Shown here: one piece after another, positions 1-64,000 of the stretch
Layout of the letters: every line of letters begins with the position of its first letter
Position numbering within the stretch: the stretch's first letter is position 1
Origin: a virus
Length of the DNA: 64,000 nt
Strand: one strand, 5' to 3'
Virus record (IMG/VR): IMGVR_UViG_3300036715_001140
Coordinates: 62,001-126,000 of that record
Notes under the pieces: model-generated
Databases searched by the model: none
Seen by the model: only the letters and a program-made list of their open reading frames with translations
What the model was told of the DNA's origin: nothing
Position numbers and translations under genes: made by a program

Positions 1-287
1 CTTTCTTGGGCGTAACTAGCAATCCTTTTTCTTACAAGTTGATGAGTCAATGTTCTTGATACTCCCTCTACACCAAAAATCCAATTATCAAACTCTAGTA
101 CAGATAAATGGCCGTAGCCTACTACTCGTTTAAGAATAGCTTCATCATCACTATCGTCATTCATTATTTCAGTTATAGACTTCGGGCTGGTACAGAACTT
201 AGCGGCCTTTGCACTCAAGCGTTCTTGGCTACGGATAGTAGGTGCTTGCAGACAAACAACCTTACACTCAACGACCTTTACACTCAC
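1..287 (-). CDS. thyX: Flavin-dependent thymidylate synthase ThyX, N-terminal part, cut by window edge
   Basis: ThyX makes dTMP from dUMP using FAD, NADPH and methylene-tetrahydrofolate. The visible 95 residues contain the family signature: GHLSVLEF (about residues 61-68), then GVSRTLTHQLVRKRIASY near the cut end, matching the usual gvSRa..hQlvRHRiaSY; the second R-H-R residue is Lys here. A GTG start at 285-287 is chosen because an AAGGAG ribosome binding site sits seven bases upstream and because ThyX proteins begin this way. It overlaps the end of the preceding small gene by 20 bases. With thymidylate kinase, NrdJ and a deaminase nearby it belongs to a dNTP supply set. The C-terminal half lies outside the window. 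Confidence 0.85.
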   Translation of the reverse strand, partial: MSVKVVECKVVCLQAPTIRSQERLSAKAAKFCTSPKSITEIMNDDSDDEAILKRVVGYGHLSVLEFDNWIFGVEGVSRTLTHQLVRKRIASYAQE

Positions 288-537
288 AATTATTCTCCTT
301 ACCTAGTCTTAGTTCAATTAAATTATCTATTACTAATATTAGTTCTTCAACAGTTACACCCTCGCTAATCTTTTGCTCTAAATGTTCAATAGTTAAACCA
401 CTAGCCTTATGTAGTAGTTCTAAAAAATTAAATTCCTCATCTGTGATACTTTCAAAGTCTGTACTAACTAGATACTCAACAAATTTTTTAATTTGTACTG
501 CATATTTACTACATTCAATCTGATCTTTAAAAGTCAT
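268..537 (-). CDS. Hypothetical acidic protein (89 aa)
   Basis: Not recognised. The protein is mostly predicted helix and rich in Glu and Leu, with a short Cys-containing tail (NCECKGR). GAGGG precedes the ATG by six bases. Its last 20 bases overlap the GTG start of thyX, so the two are probably translated together. Confidence 0.7.
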   Translation of the reverse strand: MTFKDQIECSKYAVQIKKFVEYLVSTDFESITDEEFNFLELLHKASGLTIEHLEQKISEGVTVEELILVIDNLIELRLGKENNCECKGR

Positions 538-547
538 TTTAACCCTC

Positions 548-961
548 TTAAATTAGAATCAAGGCTTCCCTAGTATTTTTAGTCAAAAACTTTTTAATTG
601 TATCCTCAGTTCCTCCTTCACGATTACTACTAACTAAGGCAATAAGAATATTAGCTTTATCCGCTATTTTAGTATTTCGTGCATAAGCAACTTGGGCATA
701 AGCTGCTTTACCATTTATTTCAGCTAAATTTTTATCAATGTTCCATATCTGAGGATAATAAATAAGAATGGGTAATCCTAGTTCTCTTGCTAGTTCTTCC
801 GCAAAATGATCTCCACCAGTAAGACAACCTCCAGAGACTATTCTTATTTTAGAGAAGTTATTTCCTAATCTAGCTATCTCTTCTAACAGGGTTTTCTTTA
901 ATACCTTTTTATCATGATCCGAATTTCTAGTACGGCTTCCAATTATACCTATATAAGTCAT
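548..961 (-). CDS. SLOG / DUF2493-like nucleotide-binding protein
   Basis: A Rossmann-like protein of the SLOG superfamily (YspA/DprA/LOG-related), which binds nucleotides or nucleotide-derived signals. It opens with a beta strand and GSR (residues 8-10), followed by a helix and IVSGGCLTGGD near residue 42, the glycine loop typical for this fold; YARNTKIADKANILIALV resembles the third strand with its conserved R-N. The start follows GAGGATTAAGCG, four bases after the stop of the macrodomain gene. SLOG proteins often act with ADP-ribose or NAD-handling enzymes, so the neighbouring macrodomain is suggestive, but the ligand is unknown. Confidence 0.75.
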   Translation of the reverse strand: MTYIGIIGSRTRNSDHDKKVLKKTLLEEIARLGNNFSKIRIVSGGCLTGGDHFAEELARELGLPILIYYPQIWNIDKNLAEINGKAAYAQVAYARNTKIADKANILIALVSSNREGGTEDTIKKFLTKNTREALILI

Positions 962-964
962 CGC

Positions 965-1462
965 TTAATCCTCATGAGGTTTATAAATCTCAATAATTAT
1001 TTCATCTGAAATAGGTGTAAGTACTTTGTTCATTAGTGAACTTACTTGCATCCAATCTAATCCTCCATTTGAACACCCTAATGCAGGAATAGCTATTGAA
1101 AGTTTAGTATGGTCTTTAACTGTTGTTAACCGACCATTCAACTCTCCTAGTTTGAATACTAAGTCAATTAGTCCTTGTTCAATATATTCAAGCTTAGAAC
1201 TATTTCTCCATAGAACTTTGGTGGGGAAGTTAAAGATATATTTAGGATTATCTAGCAAGCTATAGGTCTTGTGTACACCTATTTTTCCTACTCGCACTTC
1301 ATTATTTTTACAAGACACCTTATACTCTTTAAACATCTCCGGAAATCGTTTCTTAAATTCAAGAGCAATACCTTTACCCATTACACCTTCACAATTAACG
1401 GTATTAACCCATATCATGCATCCACTATCAAATAGATTACCATCAATAAACTTAATGGCCAT
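965..1462 (-). CDS. DarG-like macrodomain protein (predicted ADP-ribosyl hydrolase)
   Basis: A stand-alone macrodomain of 165 residues. VNTVNCEGVMGKGIALEFKK (residues 19-38) is nearly identical in pattern to the ADP-ribose-binding loop of DarG antitoxins, FNFPTK (77-82) carries the lysine that serves as the catalytic residue in DarG, and IPALGCSNGGLDW near residue 126 is the second phosphate-binding loop. DarG removes ADP-ribose placed on thymidine in DNA by the toxin DarT. There is no DarT gene here, so a protective role against host DarT-type defence is inferred. It sits directly upstream of the SLOG gene with a four-base gap; AAGGAATACTAGTT precedes the ATG. Confidence 0.85.
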   Translation of the reverse strand: MAIKFIDGNLFDSGCMIWVNTVNCEGVMGKGIALEFKKRFPEMFKEYKVSCKNNEVRVGKIGVHKTYSLLDNPKYIFNFPTKVLWRNSSKLEYIEQGLIDLVFKLGELNGRLTTVKDHTKLSIAIPALGCSNGGLDWMQVSSLMNKVLTPISDEIIIEIYKPHED

Positions 1463-1495
1463 AACTAGTATTCCTTAGGTGTAACGTTATCTAGT

Positions 1496-1669
1496 CTACC
1501 TTGTCCATAGGTATCTGTATATTATTTGTAAGTATTCTCGGCCTATTTGCACACATCCTAAACAAGCGCAAGGACCCAACTCTCATCCACACCAGTGAGA
1601 CTCCATTTTTTTTCAGGGATAGTTTCCATAAATTTCATCAATAAGAGCATCTGATTTTACATTACTCAT
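1496..1669 (-). pseudogene. Small Cys-rich gene with two in-frame TGA codons
   Basis: An open frame starts at an ATG (1667-1669) overlapping the stop of the upstream zinc-ribbon gene (ATGA) and preceded by GGAGAGC. In one frame it reads MSNVKSDALIDEIYGNYP, stop, KKMESHWCG, stop, ELGPCACLGCVQIGREYL and ends with TAG. The HWCG...GPCACLGCVQ pattern looks like real zinc-binding protein. The TGAs are at 1613-1615 and 1583-1585; each could come from TGG or CGA by one transition. Probably a decayed gene. Confidence 0.5.
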
Positions 1670-1887
1670 AAAGCTCTCCAATTATGCAGAACTTCATCTA
1701 CTCCATATGGTATAAAAGTCTCATTCTGTCCGATGTATACTTCTTCACAATTCTCACATTGGTATGCTGACCCGTCATCAGATAGAAGTTTAGTAAAACC
1801 TATGTATCCACATTCTGCACAACAGTAAGTACACCCATTTATCCAAACACTACCTTTTTCATTAGTGGAAATTAAACCTTTACTCAT
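1666..1887 (-). CDS. Small zinc-ribbon protein
   Basis: Function not recognised. It has two Cys pairs, CCAEC and CENC, spaced about 20 residues apart, forming a likely zinc ribbon, and ends in DEVLHNWRAL. A start at 1887 (MSKG) is preferred because of a GGGGG stretch just upstream; the ATG at 1899 is an alternative. It overlaps the end of the upstream gene by eight bases. Confidence 0.65.
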   Translation of the reverse strand: MSKGLISTNEKGSVWINGCTYCCAECGYIGFTKLLSDDGSAYQCENCEEVYIGQNETFIPYGVDEVLHNWRAL

Positions 1888-2527
1888 TGTTGCCCCCATT
1901 TAGTTTATTCAATACATTCTGTAGAGAATACTGCATAGAAGGCATCAAGGCATTCATGTTATTTAACTGATTTGCCATTCCATTCATGTTAGCAATAAAA
2001 TAAGATACTAAGGCATGTTGAGCCATTTCAGGGAAGGCTCTAACTACTTCTTGTAGTGTAGTATTCTTTATTTCTTCCATTTGAGGATCTTCTTTTACAA
2101 AGGTAGAAACGTGAGTATTGAATACCTTTCGAGCTTCCTCTATTACTATCTGTACCATCATATCTCTAGTAGACGTAAAATTTTGTACCATATATTTTTG
2201 GAACTCAGCGCTAAACATTATTTCTTCATCTGTGGCGATTCCTTTTTCAATCTTACTTTTTAAGGTCCAGTCGAGATTAAAACTCTTAAACTTTTCAGGT
2301 ACACTCGGACTCCAATAATCATTACCGCAGGGTTTTGTCCAAGTCTTTTTAATATCCATAATTTCTTGCTGAATCCAATTAGCTTTTTCAAAATCAATAG
2401 GATCAGCAAACCATTGTTTCATCATTGACATTGCAAGTTCTGATCTTTGTTCAGTAGTAAGATTTTTAAAAATATCTAGAACTGTATCGCCCATTTGTGA
2501 TGCGTCTATGTTTAGTGTTACTTGCAT
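1880..2527 (-). CDS. Hypothetical helical protein (215 aa)
   Basis: Not recognised. The protein looks largely alpha-helical, with a hydrophobic, Met- and Asn-rich C-terminus (ANMNGMANQLNNMNALMPSM). There is no signal peptide. AAAGGAGAAACAAT precedes the ATG. It overlaps the upstream gene by 62 bases and the downstream zinc-ribbon gene by eight. Confidence 0.7.
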   Translation of the reverse strand: MQVTLNIDASQMGDTVLDIFKNLTTEQRSELAMSMMKQWFADPIDFEKANWIQQEIMDIKKTWTKPCGNDYWSPSVPEKFKSFNLDWTLKSKIEKGIATDEEIMFSAEFQKYMVQNFTSTRDMMVQIVIEEARKVFNTHVSTFVKEDPQMEEIKNTTLQEVVRAFPEMAQHALVSYFIANMNGMANQLNNMNALMPSMQYSLQNVLNKLNGGNNE

Positions 2528-2771
2528 ATTGTTTCTCCTTTATTGTGTTTTTAGCTTCTTCATAAGTCATTGTAAACTGATAGTATGGTTTAATACCTGC
2601 GTCTAATTTACCAATAATAATATCTAAAATGTTTTTTATTTTAGCTTTTTCTTCTTCAATATAAAATATTTCTAGTTCTTCCCGTGTACAATTTTCAATA
2701 ATAAAAGAATTAGTATTTGAACTAAATACAGCGTATTTACCATTAGGCTGTTTAATTATCTGTCTTGACAT
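2466..2771 (-). CDS. Hypothetical protein (101 aa)
   Basis: Not recognised. It begins SRQIIKQPNGKYAVFSSNTNSF, a short beta-rich motif seen in small phage proteins, followed by a helical segment. AAGGACTCAAA precedes the start. The last 20 residues are translated from DNA that also encodes the start of the next gene, so they may be unconstrained. Confidence 0.65.
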   Translation of the reverse strand: MSRQIIKQPNGKYAVFSSNTNSFIIENCTREELEIFYIEEEKAKIKNILDIIIGKLDAGIKPYYQFTMTYEEAKNTIKEKQYASNTKHRRITNGRYSSRYF

Positions 2772-3261
2772 TTTGAGTCCTTACAATCTCAAGATCAACA
2801 TTAGTGCTTGAACAGGATAAGGTAACTACTCCAGAAGCACATTCAATACAGAATGATATAAGCACTTCCGTAATAGGCATAAAGGTAAGAATATCATAAT
2901 GTTTATCCAGTTTTCTATTATGTATTGATATGCCATTAGCTATTAAATATTTATGATCTAAGGGTGTTGTAAGATAGTCACCATAAAAGCATTTATTGAA
3001 TGTAATCTCATATTTTTTATTTTTTGCTTCTACTATAATGGTATAATCTACTGAATCCTTTATTTCACTTAGCTTGAGCTTTGTCTTTTTAAGTTCAGAG
3101 ACAGTATCCATAAATTCTTTACATGACTTTATGGTATGTTCAATATTAAGCCATTGTAAATTATGAGCTTGCTTCTTTTGTTTAGATTCAAGCCTCTTTA
3201 CTTTGGCTTTAAAAGATTTAATAAGTTTATTAGACTCAGTAATTATTAGTTTAATTTTCAT
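2752..3261 (-). CDS. Hypothetical protein with N-terminal coiled coil (169 aa)
   Basis: Not recognised. Residues 1-70 are a Lys-rich heptad-like helix, followed by a mixed alpha/beta part with several Cys near the C-terminus. It overlaps its neighbours by a few bases on both sides, which places it in the same operon as the HNH gene upstream. Confidence 0.65.
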   Translation of the reverse strand: MKIKLIITESNKLIKSFKAKVKRLESKQKKQAHNLQWLNIEHTIKSCKEFMDTVSELKKTKLKLSEIKDSVDYTIIVEAKNKKYEITFNKCFYGDYLTTPLDHKYLIANGISIHNRKLDKHYDILTFMPITEVLISFCIECASGVVTLSCSSTNVDLEIVRTQNVKTDN

Positions 3262-3866
3262 CCTAGATCCTTATTTTCCTTTACTATAGAAAATTCTTTA
3301 CCACACTCAGGGCACGTAACTTGATAATATTTTATTAGTCCTTCTTCTCTACATATTCGCTTACCATCAGCTTGTTCCCATATTACTTCAATTCTTTCTT
3401 TAGGTTTCTTATTCATTTGACAAGCACAATATGGGCTTTTTTCTGTAGCTTTATATTTTCTTTTCTTTGTCTGTTGTGTACCAAATATACCACCAAGGTC
3501 TTTTTCAAGTAAGTATATTGCTCTAAATCTATCCATTTCTTTTATCAATGGAGCATCATTATCTTTTCCTTTGTTGCATGTTCTACAAGCGAGTACCATA
3601 TTTGATTCCAAATGGTTATTAAACATTTTTGGATAAAAATGATCCCTTGTCCAACCATCCAAATACTTTTTAGAGTAAGGTGCAGGAGACATAGGATTAA
3701 AACAATAAAAACAGCAGCCATTTTGACGTACATACAATTCCCTTTCTGACAAAACGATATTTTTACCATTCAAAATATCCTCATGTCTTTTGTGTTGTCT
3801 TTTTAGTGTTTTATTTTTTGTTTTAGACATAAGTATAGGGATTCCATTTTTAAGTTCTTTACACAT
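3258..3866 (-). CDS. HNH endonuclease
   Basis: A probable free-standing HNH homing-type endonuclease of 202 residues. The core is CCFYC (zinc-binding pair), RDHFYPK (HNH His) about 23 residues later, and NMVLACRTCNKGK. A second Cys set, CACQ and CPECGKEF, lies in the C-terminal half and may form another zinc ribbon. GGAGGATT precedes the start. Such genes are common as selfish elements between phage genes; nothing nearby shows an intron it would belong to. Confidence 0.85.
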   Translation of the reverse strand: MCKELKNGIPILMSKTKNKTLKRQHKRHEDILNGKNIVLSERELYVRQNGCCFYCFNPMSPAPYSKKYLDGWTRDHFYPKMFNNHLESNMVLACRTCNKGKDNDAPLIKEMDRFRAIYLLEKDLGGIFGTQQTKKRKYKATEKSPYCACQMNKKPKERIEVIWEQADGKRICREEGLIKYYQVTCPECGKEFSIVKENKDLG

Positions 3867-3896
3867 AACTTATTTAATCCTCCTTAACAAGAAATA

Positions 3897-3923
3897 GGGT
3901 AGCCAGCACTTGGCTAACTACCC
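3897..3923 (-). terminator. Hairpin, possible terminator
   Basis: GGGTAGTTAGCCA and TGGCTACCC on the minus strand form an imperfect hairpin just after the stop of the DUF6378-like gene upstream in the reading direction is read through, between two gene groups. The T tract is weak (TATTTC), so termination is only moderately supported. Confidence 0.45.
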
Positions 3924-3931
3924 TTTTATGA

Positions 3932-4462
3932 TTATTCAAATCTAAGTTTATGCTGAATAGCACCATAACCAAGTTCATCTCGTAAGTGATCTGGATTATC
4001 AGGACTATACTTATCACGAATAAGCTTAACAGCTTTCATGGTCTTTAATACTTTCTCTGTAGACATACGTCCATCTGTCATCTCATCCTTAGTGAAGGTT
4101 AAATTACACAACAAGGCAATTTCAGTAAAGGACTCTGCTATATCTCCATATTTAGCTTGACGACTTTCAACAATATCATTAGCTTCAAGAAGAACTGATT
4201 TAATATTAGCTTTTGTTTCGTTACTAGATTTAGGCTGATACACAAAAAGTAAGATACTCTTAGTAGAAGCCTTAGGCATAGCAGAAAGTATAATGTGTTC
4301 TTTACCTATACAATTTTTTGGGACAATTTCTCCATCACATAATACCATATAATTCTCTAAAGGTTCAGCCAAACACGTATAAGGAATAATAACTTTTTCT
4401 TTTACTACTTTCAAGGATACTACACAAACCTCATAATTTACATCTACAATTTGTGCTCGCAT
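3932..4462 (-). CDS. Phage protein with DUF6378-like C-terminal domain
   Basis: The C-terminal 90 residues (EANDIVESRQAKYGD, then FTEIALLCNLTF, MKAVKLIRDKYSPDNPDH and RDELGYGA) match the pattern of a family of small phage and bacterial proteins of unknown function known as DUF6378. The N-terminal half looks like a small beta domain. The start at 4462 is chosen because AAAGGAC lies eight bases upstream; an in-frame ATG at 4486 lacks one. Confidence 0.7.
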   Translation of the reverse strand: MRAQIVDVNYEVCVVSLKVVKEKVIIPYTCLAEPLENYMVLCDGEIVPKNCIGKEHIILSAMPKASTKSILLFVYQPKSSNETKANIKSVLLEANDIVESRQAKYGDIAESFTEIALLCNLTFTKDEMTDGRMSTEKVLKTMKAVKLIRDKYSPDNPDHLRDELGYGAIQHKLRFE

Positions 4463-4475
4463 GTTTAAGTCCTTT

Positions 4476-4898
4476 CTATATTTCAAAATATTCTGAAATC
4501 ATTGCTAAAGTAATGCTACCAAAAATTGCATCTTTTGCTCTTACTTGTGGTGGTAGCTTTGAATACTCTAGCAAGTAAGGATGTGTCTTTAAATCCTCAT
4601 CTTTAACTTCACCATAACTCCATCCTTCTGACATTCTTTGTTTCATCCATTGATTATGATTTTCTTCATCTGAAATATTTGGATTACTAAGTCTTGCTAT
4701 AACACCTTGTCTCATTGAATTTAATACTTCTGGATTGGCATTTTCATACTCAGGAAAAGAAAAGTCACCGATAACATAACTATACTGCTTATTAGCGTAA
4801 TAACAGACTTTTACTATCTGATCAATCAGACTATTTAAGAAATCAGAGTTTAAAGCTAAAGCTATTCCTTCTCTTTGTTGTTGTTGACTTTCACTCAT
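4476..4898 (-). CDS. RyR-domain protein
   Basis: The C-terminal half carries a RyR domain: NHNQWMKQRMSEGWSYGEVK, DLKTHPYLLEYSKLPPQ and a final helix. This module, first seen in ryanodine receptors, is found in many phage proteins; its role there is unclear, though ligand sensing has been proposed. The N-terminal 55 residues are helical. The start at 4898 follows AAAGGAGAACTTAC. Confidence 0.85.
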   Translation of the reverse strand: MSESQQQQREGIALALNSDFLNSLIDQIVKVCYYANKQYSYVIGDFSFPEYENANPEVLNSMRQGVIARLSNPNISDEENHNQWMKQRMSEGWSYGEVKDEDLKTHPYLLEYSKLPPQVRAKDAIFGSITLAMISEYFEI

Positions 4899-4939
4899 GT
4901 AAGTTCTCCTTTTTTTAATTATAACCCAAGCATCCACTG

Positions 4940-5674
4940 TTATTTTTGAGCTAGTGATAAATAATTAGTTATAACTTTAACAACATCTAAGTATACTTCC
5001 CGTAGCGGTTTGTTAGCATCTATGTGGACTAAATTCTTTACATAAAAATTGGGTCGTAATTGTGAATATTCTTTATTCACAGTTTTATGAAATTCTAGGG
5101 TTTCATTATCTAGTCGTACTTGCTGATTATTTTGGTCTACATTTCTCTTAGTAGAACGACTTAAACCTGTTTCCGTGTCTACATCAAATACTAATACTAA
5201 ACCTGGATGATATGCTACTTTATCCACCGAAATAGCTTTAGTATTTAGATCATCAAAATCACGCTCATTGACACATTTACGGGTACGGCATTGATAGATA
5301 TAGGTACTATGATAATACCTATCACATAGTACAAGTTTATTATCCTTCAAAGCAGGTATAACTGTATCTACTAAATGTTGCTGACGTGCTGCACAAAACA
5401 AAAAGAACTCAGTTACTCCATTCATTGTAATATTATCACGATGAAGAATAACATTCCTAATCTGTTCTGCTATTTGACAACCACCAGGTTCACGAGTCAG
5501 TATAGCACCTTTAGCATCTGTAAGGTATGCTTTTAAAAATTCATTTTCTTCCTTGCATGTTTCCCTATTATAGATATCTCTACACTCAATCTCTCTTATA
5601 AGTGCATCTACTTTTTTAATAATAGTAGTCTTACCACTCCCTTCTCCACCTTCAAATGTAATAAAGTTTTTCAT
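4940..5674 (-). CDS. tmk: Thymidylate kinase
   Basis: Phosphorylates dTMP to dTDP. The P-loop GGEGSGKTT is at residues 9-17, REPGG near residue 79, DRYYHSTYIYQ (substrate-binding DR[YH] motif) near residue 139, and a basic lid (STKRNVDQNNQQVR) follows. At 244 residues it is slightly longer than the usual 210. Its ATG overlaps the stop of a decayed small gene (TAATG), with GGAGGATAGATTGTA upstream. It works downstream of ThyX in dTTP synthesis. Confidence 0.93.
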   Translation of the reverse strand: MKNFITFEGGEGSGKTTIIKKVDALIREIECRDIYNRETCKEENEFLKAYLTDAKGAILTREPGGCQIAEQIRNVILHRDNITMNGVTEFFLFCAARQQHLVDTVIPALKDNKLVLCDRYYHSTYIYQCRTRKCVNERDFDDLNTKAISVDKVAYHPGLVLVFDVDTETGLSRSTKRNVDQNNQQVRLDNETLEFHKTVNKEYSQLRPNFYVKNLVHIDANKPLREVYLDVVKVITNYLSLAQK

Positions 5675-5760
5675 TACAATCTATCCTCCACAAGTTTTCT
5701 TCCAACATTATTAATTTCACAGGCTTTTACACTTGTTATGTCTAATTACTTGGCGTTCAT
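5674..5760 (-). pseudogene. Small gene with in-frame TAA
   Basis: From an ATG at 5758-5760 with AAAGGAGAAATTT upstream, the frame reads MNAK, TAA (5746-5748), then LDITSVKACEINNVGRKLVEDRL and a TAA that overlaps the tmk start codon. The coupling with tmk and the good ribosome binding site indicate a real gene. CAA to TAA by one C-to-T change would explain the stop. Confidence 0.5.
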
Positions 5761-5772
5761 AAATTTCTCCTT

Positions 5773-6162
5773 TTAGTAATGAGGCTTTACTGCATCTAGT
5801 AATCTCTTAACAACATCTTGCGAGGTATGTCCATCCCATTCAGGAGCATTTTCTAGTTCTTTAATACCTGCAACTTTTAGATACTCGATATACATATTTT
5901 TAAAATGGTATGTAATCATTCCAGTAGGTAATTGAATACCTGCAATAACATAACCTTCAAACATTGTTCCATCATAATGTAAACGACTCCACCAGCTAAT
6001 TTTAGTATTACAACTCATTAATGCTATAAAGAGTGCAATACGGTGTTTGTACAATTCATCAATGGTATGGTATCCATCACTAATTTGCTGAATATCATGG
6101 ATAAGAAGTTCACCACAATTCTGACAATATACTTGATCTTGATAAATATCTACTTTAAACAC
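5773..6162 (-). CDS. Conserved phage-type hypothetical protein (129 aa)
   Basis: Function unknown, but the pattern CQNCGELL, DGYHTIDELYKHRIALFIAL, WWSRLHYDGTMFEG and APEWDGHTSQDVVKRL is that of a small protein family met in many phages. The start is placed at a GTG (6160-6162) because GGAG lies eight bases upstream and it overlaps the preceding stop by eight bases; an upstream ATG at 6189 has no good ribosome binding site. Confidence 0.75.
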   Translation of the reverse strand: MFKVDIYQDQVYCQNCGELLIHDIQQISDGYHTIDELYKHRIALFIALMSCNTKISWWSRLHYDGTMFEGYVIAGIQLPTGMITYHFKNMYIEYLKVAGIKELENAPEWDGHTSQDVVKRLLDAVKPHY

Positions 6163-6550
6163 TTGCTTTTTCTCCACTAGCTTGTTCATCTTTTTCTAAT
6201 ATTAGTTTATATCCCTGAGATTGTGCCCATAAACTGAATCCAGTAAAAATAACACTTCTAATAAAGTCCTTATTATCCTGTAGATTAAAAGGAGGACTAT
6301 CATAGACTAAACTATCTACATTCCCATCATGGTCTTGAAAAGTTATACTAAATTTACAAGAAGTCAAATCCTGTCGTTTATGGTATTCTTTAGTAATAAG
6401 AAACAAATTTTTCTTATTGCGCTTATTTAATAAACGATATAGTTTCCTGCACGTATTAATTAAGCTCATAATTATTAGTTCTATAGTTCTACTTTTATTT
6501 ATATTTGGTAAGTCTTCTTCTATCTGATCTAGTTCTTTAACTTTATACAT
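6155..6550 (-). CDS. Hypothetical protein (131 aa)
   Basis: Not recognised. A basic helical N-terminal half (TCRKLYRLLNKRNKKNLFLI) is followed by a short beta-rich part (CKFSITFQDHDGNVDSLVYD). Its ATG overlaps the stop of the Cys-rich gene upstream (TAATG). Confidence 0.65.
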   Translation of the reverse strand: MYKVKELDQIEEDLPNINKSRTIELIIMSLINTCRKLYRLLNKRNKKNLFLITKEYHKRQDLTSCKFSITFQDHDGNVDSLVYDSPPFNLQDNKDFIRSVIFTGFSLWAQSQGYKLILEKDEQASGEKASV

Positions 6551-6792
6551 TAAGGTTTACCCTTCCTTGAAAAGTGTTCACATCCTATACTATGCTCTCC
6601 TGTAAGCATACACTCGCCTTTGTTATCTTTATCTGCTATACAAACATAAATCCCAGTATGTTTACTAATACTTTGTTTATTAAACCACGGATGTCCCATT
6701 AATCTTTTTCTATTGATGCATACACAACAACATTGGTGTGCTTTAGATTCAAGATAACATTTATTATGTGGTAGATACTCTAACCTAAGCAT
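6550..6792 (-). CDS. Small Cys/His-rich protein (80 aa)
   Basis: Not recognised. It contains nine Cys and six His, including HQCCCVCINRK, YVCIADKDNKGEC and GCEHFSRKG, so it probably binds zinc. GGGAG precedes the ATG. The motif G.YVC.A...GEC..TG is also reminiscent of other small phage Cys-rich proteins. Confidence 0.7.
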   Translation of the reverse strand: MLRLEYLPHNKCYLESKAHQCCCVCINRKRLMGHPWFNKQSISKHTGIYVCIADKDNKGECMLTGEHSIGCEHFSRKGKP

Positions 6793-6801
6793 ACATACTC
6801 C

Positions 6802-7797
6802 CTATTTATATTTTCCTGATTTAACTGCAAGATAAGTATCTTCAACAAAGCCATTCCATATATCTTTATTTGGCTCTTCTGGAAGTCCACTATTATCTTT
6901 TAATTCTAGTACTTCTTGAATCAACTCTTCTAGTTTTGTTTCAAGTTCAGAATAATCTAATATACCTAATTTAATTTGAATTAGCTCTTGTGCTTCTTTT
7001 AATGGAAATGTAATAGTGCCTTTAGTAAATAGCTCTCGTACTTGGTAGGCTGCTCTAAAGGCATGACTGATTGCTTTCCAATCAATATTAGCGTTATCCT
7101 TTGCCTGTCTGGCTCTTACTCCATATTCTGAATCATATTTAACCAGTGGTGCTAGTATAAAATTAAGCGGCGTAGTAACAGTAAATGTTTTTTCACATAT
7201 TTTTACACTTGGAATTATTTGTAGATCAGGATGTGCAGTGCTAGAGTCTGGTGCTTCCAACCATTTAATATAATCTCCTTTAGGAAAGGTATCTAAATCA
7301 GCATCCCTTAATTTAGTACGTGGACCATATTTTGATATTTGCTGCTCCATCCACTGTATTACTTCTTGAACATTAGCTAGTCTACTTCCTTTTAGGCCAT
7401 ACTTTGCTGCTTGCCTACGAGCATACCCAATAAAGGAATGAAGATTTTTAGAATAAAAGGATGAACGATTGCTATAGATATAATACCAAAGTAGATGATG
7501 TAACATCCAAAATTCTTTTGGTGCATGTAGCATGTCTAAGGCTACCGTTTGACCTTCTAACGCAAGTTCAATAAAGTATTTTAAACTATAGATTTCAGTA
7601 TCAACATCTTCACTAGTATTTTTATTATTATTTTTACCAGTTGAATGTCGATAGATTATCTTCATCTTTTTTCCTGTTTTTTCCTCATGTAATATCTGGT
7701 CAATAGTGGGAAGTCCAATACCTTTAAGATCAAGATCACTTTTATCTGTATTAGTACCGTATAAATGTGATCCAAATATTGTTTTAAAGATTTCCAT
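6802..7797 (-). CDS. Nucleotidyltransferase (RlaP-like, COG3541 type)
   Basis: A polymerase-beta-superfamily nucleotidyltransferase. FGSHLYGTNTDKSDLDLKGI (residues 8-27) holds the GS motif and the DxD metal site (D21, D23); DVDTEIYSLKYFIELALEGQ is the following family motif, and the C-terminal half is helical. Relatives modify RNA or small molecules; the substrate here is unknown. It overlaps the metallophosphoesterase gene by 14 bases, so a paired transfer and removal function is possible but unproven. Confidence 0.8.
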   Translation of the reverse strand: MEIFKTIFGSHLYGTNTDKSDLDLKGIGLPTIDQILHEEKTGKKMKIIYRHSTGKNNNKNTSEDVDTEIYSLKYFIELALEGQTVALDMLHAPKEFWMLHHLLWYYIYSNRSSFYSKNLHSFIGYARRQAAKYGLKGSRLANVQEVIQWMEQQISKYGPRTKLRDADLDTFPKGDYIKWLEAPDSSTAHPDLQIIPSVKICEKTFTVTTPLNFILAPLVKYDSEYGVRARQAKDNANIDWKAISHAFRAAYQVRELFTKGTITFPLKEAQELIQIKLGILDYSELETKLEELIQEVLELKDNSGLPEEPNKDIWNGFVEDTYLAVKSGKYK

Positions 7798-8317
7798 ATT
7801 CGCTATATATCCCTTCTTGCTTACGACTAATCATTTCCATTAGATCATCAAAAAGAATCGGCATGTACTCATGAAACTCACAGTTGATATTAAAGTAATT
7901 AACATCATGGATAAACAGCAAAGGTTCATTCCTATGGATATGACCATGTATATTTACATGATCTAAGTATCTATGTTTTAGTTGAGAAGGATGTATAGGT
8001 ATATGAGTAAGAACCAACTTGTTAGCATAAGTAAGAAGACTGGAAATTTTATTAAAAAAGTTTTGATACCTGGATACAGAAGTATGTTCATGATTACCTA
8101 AAACTAAATGTTTTATACCATTTAATTCAGACAAAATATTAAGATTATTTGTTTGAAAACAAACGTCTCCAGTAATTATTACTTTATCTTTATCTCGTAC
8201 TCTTGAGTTCCAGTTATCTATAATAAATTCATCATGCTCATCTAAAGATGAAAATCCTCTCCACTCTGCACAATTTTTGTGTTGTAAATGAAGATCAGAA
8301 ATAAAAAATGTACGCAT
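7784..8317 (-). CDS. Calcineurin-like metallophosphoesterase
   Basis: All metal-binding motifs are present: SDLHLQH (D8, H10), GDVCFQ, LGNHEHT, LTHIPIHP and HGHIHR. Size (177 aa) fits a single-domain YfcE-like phosphoesterase acting on phosphodiesters or nucleotides. CAAGAGGAATATAT precedes the ATG. It lies downstream of the NrdJ terminator and overlaps the nucleotidyltransferase gene. Confidence 0.85.
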   Translation of the reverse strand: MRTFFISDLHLQHKNCAEWRGFSSLDEHDEFIIDNWNSRVRDKDKVIITGDVCFQTNNLNILSELNGIKHLVLGNHEHTSVSRYQNFFNKISSLLTYANKLVLTHIPIHPSQLKHRYLDHVNIHGHIHRNEPLLFIHDVNYFNINCEFHEYMPILFDDLMEMISRKQEGIYSEYGNL

Positions 8318-8334
8318 ATATTCCTCTTGAAATT

Positions 8335-8360
8335 AAGAGAGGTGTATATACACCTCTCTT
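8335..8360 (-). terminator. Terminator after nrdJ
   Basis: A perfect 26-base palindrome, AAGAGAGGTG, TATATA, CACCTCTCTT, sits 12 bases after the nrdJ stop and is followed on the minus strand by TTAATTTC. Likely factor-independent terminator, possibly with an RNA-stability role. Confidence 0.65.
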
Positions 8361-8371
8361 CTTAATTACTA

Positions 8372-11300
8372 TCAGGCACATTCAGAATATCCACATACGT
8401 GGCATATATTACATCCACCTTCATGCTCTACAATTCCACCGCACTCAGGACAGGCACCACGTTCAATAGTAGCTTTGTGAACTTTGTCAATATGTCCTAC
8501 CTCAAGTAGATGCAGTTGAATAGCCTTAGCAACTGCATCGGAACAGGATAGAATACGATTATCGCCAAATCCACTAGGGATGTGACAAGATATACCAAGT
8601 AATTGTTTAACTACTTGTTTGGCTTGCACACCTGTTCGCCAGTTAAGACTAATCATGCGTCCCAAGGCTTCAGCTTGAGAAGCTGCACATCCTCCAGCCT
8701 TACCCATAGTAGTAAACAGTTCAAAAAGCCCATCTTTATCTTCATTTATTGTAACATAAAGTGGACCGCAGCCTGTTTGCATTTGGTAAGTAGCACCTTT
8801 TAGAGCTTTAGGCCGTTCTTTTACTCCGCTATCTACTTTTTCTTCTGGTGTATTTTCTACTTTAGTTATAGTAGATAATACTTGTTCATCTCTTGATCCA
8901 TCACGATAAATCGTAACTCCTTTACAGCCTGTTTTATACGCCAGCATGTATACTTCTTCTACATCTTTAATAGTGGCACTATTACAGAAGTTTACTGTTT
9001 TAGAAACAGCATTATCAGTGTACATCTGAAAAGCTGCTTGCATACGCACATGATACTCAGGGCTAATATCATGAGATGTTACAAATACTTTACGAACATC
9101 TTCTGGAATTTCAAGAATGTTCTGAATAGTACCATGTTCTGCAATTTTTTCCATTAGCTGTGGTGAATAGAATCCACGTGACTTAGCTATATATTCAAAC
9201 ATAGGATTTACTTCAATTAGACGGGTTCCATCCATTACTGTTTTTACATAAGATACTGCAAATAATGGCTCAATACCTGATGATGCATTTGCTATCATGG
9301 ATATTGTTCCAGTGGGAGCAATAGTTGTAACAGTAGCATTTCTCATGTTCTTGTCAAAGATAGAACCTTTAATGTTAGGGAATGATCCACGTATTTTTGC
9401 TAGTTCTAATGATTTTAAAATAGCGTGATCTTGAATAAACCGCATCACATCTTTTGCGAGATTTATAGCTTCTTCAGAGTTGTATGGGATACCTAACAAG
9501 ATAAGCATGTCTGCCCATCCCATTACACCTAAGCCAATTTTTCTATTTGCTTTAGTCATTTCATCAATTTGCTTTAAAGGATACTTATTTACTTCAATAA
9601 CGTTATCTAAAAATTCTACAGATAAATTTACTATTTCTTTTAATCCTTCATAATCAATAGTAGAATTTACTACAAATTTGGATAGATTAATAGAACCTAA
9701 GTTACAACTTTCATAAGGTAGCAACGGCTGCTCACCGCACTGTCCAGTCATAATGCCATTAAAGATACCTGTATGCTTTTTAGGCTCAGTAAAGCAATAA
9801 ACTGTATTTTCTTTTTTATTTCTTTTTATAATGCTTGTAATAGTTATAAACCTAGAGGCATCCCTATTAGGCTCTTTATCTTCAATTTTGACCCGATTAA
9901 GCTTGAGTCCCAAATCTAACAATTTAAAAGTATTAAACTTGTTAATAGCAAGTCTATAACAATCTTGTACGTTATATTTTTTAGGCTCTCCATTAGTATC
10001 TGGTAGATAAGAAATACCTGCTTCTTTTCCAAGACTTAGCGTTGAGAAACAACCTAAAGTAGAAAGCATCAACTTTACGTCAGACAAAAATGCCCTATCT
10101 ACTGACCAAATAGTAAGCCCATTCTCATTCTGATAGGAGCCATCACTATCAACTAACCCAGCAAACCAACTAAGACGAGTATCAACTGTATATTTACTTG
10201 ATGGAACCCAACATTTATCTCGTACAGAGAATGCCGTTTCTACCATAAGTCTATTCTGGCGGTCATTACTACAGTCGATACATTTTTTTATTAGAAGCTT
10301 GTCTTTAAGTTTAATCTTGTCTTCATATAACCAAATATCATTATGACCTTTACTTCCATCTCCACTATAAAAACCTTGAGTATAGGCTTTCTTAGATTTT
10401 ATTTGCTTAATACCCTTAATGATGGGAAAACTCCACTTTTGAAGTTTTGCACCTTCTTCTAATTCTTGAGCTTCACGTTTAGACCCATCAGCTAATACAA
10501 ATTTATGCTTTGGGGTACAAGATAAACAGGAGCCATCTGAAAATTGAATTTTAAGAATATTTTGGTTATATCCTGTAATCTCAGGTATAGTCGTAGACCA
10601 TTCTTCTCCATTCCAGATCTTTGTTTTCTTGCCTACTCTGGAAGCAATTTTCTTATAGCCCTTCTTGGTAAGAATAAGAGTGTCACCTGTAACACATGGA
10701 TTTGTAGACTCAATCTCACCAATATGTGGAGTAGGATTATCTTTATTTATTCTATCTAAAAATACTATTCCAGGTTCACCGTTTCTCCATGCTTGTTTCA
10801 CAATAAGGTCAAATACTTCTTTTGCATTGAGTACTCCTACTTCTTTTTTATCTCTCGGATTATATAGTTTATACGTTTTATTAGTCTCTACAGCTTCCAT
10901 AAATTTTTCTGTTATCCCAATAGAGATATTAAAGTTATTTAAAACCTTCATATCATCTTTACATTTAATGAAACTCATAATATCGGGATGATCTACTCTA
11001 AGTATACCCATATTAGCACCACGTCTTGTGCCACCCTGTTTGATACATTCAGTAGCCTTATCAAAAACACTCATAAAAGATATAGGCCCACTCGACACAC
11101 CACTTGTAGTTTTTACTAAGTCATTAGCTGGGCGTAGACGAGAAAATGAAAATCCTGTCCCTCCTCCACTCTTATGGATCATAGCCGTATGTTTAATAGT
11201 TTCAAATATCTCTTCAATAGAATCACCTACAGGTAGAACAAAGCAAGCGCTTAACTGGCCCAATTCACGCCCTGCATTCATTAATGTCGGGCTATTAGGC

Positions 11301-11500
11301 AAAAATTTTAAAGAAGTCATCATATTATAAAATGCATTTGTTTTCGCCGTAATTTCTTTTTTAGGACTAACACTAGCAATTGTTGAAGCTACTCTACTAA
11401 ACATATCTTCAGGTTTTTCAATTACTTTACCTGTCGCATCTTTAATAAGATAGCGTTTCTCAAGTACAGTCCTAGCATTTTGTGTAAGTTCCAGTTTCAT
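8372..11500 (-). CDS. nrdJ: Class II (B12-dependent) ribonucleotide reductase with intein
   Basis: Reduces ribonucleotides to deoxyribonucleotides using adenosylcobalamin. The 1042-residue precursor consists of an N-terminal extein (1-268), an intein (269-587) and a C-terminal extein; the spliced enzyme would be 723 residues. Visible family features: [12 protein letters not shown] and SACFVLPV (Cys 86 of the redox pair), [15 protein letters not shown] joined to [19 protein letters not shown] (finger loop with the radical Cys between Asn and Glu), [28 protein letters not shown], and a C-terminal zinc-binding tail with CPECGG and [23 protein letters not shown] precedes the ATG. A terminator follows. 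It supplies dNTPs without a separate radical-generating subunit. Confidence 0.95.
9740..10696 (-). other. Intein with LAGLIDADG endonuclease domain in NrdJ (319 aa)
   Basis: The insert begins with Cys at residue 269 ([17 protein letters not shown], splicing block A) and has block B with TPKHKF. Two LAGLIDADG-type motifs follow, [10 protein letters not shown] and [14 protein letters not shown], so it should be a homing endonuclease. The C-terminal block reads [20 protein letters not shown] and is followed by Cys, so the terminal residue is Gln rather than Asn and the penultimate residue is Gly rather than His. Gln-ending inteins are known in ribonucleotide reductases. The insertion point is exactly before the catalytic Cys of the NxCxE finger loop. 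Confidence 0.92.
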
Positions 11501-11535
11501 TTACATCTCCCTTTGGTAGTAGTGTTAGAAGCTTT

Positions 11536-11772
11536 TTACTTCAAGTAAGTTTTTACATGTTCTTTTTGTTTTCCAACATTTTTAATATCTCTATGAGTTA
11601 ATCCTGCTTTAGCTAAAGCAAAACGTATATCAGTTCCACAGTCAATAAGTAAATTAAACTCAGGACGTACTTCATCCAGAAGAAGCATATTAGTCTGGTA
11701 GCCTTTCATGGTAAAAGCACTACCCGTTCCTAAAAACTTAATATACTTTGTATTAAAGTTATCTGCTTTCAT
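11536..11772 (-). pseudogene. Truncated MBL-fold (RNase Z-like) hydrolase remnant
   Basis: The first 60 residues (KYIKFLGTGSAFT, YQTNMLLLD, NLLIDCGTDIRFALAKAGLTHRDI) match the start of a metallo-beta-lactamase-fold hydrolase of the RNase Z/ElaC type, where a beta sheet precedes the HxHxDH zinc site. The zinc motif and the rest of the 250-300 residue domain are missing: the protein ends after 78 residues in GKQKEHVKTYLK. This looks like an internal or terminal deletion; a recently shortened gene is the most likely reading. Confidence 0.65.
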
Positions 11773-11785
11773 TTTAACTCTTTCT

Positions 11786-11908
11786 TTATCTATGAAGTGG
11801 AGTACTTAACCAAACATTTGATTTAACCTCAACTCTAGGTTACTCTAAGCTTTTCTCTTGTTCAGTAGAATAACCTGGAGTCAATAATCGAATGTAGTTT
11901 ACCTCCAT
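11786..11908 (-). pseudogene. Small gene with in-frame TAA
   Basis: From an ATG at 11906-11908 the frame reads MEVNYIRLLTPGYSTEQEKSLE, TAA (11840-11842), then PRVEVKSNVWLSTPLHR and TAA. The two halves read as one ordinary protein if the stop was CAA. No strong ribosome binding site is visible, so confidence is moderate. Confidence 0.35.
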
Positions 11909-11917
11909 GTAGTACTA

Positions 11918-12091
11918 CTATATTGCCAATTTCATACTGAAAATATCTTTTAGTTTTTGTAGATCATCTTCTGTAGGTTCTCCTACTACTGATAGATATA
12001 TTGTATTCTTTTTTAGTGGTTCTGGTGTTACTTTGGATTCTGTAGCACAGGTGGGTTGAATAAAATTTTGAGAGGGTACTGATATTTCCAT
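11918..12091 (-). CDS. Hypothetical small protein (57 aa)
   Basis: Not recognised. AAAGGAGAAGCTA precedes the ATG. The protein begins MEISVPSQNFIQPTCATES and ends with a charged helix (EPTEDDLQKLKDIFSMKLAI). An overlapping 75-residue frame in this stretch (12191 to 11964) lacks a ribosome binding site and is not accepted. Confidence 0.6.
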   Translation of the reverse strand: MEISVPSQNFIQPTCATESKVTPEPLKKNTIYLSVVGEPTEDDLQKLKDIFSMKLAI

Positions 12092-12218
12092 TAGCTTCTC
12101 CTTTAAAAAGAATATTAGATAAAAAGAATATTAGGAAGCTGTTTAAAAATATCAATAATATATTGGCAGGATATTTATAAACAAACTTCAATACTTCCGA
12201 TATTACTTATTTACAGTT

Positions 12219-12590
12219 TTAACTTCTTATTACTTTTGGTAGTTCACTCATTGATCTTTGCATTTGATTAATATCATTAGTCAGTGTCCTAACTTCTGAT
12301 AACACCAATTTTAGACTTTTATTAAAAAAAGTAGTCATTTTCTCAACATTATTATTTATTTCTGATAACTTTGAGATAAGTTCGTCTGGATGTGATTCTT
12401 GTACATCCTTTATTAAATCTTTTAATTTAGTTACTTCTAAATCTACTTGATCCTGCTTTTCTTCTATATCATTTTTATATTGATCTAGTAACCACTCTAT
12501 AAATTCATCTTTATCTTTTATCAAACCTAATTTCCAATAGCTATATATGGTTTCAAAAGTATAGTCTTCTGTATTTAAAAGTACACTCAT
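12219..12590 (-). CDS. Coiled-coil protein (123 aa)
   Basis: Not recognised. After a short N-terminal part (FETIYSYWKLGLIKDKDEF) the remainder is a long predicted coiled coil with heptads of Leu, Val and Ile through residue 115. GGAGACTATAA precedes the start, which overlaps the upstream stop. Confidence 0.7.
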   Translation of the reverse strand: MSVLLNTEDYTFETIYSYWKLGLIKDKDEFIEWLLDQYKNDIEEKQDQVDLEVTKLKDLIKDVQESHPDELISKLSEINNNVEKMTTFFNKSLKLVLSEVRTLTNDINQMQRSMSELPKVIRS

Positions 12591-12811
12591 TTATAGTCTC
12601 CTGTTTCATCATAATACTGGTCTGGTTTATCAGCTACTCTGATACATACTTTATCTCCACTAATTATTTCTAGTTCATTATCAGTTATTGAAAATACCAT
12701 TGAGGGTGCATAAAAGATAAAGCTAACTATAACTTCTGTATCGGTAACATTTTGTACTTTTCCTAATCCTAATCGTTTATGCCAAACTAATAAATCCTTA
12801 ATTAAGCTCAT
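12587..12811 (-). CDS. Small beta-barrel-like protein (74 aa)
   Basis: The segment WHKRLGLGKVQNVTDTEVIVSF resembles the short HxxxGxGxV beta-barrel found at the end of UvrD-type helicases and in small DUF3553-like proteins, but the match is short. The start at 12811 is chosen because AAGGAGGTTGACTGCA lies directly upstream. It overlaps the upstream gene by 14 bases. Confidence 0.65.
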   Translation of the reverse strand: MSLIKDLLVWHKRLGLGKVQNVTDTEVIVSFIFYAPSMVFSITDNELEIISGDKVCIRVADKPDQYYDETGDYK

Positions 12812-13025
12812 TGCAGTCAACCTCCTTATAGTCTTCTGGATATAATGCAGCCTGTGCAACTATACAAATATAGTCTCTTTGTCTTTTTACATCTACTGAA
12901 CTGATAGTACATAAGATAATTAAATTTAGAGCTTTTCGCATACGCAAATTACTGTCTTCTATGTTTGCTATCTCTAAAATTTTATTTGATAAGTCCTCCT
13001 TTTGATTAGTGCTAGTACTCCACAT
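12798..13025 (-). CDS. Hypothetical protein (75 aa)
   Basis: Not recognised. Mostly helical with a hydrophobic stretch (ALNLIILCTISSVDV) too short for a clear membrane span. GAGAATATA precedes the ATG. It overlaps the next gene by 14 bases and the upstream stop by one. Confidence 0.6.
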   Translation of the reverse strand: MWSTSTNQKEDLSNKILEIANIEDSNLRMRKALNLIILCTISSVDVKRQRDYICIVAQAALYPEDYKEVDCNELN

Positions 13026-13207
13026 TATATTCTCACTTTTCTAGGAGGCTTATTCTTAAATACCTCTTTAATATCTGGAGTTATATCATATTTCTTTAAT
13101 ATTTGATAAGGAATACTATTTAGAACTATATTAATATGTGCTCTTGCATCTGCATCATCTAATGCATTAAGATTTAATCTTAGGACTGCATTATACTCTG
13201 GTTTCAT
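13025..13207 (-). CDS. Hypothetical protein (60 aa)
   Basis: Not recognised. It starts MKPEYNAVLRLNLNALDDAD and ends in a basic tail KNKPPRKVRI. The start at 13207 is supported by GAGGAC just upstream and a TAATATG junction with the preceding gene. Confidence 0.6.
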   Translation of the reverse strand: MKPEYNAVLRLNLNALDDADARAHINIVLNSIPYQILKKYDITPDIKEVFKNKPPRKVRI

Positions 13208-13208
13208 A

Positions 13209-13757
13209 TTAGTCCTCTTCTGTTTTAGAATTTTTAGTGAAGTATTCAGAAGATAAATTTTTAGCAATGTCTACTACAGATTTGGCATCAGAATTAAAAT
13301 AATAAGGATTAGATACTAAAGAACAAAGTAGATTTCTAGTAAAAAATTCTTTTTGTTCTTTGGAACTTGATAGCCTACTTTGCATATCATTTAAAGCTTC
13401 CTGTAGCATAATTCCTGCTTGTTTCAAATTGTTAATGTCTTTAGTCATAGACTCAATATTTAACCTAAGTTGTTTATTCTCCTGTTCATAAAAATCTTTT
13501 GAAGTTTTAAAACCTGCCTTGCACTCTGTACAATATACTTCATTTCCTAAGTTATGGACATTAAAGGATCTCGATCCACAAGTACAAGACATGATATTAA
13601 GTTTATTTAAAGCCCCATCATTAGATACTAAAGATTCATCTTTTGTATATCTAGCTTCAATTAATTCTTGAATTAACTGCATATCTTCTTTATGCAATAC
13701 TTCTGATTCTGACCATTTCTTAAATTCTTCTAAAGTAATATTAGATGGGTTGCTCAT
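13209..13757 (-). CDS. Coiled-coil protein with zinc ribbon (182 aa)
   Basis: Not recognised. Residues 53-80 form a likely zinc ribbon (MSCTCGSRSF and VYCTECKAGF), flanked by an acidic helical N-terminus and a long coiled coil (residues 90-150). The ATG follows GGAGCATTCTA and overlaps the stop of the decayed gene upstream (TAATG). Confidence 0.65.
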   Translation of the reverse strand: MSNPSNITLEEFKKWSESEVLHKEDMQLIQELIEARYTKDESLVSNDGALNKLNIMSCTCGSRSFNVHNLGNEVYCTECKAGFKTSKDFYEQENKQLRLNIESMTKDINNLKQAGIMLQEALNDMQSRLSSSKEQKEFFTRNLLCSLVSNPYYFNSDAKSVVDIAKNLSSEYFTKNSKTEED

Positions 13758-13831
13758 TAGAATGCTCCTTTTTTGGCTATTCCTTCTTGGATTCTTTGTT
13801 CTAGTGTTCCTCTTCTTTTAGCTTATCCCAT
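13757..13831 (-). pseudogene. Small basic-protein gene with TAA at codon 3
   Basis: The frame reads MG, TAA (13823-13825), then AKRRGTLEQRIQEGIAKKGAF. Small proteins beginning MGxAKRRGTFEQR are common in phages and bacteria, so the third codon was almost certainly CAA (Gln) or AAA. AAAGGATAGTAT precedes the ATG and the stop overlaps the next start, both consistent with a once-working gene. Confidence 0.6.
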
Positions 13832-13843
13832 ATACTATCCTTT

Positions 13844-14025
13844 TTAGTCCAAAATATAACTTTTTGCTAGAGGACAATCCTCTGGTATAATTATCTCACC
13901 ACGTTCATTTATACGGCTTTTGAAAGATCAACACCTTCATGACAATAGCTACCAATTTCATCTCGTCCAGTTGGATACTCAAGACACTCTTGACAATATT
14001 CTACTTGAGTTACACAGATTCTCAT
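13844..14025 (-). pseudogene. Frameshifted small Cys protein
   Basis: The ATG at 14023-14025 overlaps the upstream stop (ATGA). The first frame gives MRICVTQVEYCQECLEYP, TGRDEIGSYCHEGVDLSK and then a stop; the next frame continues SRINERGEIIIPEDCPLAKSY and ends at 13844. Cys pair, CHE and the closing PEDCPL pattern are typical of a small phage zinc protein. One A missing from the four-A run at 13918-13921 would restore the frame. Confidence 0.6.
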
Positions 14026-14576
14026 TTAGTATTCTCTATTACAGTAGGTATCTCTTTCCACTCTCCACCTCCACCATTACTGCTGTGCCATGCAAAGTAT
14101 CCTTGAAGTACTGTATATCCATCTAATGTTTTAAACAGTCTATAGTCCTCAGGCTTATTACTACAAATACGAATATCTCCTATACTACTTGCAATTTGTG
14201 TTGGATAACCTATTTGTGAGGTCACATTTGAAGAAGTGAAAATTGGTTTACCTTGTTCTGCTTCAATATAATTATGATAGTCAACTAAGTCCTCACTTGT
14301 TTTAAACCAAGTTTTTCCTTTTCTCCAAACACCTATACTTTTCTTTTTGGTGCTAGGATTGTTCACTTTCCATATTAGTAATGGAATACCTTCTAAATCT
14401 TGAGGAGGTTCTTTAACTGGAAGATTAATAACTACATCAATATGAGTATAAGTATATCCTAGCTGTTCTGCAGATTTTTCACTACAACAACAGTCACGTT
14501 CTCGTTCACTACAATAAATACAGTATCCATGTCCATCATTTATAAATTTTTTATACTTCATTATCCTCGTCATCAT
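14022..14576 (-). CDS. Hypothetical Cys-rich protein (184 aa)
   Basis: Not recognised. The N-terminus has clustered Cys (CIYCSERERDCCCSEK), then a mixed alpha/beta region. The C-terminal 40 residues (YRLFKTLDGYTVLQGYFAW, ending in W-K-E-I-P) resemble the C-terminus of the broken gene at 14589-14806, so the two are probably related by duplication. AGGAGAAC lies upstream. Confidence 0.6.
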   Translation of the reverse strand: MMTRIMKYKKFINDGHGYCIYCSERERDCCCSEKSAEQLGYTYTHIDVVINLPVKEPPQDLEGIPLLIWKVNNPSTKKKSIGVWRKGKTWFKTSEDLVDYHNYIEAEQGKPIFTSSNVTSQIGYPTQIASSIGDIRICSNKPEDYRLFKTLDGYTVLQGYFAWHSSNGGGGEWKEIPTVIENTK

Positions 14577-14588
14577 AATAAAGTTCTC

Positions 14589-14806
14589 CTACTCTTCTTT
14601 TACATTAGGTAATTCTTTCCAATAAGAACCATAACTATATTGTTCACGCCAATTAAATAAGCCCTCTAAAACAAAGGTACCATCTTTTTCTCTTTAAGTC
14701 TATACTCTTTAGGTACAGTATCTCCTATCCTATAAGTACTTCCTGAAGTTAAAAAATTTGCTTTCAAAATTCTAAATTCTTTCTTCTGTATAACACCATC
14801 TGACAT
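14589..14806 (-). pseudogene. Frameshifted paralogue of the neighbouring gene
   Basis: The first frame starts MSDGVIQKKEFRILKANF and reaches EYRLKEKK before drifting to a stop at 14666; the next frame continues GTFVLEGLFNWREQYS and ends KELPNVKEE. Joined, the protein matches the C-terminal part of the 14022-14576 product (YRLF.TLDGYTVLQGYFAW). One A missing from a five-A run near 14680 would explain the break. Confidence 0.6.
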
Positions 14807-14810
14807 ATAG

Positions 14811-15320
14811 TTATCCTTTATCTAATTTAGTTTCCCAAAAGTAATCTATCCAAATATTTGAGTCTACTTCATTTTTTGATACATTAATGATGTATGCATC
14901 TAGTTCTTTAGAAAGATCTTTAACAAAATTGGTTGATTTATGTAAGGTTATCCAACATATTACTTTTGGAGTTTTTGACTTTACCATGCGTAGATAACGT
15001 TTAGTTATTTCTACTAAAGTATCTCCAGTATCTAGTATATCATCTACTATAAACACTGTATCCAACTGAGGCATACCCAACATTGTAAATTCAGGTTTTC
15101 TTTGATTGTTAAACCACATTAGTGGTACAGGAGATGTTTTTGAATAGTAACTTACTAACCTATCGGTTAACATCTTTCCACCATTTTTTATTCCTACAAT
15201 TATGTTTGGATTAAGATTTAAACTATCTAAAGTCTTTATCAGATCTTCACAGTCTTTTTCAAAAGAAGCTGAGTCATAAAATAAGTGTTGTTGATTATCA
15301 GTAGAATTGTGTACAATCAT
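14811..15320 (-). CDS. Phosphoribosyltransferase-family protein
   Basis: A type I phosphoribosyltransferase fold: NIIVGIKNGGKMLTDRL (substrate loop) and VFIVDDILDTGDTL (PRPP-binding motif with the acidic pair followed by DTG). Enzymes of this kind attach or remove ribose-5-phosphate from bases in salvage; the base is not evident. The start at 15320 is preferred over 15332 because the AAGGG ribosome binding site directly abuts the earlier ATG. Confidence 0.8.
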   Translation of the reverse strand: MIVHNSTDNQQHLFYDSASFEKDCEDLIKTLDSLNLNPNIIVGIKNGGKMLTDRLVSYYSKTSPVPLMWFNNQRKPEFTMLGMPQLDTVFIVDDILDTGDTLVEITKRYLRMVKSKTPKVICWITLHKSTNFVKDLSKELDAYIINVSKNEVDSNIWIDYFWETKLDKG

Positions 15321-15395
15321 TTTAGTATCCATCCCTTAGGCTCATGTAAAGTTTATATTTTAGTCTCTTGTATAAATCATATCTACTTCGATTTT

Positions 15396-15941
15396 TTAAA
15401 TTGGTACTTTTGGAACAATGTCTATGTCTACATTTATGTAATAGTTCGTGTGAGGTTTTATCAAACATGCACTAACGTACACTTTTTTAAGTGTTTCAGA
15501 ATACATAATCACTAGTTTATATGGAAATAAAAGGTGATACCATTTTAATGGGATATCTTTATTATCCACGATGTACGCATCTACTGGTTTAAAAATTTTA
15601 AAACCCTCAAGCAAGTCTGCAAACTGTGCCATCCATCTTTTAGGAAAATCAGGATATAGATCAAACCAGTCTAAACGTTCTCTAGTTGTATTACACTTTG
15701 TAGCAGATGATATTGTTTTACTTTCCAATAAACGTTCAATATAGCTATCACAGCAATCAGACATTTGAGGCTCTATTGGTTCTTGGGAGTCACCAGATAT
15801 TCGATTTAAATTAGTATCATCTACTATTTTAGATCTAATTGTATCTATCACCCTCTTCTTATATGTTGGACTTTCAACTTTTAAAGTTTTATTTCCCCAT
15901 ACCAATATACCAGAGTCTTTTACAGTAAATTTCTCGGACAT
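15396..15941 (-). CDS. Hypothetical protein (181 aa)
   Basis: Not recognised. It has a CC pair in SDCCDSYIERLLESK, a Trp-rich middle (LDWFDLYPDFPKRWMAQF) and a beta-rich C-terminus. AGGAGAAAAAATT precedes the ATG. Confidence 0.65.
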   Translation of the reverse strand: MSEKFTVKDSGILVWGNKTLKVESPTYKKRVIDTIRSKIVDDTNLNRISGDSQEPIEPQMSDCCDSYIERLLESKTISSATKCNTTRERLDWFDLYPDFPKRWMAQFADLLEGFKIFKPVDAYIVDNKDIPLKWYHLLFPYKLVIMYSETLKKVYVSACLIKPHTNYYINVDIDIVPKVPI

Positions 15942-15952
15942 AATTTTTTCTC

Positions 15953-16159
15953 CTAATCCTTACATTCGCCTAGCATCTGGATTATATAGTATGATTTATA
16001 ATCAGACAGCCATTTATATAATGAGTCTAATCATTGTTTTCATTCTTTATCAAAAAGCCATAACTGTATCCTTGCACCAATAGACAGCCTACTACAAGTT
16101 GACCTATTAGCAATATCTTCTGTTATCTTAATAAAATGCTCATCCCATGTTGGTCGCAT
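15953..16159 (-). pseudogene. Broken gene with dCMP-deaminase-like N-terminus
   Basis: The frame starts MRPTWDEHFIKITEDIANRS followed by TCSRLSIGARI, which is the opening of dCMP deaminases (R-P-x-W-D-E-x-F ... R-S-T-C). It then continues LWLFDKE, TGA, KQ, TGA, LDSLYKWLSDYKSYYIIQML and ends in TAG, without the zinc-binding HAE and PCxxC motifs. Both TGAs (16040-16042, 16031-16033) read naturally as Trp. Probably an eroded gene; whether the tail ever belonged to a deaminase is unclear. Confidence 0.5.
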
Positions 16160-16164
16160 ATTTA

Positions 16165-16422
16165 TCACCATTCAATACAATAGTTTTTCATGTTTACTAA
16201 AGAACAAGTGCTACCACTACGGGTAATTACATATCCCAAATTCGTTAATGTATCTACTTCTGTTTGGGTCATAGTTCTTTCTATTCTTCGTAGTCCATTA
16301 GCACAAGCTTCTCTGATTTCTTTATATACATAAAGATTATCATTGACAATTGATCTTGCTTGTTCCGCAGTTAAAGGTCGTAAATTATTAGAATCATTTG
16401 AAGCAAGTGGTTTATCACACAT
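16165..16422 (-). CDS. Hypothetical protein (85 aa)
   Basis: Not recognised. Helical, with RPLTAEQARSIVNDNL near the start and LVNMKNYCIEW at the end. GAGGATAAATAAAT precedes the ATG, which begins just after the stop of a 33-residue upstream frame. Confidence 0.6.
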   Translation of the reverse strand: MCDKPLASNDSNNLRPLTAEQARSIVNDNLYVYKEIREACANGLRRIERTMTQTEVDTLTNLGYVITRSGSTCSLVNMKNYCIEW

Positions 16423-16424
16423 AT

Positions 16425-16526
16425 TTATTTATCCTCTACTTTGCTTAAAGTTATTCCCATATTAATAATGCTTCCACCAAAAGTCTCTGATAAAATATTT
16501 GTATTATTTGTAATAGGTTTACTCAT
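16425..16526 (-). CDS. Possible small protein (33 aa)
   Basis: The frame reads MSKPITNNTNILSETFGGSI and ends LSKVEDK, filling the gap between the radical SAM gene and the next gene. No clear ribosome binding site is visible, so it is a weak candidate. Confidence 0.35.
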   Translation of the reverse strand: MSKPITNNTNILSETFGGSIINMGITLSKVEDK

Positions 16527-16544
16527 ATTAGTATCTAAAGGATA

Positions 16545-17528
16545 CTAAGGAATATGTGGATTAGTTTTTGATTTAATTACGGCATAAACAAAGGTTGGAA
16601 TTGGTTCAGTTCTTACAGGTAATGAAGGTTCAGAAAGTTTAATCCTGTCTATTAAATCTTGTCTGTTTATTGGAGTCTCCATACACTTAGTAATATCTTT
16701 ACAGCATACAAATTCTTTGCATCTAAACTCCGAAAAATTATATACCCAATTATCCTCTAATGACTTTTGTAGAATGTTTCCTATTATAGGGAGTTCTCTA
16801 TAATAGCTTCTCATTGATAAACATGGTACAATATCTCCATTAGCTAAAATACCAATAGACTTTAATCCAGCAGTACACGGTCCGCTATTCATATTATCTG
16901 CACATATAATAGTAGCTTTAGAAGTATAGACATATTGCATCAACAACTTCTGCGCTTCTTCATTTTGATATACCGCATTTTCAGATTTATCTTCATCCTC
17001 ATACATAGTGTACTGTATTTGCCATGTCAAGTTATTAGCTAATACAAATTCTTCAATCTTCTTAAATTGAAAAATATTTTTAATATTAAAGTTTGAAATA
17101 ATGGTACATTTATAAATTAAAGATTTAAAACACTTTGTAGTTTTAAATCTTTTAAGTTCAGCCAGAGTATTTATTGATACTCCAATCCAATCGTATAGTT
17201 CTAAAACACTTTGACTATCATCCATACTACAAGTGTTATAGGTACAAATGTTATAAGGATTAATAAGTATCTTACATACTACATCTTTTTGCTCTAACTT
17301 ATTGATCAAGTGTTCATGGCTTATATATGGTACTATAAGAGGATTACCTCCAGAAATACTAATTTCTTTGGGAGGATAATCGTATATAGCATCAACAATA
17401 CTGGCAATAGATTCTTTATCTATCTTAGTTTTGTTTAAAGAATCTTTTGATCCGCAGTAAGTACAACCTGCTTCACAATTATCAGTTATCTCCCAAATAA
17501 TTTCTTCTAGTTTAATGTGAGATTTCAT
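16545..17528 (-). CDS. Radical SAM / SPASM-like protein
   Basis: A radical SAM enzyme of 327 residues. The [4Fe-4S] motif is C18-x3-C22-x2-C25 (NCEAGCTYCGSK), followed by ISGGNPL, the SAM-binding GGxP-like motif. The C-terminal quarter has CTAG, GDIVPCLSM, RCKEFVCCKDITKC, a Cys pattern typical of SPASM or twitch auxiliary cluster domains, which act in peptide maturation and similar chemistry. The substrate is unknown; no obvious precursor peptide is intact nearby. The ATG overlaps the stop of a decayed gene (ATGA) with CTGGAGACAAC upstream. Confidence 0.85.
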   Translation of the reverse strand: MKSHIKLEEIIWEITDNCEAGCTYCGSKDSLNKTKIDKESIASIVDAIYDYPPKEISISGGNPLIVPYISHEHLINKLEQKDVVCKILINPYNICTYNTCSMDDSQSVLELYDWIGVSINTLAELKRFKTTKCFKSLIYKCTIISNFNIKNIFQFKKIEEFVLANNLTWQIQYTMYEDEDKSENAVYQNEEAQKLLMQYVYTSKATIICADNMNSGPCTAGLKSIGILANGDIVPCLSMRSYYRELPIIGNILQKSLEDNWVYNFSEFRCKEFVCCKDITKCMETPINRQDLIDRIKLSEPSLPVRTEPIPTFVYAVIKSKTNPHIP

Positions 17529-17894
17529 GTTGTCTCCAGTTGTTCTCTAGTCATTTCAACTTGTTGTTTATTGTCTTTAAACCAAATGATATTTTCTTCA
17601 TCTACGAACATCAATTTGACGTTTGCTATGTTTATCCATATACTAGAATAATGCGTAGTGGTATCTACTTCCTGAATAAGTATTCAGGCTTTCACTAAAT
17701 GTTCCTCGAGCACTATAACTCCTTTAACGGCGCTGTCTCTTTCTTCAAAATACGTGTAGATCACGTTACCTATCTTATTTCCATCTTGGTCCAAAAAATG
17801 GAATGTTATCTGAAATCTTAAGACCCTCTGAGGAGAATATCTCTCCATTTTGATTACACTTATTCATGTTTAAGATAGGAACTGTTATTTGCAT
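17525..17894 (-). pseudogene. Broken gene translationally coupled to the radical SAM gene
   Basis: Starting MQITVPILNMNKCNQNGEIF the frame breaks in a six-T run (about 17805-17810); the next frame reads FLDQDGNKIGNVIYTYFEER, runs to HLVKA, meets a TGA (about 17688-17690), and then continues ILIQEVDTTTHYSSIWINIA to a stop overlapping the radical SAM start codon. The pieces add up to a protein of about 122 residues. One frameshift and one nonsense change suffice. Confidence 0.55.
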
Positions 17895-17919
17895 ATTGAA
17901 CACTTACCTTTTAGTATGA

Positions 17920-18128
17920 CTACCTTTTTGTATTAAATGAAAAATCTCTGAACTTCATTCTATCTAATTCTTTATGAACCTTTGGATCAAGAACAACTAG
18001 AGTATCATCAGGCATCTTGTGGTGAATACCTCACTTCTCTCTTTATCTGTAATGGAAATAGTTTTATTAACATGTTTGTTCTATTTACAGTTTTGACCTA
18101 CCTCATAATACTACACGTTTATTTGTAA
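17920..18128 (-). pseudogene. Eroded small gene
   Basis: A short frame at 17920-18015 reads MPDDTLVVLDPKVHKELDRM and ends FSFNTKR. Upstream, in a neighbouring frame, the peptide KTISITDKERSEVF precedes it with stops on either side, suggesting one gene broken by a frameshift and nonsense changes. A copy of the degenerate motif TCAAAACTGTAAAT lies at 18083-18096. Nothing else is recognisable here. Confidence 0.3.
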
Positions 18129-18135
18129 GAATATC

Positions 18136-18312
18136 TTAGGACTTACAGTAACATACGCAGTTCTTTTGTGACTTAGAGAACATGCGACAGAATACTTTTG
18201 GGTTATGATTTAGTGGAAGTTTATAGATACAGGTGTAGCAAGTATTACTATTACTCCACCAAACCTTGAGCCTATTTACCTGTTCTATATGCTTTTGATA
18301 CAAGCTCTTCAT
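18136..18312 (-). CDS. Small Cys-rich protein (58 aa)
   Basis: Not recognised. It contains CYTCIYK and a closing NCVCYCKS, plus VFCRMFSKS, so metal binding is likely. AAGGATTAACC precedes the ATG. Its layout (Cys pair, then F-C-R-x-F) is like that of other small phage zinc proteins. Confidence 0.5.
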   Translation of the reverse strand: MKSLYQKHIEQVNRLKVWWSNSNTCYTCIYKLPLNHNPKVFCRMFSKSQKNCVCYCKS

Positions 18313-18321
18313 GGTTAATCC

Positions 18322-18540
18322 TTAAATTATTTCTGTCCAATAGTCATAAATAATATCCATAGAGGTTTCTAACTGATTTATTAGTGTGCATGGTTTAGTA
18401 TTTATGTCAAAAGGTTTTATCCATAATCCAAAATAACGTCGTCCATGTAGATCTGCATCTACTTTACGCTCAGTAGTTCTCTTTCTTATATTTTTGAATC
18501 CGGCATGTTTTAAAACAGTAACTATGTCACTCTGTGTCAT
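18322..18540 (-). CDS. Hypothetical protein (72 aa)
   Basis: Not recognised. It starts MTQSDIVTVLKHAGFKNIRK at 18540, chosen because GAGGCTATT lies upstream, and overlaps the end of the preceding gene by 14 bases. The middle (DADLHGRRYFGLWIKPF) looks like a small alpha/beta fold. Confidence 0.6.
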   Translation of the reverse strand: MTQSDIVTVLKHAGFKNIRKRTTERKVDADLHGRRYFGLWIKPFDINTKPCTLINQLETSMDIIYDYWTEII

Positions 18541-18763
18541 AATAGCCTCTATTGATTTGATGAAAAGCTTCCTGTTTAAACCAGGATCTTTTAACAATAT
18601 TACGAGAGGCAATTAAGGTATTACCTAAACCTCGTCTGCCCATCTGTTCACCTTTATGATAAAAATGAACAGTATTATTTATGGCATCTTGCTCAGGTAT
18701 TCCTTGCTCTATTTGAAGTAATAAATAGTCTTCCCAATTATATGGTAGCAGTATCTTATTCAT
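18527..18763 (-). CDS. Hypothetical protein (78 aa)
   Basis: Not recognised. LPYNWEDYLLLQIEQGIPEQ, then GEQMGRRGLGNTLIASR, is a helical basic protein. It sits three bases after the upstream stop. Confidence 0.6.
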   Translation of the reverse strand: MNKILLPYNWEDYLLLQIEQGIPEQDAINNTVHFYHKGEQMGRRGLGNTLIASRNIVKRSWFKQEAFHQINRGYYDTE

Positions 18764-18765
18764 AT

Positions 18766-19185
18766 TTATCCCAATCCAAAATTACAAGTACATTCAATCC
18801 CTATATCTTGTGGTTTATCACAAGTTACATAGCATATATATCCACCTTGTTCTACAAGTCTATACCATTGACACTCTTCACAATAATAAACAAATGGACC
18901 TTCGTGTATTTCTTCAATTAATGCGTACTCATTGGTTTTACCTTCAGATATATCACCAGCATCTTCTTTTACCCATCTATCTGCTTGTTCAAAAGACATT
19001 GAAAAGCCATGAGCTCTATGTTTTACTTCATTATAATAATGTATACCCATAAATAGCAAATGTCTTAACGACCCGATTCCATATCCAGGTTTACTAAATA
19101 GCTTAAGAAGCTTATAAAGAATACCCCATTGCTTATTTTTATACTTTCTTGTATCAAATGTGGATATAACAAATATAGAGTTCAT
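18766..19185 (-). CDS. Hypothetical protein with Cys motifs (139 aa)
   Basis: Not recognised. The C-terminal third has YYCEECQWYR, ICYVTCDKP and IECTCNFG, probably one zinc site. The basic N-terminal half is hydrophobic in patches (LFMGIHYYN) but has no clear membrane span. The two following genes have similar small-domain character. Confidence 0.6.
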   Translation of the reverse strand: MNSIFVISTFDTRKYKNKQWGILYKLLKLFSKPGYGIGSLRHLLFMGIHYYNEVKHRAHGFSMSFEQADRWVKEDAGDISEGKTNEYALIEEIHEGPFVYYCEECQWYRLVEQGGYICYVTCDKPQDIGIECTCNFGLG

Positions 19186-19187
19186 GA

Positions 19188-19799
19188 TTAGTTCTTTGTA
19201 GACAATGATTTAAACTGATCACAGTATTTGCCATTAAAATCCTTGAATAGCTCACACCAGTTGTTTAACTTGTTATTAAATTTTCGCCATTCACAATTAT
19301 CACACATATCAAAATGATGTTCTACAAAGAGAGTAGGATCATAAAAATAAGCATAAGTCTTTGAAGCCTTATATCCTTCTTTTGTAATAAGAAAATCTAT
19401 ACTTTCTTTTAACTTATCAAATGCTCTTGTACAAACATCGAAGCGAATTGGACAGTTTGTCCATTTATCAAATAGCTTACAGTGGTCAATAACCAGATGT
19501 TGGTTAATATAGGAATAGCAATCCTTACTCTTTGTACTGTATCCACCTTGTAGTTTACTTGTCTTAATACTTAAAAACAAACTATTTTTATATCTATGAA
19601 CAGAATATTTGATAGAATGCTGACGTAAAAAATTTGTAATTAAAAGCCACTTCTCTTGTTGTTCATTGTCTAGTTGTACAAATTCTTTATTTAACCCAAT
19701 TGGAAACACTCTATACTCATTATCATTAGTCCAAACTTTTGTCCAATATTTCTTATCACTGTAAGTTTGAAAGCATTTAATACCTTTTTTGTTAATCAT
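19188..19799 (-). CDS. Hypothetical protein (203 aa)
   Basis: Not recognised. Rich in aromatic residues; the C-terminal part carries FDMCDNCEWRKFNN followed by WCELFKDFNGKYCDQF, a possible zinc site. GAAAGGATAGATAA precedes the ATG; the next gene starts two bases after its stop. Confidence 0.65.
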   Translation of the reverse strand: MINKKGIKCFQTYSDKKYWTKVWTNDNEYRVFPIGLNKEFVQLDNEQQEKWLLITNFLRQHSIKYSVHRYKNSLFLSIKTSKLQGGYSTKSKDCYSYINQHLVIDHCKLFDKWTNCPIRFDVCTRAFDKLKESIDFLITKEGYKASKTYAYFYDPTLFVEHHFDMCDNCEWRKFNNKLNNWCELFKDFNGKYCDQFKSLSTKN

Positions 19800-19812
19800 T
19801 TATCTATCCTTT

Positions 19813-19977
19813 CTATAGCCTAAGTACACAACAAGATTTATCATCTACACCTTTCATTAGCTTTAAGCATTTAGGACAATATGACCCAATTAGTTCTACA
19901 GGATAGGTAAATACCTGCTGTCTATACATACCTTCCCATTCACAATGTGGATATTTAACTTTTTTCTCTCCGCAATA
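19813..19977 (-). pseudogene. Small zinc-protein frame without a start codon
   Basis: An open frame reads YCGEKKVKYPHCEWEGMYRQ, continues to YCPKCLKLMKGVDDKSC and ends CVLRL with TAG. It is bounded upstream by a TAG at 19978-19980 and has no usable start with a ribosome binding site; the only ATG is internal. CPHC-like and CPKC motifs suggest a real zinc protein whose start was lost. Confidence 0.4.
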
Positions 19978-19987
19978 CTATATTATC

Positions 19988-20209
19988 TCAGTTATTATTT
20001 TCTAACCTTTCAATACGAAAGTTTAAGTTTTCTTCTAGTCTTTCTACTTCACAAGATAGTCTACCTATGGTTTTAATAAAGATCATGGACTCAACTTGTT
20101 TCATTTTATACATTAATTGACACAAGTGCTGTATACTTTCATTATCTAAATCCTTTGCTTCGAGATCAGATAAAAACTGTATTACCTTTAATACTTTATT
20201 CTGACTCAT
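19988..20209 (-). CDS. Hypothetical coiled-coil protein (73 aa)
   Basis: Not recognised. Almost entirely helical, ending in ERLEENLNFRIERLENN. The start MSQNK at 20209 follows AAGGAAGTAAAAGC and overlaps the upstream stop. Confidence 0.6.
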   Translation of the reverse strand: MSQNKVLKVIQFLSDLEAKDLDNESIQHLCQLMYKMKQVESMIFIKTIGRLSCEVERLEENLNFRIERLENNN

Positions 20210-20493
20210 GCTTTTACTTCCTTCCATAGTAAAATCTGGTCTAAAGTCAACATACTAAACTTTTCAAGTGTTTCATAATTATAGATGATAGCAACAGTAT
20301 GTAAGTCTAAAGGACCCACATGAGATAAACTAGCAGTCTTGCCTTTAACTTTTTCACCAAGCTTAGTTATCACAGAAATAGGTATTCCGAAAGGAGGAAT
20401 CGTTCCATCTAAAGTATGTATCTCTTTATACCCATCTCGTATAGCCTCTAGTATGATGTCCTCAATTTCATCGGTAAGTAATTCTTCTATCAT
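20206..20493 (-). CDS. Hypothetical protein (95 aa)
   Basis: Not recognised. Acidic N-terminal helix (MIEELLTDEIEDIILEAIRD) followed by a compact alpha/beta part. GAAGAGGTTAGCT precedes the ATG. Confidence 0.65.
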   Translation of the reverse strand: MIEELLTDEIEDIILEAIRDGYKEIHTLDGTIPPFGIPISVITKLGEKVKGKTASLSHVGPLDLHTVAIIYNYETLEKFSMLTLDQILLWKEVKA

Positions 20494-20505
20494 AGCTAAC
20501 CTCTT

Positions 20506-20715
20506 CTAGCTCAAATGTATAAAATCCTCTATATGATATTCCTTTTCATAATACCAAAATTCACACCATTTAAAACGATTATAAATTTGTAACCAATAGC
20601 GTTGGTAGCGTTCTTTATCTGCATCTTCAAATGTATTATCATAAGTGTTTCTATGGTATATATCTATAAGTGCTTTATTATAGACTTTTCTACGTTCTGC
20701 TCCTATTTTACTCAT
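20506..20715 (-). CDS. Hypothetical protein (69 aa)
   Basis: Not recognised. Tyr- and Arg-rich (RRKVYNKALIDIYHRN, RYQRYWLQIYNRFKW). The start at 20715 is chosen because AGAGGTATATAAA lies directly upstream. Confidence 0.6.
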   Translation of the reverse strand: MSKIGAERRKVYNKALIDIYHRNTYDNTFEDADKERYQRYWLQIYNRFKWCEFWYYEKEYHIEDFIHLS

Positions 20716-20744
20716 TTTATATACCTCTGCGATTATAATAATCA

Positions 20745-21125
20745 CTAACTAACTAACCTTGTCCAAGTACCTTTAGTGCCTATATAATCATCCATAGTAT
20801 CCTCCACTCTAGCAAGAATAAATTCTTTATCAGAAATAGGTGGAGTGGGCAGATTACTTTCAGTACATACTTTAATGTTACCTTTATATTCTCCATCATA
20901 AAAAGCTTTTACTCTATTTTCACTATTTTTATTTTCTGATACTATTGCTAATAGATCTTCATACTCTTTATCTCTGTTAGCTTCATTATCATAAATCCAA
21001 GTTAGCCTATAATTTTCAAATGCAAATAGTATTACTGGTTTTTCATTCTCTTTTATTTTACGGAAAAATTGACATTGTGCTAAGTTAATTGCACTATTTC
21101 CTGATCTGCTTGTAACATAATACAT
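20745..21125 (-). CDS. Hypothetical protein (126 aa)
   Basis: Not recognised. A soluble alpha/beta protein; it ends ARVEDTMDDYIGTKGTWTRL. GGAGAATAATT precedes the ATG. Confidence 0.65.
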   Translation of the reverse strand: MYYVTSRSGNSAINLAQCQFFRKIKENEKPVILFAFENYRLTWIYDNEANRDKEYEDLLAIVSENKNSENRVKAFYDGEYKGNIKVCTESNLPTPPISDKEFILARVEDTMDDYIGTKGTWTRLVS

Positions 21126-21135
21126 AATTATTCTC

Positions 21136-21456
21136 CTAGACTTTAAGTTTTCGTTCTTTGTCTATATGTAAAACTAAATTTGGGAAAGATTTATGTAGAT
21201 AAGAATCTAACCACATTAGGTACATTTCATACATAGTATCTTGATCTTCTTCTAAGAAGGCTTTATAAAAGATCTGCCGTTCTTCGATAGAAGCAAGCTC
21301 TCCACCACAGCAAGAAAAATCTGGACAACACTCGCCTCCTTCTAATTTAAAAGGACCTTCCTTATCTCCAAATCCATCAATAATAGAATAAAGGTTATTA
21401 TTATTATGAATTGATTTACCATTTAACCACTTTTCAAGTTGTTCTTTTGTAGTCAT
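21136..21456 (-). CDS. Conserved small phage protein with CPDFSCC motif (106 aa)
   Basis: Function unknown. GGECCPDFSCCGGELASIEERQ, then F-x3-A, is a pattern I associate with a small protein family common in phages; the Cys cluster probably binds metal. The start at 21456 is preferred over 21483 because GGTGATTAAG lies upstream and the longer start overlaps the deaminase stop deeply. Confidence 0.7.
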   Translation of the reverse strand: MTTKEQLEKWLNGKSIHNNNNLYSIIDGFGDKEGPFKLEGGECCPDFSCCGGELASIEERQIFYKAFLEEDQDTMYEMYLMWLDSYLHKSFPNLVLHIDKERKLKV

Positions 21457-21457
21457 C

Positions 21458-21865
21458 TTAATCACCAGTCTTAATCCGTTCATAATAAGGATATTCAGGT
21501 ACTGTATATATTACTTCTCTTATTCCTAATTCACGTATCATCCACATACACTGATCGCAAGGTTTAGCTAATGCTAAGTCATTATTCTTTTTAACTCGCA
21601 AAATAAATAAGGTTTTACCTTTAACTATTTCCTTATCCAGTTTTCTTAAACAGTCTCGTTCTGCATGTAAGGTTTCTTCAAACTTTGCATATTTATTTCC
21701 ACGGCCACAATAACGAATTTGATTATATCCTGTAGATAATACTTTTCGTTTGTTACAACAAACTGAACCTAACCTTTGTTGGTAATCACTTTTTTGTGCT
21801 TCATTGTAAGCAGTAAGAAATTGAGGATACTTAGCTACTAATATTGCAAGTTTATTTGTATTCAT
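21458..21865 (-). CDS. CMP/dCMP-type deaminase
   Basis: Zinc-dependent cytidine-type deaminase: the metal site is LHAERD (His-Ala-Glu) and PCDQCMWMI (PCxxC), with the preceding VCCNKRKVLSTGYNQIRY strand. 135 residues fits a single-domain enzyme. It probably turns dCMP into dUMP, the substrate of the phage ThyX, although riboflavin- or RNA-directed relatives cannot be excluded. It overlaps the next gene only slightly. Confidence 0.85.
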   Translation of the reverse strand: MNTNKLAILVAKYPQFLTAYNEAQKSDYQQRLGSVCCNKRKVLSTGYNQIRYCGRGNKYAKFEETLHAERDCLRKLDKEIVKGKTLFILRVKKNNDLALAKPCDQCMWMIRELGIREVIYTVPEYPYYERIKTGD

Positions 21866-21869
21866 AATA

Positions 21870-22622
21870 TTACTCGTCTAGTTTTAAAAGATCTATATGA
21901 AGAGGAACCGAAATTCTATTTCTAACTAGTTCATCCTCTAGTTCTTCTTTAGTATATTGTACACAAAATTCAAAAGATACTTCTGGATTAAGAATATAAT
22001 CAATTAGCTGCTGTTCATTAGTTATCAAGGTACTAATAATATTACAACATCTCCTAAGTTGTCTAACTCCATGAGCATCGGAATTACATACTCGTTTTAG
22101 TTTAAATCTTTCATAAGGATCTTTTGATCTAAATACCTGTCTACGATTATGTATAAATTCATATCCATCAATAACTAAATGACCTAGTTTAGATATGAAC
22201 CTCTTGGCATTCATTGGATGACATAGAATAATAGCACAATCATAATTATGCCTTGATCTGACATAAGCTAAATCATTTACACCAATAGAACCTTTTTCTT
22301 CTCTTATTCTAAATATATCTCTTATAGCTTCTGTTCCAAATACAAGTACTTCCTCGTAACCTTTTACTGAAAGTTCTATTCCATTTATAATTGGATAATT
22401 CAAGTCTATAGAAACATTATGAGATTCAAGAATTTGTCTATTAAAGGATTGAGGAGTCAAACTGTATTCTGGATAAGTTTTACCTTCACTCTTAGAGTAT
22501 AAATGGTCAGTAATTACTAAACAAGAGTGATTGAGTTCTTTACATGCGATAGCAAGTTCTCTAATAGTATTAGAGCCATCACTAAAATCACTATGAGTGT
22601 GAAGATTTATTTTATAATACAT
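21870..22622 (-). CDS. PHP-domain phosphoesterase
   Basis: The first PHP motif is NLHTHSDFSDG (H8, H10, D12), followed by ITDHLYSKSEG, later ELSV, CHPMN and CNSDAHG, which together form the trinuclear metal site of PHP phosphoesterases. At 250 residues it is a stand-alone domain. Possible substrates are nucleotide or oligonucleotide phosphates. It ends four bases before the deaminase start. Confidence 0.85.
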   Translation of the reverse strand: MYYKINLHTHSDFSDGSNTIRELAIACKELNHSCLVITDHLYSKSEGKTYPEYSLTPQSFNRQILESHNVSIDLNYPIINGIELSVKGYEEVLVFGTEAIRDIFRIREEKGSIGVNDLAYVRSRHNYDCAIILCHPMNAKRFISKLGHLVIDGYEFIHNRRQVFRSKDPYERFKLKRVCNSDAHGVRQLRRCCNIISTLITNEQQLIDYILNPEVSFEFCVQYTKEELEDELVRNRISVPLHIDLLKLDE

Positions 22623-22628
22623 CTCTTT

Positions 22629-22679
22629 TTATCTTATCTTCGCTTCATAGTCATATTTAAAATCTATTTTCTCTTTCAT
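22629..22679 (-). CDS. Possible micropeptide (16 aa)
   Basis: MKEKIDFKYDYEAKIR, with AAAGGAAAATTAA just upstream and a TAAATG junction with the preceding stop. It is short, so only the signals support it; it may be a spacer peptide coupling translation to the PHP gene. Confidence 0.35.
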   Translation of the reverse strand: MKEKIDFKYDYEAKIR

Positions 22680-23135
22680 TTAATTTTCCTTTAAATATTC
22701 ATAAATAGCACTAGCAAATCTATCTGGATTTACATATTTTATATCTATAGCAATATGAGTATAATGGCTTGCTTGACAATGTTTTATCAAAAACTGTTCC
22801 CACCAACTTTGTTCTTTTGCCCAATCCAAAAGTTTAAAGAAACCTTCAGGTGTAGAAAAATCAATAAAATAAAAAGTACCATTTTGCCTTCCTATAGTAT
22901 TGGCATGTTCAACAAACCCTTCAGCTACTCTAGCTGCTACTTTTTTTGAGAGTTCTTTATAACCTTGTCTGTATACTAAACCACATTTTGAACAAAATAC
23001 TTTCCAATCACAACCAATTAAGGAATTATTTTCACTTGAAGTATACTCTTTACCTACTTCAGAAATAAAATTATGCCAGCATTCATTAATTGCTTCTGTT
23101 AGAAACTTATTCTGTTCTAATCTTAACACTTTCAT
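22680..23135 (-). CDS. Hypothetical protein (151 aa)
   Basis: Not recognised. It has DWKVFCSKCGLVYRQGY (one Cys pair), a helix KLLDWAKEQSWWEQFL and AIDIKYVNPDRFASAIYEYL. AAAGGAACAAGAT precedes the ATG. The aromatic helix is similar to parts of small phage proteins, but no function can be assigned. Confidence 0.65.
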   Translation of the reverse strand: MKVLRLEQNKFLTEAINECWHNFISEVGKEYTSSENNSLIGCDWKVFCSKCGLVYRQGYKELSKKVAARVAEGFVEHANTIGRQNGTFYFIDFSTPEGFFKLLDWAKEQSWWEQFLIKHCQASHYTHIAIDIKYVNPDRFASAIYEYLKEN

Positions 23136-23146
23136 ATCTTGTTCCT

Positions 23147-23277
23147 TTAAGTAATATAAAGAGTATCTACTGCTTTAGCTTCTTCAGGATGCTCAGAAAT
23201 AATGTTAGATGTTTAACCATTACATAGATATGCCTATCTATTTTTGATCTAAATGAAATAAATTCAAATATATCTAT
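23147..23277 (-). pseudogene. Eroded small gene, start codon lost
   Basis: One frame reads DIFEFISFRSKIDRHIYVMV from an ATA (23275-23277) where a start would be expected; the adjacent frame supplies NIISEHPEEAKAVDTLYIT to the TAA at 23147. An ATG-to-ATA change plus one frameshift would account for it. The stretch contains nothing else. Confidence 0.3.
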
Positions 23278-23921
23278 GCATCCAGTAGCTTAACTTCATC
23301 AGTATTCTCAGAAATTAAATAAAATGGTCTACGTGTTCCTGTAGTTAAGTATTCCGCAGCTTTAAGAGCCATCAGTATCTTGTCTTCTGCATAAAGCTTT
23401 ACTCTTCTAGGTTTCTCATCAAATTCGTAAGAGTATAAAACTCCTCTTGCTACGTCATCACCAGATCCAATAGCATGACCCCAATTTTCACAGTCAATAA
23501 CAGAAAGATTACAGCATATCTCGTAAATCTGTCCATTATAGCCTATGATAATATCTGCATCCATTTCAGGTTCTTCATTCTCATGTTTTAATAAGTTATA
23601 TCGAGATAAAGTCTTTTGTAGGAAAGGAACGAAGGTACAACGGAGATAACTAGAAAATTGTGTATTAATATCTAAAGCAACTGTAGCAGTAGTAGGCTTA
23701 AATGATAAGAAATTAGGTAAAGTATTCTCAATCTCCTGTGCATAAGATTCATAAAAAAGTGTATCAGCTACTCGTCCTGAACCTGTTACTCCAATTACCA
23801 TTTGGCTAAGTTTAGCAATCTTTGCGTTGTTTCCGGTAATTCGTGTACTTCTATTTTGATATAATGAATCTGCACCCATTGATACTATTCCATTTTCTAC
23901 AACAGCTACAATTGTTGACAT
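23274..23921 (-). CDS. Proteasome-like Ntn hydrolase
   Basis: The protein begins MSTIVAVVENGIVSMGADSL, continues ITGNNAKIAKL, VIGVTGSGRVADTLF, and later has GSGDDVARGVLYSYEF and DKILMALKAAEYLTTGT. This is the beta-alpha-alpha-beta pattern of proteasome beta/HslV N-terminal nucleophile hydrolases; after removal of Met (or Met-Ser) a Ser2 or Thr3 nucleophile would be exposed. Stand-alone relatives occur in several phages. Substrate unknown. ATAGGAGTAATAT precedes the ATG. Confidence 0.75.
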   Translation of the reverse strand: MSTIVAVVENGIVSMGADSLYQNRSTRITGNNAKIAKLSQMVIGVTGSGRVADTLFYESYAQEIENTLPNFLSFKPTTATVALDINTQFSSYLRCTFVPFLQKTLSRYNLLKHENEEPEMDADIIIGYNGQIYEICCNLSVIDCENWGHAIGSGDDVARGVLYSYEFDEKPRRVKLYAEDKILMALKAAEYLTTGTRRPFYLISENTDEVKLLDA

Positions 23922-24015
23922 ATATTACTCCTATATTTATAAATATAGTATCTCTTTTATTAACTATTAGTAATATGGATATAGGCAGTTTATTAGATAG
24001 GTTAGAATGTATTGA

Positions 24016-24222
24016 TTAGGATAATACATTACTATTGGTTGTAGGTGGTAAGCTTATTCCTATGGTATTTATATCCATATTTATTGCAATCTGAGTTTTT
24101 GATATGTGAAACTTCTGATAAATATATTCAATAATACATTCTGGACTCATAGTATGTTCTTTATATAAAAGATATATGTGTTTTACAGATAAAGCATAAT
24201 CTTTCTGTGTAAATAAGTCCAT
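24016..24222 (-). CDS. Hypothetical protein (68 aa)
   Basis: Not recognised. Helical N-terminus (FTQKDYALSVKHIYLLYKEH) with no clear ribosome binding site, so less certain than its neighbours. Confidence 0.45.
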   Translation of the reverse strand: MDLFTQKDYALSVKHIYLLYKEHTMSPECIIEYIYQKFHISKTQIAINMDINTIGISLPPTTNSNVLS

Positions 24223-24254
24223 TTAAATCATATATAGTATTGTGTTCACATACT

Positions 24255-24377
24255 TTAGTTTTTTCTATATGCTTTATCTACATCTTCAACTTCTTGTTCT
24301 GTAGCAGGTCTTACTTTAGACGCTAGTACATAAGGACCCTAATATTCTTTATCATATTTTACGAATGGAGCAGGCAT
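24255..24377 (-). pseudogene. Small gene with in-frame TAG
   Basis: AGAGGAAAC precedes an ATG; the frame reads MPAPFVKYDKEY, TAG (24339-24341), then GPYVLASKVRPATEQEVEDV and DKAYRKN before TAA. Read as one protein of 40 residues it looks ordinary, with Trp (TGG) or Gln (CAG) at the stop. Confidence 0.5.
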
Positions 24378-24385
24378 GTTTCCTC

Positions 24386-24652
24386 TTATAACCAATGTTC
24401 TATATCTTTACGAAGAATAGTTGCACGTTCTACCTGCATTGCATTACCTGAAGTAAAATACTTTCTCACAATAGCTGCAAGTTGTCTATCACGTTCAATA
24501 GGATCAACTACTTCAAGATATGTTGTTCCATCATAGATATAAATAGTAGTTCCGTAACGATTAACTACTTTAGCGTAGTCACCTCTACTTGCAGGTATCT
24601 TACAAAGTTCTTCATAAGAACTAGCTACTTTATCAGTATGAGTGTTTAGCAT
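24386..24652 (-). CDS. Hypothetical protein (88 aa)
   Basis: Not recognised. The middle (GTTIYIYDGTTYLEVVDP) resembles short beta hairpins of phage structural or head-fibre proteins but is too brief for an assignment. AAGGAGCTAGTAAA precedes the ATG. Confidence 0.65.
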   Translation of the reverse strand: MLNTHTDKVASSYEELCKIPASRGDYAKVVNRYGTTIYIYDGTTYLEVVDPIERDRQLAAIVRKYFTSGNAMQVERATILRKDIEHWL

Positions 24653-24772
24653 TTTACTAGCTCCTTAAAAGCTACTACAAATTCATCCTCATGAAGATGA
24701 ATAGGTTGATTTTTATTTGATAGATAGTTACCAGGAGCATCCATCTATGCTTGCCCATATCCTTCTGGACAT
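24646..24772 (-). pseudogene. Small gene with in-frame TAG
   Basis: One frame reads KCPEGYGQA, TAG (24745-24747), MDAPGNYLSNKNQPIHLHED and EFVVAFKELVKC to a TAA that overlaps the next start. The second half alone (from the ATG at 24744) could be translated, but no ribosome binding site is well placed. The upstream half lacks an in-frame start. Confidence 0.35.
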
Positions 24773-24775
24773 TTA

Positions 24776-25111
24776 TTATTCGGTTTCTGATTCATTAGAT
24801 TTAAGCCTCTCTTTCCAAGTGTTAATATATTGTTGACAAATAAGACATGTTACTTTATCAATATCGTAAGTTATTCTATTTCTATCACCTACAGGTGTTT
24901 TACATATAGCTCTACCATTATCTGCTTCTAAATGTATTTTTAGCTCATTTAAAATAAGTATATTACAGCCATTTTTATCACATACTCTTTTCATAGAGTC
25001 AATTGCACTATATACATGTCCTGCAACTAAACCATTTGCTAGAAGCCTTATAACACGCAAGCGATCTTTATGTGGAATAATTTTTACTAGTTCTTCATAA
25101 TTATTAGACAT
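24776..25111 (-). CDS. Small zinc-binding protein (111 aa)
   Basis: Not recognised in function. An N-terminal helical part is followed by a compact segment, IHLEADNGRAICKTPVGD and VTCLICQQYINTWK, whose His, Cys and CxxC arrangement is that of a small zinc-binding module often seen in phage and actinobacterial proteins. CGAGGTTTAACATT precedes the ATG. Confidence 0.65.
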   Translation of the reverse strand: MSNNYEELVKIIPHKDRLRVIRLLANGLVAGHVYSAIDSMKRVCDKNGCNILILNELKIHLEADNGRAICKTPVGDRNRITYDIDKVTCLICQQYINTWKERLKSNESETE

Positions 25112-25159
25112 AATGTTAAACCTCGTTACTACATATTTTTAAATATTTTTATATTGTAT

Positions 25160-25173
25160 ATTTACAGTATTAA
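25160..25173 (-). promoter_or_regulatory. Degenerate copy of intergenic motif
   Basis: TTAATACTGTAAAT on the minus strand, three mismatches from CTAAAACTGTTAAT, lies right after a terminator and about 50 bases upstream of the next gene, as expected for a promoter element. Confidence 0.35.
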
Positions 25174-25181
25174 AAATAAAA

Positions 25182-25207
25182 AAGTAGCATAGATATCTAT
25201 GCTACTT
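25182..25207 (-). terminator. Factor-independent terminator
   Basis: A perfect palindrome, AAGTAGCATAGAT and its complement, six bases after the stop of the 25213-25497 gene, followed on the minus strand by TTTTATTTTTAA. Confidence 0.8.
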
Positions 25208-25212
25208 CTAGT

Positions 25213-25497
25213 TTAAACTTTTACTATTGTTCTAGCCCTGTGTATTTCTTGTTTACGCCTAACTCGTATGTATTCCTCACTAGGAACTGTAGTTGCATTA
25301 GTTATGTCTATAAAACCATTATTATAAAAATATGTTAGTTTTGTATATTCTTTCTTATTATTATGATCATCAAAAAATTTAATTTCAGCTAAGTCTCCAT
25401 ACTTAAATTCTTTGATCTTTAAATTTTCCAACTCCCTTAGTTTAAGTAAGGCCAAGTCCTTTGTATCTTCTACTATTTTAAAGACCTTAACTTTCAT
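25213..25497 (-). CDS. Hypothetical protein (94 aa)
   Basis: Not recognised. A small alpha/beta protein with KEFKYGDLAEIKFFDDHNNK in the middle and a basic end (YIRVRRKQEIHRARTIVKV). TTAGGAGTGATAT precedes the ATG. It ends the transcription unit that begins upstream and is followed by a terminator. Confidence 0.65.
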   Translation of the reverse strand: MKVKVFKIVEDTKDLALLKLRELENLKIKEFKYGDLAEIKFFDDHNNKKEYTKLTYFYNNGFIDITNATTVPSEEYIRVRRKQEIHRARTIVKV

Positions 25498-25513
25498 ATA
25501 TCACTCCTAATTC

Positions 25514-26212
25514 TTATATAGAAGAAGAATCATATTCAAAATATGGAGTACAATCTTTATAATACTTTTTACAACGAGCACTAAATCTTTTAAGATCATC
25601 TTTTAGATCCGGAGGAAGTTCATTGAAAAATTTTTCTTTGATAACTGACTTATCTTCACCTGAATTTAAAAGATCTAAAATATTTTTAATTCGTCCCATA
25701 GCAAGTTGCCTACCTTGTAACTTAGAAAAATGATCTTGAGTATCACACTTTGACCATCCGATTAGATAGCTGTTTGAAGGAACATGCAAAACAGATACAA
25801 ACATAGCAACAGGATTGCCTTTAGTTTCTTTTAATGTAATAGTCTTTCTTTTTGTTTTTTCATCTACAACTACAGATGAAATAAATACTGGTTTACGTGC
25901 ATAATCTACAAGATAATTTTTAACTAGTTCTTTCATTCTCTCATCTCCTTGTTGTTTTTTGTTTACTAGATCATCTACGAATGAAACTATGTCTTCTACC
26001 CTATTCCAGCTGTCTATTACTTCTTCTGAAATTCCTGAATCATCATACTCTCCTTCATGGTCATAATTATCTAAAATGTCTAGTATAATGTCTTGTATCT
26101 CTTCTTCATAGATGCCTATAAAATTAAGTTTATCTGATAACTTTATATCTTCTACATCTACATATGAGTATACAGAAATTAAATCTATTACATCATCTTC
26201 TACATTCATCAT
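25514..26212 (-). CDS. Protein with acyl-carrier-like N-terminal domain (232 aa)
   Basis: Residues 1-88 (IDLISVYSYVDVEDIKLSDK, LNFIGIYEEEIQDIILDI, SWNRVEDIVSFVDDLV) follow the helix pattern of acyl carrier proteins, but the DSL serine that carries phosphopantetheine is absent (NFI in its place), so any carrier function is doubtful. The remainder is alpha/beta and unrecognised. GGAGGTAATATC precedes the ATG. Confidence 0.65.
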   Translation of the reverse strand: MMNVEDDVIDLISVYSYVDVEDIKLSDKLNFIGIYEEEIQDIILDILDNYDHEGEYDDSGISEEVIDSWNRVEDIVSFVDDLVNKKQQGDERMKELVKNYLVDYARKPVFISSVVVDEKTKRKTITLKETKGNPVAMFVSVLHVPSNSYLIGWSKCDTQDHFSKLQGRQLAMGRIKNILDLLNSGEDKSVIKEKFFNELPPDLKDDLKRFSARCKKYYKDCTPYFEYDSSSI

Positions 26213-26907
26213 GATATTACCTCCTCCTTTTCCTCATCCTTTTTCTTTCTTAAAATTGCATATCTTTCTTTTTCTACTTCGTCTTCAATTAAGTTATAAA
26301 AATATACAGTTCTGTCTAACTCATAGTTACAGGCATCTTCACTTGAAATTTCTGACCAAATTTGTCTTTCTATATTTTTATCTACATTATTTTTAGAACA
26401 TAAATCATAGTTTGTCTTTATTTCAAAAAGTTCTGAAACATCTATTGCGTAAATAACTTGTCTCATAGAGTGATTAGGAACTTTGATTGAGCCTTTTACT
26501 ATTTGTATTTCAGAAGGTAGTATATTTACTAAAGGCTTTATAATAGTTTTAAGCCTGTTTAGTCTTGTAGTATATGCTCGTATCTTTCGATAAGGCATTT
26601 CTAAAAACATTTGGTCAGAACCTTTATCATTTTTTACTGATAAAACTTTTTCTGTTACATAATTGTTTACGGTTTTACCATATTGTCCATCAAAACCTCC
26701 AGCTTGAACATACTCTTTAAAGAAGCATGGGAATTTTCTTTGTCTAGGTTCAAAAACATATACACATAAACCATTTATAACATGGTCACAGCCTTCGCAA
26801 TTTTCATGTAATTGTCTTTTAGGAGGACGCTTTAAATCTGCACAATAATAAGTAGAGCTGTTTACTTCATTTTTTGGTATTGTTGCAAAAATTGGATCTT
26901 TAGGCAT
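26209..26907 (-). CDS. Hypothetical Cys-containing protein (232 aa)
   Basis: Not recognised. A Cys cluster near the N-terminus (YYCADLKRP, ENCEGCDHVINGLCVYVF, FPCFFKEY) may bind zinc or an iron-sulfur cluster; the rest is alpha/beta with a charged tail. It overlaps the next gene by four bases (ATGA). Confidence 0.65.
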   Translation of the reverse strand: MPKDPIFATIPKNEVNSSTYYCADLKRPPKRQLHENCEGCDHVINGLCVYVFEPRQRKFPCFFKEYVQAGGFDGQYGKTVNNYVTEKVLSVKNDKGSDQMFLEMPYRKIRAYTTRLNRLKTIIKPLVNILPSEIQIVKGSIKVPNHSMRQVIYAIDVSELFEIKTNYDLCSKNNVDKNIERQIWSEISSEDACNYELDRTVYFYNLIEDEVEKERYAILRKKKDEEKEEVIS

Positions 26908-26922
26908 AAATTACTCCTTAAA

Positions 26923-27192
26923 TTAGTGCTTTAATTCTTTTCGTTTTATTGTCCACTTATAAATACCTAAGATATTTATCACCATAAAAATAACGTTAGT
27001 TAAAACAAAACTAATATCCTTTGTTATAAATCCATATATAAAAAATATTATTGTGGCTATACCAGACAATGGATAGGCTATTTTTAATTGCCCTTTTAAG
27101 TTATAAATAGCTGCAGATAAGATACATCCATTTGCTAATAACGAAATAAAATTTTCTGGTTTACTAAATTCAAACCATTTTTCTAATAACAT
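26923..27192 (-). CDS. Small membrane protein, three predicted spans
   Basis: Hydrophobic segments at about 16-32, 40-58 and 63-82 (ISLLANGCILSAAIYNL, AYPLSGIATIIFFIYGFI, VLTNVIFMVINILGIYKW), positive-rich end. The spacing and the final N-x-Y-x-W recall one repeat of PnuC or SemiSWEET transporters, but this is only a resemblance. The ATG at 27192 follows GAGGTGTAT; an upstream GTG is less likely. Confidence 0.65.
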   Translation of the reverse strand: MLLEKWFEFSKPENFISLLANGCILSAAIYNLKGQLKIAYPLSGIATIIFFIYGFITKDISFVLTNVIFMVINILGIYKWTIKRKELKH

Positions 27193-27201
27193 ATACACCT
27201 C

Positions 27202-27483
27202 TTATTTAGAAGGTTTTAAAGCCTTCTTTATCTTAGCTTCCAGGTTATATATTTCTTTTCCTGAGAGTTTTATATGTATAGTATCTTTATAGTTAAGTCT
27301 TTCGTTATGTATAAATATTTTTAAACAATTATCATCATTACTAATTTCCATGTCTATAAAAGAATGATTCGGATGAGGTGAAGTCTCTTTACTATATACT
27401 TCTTGTGAGGATGAAGGAAAATAACTTGGAGGTGAATAAAATAAATCCTGTTCAAATATTGTCAACAACGCTACGAAGGCCAT
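27202..27483 (-). CDS. Hypothetical protein (93 aa)
   Basis: Not recognised. A Ser/Pro-rich N-terminal region (YSPPSYFPSSSQEVYSKET) precedes a compact beta-rich half. GAGGGTATAAAGT precedes the ATG. It is the first gene after the terminator and motif at 27514-27562, so it probably heads a transcription unit. Confidence 0.6.
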   Translation of the reverse strand: MAFVALLTIFEQDLFYSPPSYFPSSSQEVYSKETSPHPNHSFIDMEISNDDNCLKIFIHNERLNYKDTIHIKLSGKEIYNLEAKIKKALKPSK

Positions 27484-27513
27484 ACTTTATACCCTCATTT
27501 TATTTTTTAATAT

Positions 27514-27527
27514 ATTAACAGTTTTAG
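27514..27527 (-). promoter_or_regulatory. Intergenic motif CTAAAACTGTTAAT (exact copy)
   Basis: On the minus strand CTAAAACTGTTAAT is followed by ATATTAAAAAATAA. It lies between a terminator and the start of the 27202-27483 gene, 31 bases upstream of its ATG. Identical 14-mers occur at 58808 and 60333. Inferred phage promoter or operator. Confidence 0.5.
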
Positions 27528-27538
27528 ACAAAAAAGAA

Positions 27539-27562
27539 GGGTAGCGGTTTTATCCACTACCC
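27539..27562 (-). terminator. Terminator, probably bidirectional
   Basis: GGGTAGTGG, ATAAAA, CCGCTACCC on the minus strand with TTCTTTTTT after it; the plus strand also has six T after the hairpin. Confidence 0.8.
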
Positions 27563-27569
27563 TTTTTTA

Positions 27570-27746
27570 GAACCTTGAATTAGTAATAACTAACAGGTTC
27601 CAGCTCGTAGCCTTTCTCTGATGTCTTAAGGCGACTTTCCTAAGTTTTAAGACTTGTCAGATACTCACTCTAGCTCTAAGGAGGGCTCTGTTTGGAACGC
27701 ATGAAAACAGAGAGATGCAGCACACACTGTACAAAAGAAAGTCGCC
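27570..27746 (-). ncRNA. Candidate structured RNA downstream of the YqeY gene
   Basis: No reading frame is seen. GGCGACTTTC (27737-27746) and GAAAGTCGCC (27630-27639) pair perfectly over 10 bases and enclose about 97 bases that contain a second hairpin, CTCTGTTT with AAACAGAG. A third hairpin, GAACCTGTTAGT with ACTAATTCAAGGTTC, follows at 27570-27600, and then the terminator. It could be a processed 3' untranslated RNA, a small regulatory RNA, or an integration-type site. No known RNA family was recognised. Confidence 0.5.
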
Positions 27747-28207
27747 TATTTTAGTAAATTTGTTATAATTTCATTTGCAACTTTTCCTTCAAACTGATTT
27801 TTATACTCAGAAGATAAATGTTTCATTATCTGACCTTTATTTACTAAAGGAGTTGTATTAATAAAGTTTTCAATAATTTTAGTCAATTCTTGAACCGTAA
27901 GTTGTTTAGGTAGATAGGCTGTTAAGATATCTATCTCTACCTCAAACTGTAAAGGAGATACTAAAGTAATATGTGATGATTTTTTACAAATTTCTAAGTT
28001 CTCTTTTGCCTTTTTAATAAACTGTTGTATAACGTTAGTAACAACCAAGTCTTCAGGTTCTTTTTTATCTTTACAACAATCACCAATTAAGGTAGCTAAT
28101 AAGTTCTTTTTTATATCAGCTAACTTTTTACCGTTTTCATCTTTACTTTTGTATGACTCAAGCATAGCTTCTTTTTTATCTAATTTGATCTTATCAATAA
28201 GCAACAT
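27746..28207 (-). CDS. YqeY / GatB-like domain protein
   Basis: The sequence fits the YqeY family (related to the tail domain of the GatB amidotransferase subunit): KKEAMLES at the start, LLATLIGDCC, EIDILTAYLPKQLTVQEL and GQIMKHLSSEYKNQFEGKVA, with NEIITNLLK at the end. These proteins are linked to tRNA amidation or tRNA binding, but their role is unsettled. The ATG at 28207 has AAGGAG six bases away. The gene lies at the head of the tRNA/tmRNA block. Confidence 0.8.
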   Translation of the reverse strand: MLLIDKIKLDKKEAMLESYKSKDENGKKLADIKKNLLATLIGDCCKDKKEPEDLVVTNVIQQFIKKAKENLEICKKSSHITLVSPLQFEVEIDILTAYLPKQLTVQELTKIIENFINTTPLVNKGQIMKHLSSEYKNQFEGKVANEIITNLLK

Positions 28208-28225
28208 CATATACTCCTTATAATA

Positions 28226-29149
28226 TTATATCTTCTCAAATGGTATATCTGAAATAACGCACCCTGCAGCACCTTTGTGTCCGCCACCACCATAAGTTTT
28301 TGCAATAACAGAGCAGTCTACATTGTCCTTCTGACTGTAAAAACTAATATCGAACTTTTCACCATTAAATACAAAGCGAATACACACATCATACTCTTCT
28401 ATTAAAGAACCAAATTGTCCACTACCTTTATTACCTGTATTTAATGCAAATGAACTCAATTCTTCAAAACCTATTATTGAAGCCTTGTATCCATAGTCTT
28501 TAATATACTTTTTGTTATTAACAGATAAATATTTTGAAACTTCAATTCCAGCTTCACAATACTTTAAGATGTCTAGATCATCACAAAGAAATCCTTTTTT
28601 AAACCACCATTCAAGAGCTTCAGGTATACTTGGATCTAAGTCCATAGTTCTTAATCCAAGTTGTAATTTGCTCATGAAACTCCAATTTGATTGGGATTTA
28701 TCCCAAACATCATAACGTCCTAACCAGTATACGATTGGACATTTAATTCTAATTTTGCTTAAAAGATCTTTAGCTTGTTCTTTAACATAACTAGAGTCTT
28801 TAAGATTCATTTTAAAGTACATATAGGTTAGTTCACAACCAGAAATACCATCAACTTGAAGACCTTCTAATACAAGATCTTTACATGCATCTAAGGATGT
28901 CTTATGATGGTCAATCCACACAAAAGATTTGGTAGAATCTTTTATTTTTAACATCTTATCTAATGGAAATGAAAAGTCTACCATTATAACTTCATCTTCT
29001 TTTGTAAGAAAGGATAAATCATGTGAATCAACATCTACATAATCAATACCTATTAATTTTACCAATTTAGGGTTTTCAATAGTAGACATAACAATAGCGG
29101 CAGAACAGAATCCGTCAAAATCTGAACTATGATAATAGATGTAACGCAT
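28226..29149 (-). CDS. DHH-family phosphoesterase
   Basis: DHH/DHHA1 phosphoesterase of 307 residues: HSSDFDGFCSA (motif I, residues 7-17), DEVIMVDFSFP (motif II), WIDHHKTS (DHH motif), and the DHHA1 substrate motif GGGGHKGAAG near the C-terminus. Family members (NrnA, NrnB, RecJ) degrade short RNA or DNA oligonucleotides or cleave pAp and cyclic dinucleotides. A role in recycling nucleotides or removing signal nucleotides is inferred. Confidence 0.88.
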   Translation of the reverse strand: MRYIYYHSSDFDGFCSAAIVMSTIENPKLVKLIGIDYVDVDSHDLSFLTKEDEVIMVDFSFPLDKMLKIKDSTKSFVWIDHHKTSLDACKDLVLEGLQVDGISGCELTYMYFKMNLKDSSYVKEQAKDLLSKIRIKCPIVYWLGRYDVWDKSQSNWSFMSKLQLGLRTMDLDPSIPEALEWWFKKGFLCDDLDILKYCEAGIEVSKYLSVNNKKYIKDYGYKASIIGFEELSSFALNTGNKGSGQFGSLIEEYDVCIRFVFNGEKFDISFYSQKDNVDCSVIAKTYGGGGHKGAAGCVISDIPFEKI

Positions 29150-29173
29150 TATTACATGTTTCCTTTCAGTTAA

Positions 29174-29249
29174 TGGAGTTGGCGATAGGACTCGAATCTG
29201 CAGTCTACTGATTACAAGTCAACTGCTCTACTAATTAAGCTATACTAGC
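29174..29249 (-). tRNA. tRNA-Thr(UGU)-like, probably decayed
   Basis: The anticodon arm (GTTGA, CTTGTAA, TCAGT) and D arm (GCTT...GAGC) are intact and a CCA end is encoded, but three of seven acceptor pairs and two of five T-stem pairs are A-C mismatches. Each mismatch would be a proper G-C pair before one G-to-A change on this strand. Either a tRNA pseudogene or a tRNA needing editing. Confidence 0.55.
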
Positions 29250-29268
29250 ATTTTATCTAATAAACAAG

Positions 29269-29628
29269 TTATTCTCTAGATCTTAAAAAATTCAATCTTG
29301 ATTTTAATTCGCTTAATTCTTCTGACCATTCTATAATTTGTTCTGAATTTATTATAATACTTTCAGAACTTTCTGAGTATCGAATAATTGCTTTTGCAAG
29401 TTCCTCAATTCTTGATTCTAACCACAATGTATGAGATATAATACCAATTGGAGGTTTATCTACATCTTCGGATGTTTTAAATTTTATATCAAGAATATAT
29501 CTTGAAGGTTTGCCTGTAGAAGAATATGGTTCACAAGGTTCTACATGGATATTAGCTATATCTGTATAGACAGAAGTTACGGCATTCAAAAGTGATTCAA
29601 TTAATTTTTCAACTGTGTCTCGTTTCAT
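29269..29628 (-). CDS. Hypothetical protein (119 aa)
   Basis: Not recognised. Mixed fold; middle part has EPCEPYSSTGKPSRYILDIK, C-terminal part is helical (SEELSELKSRLNFLRSRE). AAGGAGCTAGA precedes the ATG. Confidence 0.6.
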   Translation of the reverse strand: MKRDTVEKLIESLLNAVTSVYTDIANIHVEPCEPYSSTGKPSRYILDIKFKTSEDVDKPPIGIISHTLWLESRIEELAKAIIRYSESSESIIINSEQIIEWSEELSELKSRLNFLRSRE

Positions 29629-29643
29629 TCTAGCTCCTTATTA

Positions 29644-29997
29644 TTATGAAAGTTCTTTTTCTATATCACAAAAATGTAAAGGTTTCTTATAACAAACGAT
29701 ATTCCGTTCTTTAGAACCTTTTAGTATCTCTGGACTGGCAGACATAAATATAATCTTAGTGTCTGGTGCATAATCTTGTACATAAAGTGCAAGTTGAGCT
29801 CCTGTAATACCAGGCATCATAATATCTGTCAAAAGTAAGGCTATGAACATAGCCTTTAGAATATGCATCGCTGAAGCATAAGAATCAGCTAAGTAAATAT
29901 TTTTATAACCGTTTGACTCAAATAATGTCTTACACAATTCAAGACTAAAATAATCATCATCAACTATCAATATATTACTTGACTTATCTATAGCCAT
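29644..29997 (-). CDS. CheY-like response regulator receiver domain
   Basis: A single receiver domain of 117 residues. ILIVDDDYFS holds the metal-binding acidic residues (D13-D15), LLTDIMMPGITG the phosphorylated Asp, FMSASPE the Ser and CYKKPLHF the conserved Lys. There is no output domain. The start at 29997 is fixed by AGCAGGAGGTATT; the reading frame extends further upstream only because it runs through the tmRNA gene. Partner kinase not seen in the window. Confidence 0.88.
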   Translation of the reverse strand: MAIDKSSNILIVDDDYFSLELCKTLFESNGYKNIYLADSYASAMHILKAMFIALLLTDIMMPGITGAQLALYVQDYAPDTKIIFMSASPEILKGSKERNIVCYKKPLHFCDIEKELS

Positions 29998-30015
29998 AAT
30001 ACCTCCTGCTAAAAT

Positions 30016-30455
30016 TGGTGGAGGTGGAGGGCTCCGACTCCCTCGTCTTGCATATGCATCCATAATCACATCTACGCTAATAGCTTCATTTAATTTAAAC
30101 ACTGGAGTAATAGAAGCCTAAACTATCCAGAGTCGATTAAGTTTTATGCTGAAAACTTACAAACAGGTTCCTCTTGTTAGCTACACATAACTTACCGAAA
30201 TGTGATCTTCTGTTACTCAGCGAAGGTTTACTAAGAGTATCTTCCTTTACTGTACCTACGATTCTACTGTAGGAATTTGTTACTTCTAAGCTGCTGCCAA
30301 TTGGTCGAAACCATAGTTGTCAGCAGTGAAGAAGCCTTTTACTTTTTCAATTACAGTGTTTGCATTTATTGTTTAGTGGATTATTAATGAGGCCAACCAC
30401 AATCCTCATAGCGCAGTAATTACTTTACATACACAATCGAATCCAATTCACCCCC
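30016..30455 (-). ncRNA. ssrA: tmRNA (ssrA), phage-encoded
   Basis: Rescues stalled ribosomes by trans-translation. The 5' end GGGGGTG pairs with CACCTCC before A-CCA at the 3' end. ATTGGATTCGATTG matches the conserved D-arm-like sequence, and TGAGGATTGTGGTTGGCCTC matches pseudoknot 1 of bacterial tmRNAs. The tag frame follows at 30286-30363. The T arm has stem GAGGG/CCCTC with an unusual eight-base loop. Length 440 is longer than E. coli (363). Its 3' end lies seven bases before the ribosome binding site of the response-regulator gene. Confidence 0.9.
30286..30363 (-). CDS. tmRNA tag reading frame (25 aa)
   Basis: The resume codon is GCA in AATGCAAACACTG, as in most tmRNAs (Ala-Asn start). 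The tag begins ANTVIEKVKGFFTADN and ends FDQLAAA before TAG. The Leu-Ala-Ala-rich end is the degradation signal read by ClpXP-type proteases. It is long; tags are usually 8-20 residues. Confidence 0.85.
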   Translation of the reverse strand, partial: ANTVIEKVKGFFTADNYGFDQLAAA

Positions 30456-30647
30456 ATAATTAATTTAAGGCATTACACCACGTTTTGGTTTCTAGTCACG
30501 GTATTACGACCTATGCTGATTGTTACTCCCGATTGAAGCTTTCACCTAAACAGTCTATTGATATATTATTTCTAAGTAGACATATAACTTAGGCTATTGC
30601 TAAATAGAGAGATTTTTCGCAGACAATTGGTATCCGTGTCTTAAGTA
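30456..30647 (-). other. Gap upstream of tmRNA, no gene seen
   Basis: About 190 bases with no convincing reading frame. GCAATAGCCTAAGTT and other short inverted repeats suggest structure, but no RNA family was recognised. It may hold the tmRNA promoter or a 5' leader that is removed. Confidence 0.4.
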
Positions 30648-30842
30648 TTAGTATAAAGCTAGCTTAGACTTATTCTTTTTATCTTTAAGTTTAAGCTTAA
30701 AACTTACTTCAAAAGTAGACTTACAACTAGGGCACTCTATTGGTACTATTTCTTTATTCTTTGTTACCAAGAGTTTAATATCATTTTTAGTAGCTACTTT
30801 AATTGTCTCTTTACACTCAGGACATTCTACAAATACTAACAT
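30648..30842 (-). CDS. Small zinc-ribbon protein (64 aa)
   Basis: Two Cys pairs, FVECPECKETIKV and IECPSCKSTFEV, 25 residues apart, make a classic zinc ribbon; the tail is Lys-rich. GGAGAGAGT precedes the ATG. Function unknown. Confidence 0.75.
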   Translation of the reverse strand: MLVFVECPECKETIKVATKNDIKLLVTKNKEIVPIECPSCKSTFEVSFKLKLKDKKNKSKLALY

Positions 30843-30857
30843 ACTCTCTCCATAAAT

Positions 30858-31043
30858 TCAATGATGTATACTATATATATTAAACTCAAATCCTTTAAGT
30901 CCACGATAGAAATTTATAAATAATCCTTTATGGGGACCACTTGTTTTTACCATAAAAGTCCAGCTATACTTTTTATCACTACTTATAAGGACGTTACTTC
31001 CAATCTCATAAACTATATCTTTTGTAATCATTCCATGTTTCAT
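30858..31043 (-). CDS. Hypothetical protein (61 aa)
   Basis: Not recognised. Mostly beta (NVLISSDKKYSWTFMVKTSG). GAGGTTAGTAA precedes the ATG; the gene lies between tRNA-Asn and the zinc-ribbon gene. Confidence 0.6.
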   Translation of the reverse strand: MKHGMITKDIVYEIGSNVLISSDKKYSWTFMVKTSGPHKGLFINFYRGLKGFEFNIYSIHH

Positions 31044-31061
31044 TTACTAACCTCTTAATTA

Positions 31062-31136
31062 TGGCTCCCGAAGTAGGACTCGAACCTACAACCTAATGAT
31101 TAACAGTCATTTGCTCCACCATTGAGCTATTCGGGA
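31062..31136 (-). tRNA. tRNA-Asn(GUU)
   Basis: Perfect cloverleaf: acceptor TCCCGAA/TTCGGGA, D arm GCTC/GAGC, anticodon loop CTGTTAA, T arm GTAGG/CCTAC, and encoded GCCA end. Confidence 0.96.
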
Positions 31137-31180
31137 GTGTAAAATAATGACAACCACTCTAAAATATAATTGTCATTATA

Positions 31181-31267
31181 TGGTGCGGGTAGGGAGACTT
31201 GAACTCCCACAACCTTACGGTCAACGGATTTTGAGTCCGGTGCGTCTTCCTATTCCGCCATACCCGC
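31181..31267 (-). tRNA. tRNA-Leu(CAA)
   Basis: Class II tRNA with a long variable arm: acceptor GCGGGTA/TACCCGC, anticodon loop CTCAAAA, T arm GGGAG/CTCCC with TTCAAGT, encoded ACCA end. Confidence 0.95.
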
Positions 31268-31275
31268 ATATACTA

Positions 31276-31644
31276 CTAACCACAATAGATAAATTCTATT
31301 TCACCACCCCATTGACGGCGTTTCTTTGTACTATGTTTCCATGAACCACGATAATGATTTATCGGAATATCATCGTATGTACTAATTAATGATTTTGCAT
31401 TACGTCTTCTATTTACAGTTTTTGATATTTGTTTGAACTGATCTACAAAGTCATACCATTTACGTTTTTCCTGAACGCTTTGTGAGCGCCACATTCTACT
31501 TTTGTTCCATCTATGCTTATGAATACCTGGAACTGGACCTAACCTATACACAAAGTAATGATTTGCATATTTAGTAGAATACAGAAAATAACGTTCACCT
31601 CTTATTAGTTTTGAATACTTTTCTGGTTTAAAAGAATAGTACAT
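31276..31644 (-). CDS. Hypothetical basic protein (122 aa)
   Basis: Not recognised. Rich in Arg, Lys, Trp and Tyr (HKHRWNKSRMWRSQSVQEK, WKHSTKKRRQWGGEIEF), so nucleic-acid binding is possible. GGGAGGAAACA precedes the ATG. The 155-base gap upstream (31645-31799) holds no gene that can be supported. Confidence 0.65.
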   Translation of the reverse strand: MYYSFKPEKYSKLIRGERYFLYSTKYANHYFVYRLGPVPGIHKHRWNKSRMWRSQSVQEKRKWYDFVDQFKQISKTVNRRRNAKSLISTYDDIPINHYRGSWKHSTKKRRQWGGEIEFIYCG

Positions 31645-31799
31645 TGTTTCCTCCCACTAGGTTTAGTTACCTAATGGAAGTATTCTTCTTGTCCTCTATA
31701 CATAAGTATCTCCTTATCCTAGTCTCTCCTAAAAGTAACACCACTTTAACGTGATATTCTTATGAAGAAAAATAGTCTACAGGTGTAGCCTAAATAAAA

Positions 31800-31868
31800 T
31801 TATTTTCCTTTAGTCTTATCTTTCTTTGGTTTCTTAGCTTCACGTCCACCTTTGTCCTTGTTTCCCAT
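31800..31868 (-). CDS. Small Lys-rich protein (22 aa)
   Basis: MGNKDKGGREAKKPKKDKTK plus GK, with AAGGAGAACAGTA upstream. Tiny proteins with this G-x-K-x-x-G-G-R-E-x-K-K-P-K-K pattern are widespread in bacteria and phages; their function is unknown. Confidence 0.75.
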   Translation of the reverse strand: MGNKDKGGREAKKPKKDKTKGK

Positions 31869-31893
31869 TACTGTTCTCCTTATAAGTTTTTAT

Positions 31894-31968
31894 TGGAGCG
31901 ACCAATCGGGTTCGAACCGATGACGTTCAGCTTGGAAGGCTGACATTCTACCACTGAATTATGGTCGC
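31894..31968 (-). tRNA. tRNA-Gly(UCC)
   Basis: Acceptor GCGACCA/TGGTCGC, anticodon loop CTTCCAA, T arm ATCGG/CCGAT with TTCGAAC, encoded TCCA end. Confidence 0.96.
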
Positions 31969-31980
31969 TTATATTTAGAA

Positions 31981-32142
31981 TTATAATTCATCACGTCTGC
32001 TTATTACATAAATAAAAAGAAGTAATAAAATAAAGTGTATTAAAAATACAGCATTTACAGTCAGATTTTTAGTATCTACTGCATCTGAAGTTGTAGATTT
32101 AAGTTTTGATACTGATCATAAGTTAAAAGGTAATTTTAACAT
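31981..32142 (-). pseudogene. Small membrane-protein gene with in-frame TGA
   Basis: AGAGGCATTAC precedes an ATG; the frame reads MLKLPFNL, TGA (32116-32118), then SVSKLKSTTSDAVDTKNLTV, a membrane span (AVFLIHFILLLLFIYVI) and RRDEL to TAA. The membrane span and positive-inside tail argue for a real gene of 53 codons. TGG or CGA to TGA explains the stop. Confidence 0.5.
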
Positions 32143-32176
32143 GTAATGCCTCTAGTAGCTTAATTTATAAAATTAA

Positions 32177-32203
32177 GGGTTGCTAGGAGAGGCTAACAAC
32201 CCC
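32177..32203 (-). terminator. Terminator after cold-shock gene
   Basis: GGGTTGTTAG, CCTCTC, CTAGCAACCC on the minus strand followed by TTAATTTTAT, 30 bases after the stop of the cold-shock gene. Confidence 0.7.
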
Positions 32204-32232
32204 TGTTGTTTAATAATTATTAGTCTATATAG

Positions 32233-32439
32233 TTATGCTACTTTAACAACGTTAGCAGCTTGTTTACCTTTCTGCCCATCAATAATATCAAAGGTTACAG
32301 CTTCATTTTCCTTCAACGTCTTAAATCCTTCTGTCTGAATTGCTGAAAAATGCACAAAAATATCTTCCGTAGCTCCTTCCGGTGTTAAAAACCCAAAACC
32401 TTTTGCCTCATTAAACCATTTTACTTTTCCATTCACCAT
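32233..32439 (-). CDS. Cold-shock domain protein
   Basis: A 68-residue CspA-type single-strand nucleic-acid-binding protein. [20 protein letters not shown] contains RNP1 (KGFGF) and [16 protein letters not shown] contains RNP2 (DIFVHF); it ends [10 protein letters not shown] as usual. It probably acts as an RNA chaperone or transcription antiterminator. GGAAGTACAAAGAA precedes the ATG, and the 127-base leader (32440-32566) contains two hairpins (CTGCTCAA/TTGAGCAG at 32494-32513 and CGGTA/TACCG), as in regulated csp leaders. Confidence 0.95.
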
Positions 32440-32566
32440 TTCTTTGTACTTCCTTTCTTTTCTTGTTACGGTATTTCTCTACCGCTTTGTAATCTGCTCA
32501 AAAAATTGAGCAGTAATTTTAGTTATCATTATAAAATACATAAAAATTTTATGTCTTATATTTTAG

Positions 32567-32923
32567 TCATCTTACTATCTGTAGTTTAGAATTAGGCATA
32601 GAAGTTGCTGGCATTATACCAGTCTTTTTATGTATATAGCCATCTGAAATTTCTTTAGGAGCAATAATATATGATATTACTTGGTACTCTTCTATTGATA
32701 CTCCTTTTCCATCATTACTAAATGGTGCCATATAGTCATGGATAATAGGCGATACGTTACCCATATTATCTATTTGACGTAAAGATAAACCATAGCAATG
32801 ATCAAAATATTCTTTCTTTGTAATCTCGTCAAAACGTAATGTTCCTACAATAAACTCACCACTAACAAGTTTAGCAATAACAACTTCATCTACAACTTCA
32901 GTAGTTTGCTTGTTAAATAACAT
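32567..32923 (-). CDS. Sm-like fold phage protein (118 aa)
   Basis: IAKLVSGEFIVGTLRFDE and the later DYMAPFSND, EEYQVISYIIAPKEISDGY match the pattern of small Sm-like proteins in large phages (LxSGExIIGxL, then PxxDYxxPF). RNA or DNA binding is inferred from the fold. AAAAAGGAGTGATACTTAA precedes the ATG. Confidence 0.6.
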   Translation of the reverse strand: MLFNKQTTEVVDEVVIAKLVSGEFIVGTLRFDEITKKEYFDHCYGLSLRQIDNMGNVSPIIHDYMAPFSNDGKGVSIEEYQVISYIIAPKEISDGYIHKKTGIMPATSMPNSKLQIVR

Positions 32924-32930
32924 TTAAGTA

Positions 32931-33076
32931 TCACTCCTTTTTATTCTTTATTAATAATTCTTTTATCTTCTTTTCTAGTAAATTAAAGTCTACTGGTTTA
33001 GTAAAAACATGCTCAAGATTATTTTGTACTTTTTCATATTATAATAATTTCTATAAGATGTTATAGTAGTTGACAT
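32931..33076 (-). pseudogene. Response-regulator fragment
   Basis: A frame ending at a TGA (32931-32933) carries KVQNNLEHVFTKPVDFNLLE, then KKIKELLIKN, which is the C-terminal end of a CheY-like receiver domain (K-P-V-D motif and last helix). The upstream part is in another frame (MSTTITSYRNYYNMKKYK from 33076) and the phospho-acceptor half is missing. It looks like a truncated, frameshifted copy. Confidence 0.45.
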
Positions 33077-33079
33077 ACC

Positions 33080-34168
33080 TCACAGCCATTTTTTCTTTTT
33101 AAACCACAAGTAAATACCAATTATTATAAAAATATTTACAACTATAAATATGATATAACCTCCAATCAAGTGATTCTTTTGCTCAGGCATTTCCCAATTC
33201 ATTCCATACCAACCACAAAGAAAAGAGCCAGGTAAGAAGAATGCTGAGAGTATAGTCAAAAACTTCATTATCTCATTCATACGATTACTAGATATTGCAG
33301 AGCTCAAATCAACAATAGAAGATAAAGTAGCTTTGAATCTTTCAAGCATATCCAGTATCTGAGTTAAATGAATATCCACATCTTTTATATACGCAATACT
33401 ATCTGCGGTTATTAAATTACTAAAGTCATCAACCAAGGAGTTGACAAGCTCTCTCATGGCTTTAGTATCTTGTAATATTGCTTGCACCTTATTTTTCATC
33501 TGATATATTTCTTTCAAATGACTGGCAGGGTCATCAGAATTTACAATATTATTTTCCAACTCGCTAATTTCTTCATCAAGTTTGTCTGTCATAATGTAGT
33601 ACATATCAACAACATAATCAAGAATTACACAAGCTAAACGATCTGGACCTTTTCTACGAGTTTCTGATTGTTCTGATGAAAGTCTGTTAAACAATGGCTC
33701 AAACATTTCATCATGTGTTTCTTGAAATGTAATAACTTCTTTCGGAGTCAACCATATTGATAACTGCTTACGATTAAACTCTAAGTTATAGTAAGTAAGT
33801 ATAAAACATATCTTATCATCTTTTGTTAAAATATGCGGCCGTTGATTTACGTTTAAGATGTCTTCAAGAATCATCGGAGGCAAATCAAATGCAGATACTG
33901 TATATTGAATGCTTGCTACATTTTTAAAACCTTTTATCAGTAACCACTTGTTTATATCAGATTCAGTCCAGATTTCTTCATTGCTAGGATTTGTATCGAG
34001 TTTAAATCCTTGCTCATTATAATGAGCTAACTCATATTTAGTTTCAAGGTCTGAACGCTCACCAGTATAGATAACAGTTCCTGGAGGCAATCCAAACTTT
34101 ACAGAACTCTTCATAAATTTTGCTATAAAACTATGTGTCTCAATGAGACTACATACTGTTTTTGACAC
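33080..34168 (-). CDS. CorA-like divalent-cation transporter
   Basis: A 362-residue protein with a long cytoplasmic part (PPMILEDILNVNQRPHIL, then coiled-coil helices) and two C-terminal membrane spans around residues 305-325 and 335-355. The CorA signature GMN is present (CGWYGMNWEMPE). It would form a pentameric Mg2+ (or Co2+/Ni2+) channel in the host membrane. The start is a GTG (34168) preceded too closely by AAAGG; a 23-residue leader frame (MGIIEIVRLMFISI...) ends in the first codons, so coupled translation is possible. Start uncertain. Confidence 0.88.
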   Translation of the reverse strand: MSKTVCSLIETHSFIAKFMKSSVKFGLPPGTVIYTGERSDLETKYELAHYNEQGFKLDTNPSNEEIWTESDINKWLLIKGFKNVASIQYTVSAFDLPPMILEDILNVNQRPHILTKDDKICFILTYYNLEFNRKQLSIWLTPKEVITFQETHDEMFEPLFNRLSSEQSETRRKGPDRLACVILDYVVDMYYIMTDKLDEEISELENNIVNSDDPASHLKEIYQMKNKVQAILQDTKAMRELVNSLVDDFSNLITADSIAYIKDVDIHLTQILDMLERFKATLSSIVDLSSAISSNRMNEIMKFLTILSAFFLPGSFLCGWYGMNWEMPEQKNHLIGGYIIFIVVNIFIIIGIYLWFKKKKWL

Positions 34169-34371
34169 CTTTAAAACAAGATATGCTAATAAACATTAGT
34201 CTTACAATCTCTATGATGCCCATTTAAAGTCTCCCATTAGCTATAGGTGACATGAACTTAAAAGCTGTTTTATAGACTCTCCTTATTAGATTTTTAGCTA
34301 ATCAGAGCTTCTAAGTTCATTGATGCACGTTATGATTTTATATCATATATTCATTGTATTTCTATATAAAT
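34169..34371 (-). promoter_or_regulatory. Structured leader upstream of the CorA-like gene
   Basis: The 203 bases between genes can form a long stem, TGAACTTAGAAGCT (about 34311) with AGCTTTTAAGTTCA, enclosing ATTAG/CTAAT, followed by a region with AGTCT/AGACT pairing and then a short leader frame of 23 codons overlapping the start codon. Regulation by ions or translation is inferred. The conserved M-box riboswitch sequences are not seen. Confidence 0.45.
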
Positions 34372-34539
34372 TCATAGTTTTATTAATGCTTGATAATAAA
34401 TTTTTCCCATCTTAGGATGAGATTCTATAACTATACCACCTGTTACAGAGTATTGACCTTCTTTTAAGAGAGAGTTTACTTCTCGTTCTAAATCTTTTAT
34501 GTCATATTCTCTTATTATCTTATACAACGGAAACTGCAC
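34372..34539 (-). CDS. DUF1737-like small protein (55 aa)
   Basis: The pattern LEREVNSLLKEGQYSVTGGI, then YYQALIKL, is that of DUF1737-like proteins (evN.li.eGWxpxGG...yyQAmv). A GTG start at 34539 is chosen because AAGGAG lies six bases upstream. It overlaps the end of the preceding gene by 20 bases. Confidence 0.65.
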   Translation of the reverse strand: MQFPLYKIIREYDIKDLEREVNSLLKEGQYSVTGGIVIESHPKMGKIYYQALIKL

Positions 34540-34756
34540 TGCACACTCCTTCAGACTTATTAAAAACATTACCACAGAAAACACACTCTACTAAGTTATT
34601 TTTTAATTCAGGATCTCTAAGTTTATGTATTCCAGAAGTATTACATTTAGGACAAGTTGCACGTTTATTCTTGGTAATACTAGGTTTTCTCTTTATAGGT
34701 TTCTTCTCAATAGACGCATAGTATTCAGCATGACTGCTATTCATAAATAAAGACAT
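34520..34756 (-). CDS. Small zinc-ribbon protein (78 aa)
   Basis: ATCPKCNTSGIHKLRDPELK and ECVFCGNVF form a CxxC/CxxC zinc ribbon, after a basic N-terminal tail (KKPIKRKPSITKNKR). GAGGACTTTAAC precedes the ATG. Nucleic-acid binding is plausible. Confidence 0.7.
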   Translation of the reverse strand: MSLFMNSSHAEYYASIEKKPIKRKPSITKNKRATCPKCNTSGIHKLRDPELKNNLVECVFCGNVFNKSEGVCSAVSVV

Positions 34757-34789
34757 GTTAAAGTCCTCTTCCTCTTTATATAAAAATTA

Positions 34790-36250
34790 TCAGTAAGAAT
34801 ATAAGTTTGTTGTAGGTCTAGTACAGGAAACATACAAACATTTCATGGCTTCTCTTTTATTAGAGTTGGCTAAAATATCTTGTTGGTCTACATATACTTC
34901 TTTGTAAGTACTTCCTTGTGCTCTGTGTGCTGTAAGAGCATATCCATATCTAACTTTATTAAATTTTGATTTAGTTCTCCAAAAATCACTCCATGCATCT
35001 TTTCTCTCTGTGCCTTTTAACCATTTAGCTTTAAGAGCTTTTTTATTTAAAATACTATCTATGAGTGAAACATCTTTAGGAATATTTAGGAATAAAGTCT
35101 TATCACCTTTAACGGTTAAACATGTAACTGGAACTGAAATATTATCAACTATAACCATAGAGTCTTCTACTCTTTCTACTCTATACTCATCATCTACATA
35201 GGCTATTATTTGTTTATCCTGTTCTATGGGTTCGGCGATAAGAATTATCTCATTTATACAAAACCTATCTTTAAATCCAAGATGCTGCCGTATGATATTA
35301 TTATAATACTCTACTGTTTTGTTACGCCAAGCAATAACTTTGGAATGAACCAAATCATCTACCGTGTTTATACTATTAAGTAATTTTGCTTCAAAGTCTC
35401 TTTTAGAAGAGTACATCCAGACACCAGATGTAGTGTGATCATTCTTTAAAGGGCTTGACCAATCCTTATTTAAAAGTCTATTGCGTATAGCAGAAGCTAA
35501 TGTGAGTAATTGATTATCATGTCTAACAATTTTCTTTAAAACCGCAATGTTATTTGGATCTTCCGTTACCTTCCATGCTCTTGTTTTATCTTCCCCTACA
35601 GGTGGTAATTGAGCAGGATCACCTACATAAAGTATCTTAATACCACTAGATAATCTTATGTCATCTATTACTGAGCATAAAACCTTTCCACACATAGAAG
35701 CTTCATCTATTACTAATACTGAGTTTTTAGGAAAATAGGGAGGTGTTTCACTTTGAGTTAAACGTAATTCATCCTCTACTTGTTCCATTCTTAAACCTAA
35801 AGTAGAATAAGTTGTTTTTATCTTAGCCGTAGGTCCTAACAACTCTATCAATACCTTTGTGGCTTTGTTAGTAGGAGCACTAAAATATATATTGTCTTTT
35901 ATATCTTTTAACAACTGAAGTAAAAATGTCTTTCCAGTACCTGCATAACCTTTTAATACAAAATAAGGTTCATCTGGTTTTAACAACCATTTGAAGATCT
36001 TATCTATAGCTTCTTTCTGATCTATGCTAAGTTTTACTATTTTATTACCAACCTTAACTTCTACTATATTTTCAGTATCAGTGTAAATTAAAGGATTACC
36101 ACCAAATAATTGGTAATTAGCACAATACATGTTCACTTTTTGTATTAAGCTATATTTAGTTTTATCAATATCTGAGAGTAAACCGGTAGCTAGTAAAGCC
36201 TCATTTAGCTTTTTAGCTTGATCTAACAATTCCTTATCCATACTATCCAT
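34790..36250 (-). CDS. Dda/RecD2-like superfamily 1B helicase
   Basis: A 486-residue helicase of the T4 Dda type. Motif Q region KLSIDQKEAIDKIFKWL, Walker A GYAGTGKT near residue 95, Walker B SVLVIDEASM, motif III YVGDPAQLPPVGED, motif IV-like KIVRH and the C-terminal KVRYGYALTAHRAQGSTYKE with SCTRPTTNLYSY. It unwinds DNA 5' to 3' during replication or recombination. The start could be the second ATG at 36241. Confidence 0.9.
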   Translation of the reverse strand: MDSMDKELLDQAKKLNEALLATGLLSDIDKTKYSLIQKVNMYCANYQLFGGNPLIYTDTENIVEVKVGNKIVKLSIDQKEAIDKIFKWLLKPDEPYFVLKGYAGTGKTFLLQLLKDIKDNIYFSAPTNKATKVLIELLGPTAKIKTTYSTLGLRMEQVEDELRLTQSETPPYFPKNSVLVIDEASMCGKVLCSVIDDIRLSSGIKILYVGDPAQLPPVGEDKTRAWKVTEDPNNIAVLKKIVRHDNQLLTLASAIRNRLLNKDWSSPLKNDHTTSGVWMYSSKRDFEAKLLNSINTVDDLVHSKVIAWRNKTVEYYNNIIRQHLGFKDRFCINEIILIAEPIEQDKQIIAYVDDEYRVERVEDSMVIVDNISVPVTCLTVKGDKTLFLNIPKDVSLIDSILNKKALKAKWLKGTERKDAWSDFWRTKSKFNKVRYGYALTAHRAQGSTYKEVYVDQQDILANSNKREAMKCLYVSCTRPTTNLYSY

Positions 36251-36707
36251 AAACTTCAGCTTTCTTTTTCATTGCTTTCAATAATTGTGCTTGTATATCT
36301 AATACATCAATAGCCATTCTTATGCTTATAGGATCTGTGTCCTTTATTGAATCCCATAAGATCTTTATGGTATAAGTATTAGTATCAAGAATAAAATCTT
36401 CATTTTCTTTTAACTTCTCATCTCGAGCATACACAGTACAGTCTATGTACTTGAACTTAGGTATTTTCATTCCTGAATCTACAAATTGCTTATACGTTAT
36501 AGGATGACAATTAGCTAGTTGAAAAGTTTCACCATACAGGATATTAGATTCTTTTGGAATACCTGTTAAAAATGTTACAAGTTTAATATCACCATCTATG
36601 GGTTGTAATAAAACTTCTTCTTCCAAGAATCTTCTACATTTACTTACGATATTTTCATCGACTTGGTTGATTGGTAACTGGTATCCTATAAAAAAGTATG
36701 GGTACAT
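36243..36707 (-). CDS. Hypothetical protein (154 aa)
   Basis: Not recognised. Starts YFFIGYQLPINQVDENIVSK and ends in a basic helix. It overlaps the helicase start by eight bases and the upstream gene by 22, so all three genes are co-transcribed. AAAGGATCAGTGAT precedes the ATG. Confidence 0.65.
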   Translation of the reverse strand: MYPYFFIGYQLPINQVDENIVSKCRRFLEEEVLLQPIDGDIKLVTFLTGIPKESNILYGETFQLANCHPITYKQFVDSGMKIPKFKYIDCTVYARDEKLKENEDFILDTNTYTIKILWDSIKDTDPISIRMAIDVLDIQAQLLKAMKKKAEVYG

Positions 36708-37069
36708 ATCACTGATCCTTTTTCTATTCCTTCACGCTTACACAAATCTGCAATATTTGGACTGACAATTCTTCCTTTTACTTTATAGTGATAATACTCT
36801 TTAGGAAAATCCGGTTCTATGTAGCATTCGTTATCTACGAAACCAATAGTATGTTCTATCATGTTGCAGATTTCTTCTGCAAACATTCTTCTATTAAATT
36901 TACTATACGCAAAATATTCTCCTTCAAGTTCAGAGAGTATAAATGCTTCATAGCTTTCATGAGTAGAAAATTCTACTAACTTAGGTATATTAAATCCACG
37001 TCCTGCTACAATAATTTCCTTCTTAACATGATTTACTATTAAGTAACTTGGATAATAGATATTAGCCAT
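36686..37069 (-). CDS. Hypothetical protein (127 aa)
   Basis: Not recognised. It begins NIYYPSYLIVNHVKKEIIVA and has a Tyr- and Phe-rich acidic middle. The ribosome binding site is weak, but an eight-base overlap with the previous gene supports coupling. Confidence 0.6.
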   Translation of the reverse strand: MANIYYPSYLIVNHVKKEIIVAGRGFNIPKLVEFSTHESYEAFILSELEGEYFAYSKFNRRMFAEEICNMIEHTIGFVDNECYIEPDFPKEYYHYKVKGRIVSPNIADLCKREGIEKGSVICTHTFL

Positions 37070-37367
37070 GATTAATAAGACCTCTAAGTTTATTCGGTTC
37101 TAATAGACATAGTTTTCTTAGACCAACCTGAATCCAACTCTCTTCTCTAAAGTCAATACAATTTAAATTAGAACAACCTTTTCCTGTTAAGTATGAACCA
37201 CAAAGTAAGCAGGACTCAGCTTTGCCTCCAATAACTAAAGAATCAGATACTTGAATAGCTCCTTTAGCAATGTTCTTAATAACGTTATACTCCTTAGGCT
37301 GGTCTAATTCAATTTCAACTTTTTTAGTAGATCTTTTCTTTTGAGTTGTGTCAATAGTAGCTGGCAT
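37062..37367 (-). CDS. Hypothetical protein with Cys motif (101 aa)
   Basis: Not recognised. Basic N-terminal tail, then SCLLCGSYLTGKGCSNLNCI, a likely zinc site. AAAGGAAATGAATT precedes the ATG. It follows the motif at 37411-37424 and is probably the first gene of an operon that includes the helicase. Confidence 0.6.
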   Translation of the reverse strand: MPATIDTTQKKRSTKKVEIELDQPKEYNVIKNIAKGAIQVSDSLVIGGKAESCLLCGSYLTGKGCSNLNCIDFREESWIQVGLRKLCLLEPNKLRGLINHG

Positions 37368-37410
37368 AATTCATTTCCTTTTAGTTCTTAATTTACTACA
37401 TCTACTATTT

Positions 37411-37424
37411 ATTAACAGTATTAG
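37411..37424 (-). promoter_or_regulatory. Intergenic motif CTAATACTGTTAAT (one mismatch)
   Basis: One base from CTAAAACTGTTAAT, placed directly after the terminator hairpin at 37425-37455 and 44 bases before the next ATG, followed by AAATAGTAG. Confidence 0.45.
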
Positions 37425-37455
37425 AAAGAGAGCAAAAGACAATTTTGCTCTCTTT
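37425..37455 (-). terminator. Terminator after topoisomerase IB gene
   Basis: AAAGAGAGCAAAA and TTTTGCTCTCTTT form a 13-base stem eight bases after the stop codon. Confidence 0.7.
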
Positions 37456-37463
37456 ATTTTAGT

Positions 37464-39533
37464 CTATTTCTTACTCCTTATTTTAAATACTATACTATTA
37501 CTTACAGTCTTTAACCTAATATTTTTAGCAATTCCACTAGTTGGACTCACATCATACCTATCAAAGAACTCATTAGAGACGCTTTTCAAAACGTATGCTT
37601 TCATAGCCATATTTGGACTAGGTTTATCTTTACTATGATGACCTAGTTCCTTACCTACTTGAGTCATTACATCCATAAAGTATGCACTGACTTGAGCAGA
37701 GTCAGCTTCTCCTACTTTTAATTCACAGTTGTCTAACATTTCTTTTGCCATTCTTGTTGCTTTAGCATTTCTAAATTTATGTGGATTAAAAGTAGGCATT
37801 ACAGTGTTTACATATTTTTTAACTAGTTCATAGGTTAATTTTTCATTGTCTTTATCTACCCAAATATAATCTTCTGGATTTGCTACTCTTTCATATAACT
37901 TCTGTACTATGTTAAATAGTAATTTTGCTTCAACCGCAGTTTGATCATAGCCAGGTTTTAAAGTAAGTAACAAATTTTGTGCTCCGTTTTTATCTGAATA
38001 ACTAAAGGTTATAATATTATTATCTATAGATAGATCTTTCTTCTTTAGATATATAAAACCTTTACTGTCTTCAAATTTAGTATTTGTTCCTTTTTCCTTT
38101 GATCCAGGTCTAGGTGTTAGTTGATACATTAACTCAGTTATAACTGCTGAAATAAACTTTTTAGTAGGACTATTAGGATTTCCTGCTTTTATATCTGAAA
38201 GCCAATGTGCTCTATACTTAGGTATATTCTCAATAAAATCGTCTACTATTTTCTTTTTCTTATCTTCTCTAAGACCAAGAGCATGATTCTCTGTGTATAC
38301 TCTTCTACGTCTACCATTAGGTCCTCTAAATTCACAATACACTCCATAACCAGTTTCAGGATCATACTTTCCATATCCAACGCCGATGCGTGTATTCATT
38401 TTTACAACACCAGAAGGTTGATCTGCTAATAAAAATCCTTCACGGGTATATAGTCTTCCTTTAGCATCTACTTTACCTTCATAGTTAACAGGTATCTTAG
38501 TATAGTTTAAACCTGCTTCTTTTAGCTTCTTGTTTAGTTCATTAACATCTATTAAACTTTTTCCTGATTTATCAACAATGCTTCTTACCAAAGATAGATA
38601 ATACACATTAAGTTCTTTTTGAATCTCATTGTGCTTTATGTAGTCTTTTGAAGGATTTATGGATAATTCTTTTCTCTTAGCTGTAGGAATAATAAATCCT
38701 TCATTACCACCAAGTTTACTGTTAAGTTGCTTATACTCTTTTACCAAAGAGGCTAATTTACTTGAGTCTACATTTACTTTCTTTTCTACCTCTGTGGTAA
38801 ATAAGGAGCTTGCTTCAGGAACACCAATCTCTGCAGCTTTATTAACTATAGTCTTATATGAGTTATCGGAAGGAGCAGACGATCTTAAAAAGGTGTATAT
38901 ATTTTTAAGATAAGTTGTTTGCGCTGGAGGTATATTATATATTCTTTCCAGGAAGTTATCAAAAGATGCTTTTAAAGCATTAGCAAAATTAGATACATTG
39001 CCTTTTCTCTTATCATTATACTTTATCTTACGTTCTATTAAATCAAGAATTACTAACAAGTCTGTAGTATCTACTCCAACTTGAGTTAAAAACTTTATTA
39101 CCATATCTTTATCTTTTATTACTTTAGAACGGATAGAAGATAAATTAATTTCTTTTGTCCAAGCAATAATAGTTAGACCTAATACAAGTAATGAAGTAAA
39201 TGCAGATCTAGCATTTTCACCAAGTATCGTATATTTAGATTTATCTCTTGGAACAGAAGGTTTTGCAGATTTAGTTGTTGTAGGCTTTTCTTTTCGTGAA
39301 GAATTTGAAGCTGGTTTATCTTTTTTACTAGAAGGTTTTAATTTTTTAGCTAGATTTTTTATAACATCGGTTTTTTTACTTGGAGCTGTATTCCATGCTT
39401 CATAGAAAAGCTTTGTTTTTACAGGACTCCATTCAGCACCTGCAGCAGAAACCTTAGCTTTAGCCATAGAAAGAGCTTTTTCTTCGGACATACCTTGATC
39501 TTTCCACATCTTAATAGCATCACTTAGCTTCAT
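37464..39533 (-). CDS. Type IB DNA topoisomerase
   Basis: 689 residues. The C-terminal 350 residues match eukaryotic/viral-like type IB enzymes: INVYYLSLVRSIVDKSGKSL and FLLADQPSGVVKMNTRIGVG in the linker region, ELMYQLTPRPGSKEKGTNTK (first catalytic Arg), GFIYLKKKDLSI (Lys), HKFRNAKATRMAKEML (second Arg, R-x3-T pattern) and GHHSKDKPSPNMAMKAYVL (His and the nucleophilic Tyr). It relaxes supercoils without ATP. The N-terminal 110 residues are helical and Lys/Ser-rich, with one hydrophobic stretch (SLLVLGLTIIAW). A tyrosine recombinase is less likely given the R-K-R-H-Y order and TopoIB-like motifs. AAAGGAGATTTTAC precedes the ATG. Confidence 0.82.
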   Translation of the reverse strand: MKLSDAIKMWKDQGMSEEKALSMAKAKVSAAGAEWSPVKTKLFYEAWNTAPSKKTDVIKNLAKKLKPSSKKDKPASNSSRKEKPTTTKSAKPSVPRDKSKYTILGENARSAFTSLLVLGLTIIAWTKEINLSSIRSKVIKDKDMVIKFLTQVGVDTTDLLVILDLIERKIKYNDKRKGNVSNFANALKASFDNFLERIYNIPPAQTTYLKNIYTFLRSSAPSDNSYKTIVNKAAEIGVPEASSLFTTEVEKKVNVDSSKLASLVKEYKQLNSKLGGNEGFIIPTAKRKELSINPSKDYIKHNEIQKELNVYYLSLVRSIVDKSGKSLIDVNELNKKLKEAGLNYTKIPVNYEGKVDAKGRLYTREGFLLADQPSGVVKMNTRIGVGYGKYDPETGYGVYCEFRGPNGRRRRVYTENHALGLREDKKKKIVDDFIENIPKYRAHWLSDIKAGNPNSPTKKFISAVITELMYQLTPRPGSKEKGTNTKFEDSKGFIYLKKKDLSIDNNIITFSYSDKNGAQNLLLTLKPGYDQTAVEAKLLFNIVQKLYERVANPEDYIWVDKDNEKLTYELVKKYVNTVMPTFNPHKFRNAKATRMAKEMLDNCELKVGEADSAQVSAYFMDVMTQVGKELGHHSKDKPSPNMAMKAYVLKSVSNEFFDRYDVSPTSGIAKNIRLKTVSNSIVFKIRSKK

Positions 39534-39604
39534 GTAAAATCTCCTTTATAATTGTGATTGTATTTGTAATAATAAATTATTAAAAAACTCTTTAAGAGTT
39601 GCAC

Positions 39605-39643
39605 AAAAAAAAATGGTGTACCTGAAATTATCAGGTACACCAT
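39605..39643 (-). terminator. Strong factor-independent terminator
   Basis: ATGGTGTACCTGA and TCAGGTACACCAT flank AATT; nine T follow on the minus strand. It ends the small membrane-protein and transglycosylase unit. Confidence 0.9.
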
Positions 39644-39649
39644 TAGAGA

Positions 39650-39841
39650 TTAATTACATAGTCTATGTGCTATATATAGTCCAAAAGCAAGGCCACCTAA
39701 AGATCCCATAAAAAATGCTTTATAGACTAATATTACAATAAATGACTGCTCTTCTTGCGTAAAACTACTTAGTGCTGGTTGGTGCTGTTGATGCTCCCTC
39801 GGTGTGTATTGACGGTGGAAGATCTCTTTTCGTAATATCAT
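39650..39841 (-). CDS. Possible small membrane protein (63 aa)
   Basis: The C-terminal half has one membrane span (VILVYKAFFMGSLGGLAFGL). GGAGCCGTCT precedes an ATG at 39841 inside the upstream gene, giving a 77-base overlap in another frame. Nested reading frames next to a lysis enzyme recall holin or spanin pairs, but no family was recognised. Confidence 0.45.
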   Translation of the reverse strand: MILRKEIFHRQYTPREHQQHQPALSSFTQEEQSFIVILVYKAFFMGSLGGLAFGLYIAHRLCN

Positions 39842-40076
39842 AGACGGCTCCATCATGGTAGAATCGTCCAACTTTTATAATTATGGTCATGTTCTTATGA
39901 CTTGCGTAATTTGAATACATAAGTCCAAGACCTGCACCGGCACCTAGAAGAAGAATCGCCCAAAAACCAAGAGCATGTAGTTTATCTACAACAGTTCTAA
40001 CTGAAGTTTTTGTAAAAGTCTTAACTTCATTTGCCATAGATACATCCACTACTGAATTTTCTTTTTGTTGTTCCAT
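39765..40076 (-). CDS. Small membrane protein (103 aa)
   Basis: One predicted span (FWAILLLGAGAGLGLMYSNY, about residues 38-57) flanked by a cytoplasmic N-terminus (NEVKTFTKTSVRTVVDKL) and a C-terminal tail. GAGGAGCATAGTTAAAT precedes the ATG. Position after a transglycosylase suggests a role in lysis or in the virion, as a holin or membrane anchor; not proven. Confidence 0.6.
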   Translation of the reverse strand: MEQQKENSVVDVSMANEVKTFTKTSVRTVVDKLHALGFWAILLLGAGAGLGLMYSNYASHKNMTIIIKVGRFYHDGAVYDITKRDLPPSIHTEGASTAPTSTK

Positions 40077-40082
40077 ATTTAA

Positions 40083-40715
40083 CTATGCTCCTCTAATTTC
40101 TTTCCGAAGTTTGTTATATAACGCTATAACCTCTCGTGCTTGTTTATTACCAAAAGAAGGTTTTCCATTAGCACTCGTAGCTCTAAGGCTTCCTTTGTAA
40201 TAAGTTAAAGCTAGCTCTAGATTTCCATTAGCTATTTTTAACTTCTCTTCCAGAACCCTACAACCATATAATGTATCCACATCGGCGTATTCCATAGAGG
40301 CTTTAGGAGTTTGCATCAAACTTTTGTATCCTTTTGGACTAACGGCATTAAGTTTAAACTGACTTTCAGTGTACATTAATGTGGCAATTAGTAAAGGATC
40401 TATTTTTATTTGTGACGCTCCTAAAAGTATAGCCTTAATTATGGAGTCTCTCTTTGATTCTGGGCAATTAAGTTTTTTTAGTACCGTTACTAATTCTTTC
40501 TGTTGAACGGTAAGTTGCTTTTTAACATCAGTTACTTTCATAGGATACGGCAAGGTTTCGTGAAAGGACTTTACCTGAAAAATAATAAAATATACAGTAA
40601 GTATCAATAGTCCAATCTTTACAGCAGCCCAAGCTGTAGCAAAACCTTTTAGAATCAGGTCTGGGTAATTTACCTCTTCCTTTGAGTGTCTTAATGCTGT
40701 CAATATATTTTCCAC
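40083..40715 (-). CDS. Membrane-anchored lytic transglycosylase (SLT-like)
   Basis: Peptidoglycan-cleaving enzyme of the soluble lytic transglycosylase fold. ATLMYTESQFKLNAVSPKGY has the catalytic Glu in ESxF, followed by GYKSLMQ, VLEEKLKIANGNLELALTYY and NKQAREVIALYNKLRKEI. An N-terminal helix followed by one membrane span (AAVKIGLLILTVYFIIF) makes it a membrane-anchored form. A GTG start at 40715 is chosen because GGAGGAATTACTA lies upstream. It may act in host lysis or be a virion component for entry. Confidence 0.75.
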   Translation of the reverse strand: MENILTALRHSKEEVNYPDLILKGFATAWAAVKIGLLILTVYFIIFQVKSFHETLPYPMKVTDVKKQLTVQQKELVTVLKKLNCPESKRDSIIKAILLGASQIKIDPLLIATLMYTESQFKLNAVSPKGYKSLMQTPKASMEYADVDTLYGCRVLEEKLKIANGNLELALTYYKGSLRATSANGKPSFGNKQAREVIALYNKLRKEIRGA

Positions 40716-40759
40716 TAGTAATTCCTCCGTCAATGTAAAACCTCAAAGATAATTAGTTC

Positions 40760-40797
40760 TTTTTATGGTAGTTCTAAATTTAAAAAGAACTATCCGG
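40760..40797 (-). terminator. Possible terminator
   Basis: AGTTCTTTTTA and TAAAAAGAACT pair across a 16-base loop downstream of the 40825-41283 gene. Confidence 0.45.
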
Positions 40798-40824
40798 TAG
40801 AAGTTTTATATTGATTACTGATTG

Positions 40825-41283
40825 TTAATCCGCAGATTCTCTCCTTTCCGATACCTCAGTAAGTATCTGAGATTTAGCTTTCTTTGAATATACTGGGGCT
40901 TTATACTGAACAAGATCTGAAAATAGTTCAGTAAGCTCAAGTTTTATTTTCTTAGATTCTTCCTTTACTGATACTAAATGAATTACATCATTTTGCTTAT
41001 ACTGCTTCAATAGGTTACAATCAGGATGTGTTATTAATACGTTTAATGTACCTCTAGTTATATCCTCAGGAACGTTTAAAGTATTCCGCAATAAACTACA
41101 AACTTGATTTACTGTGATATTAGTGTTTGTTTCAACAATGTCTAAAATAAAATACAACAACTTTTTATTATAATCTTTGTAATATTGTTCTTGTTGAACA
41201 TATAAAACAGAATCAAATTTAAATGCTATCACAGAATTTAAATTTTCAAGTTTAAGCTGTGCGGTAGTAGAGGTAGTACTCAT
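40825..41283 (-). CDS. Hypothetical protein (152 aa)
   Basis: Not recognised. It has the helical middle QVCSLLRNTLNVPEDITRGT, perhaps a winged-helix-like DNA-binding domain, and a Lys/Ser-rich end. GGAGGATATAA precedes the ATG. It overlaps the upstream gene by 32 bases. Confidence 0.6.
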   Translation of the reverse strand: MSTTSTTAQLKLENLNSVIAFKFDSVLYVQQEQYYKDYNKKLLYFILDIVETNTNITVNQVCSLLRNTLNVPEDITRGTLNVLITHPDCNLLKQYKQNDVIHLVSVKEESKKIKLELTELFSDLVQYKAPVYSKKAKSQILTEVSERRESAD

Positions 41284-42379
41284 TTATATCCTCCTTTACC
41301 GGATTTTCTAATTCAAATTTAAGTTTTTGAATTAGTCTCTTAAAATATGCCCATTTCATCTTAACAAACTTTGATACCAATTTTAAAAATAATGAATAGG
41401 ATGTTTGCTCCTGAAAGTCAGTATTATCCATGTTACTATTAGGAGCTATATATCCTTTATTCTTTAACCAGCTAGTAAAAGCTTCATCATATACACCACT
41501 CATTACTTTAAATGCTTTAATACGTCTTTCTGTAATACCATAACGTTTCAATAGCTGTTTCACTGTTAGCTTGTTTTCTATCTGTTCGTGTGTTTCTCCA
41601 TGGTCTGTAAAATATTTAGATTTATCTTCATTCTCCATACCATCAATAGATTTTTCTACTACGGTGTAAATCCCATTCTCTTCTACCATTCTTACTCGTT
41701 TTTTAGTAGTATGAAAATTGATCATATTTATGGTATGATTTTTTATAGGTTTTATTAAGGACATAACCCAATGTTGTATATTAGATTTCTTAAAAGGTGA
41801 TAGCCAATAAAACGTTTGAACCATCTTTGCTTTTATTTCACTTTTAACAGTTTCTATATCTAAAGATCCACTCTGAATTAAAAACTTTAATTTGGTCCAC
41901 ACTAGGTTATTAATTAAGGGTTTCAACTTAGTATCTGCACTTAAAATAATCTTAGTACATAATTCTTTTAAGTACATCAAACAAGGAAGTTTATTTTTAC
42001 CGCCAAGTTGAAAAGTGATAGCCTTAGTATGCTGATTAAGCTCTTTATCATAGAAAAATTTCTTAAGATAAACTTTATCTTTACCTAGTATTTCAAACTC
42101 TTCATACTTATCTTCTACATTCCAAGTTTTAAATCTTTTAAAAGAACAAGCATGAAGGATAAACATTTTTACATTAAGCAGAAAGTATCCATTCTCTATC
42201 AGCTTAAGTCTAAATACTTTTACAGATTTACTAGTAATTACTTTTTTGATTCGTTTGTGGAACACACTAGCGCTTATAGTTTTAGTTAAATACTTTAGGC
42301 TACACTCATATAGGTATAAAAATATTGGATTATCATATTCTACATCATAATAATCATGAATGTATTTCGCTAGTGACAT
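41252..42379 (-). CDS. Hypothetical protein (375 aa)
   Basis: Not recognised. A basic, mostly helical protein with LTVKQLLKRYGITERRIKAF and FTSWLKNKGYIAPNSNMDN, resembling a small DNA-binding helical region, then a Lys-rich C-terminus. AAAGGGGATAGATA precedes the ATG. It shares one base with the next gene, in a set of unknown larger proteins (40.8-46.7 kb). Confidence 0.65.
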   Translation of the reverse strand: MSLAKYIHDYYDVEYDNPIFLYLYECSLKYLTKTISASVFHKRIKKVITSKSVKVFRLKLIENGYFLLNVKMFILHACSFKRFKTWNVEDKYEEFEILGKDKVYLKKFFYDKELNQHTKAITFQLGGKNKLPCLMYLKELCTKIILSADTKLKPLINNLVWTKLKFLIQSGSLDIETVKSEIKAKMVQTFYWLSPFKKSNIQHWVMSLIKPIKNHTINMINFHTTKKRVRMVEENGIYTVVEKSIDGMENEDKSKYFTDHGETHEQIENKLTVKQLLKRYGITERRIKAFKVMSGVYDEAFTSWLKNKGYIAPNSNMDNTDFQEQTSYSLFLKLVSKFVKMKWAYFKRLIQKLKFELENPVKEDINEYYLYYRTA

Positions 42380-43092
42380 TATCTATCCCCTTTCTTTTTC
42401 TTCTTAGAAAGGGTTGATAAAGTTAATTCAGTACGTTTCTCTACTTCACGTTGTAAAGATGAATTTAAACGTTTAGGACTCAATTTTGATTTTATTTCAA
42501 AATCAAGATCATCTACTACTCCACGTCCGATAATATCATCTATGGTTTCTACTACAGCGAGCTTTTGCTTTGCAGATGTTCTTCCCTCAAACATAGGATC
42601 TACAATTAAATTTTTCTCTTTTAAAACACGTCTGAGCTGTATAAAATCACTAAGTTTAAGTACAGACTCTTTTAATGCAAACATTCTAACGCCTGTTTTA
42701 CCTATAATAAAAACGCCTGTATCTGTTGCACTAAAAACATGACCAATAATATAGTTTGAAACATACTGGTCTGACGCTGTTCCAAAATACTTTACTGCAA
42801 CTTTTTCCATGAAATGAAAACCACGTTTTCTCAAGTTTCTTTCTTGTGATATTATTTCATAGAATAATGGTAATACTGTTAATGGCATAGCCCTTAATGT
42901 ATCAGCCAGAGGTTGTAATACTTTTTCAAAATCTTGAAGGATAAAAGGATTTACTGAGTACTGCGTACATGCTGGAGTTGTATCTATACTGCCTAAGTTA
43001 TTACATGTTGTCTTTTTACCTTTGGGTATAATCCAAGAGTAGTGTTGACAAGTTCCACAGTACTTCTTACATTTTAAGTGTTTAGACCCCAT
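42379..43092 (-). CDS. Hypothetical protein with N-terminal Cys domain (237 aa)
   Basis: Not recognised. The first 45 residues hold LKCKKYCGTCQHYSWIIPKG, TTCNNLGSIDTTPACTQY, a six-Cys region of a type seen in small zinc proteins of phages. The start at 43092 is chosen because GGGGGTAAAAAATTA lies directly upstream; the frame stays open to 43212 without such a signal. Confidence 0.65.
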   Translation of the reverse strand: MGSKHLKCKKYCGTCQHYSWIIPKGKKTTCNNLGSIDTTPACTQYSVNPFILQDFEKVLQPLADTLRAMPLTVLPLFYEIISQERNLRKRGFHFMEKVAVKYFGTASDQYVSNYIIGHVFSATDTGVFIIGKTGVRMFALKESVLKLSDFIQLRRVLKEKNLIVDPMFEGRTSAKQKLAVVETIDDIIGRGVVDDLDFEIKSKLSPKRLNSSLQREVEKRTELTLSTLSKKKKKGDR

Positions 43093-43172
43093 TAATTTTT
43101 TACCCCCAATAAAGTTATAGTACCCGAAGGCAATGTTTAAACCGGTATTTCTTTTACAACTTATAGGTAAGC

Positions 43173-43595
43173 TTAGACCATATTGGTATGATATATAGTG
43201 TATTTTATACACTGAATAACAACTTCTGGTAAATTTCTTGCATTAAGTTTATTCTTCATTAGTTTTAATGCTTGATGCAACTCTGGAGTAACTGATATTG
43301 TTATTCTTCCAGTCTTATCTCCTGAAAAATTAATAATCTCATTTAAACCATGTAGAATAATCATTGTAGCATTCATAACTTCTTGTGAGTGTCTTGATGT
43401 TTTCCACGTAGCTGATGATGAACCTCCCTTTCCTTTTCTGTAAAGAGATAATAACCTATTTATCTCTTTGTGAATAGCGTTGTGACAATTGGAACACAAA
43501 ATTACAGTTTGTCCATGTTTACCTCCTGCGGCTTGTGGTGTAACGTGATGCTCATGTTCTACGTCTGGCTGTTCATGGCAAACAAAACAGATCAT
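43173..43595 (-). CDS. HNH endonuclease with ribbon-helix-helix-like tail
   Basis: Residues 1-55 form an HNH zinc module: CFVCHEQPDVEHEHHVTPQA, GGKHGQTVILCSNCHNAIH, with two CxxC pairs and the HH-V-x-P motif. The C-terminal 45 residues (RITISVTPELHQALKLMKNK, then NARNLPEVVIQCIKY) fit an Arc/MetJ-type DNA-binding fold. The combination suggests a site-specific nicking enzyme. GAGGAAAAACAGAA precedes the ATG. Confidence 0.85.
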   Translation of the reverse strand: MICFVCHEQPDVEHEHHVTPQAAGGKHGQTVILCSNCHNAIHKEINRLLSLYRKGKGGSSSATWKTSRHSQEVMNATMIILHGLNEIINFSGDKTGRITISVTPELHQALKLMKNKLNARNLPEVVIQCIKYTIYHTNMV

Positions 43596-43607
43596 TTCTG
43601 TTTTTCC

Positions 43608-45263
43608 TCATTTACTTGTAGATTTTAATTTTGAAAGTAGTGTAATATTTGGTTTATGTATTTTACTCCTTTCCTTTTCTTCTTTAATAACATTAGCCTC
43701 ATTCCAAACTTTCAAAATTATATCTTCATAATCTGAAAGTTTCTTCCTTCTTGCTTTCAAGAATTTTTTGCACTTATGCATTAATACTGGTTGTGTATAC
43801 TCTTTTTCTTTTAGTCTATGAACATAATTAACTAATTCTTCATGAAGTCTAAGGTTAGATTCAAAATTGAACATAGACCTTGAAATTCTTCTAGTAGGAA
43901 ATGACCAATCAAAGATATTGAATTTTATCTTACTAAAAGCAATCTCAGCATTCCATGCTCCTAACAGTTTGTCTTGCATTACCCAATAATAGGTTAAATG
44001 ACCATGTACAATACCTTTATCAGAAACAAGAACCAACTTATCATACTTATTTTCAATAGTAAGATTTATTTTATCCAAACATTTATTAGCCAGTTCTAAT
44101 ACCTTAGGCGTATAATCTGTGAGCTTACAATTCAACTCTTTTTTACCTTTAGCTTTATGTTCTGACACTTTTTCTTCCATATCAGCAAGATCTGAGTATA
44201 CTTGAGCTAAATCAATTTTCTTTTTTTCAATTTTCAATTTTAATATCTTTATTTGTTTGGTAAGATACGTAGTCCTTAGCTCTCTTGCACTTAAAGCTTT
44301 TTCTAAGTCTGGACCGTAAGCATTAGGTGGGATGTCTTCGTAGTCTTTTATCTCTGCTTCATAATCAGCTATAAGTTCTTCCATGTCCTTTATTGGCTGC
44401 AATTTATTTCGTAACCAATATAACTTTTCATTGTAGTCTCTGGCTACAGATTTATAATTATCAACTTTTATCATCTCATCTTGAATCTTATCTGTATTTA
44501 TGGCTAACAGAATTTGATCTTCAAAAATAGAACAGCCACCAACATAATTAACCGTTATTCCTAAAACTTTTAGTCTATTCACTCTAAGTAGTGTATCAAC
44601 TTTGGTTGTTGGTATAACTGGACCTTTAACCAACATCGCTAATTTATTAGATATCCTAGGCAACTTATCTATCTGCTTCTTGTACTGATCTAGTGCTATC
44701 TCTAATTCACCGAAAAATTCTTGTTCCCAATTTTTTATTGATTTCTCTTTCTTTATTCGGTGGGCCTCAGTTTCTTCCCAATCTCTTTCCACTGGTGATA
44801 ATGATCTTATTTCATCTTCAATTTGGAAACCTACTCTTACTTTTCCTGTTTCATCTAAGATAGAGTCTTGAAGACGATCTTGAGCTTCTTTAGAAACATT
44901 ATCATAACCAGGTCTAATAGTTATTACTGGTTTAGTATAATTTTCTTCTACACTCGGTAGATCTAATTCCACTATTTTAGTACACAAAGTTTGTGATTTA
45001 TCTACGATCTTAGCTATACATGCTCTTGCTTGTTTCTTAGTTAGAATCTTTTCTTTTCTTCCTTCTATTATACCTGATAAAGTTAATACTAAATGTTGCA
45101 TCATTTCTTTAAGAGGTTTTTGTTTTTTAAGAGTCATCAAAGGTATAACTGAATTAAGCTCCTTTACAGTATTCTTTGCTACCACTGGTATCCATTCTAC
45201 CTCAAGTTTCTCCATTGCCTTCAGTTGTCCACAAAGACTAAGCAAAATTCTCTTGTTTACCAT
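43608..45263 (-). CDS. Large coiled-coil protein, paralogue of the next one (551 aa)
   Basis: Not recognised. A helical, charged N-terminus, then VNRLKVLGITVNYVGGCSIF followed by EDQILLAINTDK, a long coiled coil (about residues 275-385) and a C-terminal part with GIVHGHLTYYWVMQDKLLGA. Each of these matches a segment of the product of 45410-46645, so the two genes are duplicates. No enzyme motif was seen; a virion or scaffold role is possible. AAAGGAGTTATTC precedes the ATG and a consensus promoter lies upstream. Confidence 0.7.
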   Translation of the reverse strand: MVNKRILLSLCGQLKAMEKLEVEWIPVVAKNTVKELNSVIPLMTLKKQKPLKEMMQHLVLTLSGIIEGRKEKILTKKQARACIAKIVDKSQTLCTKIVELDLPSVEENYTKPVITIRPGYDNVSKEAQDRLQDSILDETGKVRVGFQIEDEIRSLSPVERDWEETEAHRIKKEKSIKNWEQEFFGELEIALDQYKKQIDKLPRISNKLAMLVKGPVIPTTKVDTLLRVNRLKVLGITVNYVGGCSIFEDQILLAINTDKIQDEMIKVDNYKSVARDYNEKLYWLRNKLQPIKDMEELIADYEAEIKDYEDIPPNAYGPDLEKALSARELRTTYLTKQIKILKLKIEKKKIDLAQVYSDLADMEEKVSEHKAKGKKELNCKLTDYTPKVLELANKCLDKINLTIENKYDKLVLVSDKGIVHGHLTYYWVMQDKLLGAWNAEIAFSKIKFNIFDWSFPTRRISRSMFNFESNLRLHEELVNYVHRLKEKEYTQPVLMHKCKKFLKARRKKLSDYEDIILKVWNEANVIKEEKERSKIHKPNITLLSKLKSTSK

Positions 45264-45301
45264 GAATAACTCCTTTCAATTTCGATACAACTCTTTGCTT
45301 A

Positions 45302-45330
45302 ATTATACAATATATCTAATATTATGTCAA
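45302..45330 (-). promoter_or_regulatory. Sigma-70-type promoter
   Basis: TTGACA (45325-45330), 17-base spacer, TATAAT (45302-45307) on the minus strand, about 40 bases upstream of the coiled-coil gene start. A perfect match to the vegetative bacterial consensus; a host RNA polymerase would use it. Confidence 0.8.
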
Positions 45331-45409
45331 ATATATTATTTTTATATGTTATTTCAAATAGTTAGCCTATCAATTTATCTTTAAGACTGTTTGTTTTACT
45401 TGAAGGGAC

Positions 45410-46645
45410 TTAAGATTTTCTGCGTTCTTTAAGAACTTCATCTGCTTCTGCCCAAACTTTTTCAAAAACTTCTTCATAATACTTATCCATTTCTTTATGC
45501 TGTTTAACCAGAAACACTTTCATTTTCTTGTATGCTGTATCCTTATTAGAACCAAGTCTAAATAACTTTAAAATTTCTTCTACATATTCATCTGAAGATT
45601 TAACTTCTCTTTCAATTTTATCTTTTACTTTTGTCCAACGATGTTGTGGAAAATCCCATCCTAAGAATTTCATATCCACTCCACCTGTCAACTTATTCCA
45701 AGCATAGAATACTCTACGTTTCATTACCCAATAATATACAATGTCGCCATGATATACACCTGTTGGACGCAATTCTTTATTTGTAATTCCTTTTATCTTA
45801 ACTTGAATCAAATTAAACTTATGAGCCTCAGGAAATATTATCTGATCAGGTTCTTCTAAATTCTTATTTATTTCTTGAATACTATCTAATAACCGTTCAA
45901 ATAATAAGTCATCAAAATCTTTATTCTTTCCTTTTACAATATCTTTATTAATAGCTTTATACTCTTTATATTCATCTTGAAGAGCATCCTTTTTATCAAG
46001 GATGTTTTTATATTTAACTTTGTATTCATCTATTTGCTTCTTTAATTCTAGTTCTTTATTTTTCAAACTTTTTAATCTCAATTCTCTTGCTTCCTTTGCA
46101 TCAGGACTATCTGCGGGATTATCTATTTCGTTAGAAAGATACGCTACTTCCTCTTCAAGTTCATTTAGCTGAGTTAAAGCATAAGATAATGGTTCAATCT
46201 TATCTTCATACTCTGCCAATTGTTCTAGATACTTTTTGCAAGTTAGTCTATACTTTTCTACTTCAGAAGTTTCTTTTGCAAAGGCTTTGAAATTGATTCC
46301 AAGTAATAATTGATCTTCAAAAACATGAAATCCTCCTGCAACTAACATCTTTATACCAGATGCTCGTATTTTGTCAGGATCTAGATTTAAAGTATTACCC
46401 ATTAATGGTAATATAGGCGCTTTCTGAATAATAAAAGAACCTAAAATACTTGTTTTTAAGGATGACACTTGTTTAGTATACTTATGCAAAAATGAGTCTA
46501 AACCATCGTAAAATTCATTTTCCCATTTTTGTAATGCATCTGTTCGCTTCAAGTAATTTATCATGTCCGAATCATAATCAGATGGAATCTCATAATTACC
46601 ATGTCTACTGCTTAGCTTTTGATCTATCTTAACTTGAATTCCCAT
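45410..46645 (-). CDS. Coiled-coil protein, paralogue of 43608-45263 (411 aa)
   Basis: Not recognised. Shared segments with its neighbour: IRASGIKMLVAGGFHVFEDQ and LLLGINF, the central coiled coil, HGDIVYYWVMKRRVFYAWN, and LGWDFPQHRW near the end. The start at 46645 is chosen for AAAGGAGAACAAA; upstream in-frame ATGs lack one. It overlaps the preceding gene by 17 bases. Confidence 0.7.
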   Translation of the reverse strand: MGIQVKIDQKLSSRHGNYEIPSDYDSDMINYLKRTDALQKWENEFYDGLDSFLHKYTKQVSSLKTSILGSFIIQKAPILPLMGNTLNLDPDKIRASGIKMLVAGGFHVFEDQLLLGINFKAFAKETSEVEKYRLTCKKYLEQLAEYEDKIEPLSYALTQLNELEEEVAYLSNEIDNPADSPDAKEARELRLKSLKNKELELKKQIDEYKVKYKNILDKKDALQDEYKEYKAINKDIVKGKNKDFDDLLFERLLDSIQEINKNLEEPDQIIFPEAHKFNLIQVKIKGITNKELRPTGVYHGDIVYYWVMKRRVFYAWNKLTGGVDMKFLGWDFPQHRWTKVKDKIEREVKSSDEYVEEILKLFRLGSNKDTAYKKMKVFLVKQHKEMDKYYEEVFEKVWAEADEVLKERRKS

Positions 46646-46832
46646 TTTGTTCTCCTTTGGAAGAAGTTTCTGAATTTTTAACCATTTCAACTAATCTATT
46701 CCAGAGTTCTTTATGCTTTTCTTTCTTGCTAATATTTCTACTATTATTACCTGAGGTAAATGTTTTTACAACAGGTTTTCTATTATTACCTGAGGTAAAT
46801 GTTTTTACAACAGGTTTTCTAATATTATGCAT
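46629..46832 (-). CDS. Small protein with internal duplication (67 aa)
   Basis: Not recognised. Residues 5-17 and 18-30 are the same 13 residues (RKPVVKTFTSGNN), encoded by two identical 39-base units. The rest is basic and helical. CGAGGTTTAAAATAAT precedes the ATG. Confidence 0.6.
   Translation of the reverse strand: MHNIRKPVVKTFTSGNNRKPVVKTFTSGNNSRNISKKEKHKELWNRLVEMVKNSETSSKGEQNGNSS
46742..46819. repeat. Two identical 39-base direct repeats
   Basis: Units 46742-46780 and 46781-46819 are identical and adjacent and lie in frame in the 67-residue gene. The plus-strand unit starts TATTATTACCTGAGG. Probably a recent in-frame tandem duplication. Confidence 0.9.
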
Positions 46833-46833
46833 A

Positions 46834-48273
46834 TTATTTTAAACCTCGCAAAATTCGGACCTCTGGTTGAGTTAGATCCTTTTCGAGAAAAGAAATGTCC
46901 TCTTTAACTTTCTCTATTTCTTTTAAAAGTTTTTCACGACTAAGTTTTGTTAATTGCTTAAATTTAAGGTCTAATAGGTAGTTAGCTTGATCTTCTGTAA
47001 GTGGTTGTTTATTCAGCTTTAACTTACGCAACAAAGTTATTGGATCTTTAACATCCATAGTTTGCTTCATAGTATCAAGGTTTTTAGCTGCTAATTGAAG
47101 TAAATTTAACTTCTCAAGCTCTTTAGTCCTTACCTTAATTAAATTATTAATAACCTTAAGTTCAAATTCAATTCTCCATGCTACCCATCGGTTAATAATT
47201 TCTGGTATATTACTATAGCTAAAAACAACTGTTTCATCAGAGTTGCGTTCAGTTATGGCTGTCTGCAAAGATAACTTAGTTGTTGATTTTGTTTTTACCA
47301 ATGATAATAATTCTTTAACTTGTTTATCATCTAATCTTTTCTTATAATAGATACAAATCTTCCAACCTTCTTTATCTGATTCATCTTGTACTTTTTCTAC
47401 ATTAGGAATTTTTGAATAAACTTCCATTCTACTTTCTAAAGAGTTTGCAACGATAAAGCGTGGTGCCAAAGAAGTTATTACAATTCTATTTGGTTCTAGT
47501 TTAAAAGTAGGTTGAAATAGTATTGTTCCTTTTCCAGTGTCATAATATTCTTTAAGATCATCTTTAGAGCTTACACATATACCACCATTACTAAAATTAA
47601 ACTCTAAATATTTTAAACACATTGAAGTAGTACAAGGTTTACCGTTAAGAGCTTTCTTAACCAATATAATGATACTATCTTTTGTATAAGATGGTATAAG
47701 ACCTGAAGCACCAGTACCGATACCTTCACTACCATTTATCAGTAGATTTGGTAGTTTAGCCGGTAGAATTACAGGTACTTTTTTATCACCAGAAAAGTTA
47801 TCAATGTAGTCACATACTGCCAAGTAGTCTTTATCTAACAAGTAATTTTCAGCGTATTTAGAAAGACGACACTCAGTATAACGATATGCTCCTGCGGAGT
47901 CGGTAGGCGAACCCCAATTACCACGCCCATCAATAAGTTTTTCAGGTAGATTAGCCATTGTAACCATTGAAGAATATACACCGGCGTCACTGTGTGGATG
48001 ATAATTACCTATGCAAGTTCCAACTACTTTAGCAGCTTTCTGATGCCTTCCATCTGATCTGAAATTCTCTACATTGAAAGTCCACAAAACCATCCTATGG
48101 ACTGGTTTTAATCCATCTCTAAAATCTGGTATTGCTCGTTGTTCCAAAGTATATGAACCATATACCTTTAAGTTATGCGTAGCTGTTTCTACTAAGGATA
48201 CTTCACGAATATTTTCTTTAACAATAGGCTTGAACTTTTCAGCTCTTGATAATTTCTTTGTAGTTTTTTTCAT
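46834..48273 (-). CDS. Type II DNA topoisomerase, GyrA/ParC-like subunit (T4 gp52 type)
   Basis: DNA cleavage subunit. YGSYTLEQRAIPDFRDGLKP and HRMVLWTF match the GyrA N-terminus, GNYHPHSDAGVYSSMVTMA is a conserved loop, and SAGAYRYTECRLSKYAENYL contains the nucleophilic Tyr (residue 132). At 479 residues it lacks the C-terminal DNA-wrapping beta-pinwheel, like T4 gp52. AAAAGGATATATAATA precedes the ATG. It pairs with the following upstream gene. Confidence 0.95.
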   Translation of the reverse strand: MKKTTKKLSRAEKFKPIVKENIREVSLVETATHNLKVYGSYTLEQRAIPDFRDGLKPVHRMVLWTFNVENFRSDGRHQKAAKVVGTCIGNYHPHSDAGVYSSMVTMANLPEKLIDGRGNWGSPTDSAGAYRYTECRLSKYAENYLLDKDYLAVCDYIDNFSGDKKVPVILPAKLPNLLINGSEGIGTGASGLIPSYTKDSIIILVKKALNGKPCTTSMCLKYLEFNFSNGGICVSSKDDLKEYYDTGKGTILFQPTFKLEPNRIVITSLAPRFIVANSLESRMEVYSKIPNVEKVQDESDKEGWKICIYYKKRLDDKQVKELLSLVKTKSTTKLSLQTAITERNSDETVVFSYSNIPEIINRWVAWRIEFELKVINNLIKVRTKELEKLNLLQLAAKNLDTMKQTMDVKDPITLLRKLKLNKQPLTEDQANYLLDLKFKQLTKLSREKLLKEIEKVKEDISFLEKDLTQPEVRILRGLK

Positions 48274-48293
48274 TATTATATATCCTTTTTTCT

Positions 48294-48341
48294 TTAGCCT
48301 GTAACTTCACTAATATCAATACGTTCTTTAGTCATTGTCAT
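48294..48341 (-). CDS. Possible micropeptide (15 aa)
   Basis: MTMTKERIDISEVTG with TTTAAGGAAAAT upstream, between the two topoisomerase genes. Only signals support it. Confidence 0.3.
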   Translation of the reverse strand: MTMTKERIDISEVTG

Positions 48342-48356
48342 ATTTTCCTTAAATTT

Positions 48357-50249
48357 TTATTCAGCTACTCCAAGTATTTGTTTTCTTGTAGTAACATCGT
48401 TACCAACTATATCTAAGAATTTTACTCCATCTTTAGTAGATACTGGTCTAACCTTTAAGAGTTTTCGTGTTTCTTTATTAAAAGCTATCTCTTCGAGTTC
48501 ATCAGGTTCAGCTTCTGCCCAACCTTTCAATCGTGTTATTACTGCACCTTTAGGAGCTTTCTTCTGAATCTCTTTTAAGGTATAACCAAATATTTTTTTA
48601 TTTTTAGATGAAGCAACAAATAGTGGTGAGTCTACTATATATACCATATCAAGTTCAAAGACTTGTGGAACTAACATATACAAAGATGTAAGCCAAAGAT
48701 TAAGAATGTGATAACCATCAGGATCAGGGTCAACTAATGCAATTACTCTACCTACGCTAAAATTTGGAGTTACACCTGTTTTAAATGATTTTGGATCAAC
48801 TCCTATTCCTGACAAAACCGTTTGTATTACTTTACTAGATAATGCTGATGCTTTACTCTTTTTAGCAATATTAGGAATTGCCTTACCTTTCATCTTAAAA
48901 ATCATTTGATAGTATTTATCTCTTGCTGCTTTTGAAGTTCCAGCCGCAGAGTCTCCTTCTACAAAGAATATCTCACGATCTGAAGCTGGACACTTACTAT
49001 CACAAGTTGTTAAGATACCAGGTAGTACTGCTCCTCTAGCATTATCTTTTATAGCAGAAGCAGCTTTCATTATCTTTTTAGATTGCTCTTTTGCTTGACG
49101 TATTGCTAAGGCTCTTACAATAAGTTCTTTAATCATAGACTTATTCTTTGACAGCCATGTTTTAAGTGCAGCCTCTAATTCTACTTCAAACTCTTTAGGA
49201 ATAGGAGACTTCAATTCATCTTTAGTTTGACCTTTGTACTGAGCCTCCGCAATCTTAACATTTACAAAACCTATTAAACCTGCTTTAAGGTCACTCTCTT
49301 TCATTTGTTTTTTCTTATTACTAACTAATGAATTGAAAGCTTTTACTAAAGTTTTATAGAAACTTGAAATGTGTGTACCACCTTCAGGGTTATGTACACC
49401 ATTAGTAAATCCTTCAAAAAGGGCTTCATCAGTAGATGACCACTGAGCAATTACTGAACCGTACTTTGATTTTATCTGAAAAGGCTTTTTACCCAATACT
49501 TCTAATTTATTTTCTTCTATCTTTGTTTTTAAGTAATCAAGAGCTCCATCTGGTTTAAAATACTCTACAGTTTTTAGTCCTTTCTTAGTCTCATACTCAA
49601 AGTGAATTTTTACTGGACTATCAATCATTGAAGTAATATTTAACCAATTCTTAATATCATCAAGATTGATTGAATCCAATTTAACTTGTTCAATAGTGTT
49701 ATCAAAAGTAAATCGAATAATGGTACCACAATTATTCTTTGCAAACTCTGCATCTGGCTTCTTTTTTATAACTTCAGTAACAGGTTTACCTTTTTGAAAT
49801 TTTTGATAATACCATTGTTCTCTATAGGTCCAAACTTCAAAAACAGATGAAATAGCATTAGTTGCAGCAATACCCGTACCATGTGTACCTCTCCCAGCTG
49901 TATACGAATTATCATCAAATTTTCCACCAGCTTGAATCATAGTTAATACAGCTGTTAAGGTTGATATCTTAGCTTTCTTATGAATACCTACTGGTATACC
50001 ACGTCCTCTATCTGCTACGGTAAAAGTATGTTCTTTCTTTGTTTTATCTTTAGTATACTTTATATAAATATTCCATTTTTTACTACCCTGCTTTGTCTCT
50101 CCAAATTCATCAATGGCGTTATCAACACCTTCTTTTAAACCATGCTGCATAGGATTAGATCCTAAATACATGGTTGGTCTTGCCCTTACTTTATCCACAT
50201 CAGCTAAATGTACCTTAATACTATCTTCTGTATACTTTTTTGATGACAT
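48357..50249 (-). CDS. Type II DNA topoisomerase, GyrB/ParE-like subunit (T4 gp39/60 type)
   Basis: ATPase and TOPRIM subunit, 630 residues. GHKL ATPase motifs: GVDNAIDEF, TVADRGRGIPVGIHKKAK and GRGTHGTGIAATNA. TOPRIM motifs: FFVEGDSAAGTSKAARD (Glu) and ALVDPDPDGYHI (DxD; note DPDP rather than DxDxDG with D-G intact). It drives strand passage with the 46834-48273 product. AAAGGAGAATTAG precedes the ATG. Unlike T4, one gene encodes the whole subunit. Confidence 0.95.
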   Translation of the reverse strand: MSSKKYTEDSIKVHLADVDKVRARPTMYLGSNPMQHGLKEGVDNAIDEFGETKQGSKKWNIYIKYTKDKTKKEHTFTVADRGRGIPVGIHKKAKISTLTAVLTMIQAGGKFDDNSYTAGRGTHGTGIAATNAISSVFEVWTYREQWYYQKFQKGKPVTEVIKKKPDAEFAKNNCGTIIRFTFDNTIEQVKLDSINLDDIKNWLNITSMIDSPVKIHFEYETKKGLKTVEYFKPDGALDYLKTKIEENKLEVLGKKPFQIKSKYGSVIAQWSSTDEALFEGFTNGVHNPEGGTHISSFYKTLVKAFNSLVSNKKKQMKESDLKAGLIGFVNVKIAEAQYKGQTKDELKSPIPKEFEVELEAALKTWLSKNKSMIKELIVRALAIRQAKEQSKKIMKAASAIKDNARGAVLPGILTTCDSKCPASDREIFFVEGDSAAGTSKAARDKYYQMIFKMKGKAIPNIAKKSKASALSSKVIQTVLSGIGVDPKSFKTGVTPNFSVGRVIALVDPDPDGYHILNLWLTSLYMLVPQVFELDMVYIVDSPLFVASSKNKKIFGYTLKEIQKKAPKGAVITRLKGWAEAEPDELEEIAFNKETRKLLKVRPVSTKDGVKFLDIVGNDVTTRKQILGVAE

Positions 50250-50260
50250 CTAATTCTCCT

Positions 50261-50767
50261 TTAATCTAAGTTTTTAACCGTTATCTTTGTATTCAGTTTC
50301 AAATCTTTTGAACGTTTATTTATTCTGGCTTTATATATTAATGTATCTCTTACTTGCATTAAGATTCTTCCTAGCCAATTCTCACCTTTACCTCCACATG
50401 TTCCCCATATTACATCTCCCCAAGTATTGCCTTCAATTAAGATAGCATTATCCGTCTTTATTAACTTTGATCTCAGTTGTTTGTGCTTTGAAAACTTTTG
50501 ATACACTAGATCATACATAATTTGATATTTAACTTCATCCCAATCAGATCTTAATTCAATTCTTCTTCCCAACTTTTTGGCATCATTTGGATCAGATAGT
50601 TTAGAAAAATGTCTTAAATTTTCTTCAGTCCTGTTTTTAAGTTTCAATGCTTGAAATGCATGTTCTACTGTTGGAAAGGAAATGTCATCTACAACTACTA
50701 CTGAAGGATAAAAGTTTGAAAGGAAGTTATACTCATCATGAAAATCATTTATAATTTGTCTAGACAC
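50261..50767 (-). CDS. NADAR (YbiA-like) protein
   Basis: 168 residues with NADAR/YbiA signature: INDFHDEYNFLSNFYPS, FPTVEHAFQALKLKN, DWDEVKYQIMYDLVYQKF and WGDVIWGTCGGKGENWLGRI followed by LMQVRD. Family members are N-glycosidases that remove ADP-ribose from nucleobases; NADARs were reported to reverse guanosine ADP-ribosylation of DNA. A GTG start at 50767 is chosen because AAAGGATTTAAA lies upstream. It could protect phage DNA from DarT-like toxins. Confidence 0.85.
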   Translation of the reverse strand: MSRQIINDFHDEYNFLSNFYPSVVVVDDISFPTVEHAFQALKLKNRTEENLRHFSKLSDPNDAKKLGRRIELRSDWDEVKYQIMYDLVYQKFSKHKQLRSKLIKTDNAILIEGNTWGDVIWGTCGGKGENWLGRILMQVRDTLIYKARINKRSKDLKLNTKITVKNLD

Positions 50768-50798
50768 TTTAAATCCTTTCTTAATATTATTAACATTA

Positions 50799-51083
50799 TT
50801 AGATATCATCTCGTGGATCAAAACAATTTCTACATTCTACTGGTAGATTAGCTTTAAAGTTTTTAACAATTTTCTTTATCTGATAATTGTAATCGTCTAA
50901 GTCTCTTTTAGACATATACTTTCCATCTCTTTTTATACGAAAAGAGAATCCATCTTCAGTTTTAGAGATAATTAGTTTTCTATTATCAGACATCACAAAA
51001 ACTAACTTACCGTTATTTGTGACTTTAACTGTTTTAAACTTTCGGTTAGATAAATACTCTTGTACTATTTTTAAATCTAACAT
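50799..51083 (-). CDS. Hypothetical protein (94 aa)
   Basis: Not recognised. Basic; ends FKANLPVECRNCFDPRD (Cys pair). The start at 51083 follows GGAGTTTTG and overlaps the upstream stop (TGATG). Confidence 0.6.
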   Translation of the reverse strand: MLDLKIVQEYLSNRKFKTVKVTNNGKLVFVMSDNRKLIISKTEDGFSFRIKRDGKYMSKRDLDDYNYQIKKIVKNFKANLPVECRNCFDPRDDI

Positions 51084-51547
51084 CAAAACTCCAATTGGTC
51101 TAAAAGATTAAGACCATCTCTTTTCTGAAAATCCCAACACCTTTGAAGTTCATCCTTTAAAGGAAATCCAGTAGGAAATAAAAAAGCCAAGTCTTTAAGT
51201 GTAAAAAGATCTTCATTAGTAATAGTCCCTTTTATGTAATATAAGTACATGATCAATGTACCTATATTATTAGATAAGATAATAAGGAACAATATAACGT
51301 ATGGTGAAAGATTCAGTTTTATATTTTTACTTATAGTGTAGATAGATAAAAACTCTTTTATCTCTATTTTCATCTTTTCTACTACGTCTTCAAGAAAGTC
51401 ATGATCTTTTTCTTCTAGTATAGAGCATTGGATAAATGTAATAGAAAGATCATCTGATAGTTTTCCAACTTTTAAATCCTTAAATTCTTGGAGCCATATT
51501 CTAAAATGAGTCTGTTTATCCAATACTTGTGATAACTCATGGTTCAT
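51083..51547 (-). CDS. Hypothetical protein with one membrane-like segment (154 aa)
   Basis: Not recognised. A hydrophobic stretch (LSPYVILFLIILSNNIGTLI, then MYLYYI) could be a membrane span. Start at 51547 follows GGAGATACAG; the longer frame begins with TTG. Confidence 0.6.
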   Translation of the reverse strand: MNHELSQVLDKQTHFRIWLQEFKDLKVGKLSDDLSITFIQCSILEEKDHDFLEDVVEKMKIEIKEFLSIYTISKNIKLNLSPYVILFLIILSNNIGTLIMYLYYIKGTITNEDLFTLKDLAFLFPTGFPLKDELQRCWDFQKRDGLNLLDQLEF

Positions 51548-51923
51548 CTGTATCTCCAATAATTAAAGATTTAATATCTGACGGTAATTTTTTTACTGAG
51601 TGTTTTTCACCATATCTAGACACCTGTGATGTAATCCAATTCTTTATTTGTTCTGTAGAAGTTAATTGAGATTGCTCTGTTAATTCTATCTCTGACAACC
51701 AAGGAAATTGTGCTAGAATAAAAGGTCTACATAAAACACTAGCTCTAGGAACCATAGATATTGGCACATCTGTAGAAAATAAATAATCCATAAACTCTTT
51801 AGTACCTAAAATAAGTTTAGGACTATACAACCTACCTGTAGATACGGTAAGTAAATCTCCCAAATGAAATTCTTTTTGTTGTTCCTCATTTGTTGAACTT
51901 TTAGTATTATTGTTGTAGGACAT
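51537..51923 (-). CDS. Hypothetical protein (128 aa)
   Basis: Not recognised. Ends GEKHSVKKLPSDIKSLIIGD. CTGGAGAAAAGTAA precedes the ATG; it overlaps the next gene by 11 bases. Confidence 0.6.
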   Translation of the reverse strand: MSYNNNTKSSTNEEQQKEFHLGDLLTVSTGRLYSPKLILGTKEFMDYLFSTDVPISMVPRASVLCRPFILAQFPWLSEIELTEQSQLTSTEQIKNWITSQVSRYGEKHSVKKLPSDIKSLIIGDTDEP

Positions 51924-52154
51924 TTACTTTTCTCCAGTCTTTAAGAGAAGATATGATCTTTCTGCAAGTTTACATTTACGACTACGATAAAAACATGTAA
52001 CAAATTTTTGTTTTGACATTAAGGTTAATTGATCATCAAAAAGAGTACAAAAACCTGTAGGCAGATCATAAGCATTTTCAGCTATTGTAACTTTAAGTTT
52101 AGAACATGAACCACAAGTTTCTTTAGAACATGGAATACTATATACTATCTTCAT
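51924..52154 (-). CDS. Small Cys-rich protein (76 aa)
   Basis: Not recognised. PCSKETCGSCSKLKVTI and FCTLFDD, then VTCFYRSRKCKLAE, give six Cys probably binding one metal. GGAGATGACTA precedes the ATG. Confidence 0.65.
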   Translation of the reverse strand: MKIVYSIPCSKETCGSCSKLKVTIAENAYDLPTGFCTLFDDQLTLMSKQKFVTCFYRSRKCKLAERSYLLLKTGEK

Positions 52155-52164
52155 TAGTCATCTC

Positions 52165-52410
52165 CTAGCTATTACAATTTATACATCCACGTATTCCATT
52201 ATGACTGAATATTACTTTTATACCAGTAAATTCTTCTTCAATCTTCTCAAGAAGAGCAGGATTGGTTAAAATTACTGCTATAGCTTCAACTAGATTTAAT
52301 GACTTAGTTATTCTTGAAATCCATTGGTTAAATATCTTTACATCCTTATTTTTTCCAGCCACTGTAAATATTAAGTTAGAACTTGAAGATCCTGAGTGTT
52401 TAGTAGTCAT
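52165..52410 (-). CDS. Hypothetical protein (81 aa)
   Basis: Not recognised. Alpha/beta; ends HNGIRGCINCNS. GGAGATTAAAA precedes the ATG; overlaps the upstream gene by 11 bases. Confidence 0.6.
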   Translation of the reverse strand: MTTKHSGSSSSNLIFTVAGKNKDVKIFNQWISRITKSLNLVEAIAVILTNPALLEKIEEEFTGIKVIFSHNGIRGCINCNS

Positions 52411-52705
52411 TTTTAATCTCCTTTAGTATAACTGTAGGTTTATTGGTTTTTATCTTAATAACGGATTTATTTACCTTTGGTAAAACAAAAGCTTTAAACT
52501 CTACACCAGAACCTTTATACGGTTGATTATTAATGGCCTTATAAAAAGAACTTTCTTCGATACCCAATACTTTTAATGGTCCATTAACTTGTACTGTAAT
52601 CTTATCCTGTTTTAATACTCCAGAAGATTCTCCACAACGACAAGACCTCACATCTGTAATTAGTTTAAATACATCATAACACTTTAAGCAATATGCAAGT
52701 TTCAT
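52400..52705 (-). CDS. Conserved-looking phage protein with N-terminal zinc site (101 aa)
   Basis: KLAYCLKCYDVFKLITDVRS and CRCGESSGVLKQ make a CxxC...CxC zinc site, and VNGPLKVLGIEESSFYKAI follows. This order (C-x2-C, D-V-x-x-L, C-x-C-G, G-x-x-x-x-L-G-I) is met in small proteins of other phages; function unknown. Confidence 0.65.
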   Translation of the reverse strand: MKLAYCLKCYDVFKLITDVRSCRCGESSGVLKQDKITVQVNGPLKVLGIEESSFYKAINNQPYKGSGVEFKAFVLPKVNKSVIKIKTNKPTVILKEIKNDY

Positions 52706-52709
52706 TTTT

Positions 52710-53516
52710 TTAGCCTCTTTCTTTCATTTTAGCGTTAAGTTCTTGTTTGAATTTATTTGTAACAGGTTTAGGTTCTACATCAGATTTAAGTTTGAAAGTT
52801 AATTTATATTCCATAGCTGTTGGTCGAATTTGAGTATGTGTCTCTACTATACATAATCCAAATCTGTTGGCAATATCCTCAGAGATATTTTTTATATCTT
52901 CATTTAATATTGACAACTCCGATGTTCCAAATTGCTTAAATTCATGATGTCCGACAACAGGTCTTTTAGTACTAACTGTTTCGTCTTGAACTTTAAGATT
53001 CAATAGTGATCGTGCTACATTGTAACACTTTGTACATAATCCTCCTGTTTTATAACCATCCTTTAAAGATACACCGTATAGTGTAATATCTTTGTGTGGA
53101 AATGATTTACCACAACAGTCACAAATTAGTTTTGTTGCATCAGACTTACAGATATTAACTACTCCATTGGTATTGTCTATTTCTTTAAAACATCTAAATG
53201 GTGCTAAACCTCCGCATTTTGTGGCGTAAGTAAAATGATACTTATCACCATGTTTGAAATTAACTTTTACTACAGTTCCATCAATATTAGAGTTGCAATA
53301 CTGTAGTTGCATAATTTTGTTAGAGATGTCTGGTTCAATTTGAAACAAAAGATTTGATTTAGTCCATTTTATCTGAGACAATGGAAGAACTATTACTTCT
53401 TTGGTAACTTTATTCCTGAGTGAATAACCGGAACTTGATACTTTTACTACTTTCATACGACTGTCATCTAACATTATAACTTTCATTCCCAAATGCTCTT
53501 CATGATGCTTCTTCAT
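52710..53516 (-). CDS. Hypothetical zinc-site protein (268 aa)
   Basis: Not recognised. The middle has LICDCCGKSFPHKDITLYG and GGLCTKCYNVARSLL, a two-CxxC zinc module resembling those of HNH-adjacent domains but without the His residues. The N-terminal 90 residues look like a small beta barrel (MKVIMLDDSRMKVVKVSSSG). GGAGGCTAGG precedes the ATG at 53516. Confidence 0.65.
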   Translation of the reverse strand: MKKHHEEHLGMKVIMLDDSRMKVVKVSSSGYSLRNKVTKEVIVLPLSQIKWTKSNLLFQIEPDISNKIMQLQYCNSNIDGTVVKVNFKHGDKYHFTYATKCGGLAPFRCFKEIDNTNGVVNICKSDATKLICDCCGKSFPHKDITLYGVSLKDGYKTGGLCTKCYNVARSLLNLKVQDETVSTKRPVVGHHEFKQFGTSELSILNEDIKNISEDIANRFGLCIVETHTQIRPTAMEYKLTFKLKSDVEPKPVTNKFKQELNAKMKERG

Positions 53517-53547
53517 CCTAGCCTCCAAAGATTTTTAGCGTATGTTA

Positions 53548-53787
53548 CTACAACTCCGACATTGTCTTTTTAATATGTACTATTCTAGTATTATGATAAT
53601 CTATCTTCTTCTTCTTACTTAGACTAAACTTAATTTGTGTTTTAATCTTTTGTTCCAAAATATCTACTGTTTCTTCTTATAAAGATAATCCAATGTTACT
53701 CTGTAAACAAGCAAACTTAATCCAAGCTGTAGCATGAGTATTTTCGGATTGATAGCAAATACATTCATAATACCTTACTTTAGCTGG
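53548..53787 (-). pseudogene. Broken gene with in-frame TAA and no start
   Basis: One frame reads PAKVRYYECICYQSENTHAT, AWIKFACLQSNIGLSL, TAA (53677-53679), EETVDILEQKIKTQIKFSLS and ends VHIKKTMSEL with TAG. No start codon precedes the first Pro codon, where ATG CCA would be expected. The peptide looks like genuine protein throughout; CAA to TAA explains the internal stop. The rest of the 53517-53798 gap holds nothing else. Confidence 0.5.
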
Positions 53788-53798
53788 TTACTAAAGAC

Positions 53799-54455
53799 CT
53801 ATTCAAATATTTGATTCACCTTATCTACATAATCTTGAAGATACATATTATATCTTGTATTATTATACTTTTTCATGATAGCCTTTATAGCTTCTTTCTT
53901 AGTATAAGAGCTACATCCTATTTGAACTTTAGTAAGGTCATCCTTATAAATAATAATAGCTCTATTATTAGTACCGCAATAGTACACTATTTTATGAATC
54001 AACCTGGTATCTTTATTTACTTTATCTTTGAACTCCCTTATAAATTCTTCTGATAACTTTTGATATTTAGATATGTAATACCAATCTACTTTATCTTTAA
54101 ACTCCCTTATAAATTCTTCTGATAGCTTTTGATAATTAGATATACAGTTCCAATCTACTTTATCTTTAAACTCCCTTATAAATTCTTCTGATAGCTTTTG
54201 ATAATTAGATATATAATACCAATTTACTATATCTTTAAACTCCCTTATAAATTCTTCTGATAACTTTTGGTATATAGATATACAATACCAATTTACTTTA
54301 GTCCTAAACTCCCTTATAAATTCTTCTGATAGAATTTGACATTTAGATATATAATACCAATCTATGCTATTCTTATCTTTAATCCTTTTTATATATTCTA
54401 TCTTGTTATTACTTTTACTAAATCCTTGTTCAGTAAACTTAGGTATTGCCCTCAT
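53799..54455 (-). CDS. Tandem 23-residue repeat protein (218 aa)
   Basis: Not recognised in function. Five consecutive repeats of about 23 residues cover residues 32-146, consensus D-W-x-x-I-S-x-Y-Q-K-L-S-E-E-F-I-R-E-F-K-D-K-V, followed by a compact C-terminal domain (TRLIHKIVYYCGTNNRAIII, EAIKAIMKKYNNTRY). Similar I-S-x-x-Q-x-L-S-E-x-F-I-x-x-F repeats occur in giant-virus and phage proteins. GGAGAACAATTT precedes the ATG, which overlaps the preceding stop (ATGA). Confidence 0.75.
   Translation of the reverse strand: MRAIPKFTEQGFSKSNNKIEYIKRIKDKNSIDWYYISKCQILSEEFIREFRTKVNWYCISIYQKLSEEFIREFKDIVNWYYISNYQKLSEEFIREFKDKVDWNCISNYQKLSEEFIREFKDKVDWYYISKYQKLSEEFIREFKDKVNKDTRLIHKIVYYCGTNNRAIIIYKDDLTKVQIGCSSYTKKEAIKAIMKKYNNTRYNMYLQDYVDKVNQIFE
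54018..54362 (-). repeat. Five tandem 69-base coding repeats
   Basis: Each unit encodes one 23-residue repeat of the 53799-54455 protein. On the plus strand the shared core is CTCCCTTATAAATTCTTCTG. Units differ by a few bases, so they are not freshly made. Confidence 0.9.
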
Positions 54456-55081
54456 AAATTGTTCTCCTTATTATTGTCAGTAGGCAAAAAAGACTCAAAC
54501 TTTTTTGAGGAAATCCTAATACAGCTGCTTAATTCAAAGGCAATAGTATAGTCTTTAGTCTGTAAGCGTGAATTATCTTTAATGTGTACCCACTGTCCTC
54601 GCCGAAATGCTGCGGAAGTATTACGTACTCCGTATACTTCTAGTTTACCAGATTCAAGTAGTTGTAAAACTCTATGTGCAGTAGTAGTAAAGGCAACTTC
54701 TGTTTTAAGCAGATAATAAAGATTATTGCCAAGATAGTGTATTGGAACAAGAATGGGCTTGTTTGTTACAACCTTGTTAGGCTCTTTACTATAAGTAGCG
54801 GGAGTTAAAGTCAACTTATGAGGAACCGAAAGCTTTTCAAAAGTAGTATTAGTATTTATTGCCCCAATAGAAGTGAGATTGTCAGCTACCTTTGGGTAGG
54901 CTTCAACAGCAAGTGCTGTCTTGACTGCTAACTCCAGTCTTTTACCTGTTTCTTTATACAAACCTGTTAAAATAGAGCCAGTAGTAGAATCAACTTTTTG
55001 ATCAAGTACTGCCTGCATTACTGTTCGTATTTCAGTAAACTCTTTCATTATGGGACTGCTAGTAACAATATTCGTAAACAT
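54452..55081 (-). CDS. Hypothetical protein (209 aa)
   Basis: Not recognised. The C-terminal half resembles a small beta-sheet domain (IHYLGNNLYYLLKTEVAFTT, AFRRGQWVHIKDNSRLQTKD). The start at 55081 is chosen because AAAGGAGAAGTATA lies upstream. Base composition is slightly less A+T-rich than its neighbours. Confidence 0.65.
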   Translation of the reverse strand: MFTNIVTSSPIMKEFTEIRTVMQAVLDQKVDSTTGSILTGLYKETGKRLELAVKTALAVEAYPKVADNLTSIGAINTNTTFEKLSVPHKLTLTPATYSKEPNKVVTNKPILVPIHYLGNNLYYLLKTEVAFTTTAHRVLQLLESGKLEVYGVRNTSAAFRRGQWVHIKDNSRLQTKDYTIAFELSSCIRISSKKFESFLPTDNNKENNL

Positions 55082-55189
55082 TATACTTCTCCTTTCTGGT
55101 TGTAGGCTCAACTGCTTAAGATCTCGTTTTATTAACAGACTAATCCTTTTCATTTGTATTACCTCTTTAGAGGGTTCAACACAAGATGT

Positions 55190-55267
55190 CTATTTAAGTA
55201 TCCTACGGATATAAGCATCTGAAAGTTCTCGTATGCTATTTAAGGTCAGTTTCTTTTTAACCTCCAT
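55190..55267 (-). CDS. Micropeptide (25 aa)
   Basis: MEVKKKLTLNSIRELSDAYI plus RRILK; GAGGAGTAGGCT precedes the ATG and follows directly on the stop of the next gene upstream. Basic amphipathic helix; function unknown. Confidence 0.5.
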   Translation of the reverse strand: MEVKKKLTLNSIRELSDAYIRRILK

Positions 55268-55270
55268 AGC

Positions 55271-55531
55271 CTACTCCTCATCCTCACTGAGTTCAGCAAC
55301 CAACTTTTTAATAGCTTTTTGTACCTTAGCAGCTTGCTCAAGAGTAAAACTTTTACATGGAGCTATAATGCTAGTTCCATCTTTCTTTGTTATTTTTGTT
55401 TTTATACTGATCTTAACTTCTCCGCCATCATAAGAATATGCTTCTACCAGAATCTTGGATGAATCACTAATTTTAATAGGTTTGCTAGTAGCTAGTACTT
55501 TATGCTTTTTACTGTCCCAGTTTGAAGCCAT
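55271..55531 (-). CDS. Hypothetical protein, possible PC4-like fold (86 aa)
   Basis: The strand-rich middle (SKILVEAYSYDGGEVKISIK, TKKDGTSIIAPCKSFTLEQA) followed by a helix (KVQKAIKKLVAELSE) recalls PC4/YdbC-type single-strand DNA-binding proteins, but identity cannot be judged by eye. AAAGGAGACTAAA precedes the ATG. Confidence 0.6.
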   Translation of the reverse strand: MASNWDSKKHKVLATSKPIKISDSSKILVEAYSYDGGEVKISIKTKITKKDGTSIIAPCKSFTLEQAAKVQKAIKKLVAELSEDEE

Positions 55532-55542
55532 TTTAGTCTCCT

Positions 55543-55710
55543 TTAGACCCTAAGAATTGAAGGTAATGATAATTGCTTTTCTATCATTTTTCTTACCTGT
55601 CGATAATTATGCCATGTAATTAAAGAGTATGTTGGGTCTTTAGCATGAATACAACCAGTATTCTCTTTTGCACCACATTGAGCGCATACCCATGTCAAGT
55701 CTTTTGGCAT
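55543..55710 (-). CDS. Small zinc-binding protein (55 aa)
   Basis: MPKDLTWVCAQCGAKENTGC and IHAKDPTYS give C9, C12, C20 and H22, a likely zinc site; a basic helical tail follows. Its ATG overlaps the stop of the frameshifted gene upstream (TAATG). Confidence 0.65.
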   Translation of the reverse strand: MPKDLTWVCAQCGAKENTGCIHAKDPTYSLITWHNYRQVRKMIEKQLSLPSILRV

Positions 55711-56035
55711 TATTTTTTAACCTCCTTTCTTTTAGATTTGTTGGCATTAAGTTTCTTATGCAACTCTTTACCATAAAAGCAATTAATGTCAGAGTGGTCA
55801 TAAGCATAGCCAGAAATATACCATTGACCGGAGCTGTTAATTCCAAGCCTAGCTCCGCTTGATAGTAATATCTCATTGTTATTAAGATACACTTCAGCAT
55901 ACAGAAGTATTTTGTTTTTAAACAAACGATAGGATCAATTTTTCTTGCTTCATTTAAGATATATGAGAGGGGTGTTTCAAGATGAGACTTTAGGAGGGCA
56001 ATTGCTTTTTGCTTGGAGATCATCTTCACATTCAT
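55710..56035 (-). pseudogene. Frameshifted gene (two frames join)
   Basis: The first frame, from 56035, reads MNVKMISKQKAIALLKSHLE, PLSYILNEARKIDPI; the adjacent frame continues LFKNKILLYAEVYLNNNEIL, SSGARLGINSSGQWYISGYA and ends KLNANKSKRKEVKK. Joined near 55925 the protein is about 108 residues and continuous in character. One missing base near GATCCTATCGTTTG explains the break. A consensus promoter lies upstream. Confidence 0.6.
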
Positions 56036-56120
56036 TTTCCTATCCTTTCTACAACTAAAAGAAAGTTTTGGAAAAATATCATCAACTCTTATTCAATTTT
56101 ATATGATATTTCCCTGTTTC

Positions 56121-56149
56121 AGTTTATCATAAATATAAATAAATGTCAA
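56121..56149 (-). promoter_or_regulatory. Sigma-70-type promoter
   Basis: TTGACA (56144-56149), 17-base spacer, TAAACT (56121-56126) on the minus strand, with a GCACAAC/GTTGTGC hairpin (about 56162-56180) just upstream. It would drive the 55.5-56.0 kb genes. Confidence 0.65.
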
Positions 56150-56226
56150 ATATCAATTTTTGCACAACTCTTTGTTGTGCAATCTACATCTTTTAAAAAG
56201 TATGTATTTAAATTTATTAGGTTTTA

Positions 56227-56303
<77 letters not shown>

Positions 56304-56319
56304 ATTTTCTGATTATAAG

Positions 56320-56466
56320 TTACCTAACATGTTTGTGTGTGTCCGTGATCTTATGCATAAATTGATTCCAAAGAATCAGAGGTTTTGATAAACCTTTAAA
56401 GCCATTCATTTTCGTAAAATTACCTTTTACTTTACGAGCTTCTTTTGTTTCTTTAGCTTTCGCCAT
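56320..56466 (-). CDS. Small basic protein (48 aa)
   Basis: MAKAKETKEARKVKGNFTKM, NGFKGLSKPLILWNQFMHKI and a short tail. GGAGATTAAAA precedes the ATG. Ends just before tRNA-Arg. Function unknown. Confidence 0.6.
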   Translation of the reverse strand: MAKAKETKEARKVKGNFTKMNGFKGLSKPLILWNQFMHKITDTHKHVR

Positions 56467-56493
56467 TTTTAATCTCCATTTCTTATGATTTAA

Positions 56494-56562
56494 TTACTGA
56501 ATTAAGATACTCTTGAAATCCGAATACTGCTTTGCCCAATCTACTAATTCAGGATTCCTCAT
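56494..56562 (-). CDS. Possible micropeptide (22 aa)
   Basis: MRNPELVDWAKQYSDFKSIL plus IQ, without a clear ribosome binding site. An overlapping frame (MKTKNYLHEES) ends in it, so this may be a frameshifted remnant. Confidence 0.3.
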   Translation of the reverse strand: MRNPELVDWAKQYSDFKSILIQ

Positions 56563-56580
56563 GTAAATAATTTTTAGTTT

Positions 56581-56967
56581 TCATAACCATATCCCCATTT
56601 CTTTGTCAGTCCATAAAGAAGCATGAATTACAGATTTAGTATCTCTAAATCTAAGAGCCAGAAATTGCATTGGACCACTTGACCAAGGTTCAGCTTGAAG
56701 AAACTCTTCAACAGTAGACCCATTGTGCATGAAATATTGTTTTAGAATATGAGAATCTTCATCAAACATACCTTTAAGTACATTTGGAGTATCTTCTGAG
56801 TCTAATATACTCCTTTTAACTTTAGGTAAGATCTCATGCTTAATTACGTTACCATCTTTATCTAGATAGTCTCTTGTAGTTGTTTCAACATACTCAATCT
56901 TACGACAATGCTTTTGTAACCAGCGCTTAGCTTTTTCTGTTAATCCGATGAATTGTGTGCAACGCAT
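56581..56967 (-). CDS. Hypothetical protein (128 aa)
   Basis: Not recognised. Basic helical N-terminus (TEKAKRWLQKHCRKIEYVET), then an alpha/beta part with GSTVEEFLQAEPWSSGPMQF. GGAGGCGACCAACTC precedes the ATG. Confidence 0.65.
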   Translation of the reverse strand: MRCTQFIGLTEKAKRWLQKHCRKIEYVETTTRDYLDKDGNVIKHEILPKVKRSILDSEDTPNVLKGMFDEDSHILKQYFMHNGSTVEEFLQAEPWSSGPMQFLALRFRDTKSVIHASLWTDKEMGIWL

Positions 56968-57043
56968 GAGTTGGTCGCCTCCTTTTAGGAATTAGTAGAT
57001 CGAATGAACGCTCGATCTGATGCGTTTTACTCTTGAAAAAATA

Positions 57044-57120
57044 TGGTGGGCCTTCAGTGATTTGAACACTGTACCGTCCGGTTATGAGCCGGATGCTCTA
57101 GCCAATTGAGCTAAAGGCCC
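57044..57120 (-). tRNA. tRNA-Met(CAU)
   Basis: Acceptor GGGCCTT/AAGGCCC, D arm GCTC/GAGC, anticodon loop CTCATAA, T arm CAGTG/CACTG with TTCAAAT, encoded ACCA end. An elongator Met or, with lysidine at C34, a minor Ile tRNA; initiator features are absent. Confidence 0.93.
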
Positions 57121-57167
57121 TGATAAGTTGCTCTGGTTACAAAGGATGAGAATGTAAACTTATAACT

Positions 57168-57506
57168 TGGTGCGGGTGGCGAGACTCGAACTCGCACAGC
57201 CTTTCAGCCGAGGGATTTTAAGCATGTATGTCTGAAAGTTTCCAATCAGCATGGACTATATCTTTACCGCTTAAATTTGATTTAAGTACGGTAGTGGGCG
57301 CTCTAGCCTGTTATTAAGAACACTATAGTTCTCAGGTAGTCTCTGCACCTTCTGTAGTTGTAACTACAGCTTGGCTCAGGGTTAGCATATCTACATAATA
57401 TAGACTTAGCCTTCTCTGAGTTCACCCACAGTTTACTCAACTATTACTAATTGAGGGGGACTAACTTTCTGGTCTTCCCTTGTGTCTGCCATTCCACCAC
57501 ACCCGC
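57168..57506 (-). tRNA. tRNA-Leu(UAA) interrupted by a group I intron
   Basis: 5' exon 57476-57506 starts GCGGGTGTGGTGGAATGGCA and ends after AGGGA; 3' exon 57168-57222 starts CTTAAAATCCCT and ends CACCCGC-ACCA. Joined, they give acceptor GCGGGTG/CACCCGC, anticodon stem AGGGA/TCCCT, loop CTTAAAA, a variable arm and T arm TGCGAG...CTCGC. The intron separates positions 31 and 32. Confidence 0.88.
57223..57475 (-). ncRNA. Group I self-splicing intron (253 nt)
   Basis: Conserved core elements in order on the minus strand: ACCCTGAGCCAAGC (Q), TGCAGAGACTAC (R, about 57337-57348) and AAGATATAGTCC (S, 57253-57264); GACTA of R and TAGTC of S form P7. The last intron base is G. It contains no reading frame for a homing enzyme. 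The last base of the 5' exon would be A rather than the usual U, paired with U in a GGGA/TCCC P1. Confidence 0.85.
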
Positions 57507-57774
57507 ATGAAAATTACGATTTAATCAGATAATTTGAAGTTATCTCTAAATCTGATACCTTGAATAGCGGAGCTAATCCTATAAAACAAATACAAGCGAG
57601 CCTATTTCACTCTAATCCACAAGGCGTGACAGCTAGTACTAGCTGGTGGAATTGCATTGTACTATTCCAACGAAACACTACATCGAGAGGTCATGCTCGG
57701 AAAGATTAAGAAATGCCGTTTCATACCTCAAGTGCGGATTTCTACCGCCGGCATATTCTTTATATCAACAGTGA
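57507..57774 (-). other. Noncoding gap, possibly structured RNA
   Basis: No supported reading frame. The 57590-57770 stretch is richer in G+C than its surroundings and holds inverted repeats (GGAAT...ATTCC, CAGCTAG/CTAGCTG, GATAACTTCAAATTATC). It could be a leader, a 3' untranslated RNA of the acidic-protein gene, or a small RNA; no family recognised. Confidence 0.4.
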
Positions 57775-58695
57775 TTAGTCTTCGTCATCATCATCATCAT
57801 CTTCTTCTTCGTCATCATCTTCTTCTTCGTCATCATCATCATCTTCGTCATCATCATCATCATCTTCATTCTCGTCATCGTCATCATCATCGTCTTCATC
57901 ATCGTCTTCATCATCATCATCTTCTTCTTCTTCGTCATCATCATCTTCTACTACTTTTTTACCTTTACCTTTTTTAGCCGGCTTTTCATCTTCTTCTTCT
58001 TCATCCTCGTCATCATCTTCGTCTTCTTCTTCCTCTTCTTCCTCTTCTTTGTGCTTAGAGGATTTCTTTTCTGGACGAGCCTTCTTAGCCTTCTTTTCTA
58101 CTTTTTCATCTACTTCAGCAGAAATATCAATATTAATACCTTCTGGTGATTCAGTGTTGACCAGAATAATCTCACCTTTCTTATTAACTACTTTGATAAA
58201 ACCAGTAGTCTTATCTACAGTTGACTCTCCAGAAACTTCATAGACACAGTCAAAGCCTTTGAACAAGACTTCACCGTGACCACCTTCCTCACCCTCAATA
58301 ACCAAGATATTCTTCATAGCGATATCACGCTTGATAGCTTTTGAACTCCGTGGCTTCTTATGGAGAAGAGTGAGTTTTTCAGAATCCATAGAAACAATAG
58401 TACCAGAAAGTGAACAGATAGTAAATCCTGATACGGTAACATCAACTTCAGATCCTGAACCATTTTTAATCTTTTTAGCTTTTGATCCTTTGTTTTCTTT
58501 TGTTGCTGCTGACACTGAAGGTTTACGACCACGAGTTTTCTCTTCTTTTACTGGCTTGGACTTAGAAGCCTTTGCTGCCCTCTCTGCTGCTTTTTTAGCT
58601 TCTCTTTCTTTAGCAGCTTTCTTTGCTGCCCTCTCTGCTGCTTTAGCTTCCTTCTTCAGACGAGCTTCTTTTTCAGCTTTAGTTTCTCTTGCCAT
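57775..58695 (-). CDS. Protein with basic head, beta core and polyacidic tail (306 aa)
   Basis: Not recognised. Residues 1-85 are Lys/Ala-rich (repeats of K-A-A-E-R-A-A-K-x), residues 86-195 are a compact beta-rich core (DVTVSGFTICSLSGTIVSM, AMKNILVIEGEEGGHGEVLF), and residues 215-306 are nearly all Asp and Glu with one Lys island. This resembles histone chaperones or DNA-mimic tails more than an enzyme. GAGGATGTAAAA precedes the ATG and a motif at 58808 lies upstream. The plus-strand reading frame through this tail is a shadow. Confidence 0.75.
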   Translation of the reverse strand: MARETKAEKEARLKKEAKAAERAAKKAAKEREAKKAAERAAKASKSKPVKEEKTRGRKPSVSAATKENKGSKAKKIKNGSGSEVDVTVSGFTICSLSGTIVSMDSEKLTLLHKKPRSSKAIKRDIAMKNILVIEGEEGGHGEVLFKGFDCVYEVSGESTVDKTTGFIKVVNKKGEIILVNTESPEGINIDISAEVDEKVEKKAKKARPEKKSSKHKEEEEEEEEDEDDDEDEEEEDEKPAKKGKGKKVVEDDDDEEEEDDDDEDDDEDDDDDDDENEDDDDDDEDDDDDEEEDDDEEEDDDDDDED

Positions 58696-58807
58696 TTTTA
58701 CATCCTCCTGTGATTTTTCTCAGTTCTTACTGAGAATTGTTTAGTGTGAACAACTCTAGTTTTCTTTACCAGCAGAATAAAACAATAATAATCTCGCTAC
58801 ATTTAAT

Positions 58808-58821
58808 ATTAACAGTTTTAG
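58808..58821 (-). promoter_or_regulatory. Intergenic motif CTAAAACTGTTAAT (exact copy)
   Basis: Lies in the gap after the 58833-59675 stop and about 110 bases upstream of the acidic-protein gene; the following bases are ATTAAATGTAG. Confidence 0.5.
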
Positions 58822-58832
58822 TTATTGTTAAT

Positions 58833-59675
58833 TTATTCTACAGTCTCCTCTCTTACTTTTTTATTTGAAACCTCAGTTTTAGCTTTAACTTCTAAACAAA
58901 AATATGATCCATCTCTATTTTGATAAGTATGAGCACCTTCAATTACTTTCTTTGGTATGTAAGAATTGTCCAGTCTCTCCGATATGTCTTCGCATTCTAC
59001 CTTAGTTTGATCAATAACTACAATCCTAAGTAATTGAACTTTAATCTCTGAGTTATTTAAATCCAGTGGCTTTGTACCTTGTATATTTACAATTATGTCA
59101 TTTTCAACAACTGGTACTAATGCCTGGTTTTTACTATTATTTAGATCTCCTTGTTGTTTTATGAAAATCGCTCTTTTCAGTTGTCTTTTAGAGTTTAATA
59201 CATAACGACAACTAAATAGATTTGACATTGAACCACCACCTACACCAATTACAGGAATCTTTGTAGCCGTTCTTTGAATATCAAAGAACACCGGTGGTTT
59301 TTTAATCTTTAAGAACTCTTCTTTTACTAACATATCCACATACTTTGTATTACCTATTTCTACGCCGTATGAGATTGCTTTAAACTCTACTATCGACTTA
59401 TTCTCTGCATCTTCCGAATTTGAATTATAACTAATTAGTGCATTACACATTTTTCGCAATGCTTCTAAAGAGCTAAACTCAAGTATAACAACTGAACAAC
59501 TCGGGTCTAGTTCATTAAATTGAATTTCAAGGATACTCTCAAGATCAAAAGTAGGACTAATGGACTTAAGGTATTCAGGATTAGTTATAACTAAAATATT
59601 CTTATTACTAAAAAATTCCTGTTTAACATAGTTGTCAATTATGTTTTGCTTTGTTAAAATACTTATGTTAGGCAT
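58833..59675 (-). CDS. Hypothetical protein (280 aa)
   Basis: Not recognised. It begins PNISILTKQNIIDNYVKQEF, has VIGVGGGSMSNLFSCRYVLN in the middle, and an ordered alpha/beta character with no membrane span. GGAGGTAAT precedes the ATG. It follows the terminator of the preceding gene. Confidence 0.65.
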   Translation of the reverse strand: MPNISILTKQNIIDNYVKQEFFSNKNILVITNPEYLKSISPTFDLESILEIQFNELDPSCSVVILEFSSLEALRKMCNALISYNSNSEDAENKSIVEFKAISYGVEIGNTKYVDMLVKEEFLKIKKPPVFFDIQRTATKIPVIGVGGGSMSNLFSCRYVLNSKRQLKRAIFIKQQGDLNNSKNQALVPVVENDIIVNIQGTKPLDLNNSEIKVQLLRIVVIDQTKVECEDISERLDNSYIPKKVIEGAHTYQNRDGSYFCLEVKAKTEVSNKKVREETVE

Positions 59676-59705
59676 ATTACCTCCAAAAAGATTAAAACTA
59701 AATTT

Positions 59706-59734
59706 AATAGAGGGGACACTTTATCCCCTCTATT
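59706..59734 (-). terminator. Terminator after the Lys-rich protein gene
   Basis: AATAGAGGGGA, TAAAGTG, TCCCCTCTATT on the minus strand, followed by AAATTTAGTTTTAATC. Confidence 0.8.
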
Positions 59735-59761
59735 GTAAGATCAAACAATATCTAATTCTTA

Positions 59762-60274
59762 TTACTTCTTAGACTTCTTAGACTTCTTATCTTTCTTTAC
59801 AGATTCAGTCTTTTCAGTCTTACGAACTTTTGCTGAAGCCTTGTCAGTTTTATCAGTGGCTTTAGCCTGTGCTGCAACCATAGAATCTACTACAGCTTTA
59901 ACGTAAGGCAGCTTTGCTGCTTTTACTAGCTTCATAAAGGCCTTTCCAACAAGCTCAGAAACCTCGGCATTGAAGATAGTTTCAACTCCGCTTTGGATAG
60001 CTTTCTTGTCAGCTTTCTTTCCAGGAGTAAACAACTTACCAGCTTTCTTAGCAGCCTTTTCAATATCAGAAACTTGAACAGTAAGAACCAAAGCAGCTTC
60101 TTTATTAACTTCTTTACCTACATGGGCATTCTCTTTCTTTTCTTTCTTTTCTTTCTTGTCTTTCTTCATTGACCTTTCACCTTCTTTCTTTTTAGTTTTA
60201 ACTTCTACTGCTTGTGCTTTTGCCTCTGGTGCTGCTGATGCCGCACCAACAACTTTCTTCTTGTCTTTCTCCAT
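59762..60274 (-). CDS. Lys/Ala-rich basic protein (170 aa)
   Basis: Not recognised. Residues 1-55 and 140-170 are Lys/Glu-rich tails (KKDKKEKKEKKE, VKKDKKSKKSKK); residues 60-135 form a hydrophobic core (ALVLTVQVSDIEKAAKKAGK, AEVSELVGKAFMKLVKAAKL). It could be a histone-like DNA-binding protein. AAAGGAGAAACATCAAG precedes the ATG. Confidence 0.7.
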   Translation of the reverse strand: MEKDKKKVVGAASAAPEAKAQAVEVKTKKKEGERSMKKDKKEKKEKKENAHVGKEVNKEAALVLTVQVSDIEKAAKKAGKLFTPGKKADKKAIQSGVETIFNAEVSELVGKAFMKLVKAAKLPYVKAVVDSMVAAQAKATDKTDKASAKVRKTEKTESVKKDKKSKKSKK

Positions 60275-60299
60275 CTTGATGTTTCTCCTTTCTGATAGT

Positions 60300-60317
60300 A
60301 GTACACTATAGTGTACT
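60300..60317. promoter_or_regulatory. 18-base perfect palindrome
   Basis: AGTACACTATAGTGTACT lies in the gap upstream of the Lys-rich protein gene and 16 bases downstream of the intergenic motif at 60333. It could be an operator, or a small hairpin; no T tract follows directly. Confidence 0.5.
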
Positions 60318-60332
60318 CTTAATTTTATAATA

Positions 60333-60346
60333 ATTAACAGTTTTAG
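60333..60346 (-). promoter_or_regulatory. Intergenic motif CTAAAACTGTTAAT (exact copy)
   Basis: Overlaps the last codon and stop of the upstream gene and lies about 60 bases before the Lys-rich protein start, followed by TATTATAAAATTAAG. Confidence 0.5.
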
Positions 60347-61605
60347 AAACTTTTTACTGAAGGTTTAAGTTTATTTTCTGATACTTTATACGTTTTACCT
60401 GTCTTATCTTCAACACGATAAGTTATGTCTGACTTAAGACCAACATCTGAGTCTTTATCCTCAGGTATAATAACTTCAATTATCTTTACTAATTTTTTAT
60501 TGTTGTTTTCATTTTTACAGTTTTGCAATCTATGGAAACTTCCAAGAGGCAAATGATTAAACATGATTTCGTCATCTTCTTCATCTTCTTCATCTTCAGA
60601 AGAATCTTCATCTTCATCCGAGATAATAAACCTCTCAAGGAATGAATCGAGAGATACAAATTCATCCTCTATTACTTCTTTATCTTCAACTATATTTACG
60701 ATGTATCCACCACACAACTCTGTAAGATTGAAATTGTATTCACCAAGCTTTATTACTACTGCTTGATTATCTTCAAGTGTTTCTACACCAAAAACTTCTC
60801 CACCTAAAGCATGAATAGATTCAACTAACATTCGTGCAATATTATTTCTGAAAGAAAGATACAACTCTACCGGGTTAACATAATCCATCCGTAGATTATC
60901 AGATGAATCAGTATGTTCAACCTCGGAACAACAACATCCTGTTTCCTTGTTATTAACAGTTTCCTCTTCAGTCTCAGTGCAAGCACACTCACAATTAACA
61001 TCATGTGAGGAGGAAGCCTTAGAGATAAAAATTGGAACATTCTCAACCAGTGAATAAAAACGACTCAGAAAATCTGTAATAAGTTGTGTAGTAATATCTT
61101 CACCTTTAATACCAGAAGCTAACAACCTTTTTTCTGCAAGATCCATACACTGAATACATGCATCAGAAGGATCATCAGGTTTTAACATACCATAGTCATT
61201 AGACATAAATGGGTGCCCACAAAATTGACAGGTTATACTAATAGGATCATTATCTCCATCTTCAGTAATAGTCTCTGCATCTTTTACAGAATCAGTTTTA
61301 TCTTCAGTTATGGTTGTCTTAACTGAATTGGTTACTACTACCTCTGGTTGAAGATCTGCTTCAGTTTTAACTGCTTCCTCAAACTCTGTAGTATCTTTTT
61401 CTACATAATACTTGCTACCTTTAGTAACTATATCAGATAGTAGAACCACAATATACTTATCTGATACTTTAACATTAACTGCAACACTATTTTCAGATTT
61501 TCCTACTACTGTACCGATACCATCTTTGAAATTAAGTTCTTTTCCTATCATTCTATTAATCCTTTCTCTGAGAGCTCTTTTAGCATTCCTATCTAACGTT
61601 GACAT
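60343..61605 (-). CDS. Acidic Cys-rich protein (420 aa)
   Basis: Not recognised. N-terminal 45 residues basic (RNAKRALRERINRMIGKELN), then a zinc-ribbon region ITCQFCGHPFMSNDYGMLKP with SDACIQCMDL, a Cys-dense stretch (VNCECACTETEEE, TGCCCSEVEH), a folded part and an Asp/Glu-rich tail (SDEDEDSSEDEEDEEDDE) before a Lys-rich end. Such layout suggests an RNA-polymerase or chromatin-binding adaptor, but this is conjecture. The start at 61605 follows AAAGGAAATAAA. Confidence 0.65.
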   Translation of the reverse strand: MSTLDRNAKRALRERINRMIGKELNFKDGIGTVVGKSENSVAVNVKVSDKYIVVLLSDIVTKGSKYYVEKDTTEFEEAVKTEADLQPEVVVTNSVKTTITEDKTDSVKDAETITEDGDNDPISITCQFCGHPFMSNDYGMLKPDDPSDACIQCMDLAEKRLLASGIKGEDITTQLITDFLSRFYSLVENVPIFISKASSSHDVNCECACTETEEETVNNKETGCCCSEVEHTDSSDNLRMDYVNPVELYLSFRNNIARMLVESIHALGGEVFGVETLEDNQAVVIKLGEYNFNLTELCGGYIVNIVEDKEVIEDEFVSLDSFLERFIISDEDEDSSEDEEDEEDDEIMFNHLPLGSFHRLQNCKNENNNKKLVKIIEVIIPEDKDSDVGLKSDITYRVEDKTGKTYKVSENKLKPSVKSF

Positions 61606-61620
61606 TTTATTTCCTTTCAT

Positions 61621-61875
61621 CTAACAAAGTCTAACTAAAGTGTAATTATAATCCATTGAGTGTTCACAACTATTATAAGGTTTACCACATACAGAACAAA
61701 CGTATCCTCTGAACTTAAAACTCTCAAAATAGCAAATTGCTGCAACTTGAATGTTTTTGTATCTACTATTAAGTATTAACAGTATTGTACTTATTGAAAT
61801 AAGATACACTGTGTACTTAACAATATCTACCTGTACCAATGATAAGATCAGGACTATAAAAGAAAACTTTATCAT
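61621..61875 (-). CDS. Small membrane protein with zinc knuckle (84 aa)
   Basis: Two hydrophobic segments near the N-terminus (MIKFSFIVLILSLVQVDIV, YLISISTILLILN) and then YVCSVCGKPYNSCEHSM, a possible zinc site. AAAGGAGAATCTCGA precedes the ATG, which overlaps the upstream stop (ATGA). Confidence 0.6.
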   Translation of the reverse strand: MIKFSFIVLILSLVQVDIVKYTVYLISISTILLILNSRYKNIQVAAICYFESFKFRGYVCSVCGKPYNSCEHSMDYNYTLVRLC

Positions 61876-62027
61876 TCGAGATTCTCCTTTCTATATTTAT
61901 ATTGTGTAACACACTTCTCACAACATAAATATGCTTTTATTTTATTGCCTTGTTTATAGCATACAACTTGTGTTCCATCCAACAATTTTTTCTTACATTC
62001 AGTACACCGTGTCTTTTTATCTAACAT
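61872..62027 (-). CDS. Small zinc-finger protein (51 aa)
   Basis: MLDKKTRCTECKKKLLDGTQ, VVCYKQGNKIKAYLCCEKCV: two CxxC pairs and a central Cys, like the TRASH/MYM type of zinc finger. The stop overlaps the next start (ATGA), supporting it as a real gene. Confidence 0.6.
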   Translation of the reverse strand: MLDKKTRCTECKKKLLDGTQVVCYKQGNKIKAYLCCEKCVTQYKYRKENLE

Positions 62028-62034
62028 AATAAAC

Positions 62035-62337
62035 TTATAATTTTGCAATTAAATTCTCCTTTCCTATAATCAAAGTATTTAAGTGATAAATTTTTACGGT
62101 ATAATAACTTCTAGGTCTTAAATGCTGCTTGTCTAGCTCATTCTTCTTTTTAGGTTTAACTAATTCTATCCAAGTTTCAAACTCTACCGTGACGTCACCA
62201 GAAAAGACAATCTCAAATTTAGACGATTTTAATTTATCTTCATAATCGTCTTGATCCTCGGGCTTTATGCTTTTGATTTTAAGCAGCATCCGACCTTTCA
62301 AAAATTTTCTTACATCTTTATCTAATAAAAAATACAT
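62035..62337 (-). CDS. Hypothetical protein (100 aa)
   Basis: Not recognised. Basic alpha/beta; the middle has FEIVFSGDVTVEFETWIELV. GGAGGCTATATGAA precedes the ATG, directly downstream of the exported-protein gene. Confidence 0.6.
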   Translation of the reverse strand: MYFLLDKDVRKFLKGRMLLKIKSIKPEDQDDYEDKLKSSKFEIVFSGDVTVEFETWIELVKPKKKNELDKQHLRPRSYYTVKIYHLNTLIIGKENLIAKL

Positions 62338-62338
62338 T

Positions 62339-63370
62339 TCATATAGCCTCCTTTCTTTCTTTAAACACTGGAGAATAAAATACTTTAACAGAATCTATAC
62401 TTTGTATCACATTATCTGGTAGATGTATTTTAATCTCAGAAATAAAAGACTCATCGGTACTAAATATAATACTATTGTTATCTCTTTCTATCAAAGGCCA
62501 CTCTGTGGTTGATCTATAATCAGAAGGTACTTTTATGTCTGTAGAAAAAACAACTTCTTTTTCAGCATTGTAAAATAACAGTCTATAACTAGGTAATACA
62601 TTTGGTTCTTTATTGGTTAAAGTCCTAAACACTAGGTTATTTGTTTTTCCCACTATATAGTTAAAAGTTAATCCATGTGACTTAAATAAAAAAGAATACT
62701 CATTTGACTTTGTTTCTTCAGGTTTAACTACTGCAAACTTACTTAAAATTTCTCTACTATATAGAATCCAGTCTCTATTTAAAGATGTTTTAAGTACTAA
62801 CTTAACAGTAGTATTTAAACCATCAAAGTCTTCTACTACTTTATCCTGTATTATGACATCAAAACTCTTTGAAGGGAAATCTTCAAATATTTTAGAAATA
62901 AAGGTTTCTATGGAATCAGCCATAACTTTTCTATTTTTGATAGATGTGTCTAACAATCTTCCATCAAATTGTTGACTTGAAACGTCAAAATTTAAAAACT
63001 CTAAAAGGATTGGAGCTTTTTTAACTGTAGCTTCAACTGTTACAGTCCATTCATCTACATCTTGTTTCTGTATAGTATTTACAGTTTGAGATAAAACAGT
63101 ATAGGTTTTTATATACCCAAATGAGTAGTCTTTTATATATTCAGACAGTTTAAAATCTTCATAAATAGTTGAAGCTTCAAGATTAAATCCTACTACCTTT
63201 TTTATTGCATTATTTAAAGCAGCCTTCTCTGCGGCATAAAATGTATCACCTGTTCCAGTTACAACTACAGTCTCTTCAGCTTTATTATTATCTAAACATA
63301 AGCCACTGCTAGGTTCAATAAGAAATGTTAGATAAACAATTAGCCATATTAAGAGTATAAACTTTCTCAT
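62339..63370 (-). CDS. Exported protein with FlgT-like N-terminal domain (343 aa)
   Basis: A signal peptide is clear (MRKFILLIWLIVYLTFLIEP, cleavage probably after SSGLC or nearby). The following 90 residues (VVVTGTGDTFYAAEKAALNN, AIKKVVGFNLEAST, SFGYIKTYTVLSQTV) have the fold pattern of FlgT/LPP20-type periplasmic domains (V-x-G-x-G-x2-x-x-A-x3-A-l-x-x-A). The rest is unrecognised. AAGGAGCATCTA precedes the ATG. It may be secreted or a virion component; role unknown. Confidence 0.7.
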   Translation of the reverse strand: MRKFILLIWLIVYLTFLIEPSSGLCLDNNKAEETVVVTGTGDTFYAAEKAALNNAIKKVVGFNLEASTIYEDFKLSEYIKDYSFGYIKTYTVLSQTVNTIQKQDVDEWTVTVEATVKKAPILLEFLNFDVSSQQFDGRLLDTSIKNRKVMADSIETFISKIFEDFPSKSFDVIIQDKVVEDFDGLNTTVKLVLKTSLNRDWILYSREILSKFAVVKPEETKSNEYSFLFKSHGLTFNYIVGKTNNLVFRTLTNKEPNVLPSYRLLFYNAEKEVVFSTDIKVPSDYRSTTEWPLIERDNNSIIFSTDESFISEIKIHLPDNVIQSIDSVKVFYSPVFKERKEAI

Positions 63371-63380
63371 TAGATGCTCC

Positions 63381-64000
63381 TTAGTTGTTTAAAACAAATG
63401 CAACCTTTGCATTTTTGAGATAATTGGTTAGTTTATTAGACTCTTCTAGTTTTAGAATATCTTCTTTTGATAAGACTATTGAAGTATCTTCATCTGAAAC
63501 TTTAACAGCTTTAATAACCAATGGATTCGATACTCCTCTATGCTTTAAGATACTTATAGCTTTATCAACTTTTGTTGTATACTCTGCAATGCTGTGCATA
63601 ACTAAAACATCAAAATTAACCATGTTAGGATCATATACTATTTTCCCATCTAAAGATATTAATCTGTTATTTAAAGAAGGTCTAAATTTTAAACCACTTA
63701 CATCAACAACTATACCATCATACTCTTTTGATACTGTGCCTATTACTGAATCTTTGACTTCAGTTACATCTTTTGACGATACTCTTTTAGTATTAAAAGG
63801 TGTGTCTAACAAACGGTACAACTCTTTCATATAGTCTTTTATATTTATCTTAACTATTACTTCTCCTGCATCAGTAAGCTCATTATAATTAGAATACACC
63901 GTTTGTACTTTTTTCAAAAACCTTTTAGATGTTATCTTTACAGTAAAAGAGTTTTTAAGCAAAACAGACAATTCATCTTCTGAATTTAAACTGAACCCTT
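63381..64000 (-). CDS. Hypothetical protein, possibly FlgO/LPP20-like, cut by window edge
   Basis: The reading frame continues past the right edge (GFSLNSEDELSVLLKNSF is read at the cut). Visible part has VIVKINIKDYMKELYRLLDT and FDVLVMHSIAEYTTKVDKAI, resembling domains that accompany FlgT-like proteins. An apparent start at 63971 is TTG and lies inside the gene. It ends 10 bases before the exported-protein gene, so both are probably co-transcribed. Confidence 0.6.
   Translation of the reverse strand, partial: GFSLNSEDELSVLLKNSFTVKITSKRFLKKVQTVYSNYNELTDAGEVIVKINIKDYMKELYRLLDTPFNTKRVSSKDVTEVKDSVIGTVSKEYDGIVVDVSGLKFRPSLNNRLISLDGKIVYDPNMVNFDVLVMHSIAEYTTKVDKAISILKHRGVSNPLVIKAVKVSDEDTSIVLSKEDILKLEESNKLTNYLKNAKVAFVLNN

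Follow-up and report, generated by a model that had tools for sequence, protein, structure and literature searches.

A group IA intron family at position 31/32 of phage tRNA-Leu(UAA) genes, with a non-canonical 5' splice site

The window discussed here, the whole 64,000-nucleotide stretch of DNA that was analysed, belongs to a 146.8-kb virus record and includes a tRNA-Leu(UAA) gene that is split between positions 31 and 32, with A as the base before the insert. The question is whether the insert is a working group I intron, and if so of what kind, how its 5' splice site is recognised and how it came to be there. Our answer, from sequence comparison, is that it is probably a splicing-competent group IA intron at 31/32 of a phage tRNA-Leu(UAA), having a non-canonical 5' splice site and spreading between phages.

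Run with introns allowed, ARAGORN reports c57168-57506 as tRNA-Leu(taa) on the minus strand with a 253-nt intron at 31-32 (aggga-Intron-cttaa), which is exactly the group I intron, length and split proposed in an earlier sequence-only reading of this DNA; without the intron option the gene is missed. The joined exons form an 86-nt class II tRNA with cloverleaf, long variable arm, UAA anticodon and encoded CCA, so that the two exons do reconstitute a complete tRNA-Leu as had been claimed, and folded on their own they give a complete tRNA at -33.4 kcal/mol. The intron-free junction AAGGGA^CTTAAAATCCCT (AAGGGACTTAAAATCCCT) is uninterrupted in 14 other viral loci among those fetched, and this fixes the exon boundary independently. 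The layout of the gene and its neighbour is as follows.

57476..57506, minus strand: 5' exon of tRNA-Leu(UAA), positions 1-31, ending ...AAGGGA (ARAGORN -i; intron-free alleles with the same junction)
57223..57475, minus strand: group IA intron, 253 nt, no ORF (RF00028; boundaries from ARAGORN)
57168..57222, minus strand: 3' exon CUUAAAAUCCCU...CACCA, positions 32-76, with anticodon UAA and CCA encoded (ARAGORN)
57044..57120, minus strand, the same strand as tRNA-Leu: tRNA-Met(CAU), following tRNA-Leu after 47 nt in the direction of transcription (ARAGORN)

All three frames of the intron are interrupted by stops, and the four neighbouring ORFs, searched with a homing endonuclease near the tRNAs in mind, have no significant Pfam match. 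Just upstream of the tRNA-Leu gene, at window 57775-58695 (minus strand), is the gene for a 306-aa protein, the C-terminal part of which is nearly all Asp/Glu runs.

The earlier reading had proposed folding the insert with a covariance model and had named a poor score as grounds for rejection. The Rfam group I intron model RF00028 matches the same strand with 75.5-76.9 bits (E 9e-18 for the higher value), where the gathering score is 50, and this match, together with helix covariation, gives a P3-P9 core with the P7 guanosine site. The minimum-energy fold of the precursor gives P1, P2 and the tRNA arms unprompted. The elements, all on the minus strand, are listed in the order of transcription.

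57476..57479, minus strand: P1 exon strand GGGA (28-31), A31 being the last exon base
57461..57462, minus strand: guide extension AG, in which G can pair with C32 (P10) and A with U33 (G invariant in 11/11)
57457..57460, minus strand: P1 guide strand UCCC (internal guide sequence), its U pairing with A31 (minimum-energy fold; exon-guide covariation in L166 and L095)
57436..57455, minus strand: P2, 8 bp with a GUAA tetraloop (fold and alignment)
57423..57429, minus strand: P3 5' strand GUGGGUG (Rfam and alignment)
57416..57420, minus strand: P4 5' strand CUCAG (Rfam and alignment)
57375..57379, minus strand: P4 3' strand CUGAG (Rfam and alignment)
57352..57369, minus strand: P6a hairpin CUGUAGU-UACA-ACUACAG (compensatory change in 6/7 pairs, 10 sequences)
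57337..57341, minus strand: P7 5' strand GACUA (Rfam and alignment)
57307..57336, minus strand: P7.1 (CCUG/CAGG) and P7.2 (GAAC/GUUC) (compensatory changes in relatives)
57294..57300, minus strand: P3 3' strand CGCCCAC (Rfam and alignment)
57254..57258, minus strand: P7 3' strand UAGUC (Rfam and alignment)
57223..57223, minus strand: terminal G of the intron (omega-G), invariant in 11/11

In the alignment P7.1 and P7.2 sit between P7 and P3' and show paired variation across relatives. These two helices are the hallmark of group IA, and on this evidence the window intron is by its predicted fold group IA (IA2-like) and not IC3, the subclass with which comparison had been suggested. IA2 accounts for over half of viral group I introns (PMC11835236).

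Relatives were difficult to reach through neighbouring proteins, as the topoisomerase II subunit led to one distant contig (34% identity) and a 280-aa protein to none, and for this reason we searched IMG/VR with DNA patterns for the intron and the tRNA. These scans, checked with ARAGORN, gave ten further phage tRNA-Leu(UAA) introns at exactly 31/32 (L016, L022, L047, L055, L085, L090, L095, L096, L104 and L166), of 189-244 nt and with 67-79% intron identity to that of the window, and the family thus has at least 11 members, the count being a lower bound. Ten of the 11 are group IA, and in the alignment of those ten 49 of 74 consensus pairs show changes on both sides with pairing kept. The eleventh, L047, which was first found by a pattern requiring guide UCCC and was not recovered otherwise, is without P7.1/P7.2 but agrees almost fully with L016 in the P1-P2 region, where GAGUCCCUCCUUGAUUA and UAAUCAUGUAAAAAA are common to both, and it thus looks like a chimera in which the P1-P2 guide module is coupled to a different core. 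The L047 intron is at 854-1128 of its locus, and the same 410-kb record has introns in tRNA-Arg(UCU) and tRNA-Asn(GUU) (L068 and L072). In another locus, L046 (6278-6329), a small hairpin of 21 nt (AACCGCCTGATAGCGGATAAT) is inserted exactly at 31/32 of a tRNA-Leu(UAA) and is possibly an intron remnant.

The carriers look unrelated to each other: of the 10 carrier records, two have a match to the window topoisomerase II subunit (at 33% and 26% identity) and one has a match to the window ribonucleotide reductase. Similar introns in dissimilar genomes suggest horizontal spread, and mobility between phages is the most likely explanation of the distribution. For cellular homologues, a pattern running from P7 to the 3' exon, and covering only similar spacing and stem, gave 11 matches in 84,980 prokaryote species; by Rfam none has a group I intron, and three of the 11 carry an uninterrupted tRNA-Leu(UAA).

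A survey of group I introns, thousands in number, gives U as the final base of the 5' exon in virtually every case, with C as an exception (PMC4227781). The earlier reading had drawn attention to the A before the intron and to its terminal G, and both are present in all 11 members: the last exon base is A31, paired with guide U in place of the canonical U·G, and the last intron base is G. The guide base next to that U is G, again in 11/11; it faces intron position +1, which is A in six members, G in four and U in one (L104), and it is able to pair with C32. The first 3'-exon base is C32 in 11/11, the guide-blind patterns with which all members except L047 were found or refound requiring Y or C at that position. 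Beyond the guide G there is A in 8/11, able to pair with U33, so that this second P10 pair fails in 3/11. In the window every base of the guide AGUCCC can form a Watson-Crick pair with the ligated exons, GGGA^CU.

P1 lies as expected between the 5' exon and an internal guide near the 5' end of the intron, but in the window by itself it is four contiguous pairs (GGGA/UCCC), often expected by chance in a single sequence, and its support comes from the family. The guide tracks the exon, being UCCG where the exon is ACGGA (L166), UCCGC where it is GCGGA (L095) and UCCC with AGGGA elsewhere, and this supports the P1 pairing and fixes its register with A31-U at the splice site. Other registers of the guide, moved by two bases within the C run so as to give an A·C pair, were considered; they fit the window and L022 and fail for L016, L047 and L095. 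With A31 in 11/11 and the guide co-varying with the exon, the A before the intron is, as far as the comparison goes, a conserved trait of the family and not a sign of decay.

From these pairings we infer that P1 would form in the precursor between the guide 5'-AGUCCC-3' and the GGGA at the end of the 5' exon, with a Watson-Crick A31-U in the place that U·G takes in nearly all group I introns. Cleavage after A31 by a bound guanosine would follow, the guide G and A would then pair with C32 and U33 (P10), and the last intron G would occupy the guanosine site while A31 and C32 are ligated. The exon bases of P1 are also those of the anticodon stem, so that the two helices compete for them; once ligation has taken place, the 5' anticodon strand would exchange the guide for UCCCU in the 3' exon. 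The product would be an intact tRNA-Leu(UAA) reading UUA, which is the commonest leucine codon of the phage, and the intron family would move between phages, given that its carriers look unrelated.

How the 5' splice site is recognised can be read in two ways that are both compatible with the sequences: either the A-U pair is itself used, with G reserved for P10, or the guide G is recognised in P1 and the cut made one base upstream of its pair, A31-U being incidental. The latter is a sub-question of the explanation that we prefer, as intron and junction are the same and only recognition differs, the guide G standing opposite +1. We rate it as a serious possibility that falls somewhat short of an even chance. 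The G is invariant and opposite +1 in 11/11, and in L104 there is a real U·G at that position; BcISt1 provides an experimental precedent, as its splice site follows a G and its U·G lies one base further downstream (PMC4227781), and in L055 the guide G is directly followed by an internal loop, like that of group B IStrons. Against this, the +1 base is unable to form U·G in 10/11, and P10 pairing with the invariant C32 explains the invariant G equally well. If instead true splicing were at 32/33, the guide G would stand opposite the end of the 5' exon, which is its usual place in group I introns, but the intron would then end in C, the 5' exon would end randomly in A, G or U, and the product would have a purine at 32 in 10/11, whereas the intron-free alleles of the fetched viral loci have C32. 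A parallel scan for this one-base-shifted site gave no tRNA intron with omega-G at 32/33, compared with 9 introns for 31/32, and no canonical 32/33 ancestor; we regard splicing there as very improbable.

Given that U is expected at -1 (PMC4227781), the A might also be a lesion in a decaying, splicing-impaired intron. However all 11 members have it, in phages that seem unrelated, and these introns show compensatory changes throughout as well as a guide that co-varies with the exon; a second tRNA-Leu(UAA) was looked for in the record and not found, so we think decay unlikely. The earlier suggestion that splicing is unusual or impaired thus holds for unusual, while impairment is disfavoured by the retention of A and the covariation of the guide. 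Least credible of all is that the phages acquired the cyanobacterial or plastid tRNA-Leu(UAA) intron. Both are group I introns in the anticodon loop region of the same isoacceptor, but the cyanobacterial and plastid intron is IC3 and is inserted at 34/35 after U34. The window intron is at 31/32 after A31 and has both P7.1 and P7.2, and being IA rather than IC3 it is not a relative moved by three positions.

The preferred reading, a splicing-competent group IA intron, also agrees with the phage setting. In 18 long ORFs of the window UUA makes up 40.5% of Leu codons (37 per 1000 codons), and neither the window nor the remainder of the 146.8-kb record, which is possibly incomplete, has a second tRNA-Leu(UAA) by ARAGORN. 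The gene thus fits the codon need of the phage, which is reason to expect selection for splicing. Other genes in the window are for ribonucleotide reductase, a Dda-like helicase, both topoisomerase II subunits and a topoisomerase IB with relatives in jumbo phages such as PaBG, Lu11 and NCTB (25-26% identity). The ribonucleotide reductase large subunit gene (8372-11500, minus strand) has an insert that matches LAGLIDADG and, weakly, an intein splicing domain, and is likely an intein. At 30016-30455 (minus strand) there is a 440-nt phage tmRNA that ARAGORN missed (RF00023, 97.6 bits; 25-residue tag ANTVIEKVKGFFTADNYGFDQLAAA*), and at 29177-29249 (minus strand), adjoining a gene for a DHH-family protein, a weak Rfam tRNA match of 36.9 bits that ARAGORN does not call.

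What is new is a group IA family at 31/32 whose splice site is non-canonical; the class of intron to which it belongs is known. To our knowledge there is no precedent for a group I intron at tRNA position 31/32, and in the open-access literature we found no paper after 2014 on phage tRNA introns, although a report in a subscription journal could be missed. It is about an even call whether this is a mobile phage family that adapted to tRNA-Leu(UAA) 31/32 by abandoning U·G, with L047 implying that module exchange can re-target introns. A natural family of at least 11 members without U·G is a ready source of ribozymes with which the purpose of that pair can be studied. Split genes of this kind can escape tRNA finders in their default settings, as this one escaped ARAGORN without its intron option, and phage tRNA inventories are therefore probably incomplete.

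With regard to known systems, phage group IA2 introns (T4 td and nrdB, Twort, Bastillevirinae, cyanophage psbA) have the same P3-P9 core with P7.1/P7.2. Unlike the window intron, they are in protein genes and their 5' exon ends in U. Among named phages, Synechococcus phage S-SRM01 gives the best DNA match, with its psbA-associated intron (68.7% over 44% of the query).

A 2014 review had all phage group I introns then known in protein-coding genes, despite the many phage tRNA genes (PMC3984707). The earlier comment that such an intron is rare in a phage is true of the literature to that date, but tRNA introns are present in several phage records, and introns of more than a single subclass have repeatedly entered phage tRNA genes, at several positions. 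Outside the 31/32 family these are L021, a Lys intron in L022, L057, L058, L059, L068, L072, L088, L131 and L143; in all of them the last exon base is U, and most are at 34/35, in contrast to A and 31/32 in the family. L021 (8571-9356) is a 699-nt tRNA-Leu(UAA) intron at 34/35 that holds an HNH-like open frame and lies where phage tRNA genes are densely clustered. L022 has its second tRNA intron at 7320-7596 (minus strand) of the same 239-kb phage record, called Leu by ARAGORN with exons that fit tRNA-Lys(UUU) split after U34, and the locus also has a permuted tmRNA match at 1997-2228. The L057 intron is in a Microcoleus phage tRNA-Arg(CCU), annotated in the deposited record as a 286-bp tRNA-Arg, and those of L058 and L059 are unannotated in the huge-phage records LR756501/LR756508. 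Further group I intron matches in viral contigs are five within about 2 kb in L011 (9185-11250), 12 and 9 in the L055 and L111 records, and one inside a tmRNA match in L013 (5907-6534, minus strand).

The nearest precedent for the arrangement of the splice site is, by analogy, that of the group B IStrons (BcISt1), which are, in the literature we found, the proven exception to U·G. The two share a 5' exon not ending in U, a guide G displaced one base from the splice site and an adjoining internal loop. They differ in that group B IStrons carry transposase genes, occupy varied sites and splice after G, shown by experiment to be one base upstream of a U·G that they keep at +1 (PMC4227781), while the window intron has 253 nt without an open frame.
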